This document shows, in pieces, positions 1-15,761 of a stretch of DNA of 15,761 bases; position 1 is the first letter of the stretch; every line of letters begins with the position of its first letter. Source of the stretch: a methanogenic archaeon (GTDB lineage: Archaea; Thermoplasmatota; Thermoplasmata; Methanomassiliicoccales; Methanomethylophilaceae). The position numbers and the translations under genes are program-made. Under the pieces are notes generated by a model, which ran no database searches, was not told where the DNA came from, and saw nothing but the letters and a program-made list of their open reading frames with translations. The DNA lies in NCBI GenBank assembly GCA_902787415.1, contig CADAGG010000006.1:1-15761 (forward strand), written 5' to 3'.

Positions 1-953
1 CGCTCGCATCCGTGACCATCGGCAATTCGGTCACTGCCATCGGAAATTTTGCGTTCTCCGGTTGTACATCGCTCGTATCAGTGACCATCGGCAATTCGGT
101 CACTGCCATCGGGAATTATGCGTTCGACCATTGTACATCGCTCGCATCCGTGACCATCCCCGACTCGGTCACCTCCATCGGGGATAGTGCGTTCAATAGT
201 TGCACATCGCTCTCATCCGTGACCATCCCCGACTCGGTTACCTCCATTGGGAATCATGCGTTCTTCAATTGTGTACTGCTCGAATCCGTGACCATCGGCA
301 ATTCGGTCACTGCCATCGGGGATAGTGAATTTTTGGGTTGTTCCTCGCTTGCATCCGTGACCATCCCCGACTCGGTTACCTCCATTGGGAATCATGCGTT
401 CGAAGGTTGTACACATCTTGCATCCGTGACCATCCCCGACTCGGTCACATCCATCGGAACCGATGCTTTCCAAGGATGCAATTCACTCACAACGCTTTAC
501 ATCCCGTGCAACAACCCTCTGGGAATCACTGCAAATGACAGTGTGAACAACGGGGGGATTTCTCAGAATGTGGACGAAGACAATCTTTTCCCGATTCATG
601 ACTATTCCGCCACATACACTTGGGCGGATGACGGTTCGGCCTGCACGGTGAGGGTGTTCTGCGAAGACTGCGACTACCTGGCGGGGATAGAGCATCCCGC
701 CGTAAACTCCGTAGTGAAGATCCCCGCGACGGAGACCGAGATGGGGACCACCGAGTACTCCGTGTCCGGAACGGTCGAGGGTTATCAGTACTCTTCCGTC
801 AAGGACATCCAGGACATCCCCCCGACCGGCCATCACGATGATCCCTCCACTCACCGCTACGATAGGTTCCCCGCACTTGCTCTCACCCTGTCCGTGCTGT
901 CCTGTCTCGGAATGGTTGGTGCGGTGGTCCTTCTGGGCAGACGTACGGTCTGA
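1..953 (+). CDS. BspA-like leucine-rich-repeat surface protein, 3' part
   Basis: The reading frame is open to the left edge, so the gene starts outside the window; the GTG at position 12 is an internal Val codon, not a start. Seven 23-residue repeats of LRR_5/BspA type follow each other (pattern TIxxSVTxIGxxAFxxCxSLxSV), then a Cys-containing domain with an ATYTWADDGSACTVR stretch often seen after such repeats. The end is a hydrophobic helix (LALTLSVLSCLGMVGAVVLL) followed by GRRTV, which fits a C-terminal membrane anchor with positive inside residues. BspA-like proteins are extracellular and known in bacteria for binding host or matrix proteins; many copies occur in gut archaea. The exact ligand cannot be read from the sequence. 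An exported, membrane-anchored adhesin is the likely role; the signal peptide would be upstream of the window. The stop is TGA. Confidence 0.85.
   Translation, partial: LASVTIGNSVTAIGNFAFSGCTSLVSVTIGNSVTAIGNYAFDHCTSLASVTIPDSVTSIGDSAFNSCTSLSSVTIPDSVTSIGNHAFFNCVLLESVTIGNSVTAIGDSEFLGCSSLASVTIPDSVTSIGNHAFEGCTHLASVTIPDSVTSIGTDAFQGCNSLTTLYIPCNNPLGITANDSVNNGGISQNVDEDNLFPIHDYSATYTWADDGSACTVRVFCEDCDYLAGIEHPAVNSVVKIPATETEMGTTEYSVSGTVEGYQYSSVKDIQDIPPTGHHDDPSTHRYDRFPALALTLSVLSCLGMVGAVVLLGRRTV
12..494 (+). repeat. Seven tandem 69-bp units encoding LRR_5 repeats
   Basis: Units begin at 12, 81, 150, 219, 288, 357 and 426, each opening with gtgaccatc. Two unit types alternate: type A encodes TIGNSVTAIG (units 1, 2, 5) and type B encodes TIPDSVTSIG (units 3, 4, 6, 7). 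The first half of each unit is almost identical at DNA level, including synonymous positions, while the second half (AFxxC part) varies. This suggests recent duplication or gene conversion. The array probably continues to the left of the window. Confidence 0.9.
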
Positions 954-965
954 TCGGGCGGTCTT

Positions 966-1502
966 TCAGCGGAAGAGGATGATGCCGTAAAGCGTGATTG
1001 AATCCTTCCTGAATTCGAATTCAATGCCGATACTACCGAGGAAAGTCTCCATATCGATGCCCATGGCACTGACGGAGACAACCTTCCTGTCGGGGAAACG
1101 GCAGGGTTCGGGATAGCTGCACTTCTCACAGAACGTGCAGCCGCCGTCGCCGAGGGGGAAGTTGTCGATTCCTGCGGATCTCGCCGCGAGAGATATGCTG
1201 CGGATCGAATCCTGGAATCTTTTGGAGATGATCGCGAATTCTTCCTTGTCCTTCATGTCGGAGACTTGGAATTTCTTGAAAAGCACTAGGGCCTCGGGAT
1301 AGCGGGAGAGAATCTCCTTCACCTCGTCCTTACCGGGTGCGCCGGGAGGGCATCCCCAGGTGAGGCCGTAGCATCCGCAGCGGTTCTCTTTGCATAGTGC
1401 CAGACCTCTGGAATAGGCGTCCTCTTCGTGCTTGGGGGAATCGGTGAACCTGTACTCGAATCCCCCGAATTCGGAGAGGATGGGGTCCCAGGCCGAGGCC
1501 AT
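966..1502 (-). CDS. DUF2284 cysteine-rich, predicted metal-binding protein
   Basis: A 178-residue protein starting MASAWDPILS. An upstream extension of the frame exists but is antisense-like low-complexity sequence overlapping the preceding gene, so the ATG at 1502 was chosen; it lies two bases after the TGA of that gene. Two cysteine clusters are visible: C37, C42, C44 and C51 in the CKENRCGCYGLTWGCPP stretch, and C122, C125, C128 and C134 (CTFCEKCSYPEPC). The pattern CGxYGxxWxCPP is typical of DUF2284, which is described as metal-binding and may hold an Fe-S cluster or zinc; no reaction is established. The tight coupling to the upstream unknown gene suggests both proteins act together. The 3' end faces the surface-protein gene with only 12 bases between them. 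Confidence 0.8.
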   Translation of the reverse strand: MASAWDPILSEFGGFEYRFTDSPKHEEDAYSRGLALCKENRCGCYGLTWGCPPGAPGKDEVKEILSRYPEALVLFKKFQVSDMKDKEEFAIISKRFQDSIRSISLAARSAGIDNFPLGDGGCTFCEKCSYPEPCRFPDRKVVSVSAMGIDMETFLGSIGIEFEFRKDSITLYGIILFR

Positions 1503-1504
1503 GC

Positions 1505-2059
1505 TCACTCCTCGATGACGTTGAATCCGATGAGTACGGAGGCGAGCTTCCCGTCGTCGTTGAGTCCCTCGTAGTTCCTCATCATGAGGTCCGCGGTGGG
1601 GGCGGGGCTGCAGGAGACGACGTCCTTGCATCCGTTGGAGGGGTTCAGTTCGGGGAAGGACACGGGGGGCATGATGAATTTGGCGGGTTTGTTGGAGATC
1701 TTGCTGGTCAGGACCACGAAACCGTCGGACAACCAGATGGCATCCTCCCTCTTCTCGAACTCGCCCATGGTCCACGGGAAAACCTCGTATCCGCAGATCT
1801 CGTCACCGGAGTACATGAGGACTGTAGGCTCGGGCGGGGGCCTGAAGCGGGGGTCCTTGATGATGGCGATGACGTAGTCGCGCTTGAAGGCCTCTTTGAC
1901 ACCCTGGTTGTCGACCCCGGTACCTCCGGCGGCCATGACCTTCTTCTCCTCGTCGAGCATGTGCTGCTTGATGGTGTCGTCGAGAAGGTATGCCTCGCGG
2001 ACTCCGCGGAGCCCCTTGCAGATGTTCAGGGCGTTATCGAGAATTTCCTGCTTCTTCAT
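1505..2059 (-). CDS. Conserved-looking hypothetical protein (184 aa)
   Basis: I do not recognise the family. The protein begins MKKQEILDNALNICKGL, is soluble with no signal peptide or membrane segment, and has notable Pro-rich and Cys-containing stretches (RFRPPPEPTVLMYSGDEICG near the middle; NGCKDVVSCSPAPTADLMM near residues 143-161). The start is supported by a good ribosome binding site (GAGGGGAG about seven bases upstream) and by a TATA box at 2099-2108. It is the first gene of a two-gene operon with the DUF2284 protein, separated by two bases, so translational coupling is likely. A redox or metal-related partner role for DUF2284 is only inferred from this arrangement. Confidence 0.7.
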   Translation of the reverse strand: MKKQEILDNALNICKGLRGVREAYLLDDTIKQHMLDEEKKVMAAGGTGVDNQGVKEAFKRDYVIAIIKDPRFRPPPEPTVLMYSGDEICGYEVFPWTMGEFEKREDAIWLSDGFVVLTSKISNKPAKFIMPPVSFPELNPSNGCKDVVSCSPAPTADLMMRNYEGLNDDGKLASVLIGFNVIEE

Positions 2060-2098
2060 TGCCGTCTCCCCTCTAATTACATTACACCATGCCTCCCG

Positions 2099-2108
2099 CT
2101 TATATAGT
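2099..2108 (-). promoter_or_regulatory. TATA box for the 2059-966 operon
   Basis: On the minus strand this reads ACTATATAAG. It lies 40-50 bases before the ATG at 2059, which leaves a leader of about 20 bases that contains the GAGGGGAG ribosome binding site. Confidence 0.6.
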
Positions 2109-2128
2109 GTTTAAGCCAAATTGGAGGC

Positions 2129-2326
2129 TCATTCGGCATCCATGAGCTTCTCCAGCAGATTCAGTTTCAGTTCGATCTCGGCGAGAATCTGGGAGACGAA
2201 TACGGGTTCGATGCCGTAATCCTCCATGAAGAGGTTCTCGAAGAGGCACATGAGGTCCCTGGAGTTGTAGAGGATCTCGTATTCGGACGATAGTGCTTGG
2301 TAGTCGGGTGCATCCGCTGCGTTCAT
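2129..2326 (-). CDS. Small acidic hypothetical protein (65 aa)
   Basis: The protein begins MNAADAPDYQALSSEYEILY and ends in a predicted amphipathic helix (VSQILAEIELKLNLLEKLMD). It is acidic, without Cys and without membrane segment. Support for a real gene is the TATA-like sequence at 2348-2356, placed about 26 bases upstream of the ATG, which would give a leaderless transcript, and the GC-rich codon pattern like its neighbours. No family is recognised. It could be a small helical adaptor or regulator, but that is a guess. It is followed at 70 bases by the start of the next minus-strand gene, which has its own TATA box. Confidence 0.55.
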   Translation of the reverse strand: MNAADAPDYQALSSEYEILYNSRDLMCLFENLFMEDYGIEPVFVSQILAEIELKLNLLEKLMDAE

Positions 2327-2347
2327 GATGGTATCTTGTGTTGGGGG

Positions 2348-2356
2348 CTTATAAAG
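2348..2356. promoter_or_regulatory. Shared TATA box between divergent genes
   Basis: The sequence CTTATAAAG reads CTTTATAAG on the other strand, so the same nine bases can serve as TATA box in both directions. Leftward it predicts a leaderless start at the ATG at 2326; rightward it predicts transcription starting near 2378, about 28 bases before the ATG at 2406. Confidence 0.5.
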
Positions 2357-2368
2357 GGCCGGGATTAC

Positions 2369-2382
2369 AGTTAGTGCTAACT
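2369..2382. promoter_or_regulatory. Palindrome AGTTAG-TG-CTAACT, possible operator
   Basis: A perfect 6-bp inverted repeat with a two-base centre sits where the rightward transcript of the AlbA_2 gene should begin. Such a position suits a repressor site. The binding protein is unknown. Confidence 0.4.
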
Positions 2383-2405
2383 ATCCGGACGCCGATTCCC
2401 GGAGC

Positions 2406-2801
2406 ATGAGTCTCGGGAGCGAGGGTCCGGAAACCGAATTCGTCGACGGCATGGAGCAGCTGGACGAGGCGGTCAGGGCCATGACGGGGATGCTCAACAA
2501 CCGCAATCGGGGTGTCGTCATAATCGGTGTCGACGGTCGCGGGGAGCCTCTCGGGATAAGCTTCGGAGAGGACGATGTCAGGAGGGTACGCGAGGCCGTC
2601 GAGAGAAGCCTCAACCATCTTCCCAAGTTCGATGTGAGCATCGGGAGCGACGGCGGGAAGGAGTATCTGAGGATCGCGGCCGAGGGGTACGAGATACCTT
2701 ACTCCTGCGACGGCTGGTTCTACTCTCGCAGGCGGTGTCCCGGAAGTCCCGACGGGAAGGAATGGGTGACACTGCTCACCTGCGGGATGAGGCACCACTG
2801 A
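2406..2801 (+). CDS. Stand-alone AlbA_2 (Schlafen-type) domain protein
   Basis: A 131-residue protein. The early EFVDGMEQLDEAVRAMTGML, then NNRNRGVVIIGVDGRGEPLG (31-50), matches the AlbA_2/Schlafen core, where an acidic ExEF-like start is followed by an IxIGVxDxG strand and a GI turn; the later YSRRR stretch (106-110) matches the end of the domain. In larger proteins this domain sits before helicase, HTH or ATPase parts and is known for nucleic-acid binding and, in Schlafens, RNA cleavage. Here it is nearly the whole protein. The usual Lys of the ExxFK motif is not obvious, so catalytic activity is uncertain. No good ribosome binding site is seen before the ATG at 2406; a later start would remove part of the domain. 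The next gene begins 47 bases downstream but has its own TATA box. Confidence 0.65.
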   Translation: MSLGSEGPETEFVDGMEQLDEAVRAMTGMLNNRNRGVVIIGVDGRGEPLGISFGEDDVRRVREAVERSLNHLPKFDVSIGSDGGKEYLRIAAEGYEIPYSCDGWFYSRRRCPGSPDGKEWVTLLTCGMRHH

Positions 2802-2827
2802 CCTTCGTGTATTTTATAAACGAAGGT
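2801..2827. promoter_or_regulatory. 8-bp inverted repeat enclosing the nitroreductase TATA box
   Basis: ACCTTCGT (2801-2808) and ACGAAGGT (2820-2827) are perfect complements separated by 11 AT-rich bases that contain the TATA element ATTTTATAA. Transcription would begin near 2840, just before the ATG at 2849. A dimeric repressor bound to both arms would cover the TATA box. The first base is also the last base of the preceding stop codon, so a hairpin terminator for the upstream gene is an alternative reading. Confidence 0.55.
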
Positions 2828-2848
2828 CTCGATTTAAGTGGCGATAAC

Positions 2849-3631
2849 ATGGAGTCCACCCTTCTCATCTCGGATTCGTGCATAGGCTGCGGGAAATGCG
2901 TCAAGGTCTGCATCCGCGGACATCTTAGGATCGGGGACAGGAAGGCCACCGAGGTGGACTCCGCGTATTCCTGCTTCAGGTGCGGCCATTGCGCCGCCAT
3001 CTGCCCCAAGGGCGCCATAACCCTGAGGGACGGAGGGGAGCAGGATCCTGTTGAAGGATGCCCTGTCAGCAGTTCCGACATGACCGCATTGCTCCGCAGC
3101 AGGCGCAGCATCCGCTGGTTCGACAGGAAATGCACCAGGGAGGAGATAGGTGCCCTTCTGGAGGCCGTACGTTACGCCCCCACGGCGGAGAACTCGCAGA
3201 AGGTCGAGTATGCGGTCATCGATTCCAGATTCGACGATTTCATGAGGATGCTCGCCTCCATCCTCCGCTCCCATACGGGGGAGCATCCGAGGCTGAAGCA
3301 GTTCGTCGATTATGTGGACGGGGGCATGAAGGAGAAGAACAATCCCTTCACCTGGGAAGGAAGGCAGCTCATCGTCGCGTTCGCCCGCTTCCCCATCGAC
3401 GCCATCATCCCCATCGAACAGCTGGACCTCGCGGCCTGCACCATGGGTCTCGGAGGATTCCATTCGAGGTGGATGCTGCAGGCGGCGGAGAATGACCTCG
3501 AGACGTTGATGGGATTCTTCCCCGACGTTGATCCGGAGCTCAAGGCTTACGCGGTGTTCGTGATCGGCCATCCGAGGATGCGCTTCATCCGTACCGTCCC
3601 CCGCGACGAGAGGAAGATACAATACATGTGA
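2849..3631 (+). CDS. Ferredoxin-nitroreductase fusion protein
   Basis: A 260-residue protein. Residues 1-60 form a bacterial-type 2[4Fe-4S] ferredoxin domain with C11, C14, C17, C21 and C42, C45, C48, C52 (last Cys of each set followed within two residues by G or P). Residues 80-255 match the nitroreductase family: LLRSRRSIRWFDRK near the FMN-binding start, YAPTAENSQKVEY, and LAACTMGLGGFHSRWM in the middle. Such fusions carry electrons from the clusters to FMN and reduce an organic substrate or serve in anaerobic flavin chemistry; the substrate is unknown. The ATG at 2849 was chosen because the upstream extension overlaps the previous gene and the TATA box lies at 2812-2820. It ends convergently with the next gene, with a hairpin between them. 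Confidence 0.88.
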   Translation: MESTLLISDSCIGCGKCVKVCIRGHLRIGDRKATEVDSAYSCFRCGHCAAICPKGAITLRDGGEQDPVEGCPVSSSDMTALLRSRRSIRWFDRKCTREEIGALLEAVRYAPTAENSQKVEYAVIDSRFDDFMRMLASILRSHTGEHPRLKQFVDYVDGGMKEKNNPFTWEGRQLIVAFARFPIDAIIPIEQLDLAACTMGLGGFHSRWMLQAAENDLETLMGFFPDVDPELKAYAVFVIGHPRMRFIRTVPRDERKIQYM

Positions 3632-3638
3632 GCACTAT

Positions 3639-3664
3639 GCCGGTCCGGGATGACCCAGACCGGC
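3639..3664. terminator. Hairpin between convergent genes
   Basis: GCCGGTC (3639-3645) pairs with GACCGGC (3658-3664), and GGG/CCC extends the stem inside around an ATGA loop. On the plus strand it is followed by a T-containing stretch (TGATTTGAAAGGTTTT). It can serve the nitroreductase gene ending at 3631 and perhaps also the minus-strand gene ending at 3680. Confidence 0.6.
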
Positions 3665-3679
3665 TGATTTGAAAGGTTT

Positions 3680-4663
3680 TCAGAGTTTCTTTAGGCGGCG
3701 CTGGGAGGCGTGGTCGAGCTCCTCCAGGGCGTCGAGGTACTTCTTCAGGGCATCCTCCTGCGCGTGGATCATGTGCAGGACGATGAGGGCGGTGTTGAGC
3801 TCGTCGCCGGCCTCGAAGATGTCGGGGTTGTCGGAGCTCTCCTTGAGCTGCCTGATGAGGGAGTTCCTGACGGCCCTGTTGCCGTCGTCACCGTAGGCCA
3901 CGATGGAGTCCAGGGCGGACCTTCCGTAGGTGGTCTCGTTGATGAATGCGAGCACTGCGTCGCAGATCTCCGGGTTGTAGTCGAAGTTGATGTCCTCGGC
4001 CATGTTCATGAAGGCCACGTTGAGCTTCTTGGTGTAGTACTCGAAGGTGGCGATCTTCATCCTCTTGGAGTCGGTGTTGATCGGCGAGGGGCCGAACAGG
4101 TCCTTGAGGTCCCTGGGGGTGGCGTTGGTGACGACCTGGAAGGGCTTGAAGTCCTCTCCCGCGGGGGTGATGAGGCTGTTCTTCCTGGCGAGGTACATGT
4201 CGATGGCGGGCTTGACGATCCTGTTGTGCCTGATGATGGCCCTCTCCTCGTCCCTCCTTGCCTTCTGTCCCCTCTCGAAGTAGTTCAGGATGTCCATGGC
4301 GAGGATACCTACGAGGAAACCGATGCAGGTGTCGGAGATGTTCAGCAGGTGCCAGTACGTGTCGTTGTTGGTGTAGCTGGTGTCGCCGGGGCCGAACTTG
4401 ACGGCCTTCCATATGAGCAGGACTGCTTCCAGTATGAGGAACACCAGCAGCAGGATGGAGACGGACATGGCCATGGTCTTCATCATGGCCCTGGTGTCGT
4501 ACCTGGCCGCGCTCTTCTTCTTGTTCTTGGTGCGGGCGGACTTGCGCTGCTTCTTCGCCTGCACGTCGTTCTTCCTGTCCTCTTTGACCCTCTTGCGTTC
4601 CTCGGCGGCCTCGTTCTTCTTCTTGGCGGCCTCCCTCTGGGAACGGTCCAGACTGCTTGCCAT
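3680..4663 (-). CDS. Lys-rich two-helix membrane protein, partner of HprK-like protein
   Basis: A 327-residue protein of no family I recognise. Residues 1-55 are extremely basic and charged (REAAKKKNEAAEERKRVKED and later KNKKKS), likely a cytoplasmic coiled coil or nucleic-acid/lipid-contact segment. Two membrane helices follow at about 63-88 and 106-128, joined by a short polar loop, then a long soluble helical region of about 200 residues. No enzymatic motif is visible. The ATG at 4663 lies two bases after the TGA of the kinase-like gene; the frame upstream of it overlaps that gene and was rejected. Coupled translation and the absence of another promoter suggest the two products form one system at the membrane. 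Confidence 0.8.
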   Translation of the reverse strand: MASSLDRSQREAAKKKNEAAEERKRVKEDRKNDVQAKKQRKSARTKNKKKSAARYDTRAMMKTMAMSVSILLLVFLILEAVLLIWKAVKFGPGDTSYTNNDTYWHLLNISDTCIGFLVGILAMDILNYFERGQKARRDEERAIIRHNRIVKPAIDMYLARKNSLITPAGEDFKPFQVVTNATPRDLKDLFGPSPINTDSKRMKIATFEYYTKKLNVAFMNMAEDINFDYNPEICDAVLAFINETTYGRSALDSIVAYGDDGNRAVRNSLIRQLKESSDNPDIFEAGDELNTALIVLHMIHAQEDALKKYLDALEELDHASQRRLKKL

Positions 4664-4665
4664 GC

Positions 4666-5607
4666 TCACTCGCCCCCTACGATCTTGGCGATCTCCGCCT
4701 GGGTCTCCTGCGGGCTGCGGATGGTGTTGACCATGAAGGTCCGGCACTGTCCGAACAGCCTGCGGAGGAATCCCCTCCTGAGGGAGTTCCTGAACTCGTC
4801 GCGGACGATCTGGTGCGGGTTGCAGAGATCGTGCTGGGACAGGTATTCCAGGGCCTCGTCGGGGGTGAGCTCGCGGCATACGTTAGCGTCGTCGTGATCC
4901 CTCTTCAGGAGGATGACGTACCTGAGGGTGGCGTTGGGGACCACGGAGGTCCTGCCCGCTACCCATCTCACATTGGCGATGCCCCTGCCCTTGTTGTCGA
5001 ACTGGACGTTCTTGACGAGCGGCTTGTACTGCTCCCACACGTCGCCGATGTCGGCGTCGATGTAGCAGTTCTTCTCGGATCCGCGGATGAGCGGCCTGCC
5101 GCTGCCGAAGGTCACGAAGAACCAGTCGTCGGAGATGAGCTGGGAGTTCTCGTGCCTCAGGAGTCCCCAGGACTGGGTGGTCTTGCCGGTCTTGGAGGGG
5201 GCGATGAGCGCCACTCCGACGCCGTCGCAGTTGATGGCGGCTCCGTGCACGGAATAGATGTCGTGGGCCGCTTCCAGGATGTATCCGGAGATGCCCAGGG
5301 CGATGCTCTTCACCCATCCGTAGTAGTCGAAGTTGTAGAGGATGGCGGTGAACGTGGCGGGATCGAAGTCCACGCGCAGGGGCTGCTCCGGGTCCTTCAC
5401 GCAGATGACCCTAGCATGGGAGCGGGTCATGTCGGAAGGTGCATAGAAGTTGTCGTTCCACATGTCCATGTGGGTGCGGTCGGCGGTCTGCAGTTCCACA
5501 CAGATGCCGCATATGTCCGCCTTCGTGAAGAAGAGCAGGTCCTTGGCGTATCTCCCGCGAAGTTCCAGACATCTCTCGGTCGAAATGACTGTCGTTTCGT
5601 ATGCCAT
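4666..5607 (-). CDS. HPr-kinase-like P-loop protein
   Basis: A 313-residue protein from the ATG at 5607. The centre carries the features of the HprK/PEPCK-type nucleotide-binding fold: SVHGAAI (119-125), a Walker A-like loop APSKTGKTT (136-144), and SDDWFFV (159-165) with the acidic Walker B pair D160-D161. The first Gly of the P-loop is Ala, unlike classical GxxGxGK[ST]. The N-terminal 110 residues are not recognised, and the C-terminal part (230-313) is helical and basic. In bacteria HprK phosphorylates HPr on Ser; archaeal relatives without a PTS are of unknown substrate. A TTG eight codons upstream is possible, but a T-rich element 25-33 bases before the ATG favours a leaderless start there. 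Its two-base coupling to the membrane protein suggests that the partner is its substrate or tether. Confidence 0.72.
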   Translation of the reverse strand: MAYETTVISTERCLELRGRYAKDLLFFTKADICGICVELQTADRTHMDMWNDNFYAPSDMTRSHARVICVKDPEQPLRVDFDPATFTAILYNFDYYGWVKSIALGISGYILEAAHDIYSVHGAAINCDGVGVALIAPSKTGKTTQSWGLLRHENSQLISDDWFFVTFGSGRPLIRGSEKNCYIDADIGDVWEQYKPLVKNVQFDNKGRGIANVRWVAGRTSVVPNATLRYVILLKRDHDDANVCRELTPDEALEYLSQHDLCNPHQIVRDEFRNSLRRGFLRRLFGQCRTFMVNTIRSPQETQAEIAKIVGGE

Positions 5608-5631
5608 AATGCCCGAGTGTATGGTTTTCAA

Positions 5632-5655
5632 CTAAAAAAGGTAATCTTTATTTGG
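5632..5655. promoter_or_regulatory. Divergent promoter region of kinase and flavodoxin genes
   Basis: Rightward, CTTTATTTGG at 5646-5655 fits a TATA box with transcription starting near 5676, twelve bases before the proposed TTG start of the flavodoxin. Leftward, CTTTTTTAG at 5632-5640 lies about 27 bases before the kinase ATG. Confidence 0.4.
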
Positions 5656-5687
5656 AATATGCCCATCTCCAATCAGAAGGGATTGCA

Positions 5688-6092
5688 TTGGGAGGCACAG
5701 TCATCATTTATTCGTCTTTCGCCGGGAAGACGCGCAAGATAGCCAAGTACATGGCCGAGAAGGCGGGTTGGGACATATTCGATCTCAAGCTCCAGACCAA
5801 CATCGATTTGACTTCGTACGACAGGATCATCATGGGCACCGGGGTCCACAACGGGAACCCGTATGCCCGCGTGACCAGGTTCGTGGAAGACCATGCGGAC
5901 GTGTTCCTCGACAAGGACGTGGCCCTGTTCGTGAGCTGCCTGTACGTCGGCGAGCGTGCCGCGAAGCAGTGCAGCGAGATTGCCAAGGAATTCCATATCA
6001 ACAACGCGGTGTTCTTCAGCACCCGCGGCGAGAAGAACGAGGTCGGGCTTCCCAAGGACGTCGACGCATTCATAGAGAGGATGAAATCTTGA
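5688..6092 (+). CDS. Small flavodoxin-domain protein (HemG-like flavodoxin family)
   Basis: A 134-residue protein starting at TTG 5688 (MGGTVIIYSSFAGKTRKIAK). The first strand and loop YSSFAGKT (8-15) is the FMN phosphate-binding loop of flavodoxins; YDRIIMGTGVHNGNP (44-58) and FVSCLYVGERAAKQC later correspond to the second and third FMN contacts, as in the flavodoxin group that includes protoporphyrinogen oxidase HemG. It probably carries electrons as a soluble flavoprotein; the partner is unknown. The TTG start is preceded by AGAAGG and by a TATA box at the right distance. A TTG at 5652 would add twelve non-conserved residues and lies on the TATA box, so it is less likely. Its TGA overlaps the TTG of the next gene. 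Confidence 0.8.
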   Translation: MGGTVIIYSSFAGKTRKIAKYMAEKAGWDIFDLKLQTNIDLTSYDRIIMGTGVHNGNPYARVTRFVEDHADVFLDKDVALFVSCLYVGERAAKQCSEIAKEFHINNAVFFSTRGEKNEVGLPKDVDAFIERMKS

Positions 6093-6364
6093 ACACAGCA
6101 CTTTTGGCAATTCTCATCTACCTGTTCATCAACGCCTTATCCCTGTTGGCCTACGCGTACGACAAGCACAAGGCCATCGAGGGGAAATGGAGGACCAGGG
6201 AGAGCACCCTGCTGTTCTTCGGGTTCATCGGACCCTGGGGAGCGGTCATCGGAATGTTCCGCTTCCACCATAAGACCCAGAAGCCCAAATTCAAGCTCAA
6301 CTTCCTGTTCCTGATCCTGCACATAATCGGGATCGCGCTGCTCATCAACTACTACCTGCTCTGA
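6089..6364 (+). CDS. DUF1294 small membrane protein
   Basis: A 91-residue protein starting at TTG 6089, which overlaps the TGA of the flavodoxin gene by four bases (TTGA), with a GAGAGG ribosome binding site about nine bases upstream. Three membrane helices are visible near 4-22, 42-58 and 70-90. The conserved DUF1294 signature is present: YDKHKAIEGKWRTRESTLL and then GPWGAVIGMFRFHHKTQKPKF. The family is widespread and of unknown function. Coupling to the flavodoxin may link it to membrane redox chemistry, but this is inference only. It converges on taw1 with two bases between the stops. Confidence 0.85.
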   Translation: MNTALLAILIYLFINALSLLAYAYDKHKAIEGKWRTRESTLLFFGFIGPWGAVIGMFRFHHKTQKPKFKLNFLFLILHIIGIALLINYYLL

Positions 6365-6366
6365 GA

Positions 6367-7356
6367 TCAGAGCAGGCCCTCTTCCCTCATGCGGTCGATG
6401 CGGGGGGAGGAGGGGATCCCGTTCTCCCAAGCCTTTCTCACATCGAGCTCCATGCCCTCGGGTCCGAGGAGCAGCACCCTGCTGTCCTGTTTCGACTTCA
6501 GGATCTTCATGCCCATGAGGTCCCCCAGCCTGGAGGAGAAGTCGTTCATGAGCTCCCATTCGGGCATGCAGTCCACCGAGAGCCTCTGACGGGAGCCTCC
6601 CACGAACACGTAGCCCTTGGGTTCGATGAGGTCCGGATCGGCGATCCTGTCGAGTTTCGCATAGCCTTCCGGGTCCTTCAGGTTGAGGTTCTTGACCAGG
6701 GTGTGCCTGACGACGGTCCTGGTCTCCAGCGAGGGGAACAGCTCCAGGGTCTTCATCAGCCTCTCCCATCCGTCGGAGATCTTGGGCCGGCAGGCCTCGA
6801 GATACGTCTTCTTGTCAGGGGCGGCGACGGTCACGTAGATCTGGCGGGGGAGGGTGTCCATCTCCGCCAGCTTCTCGGGGTTGGTTCCGTTCGTGACGAG
6901 GAAGGTGGTCATGCCGCGGGAGTGGCATTCCCTGAAGAATTCTGACAGGTAGGGATAGATGGTGGGCTCCCCGGCGAGGGAGCAGGCCACCTGGTTGGGG
7001 TGCATGGCCTCCTCGAACTTGGCGAGGTCGCAGTCGGGGTGGCCCTTGAACCCGGATATGAGGAGCCTCTGCTGGGCGATGAGGTTGTCGAGCATCTCCT
7101 TGGGCTCGGCCCAGTCGGTGACCTCGAAGTCCTTGCCCATGATCCTCCAGCAGAAGGGGCACATGTGGGTGCATTCGTTGATGGAGGGGGTCATCTGCAG
7201 GCAGCGGTGGCTCTGTATCCCATAGAAATCCTGCTTGTAGCAGTTCCTGCAGTGGACCAGGCTCTCCTTCAGCCATCCGCACAGCTTCACGGCGGAATGG
7301 TCCTTGTAGAGGCGGTACTGCTGCTTGATGAGCGTAGCCTTGTAATTCTCGTCCAT
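6367..7356 (-). CDS. taw1: 4-demethylwyosine synthase (radical SAM), Taw1
   Basis: A 329-residue radical SAM enzyme that condenses N1-methylguanosine-37 of tRNA-Phe with two carbons of pyruvate to make the tricyclic base imG-14, the first ring step of wyosine synthesis. Cysteines C62, C66 and C69 (CTHMCPFCW) bind the SAM cluster, and C26, C39 and C52 match the second cluster positions known from the Methanocaldococcus enzyme. HRCLQMTPSINEC precedes the motif, as in the family, and SLAGEPTIYPYLSEFF with VTNGTNP are typical later blocks. The archaeal form lacks the flavodoxin domain of eukaryotic TYW1; the length is normal. The ATG follows the rfcL stop by eight bases, with a GAGGGT ribosome binding site overlapping that stop, so it is probably co-transcribed with rfcL. 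Confidence 0.95.
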   Translation of the reverse strand: MDENYKATLIKQQYRLYKDHSAVKLCGWLKESLVHCRNCYKQDFYGIQSHRCLQMTPSINECTHMCPFCWRIMGKDFEVTDWAEPKEMLDNLIAQQRLLISGFKGHPDCDLAKFEEAMHPNQVACSLAGEPTIYPYLSEFFRECHSRGMTTFLVTNGTNPEKLAEMDTLPRQIYVTVAAPDKKTYLEACRPKISDGWERLMKTLELFPSLETRTVVRHTLVKNLNLKDPEGYAKLDRIADPDLIEPKGYVFVGGSRQRLSVDCMPEWELMNDFSSRLGDLMGMKILKSKQDSRVLLLGPEGMELDVRKAWENGIPSSPRIDRMREEGLL

Positions 7357-7364
7357 GCCGACCC

Positions 7365-8846
7365 TCAGAAATCGAAGAGGCTCTTCTGGCGGCGGTCGAC
7401 TGGTTTGGGCTCGGGTTTGGGTTCGGCGGCCTCCGCAGGGGGTGCGGGCGCCGGGGCGGGAGCCTCCTTGGGCTTCTCGGCGGGAGGGGGTTCAACGGCC
7501 TTCTTGGCGCGGGAGGAGGTCTTCTTCTCCTTGGGTTCCGGCGGATGTGCCAGATCCATGGAGGACTTGATGCGCTTGTCGTCGATCTTGCATCCCATCA
7601 GGAAGGCGAGCTCGTCCGCTTCGAGGTCGGCCTCGCGGATGAGGGCCACGCGGAATCCCACGTCGTTGACGCACATGTTCCTGAAGTAGTCCATGGATTC
7701 GTTGAGCACCCTGTTGGCCGAGGTGTGGGTGATGACGCTGAGCTTGTCTGCCAGGTCCTTCCTGGTCTGACGGGTGGCGCGGGAGCGGGACATCTTGGAT
7801 AGGTAGCCGGGGAAGTTGACCCTGGCGAAGCCTGACAGCGGAGTTTTCAGGCTCTCGACGATGCCGTCCACCATCATGTCGCTCGCGTACTTCCACAGGC
7901 CGTAGTACATGCGCTTGCTGACCCTTCCGAGGTGGACGTCCGCCCTCGACAGGGCGTCGTAGGCCGACGCCAGATCCGAACGGCTGGCACAGTGGGCGGG
8001 GAGGTTCTCGTCGATCCACAGTTCCACCGTGGGGGGATCGACGTCGCACTCCCTCAGGAGCTGACGGGCCTTCTCGGCGTCGCGCTTCCTGAGGAGGGCC
8101 CCGATGAACTCGAACATGTCGGAGCGGGACTCCCTCTGACCGAGGGCCTTGGCCATGTCGGCGGTGACGTCCCCGTATCCGAGGACGAGGGACTGCAGGT
8201 CCCTCACGGCCGCGCGGAGGTCCCCGTCGGCGTTCTCGGCGATGATGTGGATGGCGTCGGCCTCCACATGGGCGTGCTCCTTGGCGCAGATCTTCATGAG
8301 GACCTTCTCGATGGAGGCGGTCTGCGGCTTCCTGAAGGTTATCTGGAAGGTCTCGGTCTTGATGGCGGAGCTCTTCTTGGAGAGTCCGTAGAAATCGTTG
8401 CAGATGAGGATGACCGGCTGCTTGGAATGGCGGACCAGCTCCATGATGGCGGGCATGGCGCCGCGGTCGGCGTTGCCGTAGAGGCTGTCGGCCTCGTCGA
8501 GGACGATGAGCTTCATCCCGCCTTCCTTGGTGCTCCTGAAGTTGCCGTCCTCGCCGAAGCTGTTGAAGATGGCCGCCCTGCCGGCGACGTTCTCGATGGC
8601 GGGACCGGTCCTCTGGTCGGAGGCGTTCATCTCGATGATGCCCCATCCCATGTCGCGGGCGAGTGCCTCGGCCGCGGATGTCTTACCGATGCCGGGGGTA
8701 CCGATCAGGACCATGGCGCGGTACTTCGGGATGCCCTTCTGCCACGAGAGGGCCCACTGGCGCATGGATTCGGCGGAGGTGGGATTGCCCACTATGTCCT
8801 TCAGGCTCTGCGGCCTGTATTTCTCCGTCCAGTCCTCGGCAGTCAT
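7365..8846 (-). CDS. rfcL: Replication factor C large subunit
   Basis: A 493-residue clamp-loader subunit that, with RfcS, opens PCNA on primed DNA. The N-terminus has the RFC box WTEKYRPQSLKDIVGN, Walker A GTPGIGKT (49-56), Walker B LIVLDEAD (113-120) and the AAA+ lid; a helical collar domain follows to about residue 430. The C-terminus is a charged, Pro/Ala-rich linker (about 440-485) ending in QKSLFDF, a PCNA-interacting PIP box. Length and order are as in other archaeal large subunits. The start codon overlaps the stop of the zinc-ribbon gene by four bases (ATGA), so it is the second gene of a three-gene operon with taw1. Confidence 0.96.
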   Translation of the reverse strand: MTAEDWTEKYRPQSLKDIVGNPTSAESMRQWALSWQKGIPKYRAMVLIGTPGIGKTSAAEALARDMGWGIIEMNASDQRTGPAIENVAGRAAIFNSFGEDGNFRSTKEGGMKLIVLDEADSLYGNADRGAMPAIMELVRHSKQPVILICNDFYGLSKKSSAIKTETFQITFRKPQTASIEKVLMKICAKEHAHVEADAIHIIAENADGDLRAAVRDLQSLVLGYGDVTADMAKALGQRESRSDMFEFIGALLRKRDAEKARQLLRECDVDPPTVELWIDENLPAHCASRSDLASAYDALSRADVHLGRVSKRMYYGLWKYASDMMVDGIVESLKTPLSGFARVNFPGYLSKMSRSRATRQTRKDLADKLSVITHTSANRVLNESMDYFRNMCVNDVGFRVALIREADLEADELAFLMGCKIDDKRIKSSMDLAHPPEPKEKKTSSRAKKAVEPPPAEKPKEAPAPAPAPPAEAAEPKPEPKPVDRRQKSLFDF

Positions 8847-9376
8847 ATCGCTCCACCCATCAGCTCAGACAGGACCTCCATGGCCTGTTTGAGGTATACG
8901 AGCAACCCTATCACCTCAAGGAATATGTAGGTTGACCCGCCGAGGCCGGCGGAGAAGTACCTTATGTAGATGAGTACGGCGGAAATGCACAGGAACATCA
9001 GCCCCCGGGAGTACTTCTTCAGGGCGAGGTGGCCGAGTCCGAAGATGAAGAAGGCGCCCGGCAGGAAGGTTATCGCCATGATGAGGTAGTCCCTAGCGGT
9101 GAGGGGCCCCCTGCGCACGGGCGTGTACTCGAACTCCCCGATGCGCTTCCCGCAGGAGGCGCAGAACTTCGCATCCTCCTTGTTCAGATGGCCGCAGTAG
9201 GGGCATTCGCCCTTCTTCAGGACGAGCCTGCTGTCGTCCCCGACCTTGATGATCCGGCGGGACCCGCAGCGGTAGCAGAAGTCGGCATCCGGCTCCACCG
9301 GCTCCCCGCATTCGAGGCAGTAGCGTGCGCTCTCCTCCTGCGGTTTCATGGCGGGGTCCGGGACCTGTCCTTCCAT
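8843..9376 (-). CDS. Double zinc-ribbon protein with three membrane helices
   Basis: A 177-residue protein. Two CxxC-x10-CxxC zinc ribbons are present: C20, C23, C34, C37 and C58, C61, C72, C75. Three hydrophobic helices follow near 97-116, 125-140 and 148-164. The zinc ribbons should face the cytoplasm. The function is unknown; zinc-ribbon membrane proteins of this kind are common in archaea. The ATG at 9376 lies about 26 bases from a TATA box (minus strand CCGTTATATC), so the mRNA is probably leaderless. It leads the operon with rfcL and taw1, but a functional link with them is not evident and may only be co-regulation. Confidence 0.8.
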   Translation of the reverse strand: MEGQVPDPAMKPQEESARYCLECGEPVEPDADFCYRCGSRRIIKVGDDSRLVLKKGECPYCGHLNKEDAKFCASCGKRIGEFEYTPVRRGPLTARDYLIMAITFLPGAFFIFGLGHLALKKYSRGLMFLCISAVLIYIRYFSAGLGGSTYIFLEVIGLLVYLKQAMEVLSELMGGAI

Positions 9377-9398
9377 GACGGAAGCAACGGTATTCGGC

Positions 9399-9408
9399 GA
9401 TATAACGG
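9399..9408 (-). promoter_or_regulatory. TATA box of the zinc-ribbon/rfcL/taw1 operon
   Basis: The minus strand reads CCGTTATATC, centred about 26 bases before the ATG at 9376, which predicts a leaderless transcript. Confidence 0.55.
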
Positions 9409-9436
9409 TTGGTCGCTGATAATCAAGAAAAGGTGA

Positions 9437-9475
9437 CCGCGGGGAAATCCCCGCGGGGTGCCGGCCGGGGCCGGC
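9437..9475 (-). terminator. Two GC-rich hairpins after the permease gene
   Basis: CCGCGGGG and CCCCGCGG (9437-9456) form an 8-bp stem around AAAT, and GCCGGCC and GGCCGGC (9460-9475) form a second stem with a very small loop. On the minus strand they follow the permease stop at 9485 and are followed by a T-rich run (CCTTTTCTT), a terminator-like arrangement. They also keep readthrough away from the zinc-ribbon/rfcL promoter region. Confidence 0.65.
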
Positions 9476-9484
9476 TTTGAAGTT

Positions 9485-11401
9485 TCACTCCTTGCTGGCG
9501 GTGAGCTTTCCGAGCTTCACGTTGTGTCCGTAGACACCCATGACCTGGAGGGCTGCGAAGATGACCGCGATGATGGAGCCGGCGAGGCTGACCTTGGCGC
9601 CGAGTCCGAGGACCACGAATCCTCCGAAGATGTTCCAGGTGAGGAAGAAGCAGGAGAGTGCCAGTGCGAGGATGGCGAGCACGAGGCAGACCAGGGACAT
9701 TGCCTTGGATCCCTCGGGCTTGAGGAAGTTCAGTGCCTCGACGACGAGGAAGGCGAATCCTGCGATCATCACGATGAGGGGGATGAACTGGAAGACGCCG
9801 TCGGCCCAGCTGGCGCTGAAGAGGGAGAATCCCCTGACGAAGGGCATTCCGTCGACCCATCCGCAGACACCCGCGCAGAAGACGAGGATGGCTCCGACGA
9901 TGGCGAAGGCGCTCATGAGCTTGGGCTGGGGGTTGGACTCCTTCTCGAAGTTGACACCGGGGGTGACGTCGGGGTGCATCTGGCAGTTCCACCACTGGAT
10001 GAAGATCCAGGCGGGGACGTACAGGAGGGTCGCTCCGAGACCGATGATGCAGTATCCGAATCCCATGTACTCGTACACGTAGTAGAGCAGTCCGGGGATC
10101 ATGAAGAAGAACTCGAAGATGGCCATGAAGATGGCTCCGGGGTAGGCCCATTTGGGTGCCCTGTAGACCCTCTCGACATCCTTGAAGCGGGGGTCGTGCC
10201 TGCTCTTGATGAAGGCGAGCATGCACATTCCGAGGGCGATGGCGAATCCGAGTGCGGAGACGGCCAGGATCTGGGAGGCGGTGATGCCTGCGAGGATGAT
10301 GACGAATCCGATGAATGCCTCGAAGAACATGGCGTAGATGGGGACACCGTAGCTGTTGGTCTTGGAGAACATGTAGGGGAAGTTACCCTCCTTGGCCATG
10401 ATCTGGATGGTCCTGGCGGTTCCTAGGAAGGCGGTCTGGATGATCATGACCATTCCGGCGATGAGGAGGACCACGGCGATGGCGCCGGCGGCCTTTCCGA
10501 AGTCGGCCTCGGCGACGGGGATCAGGGTGGCTGCTCCCGCGATCTCGATCTGGCCGATTCCGAGTGCACCGTACATGCAGAATGCGATGATGAAGTACAT
10601 GAAGAGACAGAGCAGACCGCAGGCGATGAGTGCCTTGGGAACGTCCCTGGAGGGCTCCTTGTACTCGGCACCGTAGGTTGCTGCGGACTCCCATCCGACA
10701 GCGCTCCACTGTGCGACGGTGAAGCATCCGAGGATCATGAGGATGTTGTTTCCGTTCCATACCCATCCGGTGGGGACCAGCTCGTCGGAGATGGTGGCCA
10801 TGTGGAAGGTACCGTTGAAGAGAGGGACCACGCAGATGACGAGGATGGGGATGATTGTGATTGCGGCGAGGATCAGCTGGATCTTCGCGCCGCCCTCGAG
10901 TCCCTTCCTGCCGGATACGATGATGAACAGGTAGATGAGGAAACCGAGTGCGAGGTAGTAGAGGGTGGCGGTGAAACCGTCGAGGTTCAGACCGAAGTAA
11001 TCGTTGATGTAGACACCGGTCATGATGGTGAAGATCGGGATGACGGGGACCCAGGTGGCGAAATACGCCCATGCTCCCAGCGAACCGATCATACGGCCCT
11101 TGTTAACTTTCTTGCCGGCGTATTTCTCATCATCCTTGTAGACGTACTGAATCGAGCCTCCGATTCCAGCGACACCGAAGGTGGCGCACATCTCTCCGAG
11201 GGGGATGTTGAGAAGGAAGCCGGACAGGACGGACAATACCCAAATGATGATGCTCATGGACCAGAGGGTGACCGACAGATCGCACAGCGAAGGTACGATG
11301 AGGATCGGGATTCCCATGGCGATGATGAGACCCTGTTTCCAGTCGATGCTCCTGACCAACTCGTTGGTCACGGCAGGCTGGTTGCTTACTTCTTCTGACA
11401 T
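9485..11401 (-). CDS. APC-superfamily amino acid/amine permease
   Basis: A 638-residue integral membrane protein with about 14 hydrophobic helices. The N-terminus (SIDWKQGLIIAMGIPILIVP) resembles the first broken helix of APC transporters, and the stretch WSAVGWESAATYGAEYKEPS followed by RDVPKALIACG is the typical APC block after helix 6 (E followed by K.P.R..P.A). It is longer than the usual 450-500 residues; the additional C-terminal helices (from about residue 490) are unusual. Cytoplasmic-membrane uptake or exchange of amino acids or amines is the likely job; the substrate cannot be read. Ribosome binding site GAGGT lies eight bases before the ATG. The gene stands alone, behind a long AT-rich control region and before a strong terminator, so it is probably regulated as a single unit. 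Confidence 0.88.
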   Translation of the reverse strand: MSEEVSNQPAVTNELVRSIDWKQGLIIAMGIPILIVPSLCDLSVTLWSMSIIIWVLSVLSGFLLNIPLGEMCATFGVAGIGGSIQYVYKDDEKYAGKKVNKGRMIGSLGAWAYFATWVPVIPIFTIMTGVYINDYFGLNLDGFTATLYYLALGFLIYLFIIVSGRKGLEGGAKIQLILAAITIIPILVICVVPLFNGTFHMATISDELVPTGWVWNGNNILMILGCFTVAQWSAVGWESAATYGAEYKEPSRDVPKALIACGLLCLFMYFIIAFCMYGALGIGQIEIAGAATLIPVAEADFGKAAGAIAVVLLIAGMVMIIQTAFLGTARTIQIMAKEGNFPYMFSKTNSYGVPIYAMFFEAFIGFVIILAGITASQILAVSALGFAIALGMCMLAFIKSRHDPRFKDVERVYRAPKWAYPGAIFMAIFEFFFMIPGLLYYVYEYMGFGYCIIGLGATLLYVPAWIFIQWWNCQMHPDVTPGVNFEKESNPQPKLMSAFAIVGAILVFCAGVCGWVDGMPFVRGFSLFSASWADGVFQFIPLIVMIAGFAFLVVEALNFLKPEGSKAMSLVCLVLAILALALSCFFLTWNIFGGFVVLGLGAKVSLAGSIIAVIFAALQVMGVYGHNVKLGKLTASKE

Positions 11402-11471
11402 GTTGAACTACCTCAAGAACGACCGCACGCGATAGATTGCGTAGGTCCGCTCAAGTAGTTGTCACATTCAA

Positions 11472-11487
11472 GGGTATAATATATAGC
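11472..11487 (-). promoter_or_regulatory. Permease TATA box
   Basis: The minus strand reads GCTATATATTATACCC. Transcription should begin near 11455, giving a leader of about 53 bases that includes a possible AACTAC/GTAGTT stem next to the ribosome binding site. Confidence 0.55.
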
Positions 11488-11492
11488 ATTTG

Positions 11493-11522
11493 TAGAATGC
11501 TTTAAATAAAAGCGTCATTCTA
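11493..11522. promoter_or_regulatory. Inverted repeat upstream of the permease TATA box
   Basis: TAGAATG and CATTCTA are perfect 7-bp arms with a 16-base AT-rich centre containing CTTT and AAAG, directly upstream (minus sense) of the permease TATA box. It has the form of an activator or repressor site. Confidence 0.45.
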
Positions 11523-11564
11523 TAACAAAAAAATACAATTATTTTATTGTTCTTGTATATATTT

Positions 11565-11583
11565 ATGTTGTAAAGGACAACAT
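11565..11583. promoter_or_regulatory. Inverted repeat ATGTTGT-AAAGG-ACAACAT
   Basis: Perfect 7-bp arms and a 5-base centre give a 19-bp site, the usual size of a winged-helix dimer operator. No regulator can be assigned; the neighbouring OhrR homologue is one candidate, but its likely own operator at 12762 has a different sequence. Confidence 0.45.
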
Positions 11584-11588
11584 TTCGA

Positions 11589-11626
11589 CGGGATACGCAC
11601 ATGTTCGTTTTTTATATACTATCCCG
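11589..11626. promoter_or_regulatory. Inverted repeat enclosing a second TATA-like element
   Basis: CGGGATA (11589-11595) and TATCCCG (11620-11626) flank 24 bases that include GTTTTTTATATAC, a TATA-like element on either strand. It may be a second, distal permease promoter with an operator. Confidence 0.35.
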
Positions 11627-11699
11627 GGCCGCTGGCCATCGGTTCCAAAGCGGAAAGTTGCGGTGGCTGCGGGCTGAAGAAACTTTAAATAAAAGTTGC

Positions 11700-11724
11700 C
11701 GGGAGGAGAAAAATCCCCCTCCCG
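11700..11724 (-). terminator. Terminator of the gpx-ohrR operon
   Basis: CGGGAGG (11700-11706) and CCTCCCG (11718-11724) form a 7-bp GC stem just after the ohrR stop. On the minus strand a T-rich stretch (AACTTTTATTT) follows. Confidence 0.6.
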
Positions 11725-11731
11725 TAAGAGA

Positions 11732-12178
11732 TCACTGAGCGTTAAGCGCTGATTTGAGGTCCCTGAGGATGCGGGCGAGGGTGACGGCATCCTCGGCGGA
11801 CAGGGGGATGCAGGAGGCGATCGCTCCGGGAACGGAAAGGGCGCGGTCCCTCAGCTCCATGCCCTTCTCCGTGACGGTCACCGTCAGCACCCTCTCGTCG
11901 TCGGGGCTGCGGCCGCGCTCGACGAAGCCCTTCTCCTCGAGCTTCTTCAGCAGGGGGGTCAGGGTCCCGGAGTCTAGGCAGACCGTCTCCCCGATGTCCT
12001 TGACGGACATCGAACGGTGCTCCCAGAGGACCATCATCGTGATGTACTGGGTATATGTGATTCCCAGCTCGTCGAGGAGGGGCCTGTACCTCCTCACGAC
12101 CTCCTTCGCGCAGGCGTAGAGGGGGAAGCAGAGCTGGTTCTCCAGCTTCAGGCAGTCGTATCTCCCGTCCGTTTCCAT
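11732..12178 (-). CDS. ohrR: OhrR-type MarR-family peroxide-sensing regulator
   Basis: A 148-residue winged-helix repressor. The N-terminal LENQLCFPLY (12-21) is the hallmark of OhrR, with the peroxide-sensing Cys at 17; Y31 and Y42 occupy the positions of the two Tyr that contact the reactive Cys in the Bacillus protein (Cys15, Tyr29, Tyr40), with the same spacing. The winged helix spans about 43-105, with recognition helix DSGTLTPLLKKLEEKGFV and wing SPDDERVLTV. Extra Cys at 9, 23, 67 and 123 could give a 2-Cys mechanism. OhrR represses organic peroxide defence genes until its Cys is oxidised. The ATG at 12178 follows the peroxidase stop by five bases. The longer upstream frame overlaps that gene and is rejected. 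It likely represses its own operon. Confidence 0.88.
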   Translation of the reverse strand: METDGRYDCLKLENQLCFPLYACAKEVVRRYRPLLDELGITYTQYITMMVLWEHRSMSVKDIGETVCLDSGTLTPLLKKLEEKGFVERGRSPDDERVLTVTVTEKGMELRDRALSVPGAIASCIPLSAEDAVTLARILRDLKSALNAQ

Positions 12179-12183
12179 CGGGA

Positions 12184-12729
12184 TCACTCGACGGCTTTGG
12201 CGACGGCCGCCCTGACCTCTTCCATGCCCACGGTGGGCTCGAAACGGGCGAGGATGCTTCCGTCGCGTCCGATAAGGAACTTGGTGAAGTTCCACTTGAC
12301 GTTGCTGTTGTCCTTGTAGTCCTTGTCGACGCTCTTGACGGCGGCGGCGAGGAGCTTGACCTTCAGTCCCTTTCCGAAGCCCTCGAACTTGGTGTTCTCC
12401 GACAGGTACTTGAACAGGGGGTCGGCGTTCTCGCCGATGACGTCAATCTTGGAGAACTGGGGGAAGGTGATGCCGAAGCGCCCCTTGCAGAAGGTGTGGA
12501 TCTCCTCGTCGGAGCCGGGCGCCTGCTCCCTGAACTGGTTGCAGGGGAAGTCGAGGATTTCGAGTCCCTTGTCCTTGAACTCGTCGTAGATCTTCTGGAG
12601 ATCCTCGTACTGGGGGGTGAATCCGCATCCAGTGGCGGTGTTCACGATGAGCATGACCTTTCCTTTGTAGTCGGAGAGAGGGACCATGGTCCCGTTCATT
12701 GCTTTGACTTCGAATCCGTAGATGTCCAT
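12184..12729 (-). CDS. Glutathione peroxidase family thiol peroxidase
   Basis: A 181-residue protein with the full Gpx signature: NTATGCGFTPQYEDLQ with peroxidatic C35 (Cys, not selenocysteine), ILDFPCNQFREQAPGS (59-74) with the conserved Gln region, and KWNFTKFLI with W147-N148 of the catalytic tetrad. C82 in the FCKGRFG stretch is at the resolving-Cys position of non-selenium enzymes that use thioredoxin instead of glutathione, which archaea generally lack. It reduces organic hydroperoxides or H2O2 in the cytoplasm. The start is supported by AGAGGTG five bases upstream. It is followed by ohrR and preceded by an OhrR-box-like site, so peroxide induction is the expected regulation. Rare in archaea; transfer from bacteria is likely. 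Confidence 0.92.
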   Translation of the reverse strand: MDIYGFEVKAMNGTMVPLSDYKGKVMLIVNTATGCGFTPQYEDLQKIYDEFKDKGLEILDFPCNQFREQAPGSDEEIHTFCKGRFGITFPQFSKIDVIGENADPLFKYLSENTKFEGFGKGLKVKLLAAAVKSVDKDYKDNSNVKWNFTKFLIGRDGSILARFEPTVGMEEVRAAVAKAVE

Positions 12730-12761
12730 TGTTACACCTCTTTGCTGTTGAATAATGATAG

Positions 12762-12788
12762 ATTGTATACTATTTAATTGTGTACAAT
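12762..12788. promoter_or_regulatory. OhrR-box-like operator at the gpx promoter
   Basis: ATTGTATAC (12762-12770) and GTGTACAAT (12780-12788) are inverted arms (8 of 9 matching) around TATTTAATT. On the minus strand the centre reads CAATTAAATAGTATACAAT, close to the Bacillus ohrA operator as I recall it (ACAATTAAATTGTATACAAT). The likely gpx TATA element (AATTAAATAG) lies inside it, so a bound repressor would block transcription. Confidence 0.6.
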
Positions 12789-12810
12789 TGAATCGAGGAA
12801 GAATTGTATT

Positions 12811-12886
12811 TACTTGGTATTATTTTGAAAATTATACCTAGTAAAATTTGATTTACAAGGTATTAAATAATAAAAAATACCTAGTA
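12811..12886. promoter_or_regulatory. Four TAC-N3-GTA palindromes in a 43-bp tandem repeat before fic
   Basis: TACTTGGTA (12811), TACCTAGTA (12835), TACAAGGTA (12854) and TACCTAGTA (12878) are spaced 24, 19 and 24 bases apart, so sites 1 and 3 and sites 2 and 4 are each 43 bases apart. The DNA between them is also partly repeated (GGTATTA, CCTAGTAAAATT). The last two sites flank TATTAAATAATAAAAAATA, which would place transcription at the GTG of fic. This looks like an operator array for repression of fic. Confidence 0.6.
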
Positions 12887-12891
12887 AAATT

Positions 12892-13929
12892 GTGCACAAG
12901 TATGATTATGGGAAGATCTCAAGCAATCTCCCATCGGACATTCTGCGGTTGATAGGATTCATCAGAGAAGCGAAGACGAAGGATCTGTACCGTAAGTCTC
13001 AATACATGCGGGAGTACGAGGATATCCTGTCGATAGCGAAAGTGGCGTCGGTCAAATTCTCTAACGCCATCGAGAACATCGTTTCGACAGATGAACGTAT
13101 ACGCGAACTCGTTGTGAGAGGCGGAAGACCCCTCAACCACTCTGAAGAGGAGATAGCGGGTTACGGTGTAGCTTTGGACATTATCCATTCAGAACCGCTG
13201 AATGTGGAGAAGGCCACTCTGCATAGGCTCCACTCAGTCATCCGTGCCGGCCTTCCGGACGAAAGAGGGAGATTCAAGACTCGTGACAACGTGATAGCAG
13301 AGATCGATGCGGAAGGCAACACCAGAGTGGTATTGCGCACAGTTCGGTTCCAGGACGTCGAGACGAACATCGATGCGATGATCGATGCCTATCTCCTCGC
13401 CGACACAGACGGAGTCGAACCCCTGCTGATGATCCCCTGTATCATAGTCGACTATCTATGCATACACCCGTACATGGATGGTAACGGGCGTACTTCACGT
13501 CTCCTGACATATCTTCTGCTGTATCAACACGGATTCGATGTCTGCAGATACGTTTCCCTCGATGAACATATCGCATACACGAAGAGCGGCTATTACCGGG
13601 CACTGAACGAATCATCATCCGACTGGGAGAACAGCAAAAACGACTACGTACCGTTCATACGGTATTTTCTCCAGATGCTGTATGAGTGCTACACCGATCT
13701 GGATACGCGTTTCGCCTTGAAGGGTACCACAAAGATGAAGAAAGGCGAGAGGATCGAGTTGATTCTGAAGAACAGTCTGGTCCCTATTTCCAAACGTCAG
13801 ATTCAGATGGCTCTTCCGGATGTCAGCATACATACTGTGGATGCGGTAATCAAGAAGATGATCGACGAAGGCAGAGCAGAGAAGGTAGGCGGATTCAGAA
13901 ACGCAAGGTACCGTTACCGTGAACGGTGA
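12892..13929 (+). CDS. Fic-domain AMP-transferase with C-terminal winged helix
   Basis: A 345-residue protein starting at GTG 12892. The Fic active-site motif HPYMDGNGRTSR (192-203) is intact, with catalytic H192. An upstream SNAIEN (57-62) matches the inhibitory motif [S/T]xxxE[G/N], with E61 as the autoinhibitory Glu, so this is a class II (N-terminally inhibited) Fic protein. A Fic_N-like helical start and a C-terminal winged-helix domain (about 272-345, with ISKRQIQMALPDVSIHTVDA) complete the common three-part architecture. Fic proteins transfer AMP from ATP to Ser/Thr/Tyr of target proteins; the target is unknown. The winged helix suggests DNA binding, possibly to the four palindromes in front of the gene. 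Coding GC is lower than in the neighbours and codons such as ATA and AGA are more used, consistent with acquisition. The mRNA is probably leaderless. Confidence 0.88.
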   Translation: MHKYDYGKISSNLPSDILRLIGFIREAKTKDLYRKSQYMREYEDILSIAKVASVKFSNAIENIVSTDERIRELVVRGGRPLNHSEEEIAGYGVALDIIHSEPLNVEKATLHRLHSVIRAGLPDERGRFKTRDNVIAEIDAEGNTRVVLRTVRFQDVETNIDAMIDAYLLADTDGVEPLLMIPCIIVDYLCIHPYMDGNGRTSRLLTYLLLYQHGFDVCRYVSLDEHIAYTKSGYYRALNESSSDWENSKNDYVPFIRYFLQMLYECYTDLDTRFALKGTTKMKKGERIELILKNSLVPISKRQIQMALPDVSIHTVDAVIKKMIDEGRAEKVGGFRNARYRYRER

Positions 13930-13974
13930 ACCGCACCCTTCGGCAACGGGCCGTTAAAACTGCGTGCCCTGTAC

Positions 13975-14766
13975 TCAGACCATGTGCATGCGGTAGATGC
14001 CGTCGGTGCTCTCGACGACGATGTTCTCGCCGTAGAGCGCGGAGACGACCCTGTCGTTGAGCAGTTCGGCCTTCTTCCCGTCGGCGTAGATCTTACCGTC
14101 GCGGATCATGATGACGCGGTCGATCTTCTTGGGGATGTCCGTGAGATCGTGGGTGATCATGATGATGCAGACCCCGCTGTCGATGAGGATGTCGAACATC
14201 CTCCTGAACTTGGACTTCATGACGATGTCGAGGCCGGTCATGGGCTCGTCGAGGACCAGGACCTTGGGGTCGGTGACCAGGGCGCGGGCGATGAGGGTCC
14301 TTCTCATCTCTCCGAGCGAGAGGCATTCGATTTCGCGCTGAAGGAGGTCCTCTATTCCCATTTCTTCAGCACGGAGGCGGATGAGCTCCTCCATGGGCTC
14401 GGTGACGGTCATGCCGCGGAAGACGTCGAGGCTGCCGAAGAAGCCGGAGCCGATGACCTCGCGGACGGTGGTGGCGGGGTCGAACTTGGCCTGCAGGTCC
14501 ATGGAGACGACCCCCATCATGCCCCTGAGCTCGAAGATGTTCGGCCTCTCCTGACCGAAGATCCTGTAGTAGTGCTCGCACTCGTCGTCCTCATAGGGGA
14601 AGACGTCGCCCCTCAGCAGTTTGAGGAGGGTGGTCTTGCCGGAGCCGTTGAGTCCGATGATGGCCACGTTCTCGCCGGCGCTGATGTCGAGCGATACGCG
14701 GTCGAGGATCCTGTGGCCGTCGCGGACGACGGAGACGTTCCTGAGTTCGAGTGCTTTGTCTGTCAT
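13975..14766 (-). CDS. Orphan ABC ATPase, ModF-like
   Basis: A 263-residue single ATPase domain. Walker A GLNGSGKT is at 38-45, the signature is LSLGE (149-153) rather than LSGGQ, followed by RRTLIARAL, Walker B VLVLDEP (169-175), D-loop GLD and switch His H206 (ITHD). The LSxGExR form and the acidic insert after Walker A (PYEDDECEHYYRIFG) resemble ModF, a molybdate-related ATPase of unclear function, and the related single or double ATPases of archaea. No permease or binding-protein gene is next to it, so it may serve a distant transporter or a non-transport role. The ATG at 14766 was chosen over 14784 because the TATA box lies about 26 bases upstream of it. Confidence 0.82.
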   Translation of the reverse strand: MTDKALELRNVSVVRDGHRILDRVSLDISAGENVAIIGLNGSGKTTLLKLLRGDVFPYEDDECEHYYRIFGQERPNIFELRGMMGVVSMDLQAKFDPATTVREVIGSGFFGSLDVFRGMTVTEPMEELIRLRAEEMGIEDLLQREIECLSLGEMRRTLIARALVTDPKVLVLDEPMTGLDIVMKSKFRRMFDILIDSGVCIIMITHDLTDIPKKIDRVIMIRDGKIYADGKKAELLNDRVVSALYGENIVVESTDGIYRMHMV

Positions 14767-14787
14767 CTGCGTCCGAATCCGCATCCG

Positions 14788-14798
14788 AAATATAGTTT
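14788..14798 (-). promoter_or_regulatory. TATA box of the ABC ATPase gene
   Basis: The minus strand reads AAACTATATTT, about 26 bases before the ATG at 14766, so the transcript is probably leaderless. Confidence 0.5.
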
Positions 14799-14829
14799 TT
14801 TACGTCGAGTGTGCGTAAGACAATGTCTA

Positions 14830-14862
14830 ACGTTTTTAAGTGTCTGGGTATGTTGAAAACGT
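14830..14862. repeat. Inverted repeat ACGTTTT/AAAACGT
   Basis: Perfect 7-bp arms (14830-14836 and 14856-14862) with 19 bases between them, in the space between the ABC gene and the SRP RNA gene. A smaller palindrome, AGAC-AAT-GTCT, lies at 14818-14828. The role is unknown; a regulatory site for either divergent transcript is possible. Confidence 0.35.
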
Positions 14863-14893
14863 GTCCGCTGCGGTAAGTCGGCCGAAACCAATT

Positions 14894-14903
14894 CTTTTTA
14901 ATG
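14894..14903 (+). promoter_or_regulatory. TATA box of the SRP RNA gene
   Basis: CTTTTTAATG lies about 25 bases before the predicted 5' end of the RNA at 14922-14924. Confidence 0.5.
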
Positions 14904-14921
14904 TTGCTAGCATTACCCGTT

Positions 14922-15232
14922 GATGTTAGGCTTGGCCGGGGAGCTTGGCGTGCCCTACACCTGCAAACGTCATAGCAGGGGTGACAGTGGGGGGCGGCAG
15001 AGCTGAAACGGCGGGCCCGCGTAGCGACAATGAGACTTTGTCCTGTAGAGTCGGTGTATGCCGAGCGTTGTTCCGGAGGGAACATCGGGCGGCACCAATC
15101 GGGGGGAACGGGTCAGGCCCTGACGGGAGCAGCCTTACCTTGAACTACTGACGTTTATGGGTTAGCAGGGTTGAGGAGCGATGCGGTAAACCCGTTTGCG
15201 GATGCGATGTCCACCTTCATGTGCCTAACACG
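14922..15232 (+). ncRNA. ffs: Signal recognition particle RNA (7S RNA), archaeal type
   Basis: A structured RNA of about 310 bases that scaffolds SRP54 and SRP19 for co-translational targeting of membrane and secreted proteins. The ends pair as archaeal helix 1: TGTTAGGC (14924-14931) with GCCTAACA (15223-15230). The 5' part (GGCCGGGGAGCTTGGCGTGCCC) is the Alu-type domain. TGTTCC-GGAG-GGAACA (15069-15084) is helix 6 with a GNAR tetraloop, the SRP19 site. Helix 8, the SRP54 site, is GTCAGGCCC-TGAC-GGGAGCAG (15112-15132) with the conserved AGCAG/CAGG internal loop; its tetraloop is TGAC instead of GGAA. Ends are estimated to within a few bases. The downstream gene converges eight bases away. 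Confidence 0.93.
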
Positions 15233-15240
15233 TATTCTTA

Positions 15241-15735
15241 TCACATCAGGAACTGCTTGCCGTCCTGCACGATCTGTATGACCGGCGTGACCGAGGGGTT
15301 GACGTCGAACACCTTCCAGAACTTCAGGGGGTTGAAGCTCTCGTTCTTCTGCACGATCTCCAGGGTATGCATGGCGGTATCGGTGACCACGTTCACGCTG
15401 GCGCCGCATCCGAACTGTCCGAGGGTCTTGCCGTCCCATTTCACGATGAAGCAGTCGAACTTCGATTTGGTGGGGATGGGCATGTCCGGGAGACGGACCT
15501 GAACGGTGGTCTCGTTGGCGGCGCGCATGTATCCCCCGTAATTTCCTGCGGATTCGGTGTACACCGTGCTGCGGGAGTCCGATGCGGTGGCCGGAGCGGA
15601 GACCGAGGGGTCGTCGGCACCCGTGACCTGGATGGTGACCCTGAGCTTCTTGCCGCAGCCTACGCAGAAGATGAACTCTCTGTCTCCCATATATTCGAAA
15701 TTCTTGCCGCAATAGGGGCAGGTGATACCCAACAT
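15241..15735 (-). CDS. Zinc-ribbon protein of unknown function (164 aa)
   Basis: The protein starts MLGITCPYCGKNFEYM and has one zinc ribbon with C6, C9, C24 and C27. A Ser/Thr/Ala-rich linker follows (about 35-65), then a beta-rich domain (about 75-164) with VQVRLPDMPIPTKSKFDCF and a repeated strand pattern ending VIQIVQDGKQFLM. No membrane segment and no catalytic motif are seen. The family is not recognised. The ATG at 15735 lies 26 bases from the window edge, so the promoter is probably cut off. A longer overlapping frame on the same strand is an out-of-frame shadow. Confidence 0.7.
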   Translation of the reverse strand: MLGITCPYCGKNFEYMGDREFIFCVGCGKKLRVTIQVTGADDPSVSAPATASDSRSTVYTESAGNYGGYMRAANETTVQVRLPDMPIPTKSKFDCFIVKWDGKTLGQFGCGASVNVVTDTAMHTLEIVQKNESFNPLKFWKVFDVNPSVTPVIQIVQDGKQFLM

Positions 15736-15761
15736 AACGGGGAAAATGCAGTATCAATATT

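Follow-up and report, generated by a model that had tools for sequence, protein, structure and literature searches.

A compact protein of the PEP carboxykinase fold with an altered metal site and its lineage-specific membrane partner in Methanomassiliicoccales

Results

Two adjacent genes encode a kinase-like protein and a membrane protein

The window, a stretch of 15,761 nucleotides comprising positions 1 to 15,761 of contig CADAGG010000006.1 (assembly GCA_902787415.1), derives from a methanogenic archaeon of the Methanomethylophilaceae whose genome is 82.6% complete and contains mcrA. Inspection of the open reading frames revealed that the interval 3680..5607 consists of exactly two genes, both on the minus strand. 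The first (4666..5607) encodes a compact protein of 313 amino acids with the fold of PEP carboxykinase (PEPCK), referred to here as mini-PEPCK or the kinase. The second (3680..4663) encodes its partner, a protein of 327 amino acids with a basic N-terminal helix, two transmembrane (TM) segments and a C-terminal helical bundle. Two bases (4664..4665) separate the stop codon of the kinase gene from the ATG of the partner gene, and both frames lie where the first-pass annotation had placed them. Searches returned 1361 homologues of the kinase (E ≤ 0.001; the best 120 were listed) and 40 of the partner. Since both proteins align with their homologues across the full length, neither frame is a chance product. 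The homologues of the partner start at about the same place, which supports the start of the 327-residue protein. Named records with close relatives of both genes belong to Methanomethylophilus and other Methanomassiliicoccales.

Elsewhere in the window, the contig start carries a gene for a BspA-type leucine-rich-repeat protein (12-953; LRR_5, E 4.9e-54), which has a C-terminal hydrophobic segment and looks like a surface protein. It is followed by a DUF2284 metal-binding protein (969-1775), whose true start is probably internal because DUF2284 is matched only from residue 127 of the frame onwards, and by a ferredoxin-nitroreductase fusion (2735-3631; Fer4_7 and Nitroreductase). An amino-acid permease of 638 residues (9488-11401; AA_permease_2, E 4.1e-35) and, in a region of reduced G+C content, a Fic/DOC family protein (12892-13929) lie further along.

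The kinase is predicted to have a PEPCK-type fold

The predicted model of the kinase, analyzed by fold alignment, shows the two-lobe fold of ATP-dependent PEPCK (PF01293), as in E. coli PckA and Thermus PEPCK (1j3b). VIA-align superimposed model residues 1..313 on residues 52..455 of the 1j3b chain and on residues 65..466 or 66..466 of the E. coli PckA entries. Mini-PEPCK is shorter, with 313 residues versus 540 in PckA, and its PEPCK-type N-lobe (residues 1-95; 5323..5607, minus strand) does not begin until the position of PEPCK Arg65. The 50 fold matches listed do not include HprK, whose absence from that list excludes nothing. The first-pass annotation had proposed an HPr-kinase domain behind an unrecognised N-terminal third. 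Its assignment to the P-loop kinases of the PEPCK/HprK group was borne out, and the structure prediction, by which the idea could have been refuted, returned a PEPCK fold for both lobes; the N-terminal third proved to be recognisable, by fold alignment, as a PEPCK-type N-lobe.

Comparison with domain models gave a different ranking. Hpr_kinase_C was the only HprK domain matched in the kinase (residues 119-165); the domain search gave no match to the HprK N-terminal domain in the protein, whose residues 1-95 align with the PEPCK N-lobe. TIGR00679 matched residues 108-166 with an E value of 1.1e-5 and 24.8 bits, below its equivalog cut-off of 240. Among 75 kinase rows, TIGR00679 matched 70 (best E 1.3e-7) and the PEPCK model 51 (best E 2e-6). 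For the kinase itself (P0001), no PF01293 match was reported at E ≤ 5, so it does not rise above the gathering score; three of eight 400-residue relatives matched at E ≤ 0.1, the displayed one with a score of 16.8 versus the 26.5 required. HMMER searches of the PDB with the kinase, as a single sequence and as a profile, returned HPr kinases at E values of 0.4-1.3 and no PEPCK. Judged by HMMER sequence comparison, HPr kinase is therefore as good a fit as PEPCK or a better one. The HprK-related kinases A and B (TIGR04352, TIGR04355), which are non-HPr members of the same kinase group, gave marginal matches in 7 and 10 of the 75 rows, with scores far below the cut-off (HprK_rel_B on P0001: 13.4 versus 200).

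The likeness to HPr kinase/phosphorylase (TIGR00679, PF07475) is local, lying around the His, the P-loop and the DD pair and, weakly, in the RG-G-I-NV stretch. Mini-PEPCK differs from that enzyme in its PEPCK-type N-lobe, in a P-loop that starts with Ala, and in occurring in an order without detected HPr. PF00381 was found in none of 77 genomes of the order, G000 (82.6% complete) included, and in 7 of 14 control genomes, in agreement with the earlier expectation that such archaea lack HPr. HprK is a protein kinase, and a protein acceptor is therefore conceivable for mini-PEPCK as well. According to PMC1079889, HprK and PEPCK fall in the same kinase group. We conclude that the kinase is probably a compact homologue of ATP-dependent PEPCK along its whole length.

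The active site is retained except for metal site 1 and the Arg65 region

The residue map between the kinase and PEPCK rests on a sequence alignment of 211 family rows, namely 79 proteins of the 313-residue type, four outgroup proteins of the same type, and 128 of a 400-residue type; three archaeal PEPCKs and E. coli PckA were included in the same alignment. All 211 rows retain E. coli Y207, G209, K212, H232, G253, K254, T256, D268, D269, and R333, and all have Ser in place of K213 and Ala in place of G248. T255 is Thr in 210 rows and Ser in one. The same 13 positions are invariant in all 93 genome rows of the kinase tree.

The motifs noted in the first-pass annotation, SVHGAAI (residues 119-125), APSKTGKTT (136-144) and SDDWFF (159-164), are all present in the kinase, and the first Gly of its P-loop is indeed replaced by Ala. 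On the minus strand, YYGWVKS (residues 95-101; 5305..5325) holds the counterparts of Y207, G209, and K212, with Ser101 at the position of Lys213 of metal site 1. SVHG (5242..5253) provides His121, which corresponds to the metal ligand His232, the P-loop (5176..5202) keeps K254, DDW (5122..5130) supplies D160 and D161 as counterparts of D268 and D269, and Arg208 (4984..4986) corresponds to Arg333; each of these residues occurs in 211/211 family and 93/93 tree rows. In a profile search, the stretch around Arg208 gave a weak alignment to the HPr kinase segment RGLGI(I/D)-V.

In PEPCKs, as set out in a GTP-PEPCK study (PMC4370629), an Asp, a Lys, and a His are predicted to form metal site 1, and a Thr together with that Asp to form site 2; one of the metals is coordinated by oxaloacetate, and the other cation accompanies the nucleotide. 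Mini-PEPCK keeps the residues of site 2 and has lost the Lys of site 1. Moreover, the Arg65 loop cannot be complete, because the kinase model starts with residue 1 already at E. coli residue 65 or 66. This statement relies on the fold alignment, since the sequence alignment is unreliable in this region, where the three archaeal PEPCKs are gapped, too. The exchange of Lys213 for Ser and the missing Arg65 region disfavour the idea that mini-PEPCK replaces a missing PEPCK; canonical-looking PEPCK_ATP genes occur in only 3 of 77 order genomes (L149, L150, and L151 in G004, G008, and G001).

Two relatives, L109 and L110, stand outside the 211 rows. L109 conforms to the pattern. The remote relative L110 (G153 contig 49; L110:12-1277) is degenerate, with most active-site residues gone, and was left out of the counts. 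No counterpart of His121, DD or Arg208 is seen in L110. Together with this plainly degenerate protein, the loss of the metal-site-1 Lys, the Gly-to-Ala exchange in the P-loop, and the missing Arg65 region would fit a non-catalytic ATP sensor or pseudo-enzyme scaffold. Pseudo-enzymes, however, usually lose the residues for ATP, Mg, and phosphoryl transfer, which are kept here in 211/211 family rows (T255 being Ser in one) and 93/93 tree rows. We therefore regard a non-catalytic role as very improbable.

The 400-residue type is a PEPCK-like archaeal family (PF27840) that shares with mini-PEPCK the Ala P-loop, the Lys213-to-Ser exchange, and the other active-site residues (128 rows). Unlike the 313-residue type, it is longer and has conserved Cys residues and an N-terminal Arg motif (at least 95% of 120 rows); the conserved Arg is taken here, without proof, as the counterpart of Arg65. 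One of these relatives is named as Nitrososphaerales. In L101-L108, C242, C254, and C272 (L103 numbering, 8 rows) are invariant and may form a metal site. The PF27840 tag is carried by most of the longer relatives and by two of the 120 listed proteins of the 313-residue type. Thus, the wider family is already catalogued, since the longer relatives mostly carry a public tag. Titles and abstract openings, in a literature search with most subscription journals outside its coverage, contained no description that we recognised as mini-PEPCK.

The kinase is nearly order-wide and the partner is confined to a few genera

The kinase profile matched 122 of 147 genomes of the order, representing 27 of 30 genera, and 66 of the 74 genomes that are ≥90% complete and ≤5% contaminated. 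A single match was found in 119 of the 122; two long copies are present in G131, and extra kinase fragments in G076 and G104. The partner profile, by comparison, matched 39 of 147 genomes, and these represent only 4 of the 30 genera. The two genes were neighbours in every genome that yielded both (37/37), so that the pairing held in the survey that the first-pass annotation had called for. The remaining two of the 39 partner genomes, G043 and G058, gave no kinase, and in each of them the partner match is no more than 300 bases away from the end of a contig. Downstream of the kinase in partner-less loci, no partner-like frame was significant (best E 0.081). In the kinase tree, which comprises 91 of the 122 order genomes and two from outside, several nested lineages retain the kinase without the partner. 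Thus, the membrane partner is lineage-specific, whereas the kinase is present in most genomes of the order. Because the kinase is far more widespread and persists in nested lineages without the partner, the latter cannot be its general substrate, contrary to what had been suggested.

An even sample of the phylum contained a family member at E ≤ 0.01 in 66 of 389 genomes: 57 with the 313-residue type, of which 52 belong to the order and 5 do not, and 9 with the longer type only. Both types occur together in G430 and in G153, where the second copy is the degenerate L110.

Within one clade, kinases with the partner (37 rows) differ from those without (21 rows) most strongly at residues that include 51, 166, 173, 175, 305, 312, and 313. 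As the two groups are related by descent, these differences provide only a lead. Residues 166-175 (5083-5112) are a possible partner contact, confounded by the same descent.

The only strongly conserved Ser of the basic region adjoins the first TM segment

The partner contains two hydrophobic segments behind a strongly basic N-terminus (21 K+R versus 8 D+E in the first 55 residues), just as first noted. AF2 modelled it with a pLDDT of 79.8 and a pTM of 0.68. The basic helix (residues 1-50; 4514..4663, minus strand, as for all partner features) is poorly conserved in sequence and mostly conserved in charge. According to hydropathy, TM1 spans residues ~61-88 (4400..4483) within a predicted helix 52-89, and TM2 residues ~103-128 (4280..4357) within a predicted helix 101-165. 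The latter runs on past TM2 into a conserved stretch with invariant columns (residues 137-162; 4178..4255), and column entropy of the partner alignment is lowest at residues 105-165.

The Ser and Thr residues of the basic tail had been proposed as candidate substrates. As a whole the tail is a poor candidate, because only Ser51 (4511..4513) is strongly conserved, with Ser in 33 of 34 rows and Asn in one; the other tail positions hold Ser or Thr in 3 to 23 of the 34 rows. If mini-PEPCK were a protein Ser/Thr kinase with the membrane partner as its substrate and Ser51, next to TM1, as the site, this would account for the conservation of Ser51 and for the invariable adjacency of the two genes (37/37), and it would agree with the place of HprK in the same kinase group as PEPCK, as stated in PMC1079889. 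The restriction of the partner to 4 genera versus 27 for the kinase, the nested lineages that keep the kinase without it, and the Asn at position 51 in one partner nevertheless make such a function unlikely.

Gene neighbourhoods and missing enzymes offer clues to the acceptor

Neighbourhoods were compared at 14 loci from other families of the order, out of 39 kinase genomes there, with neighbour names read by eye from sequence. The kinase gene sits behind genes for an ACT-domain protein (12/14), a homoserine dehydrogenase (13/14), and a citramalate/isopropylmalate-synthase-like protein (11/14, at distances of -4 to 264 bases); none of the three is seen at one locus. This amino-acid-gene neighbourhood was not seen in the family to which the window belongs, where the kinase lies near a divergent flavodoxin gene, a TYW1-like gene and the gene for the large RFC subunit (the flavodoxin and wyosine families were assigned by domain scan, RFC by eye). 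In the window, the flavodoxin-family gene (5652-6092) diverges from the kinase gene, and many relatives from this family likewise have a related gene upstream of the kinase. The 400-residue type showed no evident conserved set of neighbours.

Three specific small-molecule kinases were considered and rejected. Homoserine kinase was prompted by the homoserine-dehydrogenase neighbourhood, and an ordinary ThrB scores above its cut-off in 67 of the 77 genomes and ThrC does so in 73, the two being neighbours in the pairs compared (e.g., G015, G019, and G076). A general role as coenzyme B (mercaptoheptanoyl-threonine) kinase does not fit with mcrA, which was found in 0 of 14 family-bearing genomes tested from outside the order and in 4 of 4 order genomes. 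As to a cobamide L-threonine kinase, CbiB/CobD is absent from 12 of 12 family-bearing genomes outside the order and present in 16 of 18 order genomes; BluE, the known alternative cobamide threonine kinase, is described in PMC6249242 as a PduX homologue.

PEPCK has a pyruvate-kinase-like side activity, and mini-PEPCK keeps the PEPCK pocket residues and has lost Lys213. It might thus serve as a phosphotransferase with a PEP pocket that stands in for pyruvate kinase, converting PEP and ADP to pyruvate and ATP, or the reverse, without a CO2 step. Pyruvate kinase gave 178 matches in the 389-genome phylum sample, none of them in an order genome, with 14 of 14 controls positive. We took these to be the same 389 genomes as in the kinase-family count, as number and handles agree. 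The enzyme lies above cut-off in none of the 57 genomes with the 313-residue type, one of which (G379) has a single sub-threshold match, versus 157 of the 332 others (Fisher p 8e-15 on the assumption of independent genomes, which does not hold), and it is missing in all nine single-contig order genomes tested. The association, however, comes mostly from one order plus five outsiders and could arise from ancestry alone. Since 175 genomes without the 313-residue type, including 14 of family f23, are also below cut-off, the pattern is at least partly ancestry, and of the 11 genomes with 400-residue relatives, 6 also have pyruvate kinase. Hence, we give the pyruvate kinase role little credence. 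The same low expectation attaches to the broader idea that a nearly order-wide phosphotransferase with a PEP pocket covers this step, or an analogous phosphorylation of an enol or keto acid, in archaea that lack pyruvate kinase, and that the enzyme of one clade was later moored to the membrane by a dedicated two-TM protein.

Discussion

The explanation that we favour, with a probability of roughly 0.6, is that mini-PEPCK is a compact, altered PEPCK acting as a plain ATP-dependent phosphotransferase, that its acceptor is likely a small carboxylate metabolite, and that the partner is a later, clade-specific tether or regulator. The kinase keeps the residues for ATP, metal site 2, and phosphoryl transfer. 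Because metal site 1 and Arg65 are gone, the enzyme would presumably neither make nor use oxaloacetate. Most simply, the protein would be an active ATP phosphotransferase that has ceased to handle oxaloacetate, the last step being our inference.

A small carboxylate-bearing metabolite seems the most likely acceptor, since the pocket formed by the counterparts of Tyr207, Gly209, Lys212, and Arg333 is conserved, since the gene occurs almost throughout the order, mostly in a single copy, and since it follows genes of amino-acid biosynthesis in sister families. The acceptor-side residues could instead be kept for ATP handling only. The two-TM partner appears to have been added later, in one clade of the family, and not to be the ancestral substrate of the enzyme. 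Its probable role is to anchor the enzyme to the inner face of the membrane, or to regulate it there, by means of the basic helix and the helical bundle.

Across an order of methanogens, gut archaea among them, 122 of 147 genomes thus encode a PEPCK fold whose metal site has changed. The exchange of Lys213 for Ser, the missing Arg65 region, and the Ala P-loop suggest a natural path from a carboxykinase to a plain kinase. Some family members are named 'PEP carboxykinase (ATP)' in public records, a name that is doubtful because Lys213 and the Arg65 region are missing. Metabolic models that rely on this label could be wrong at the PEP node.
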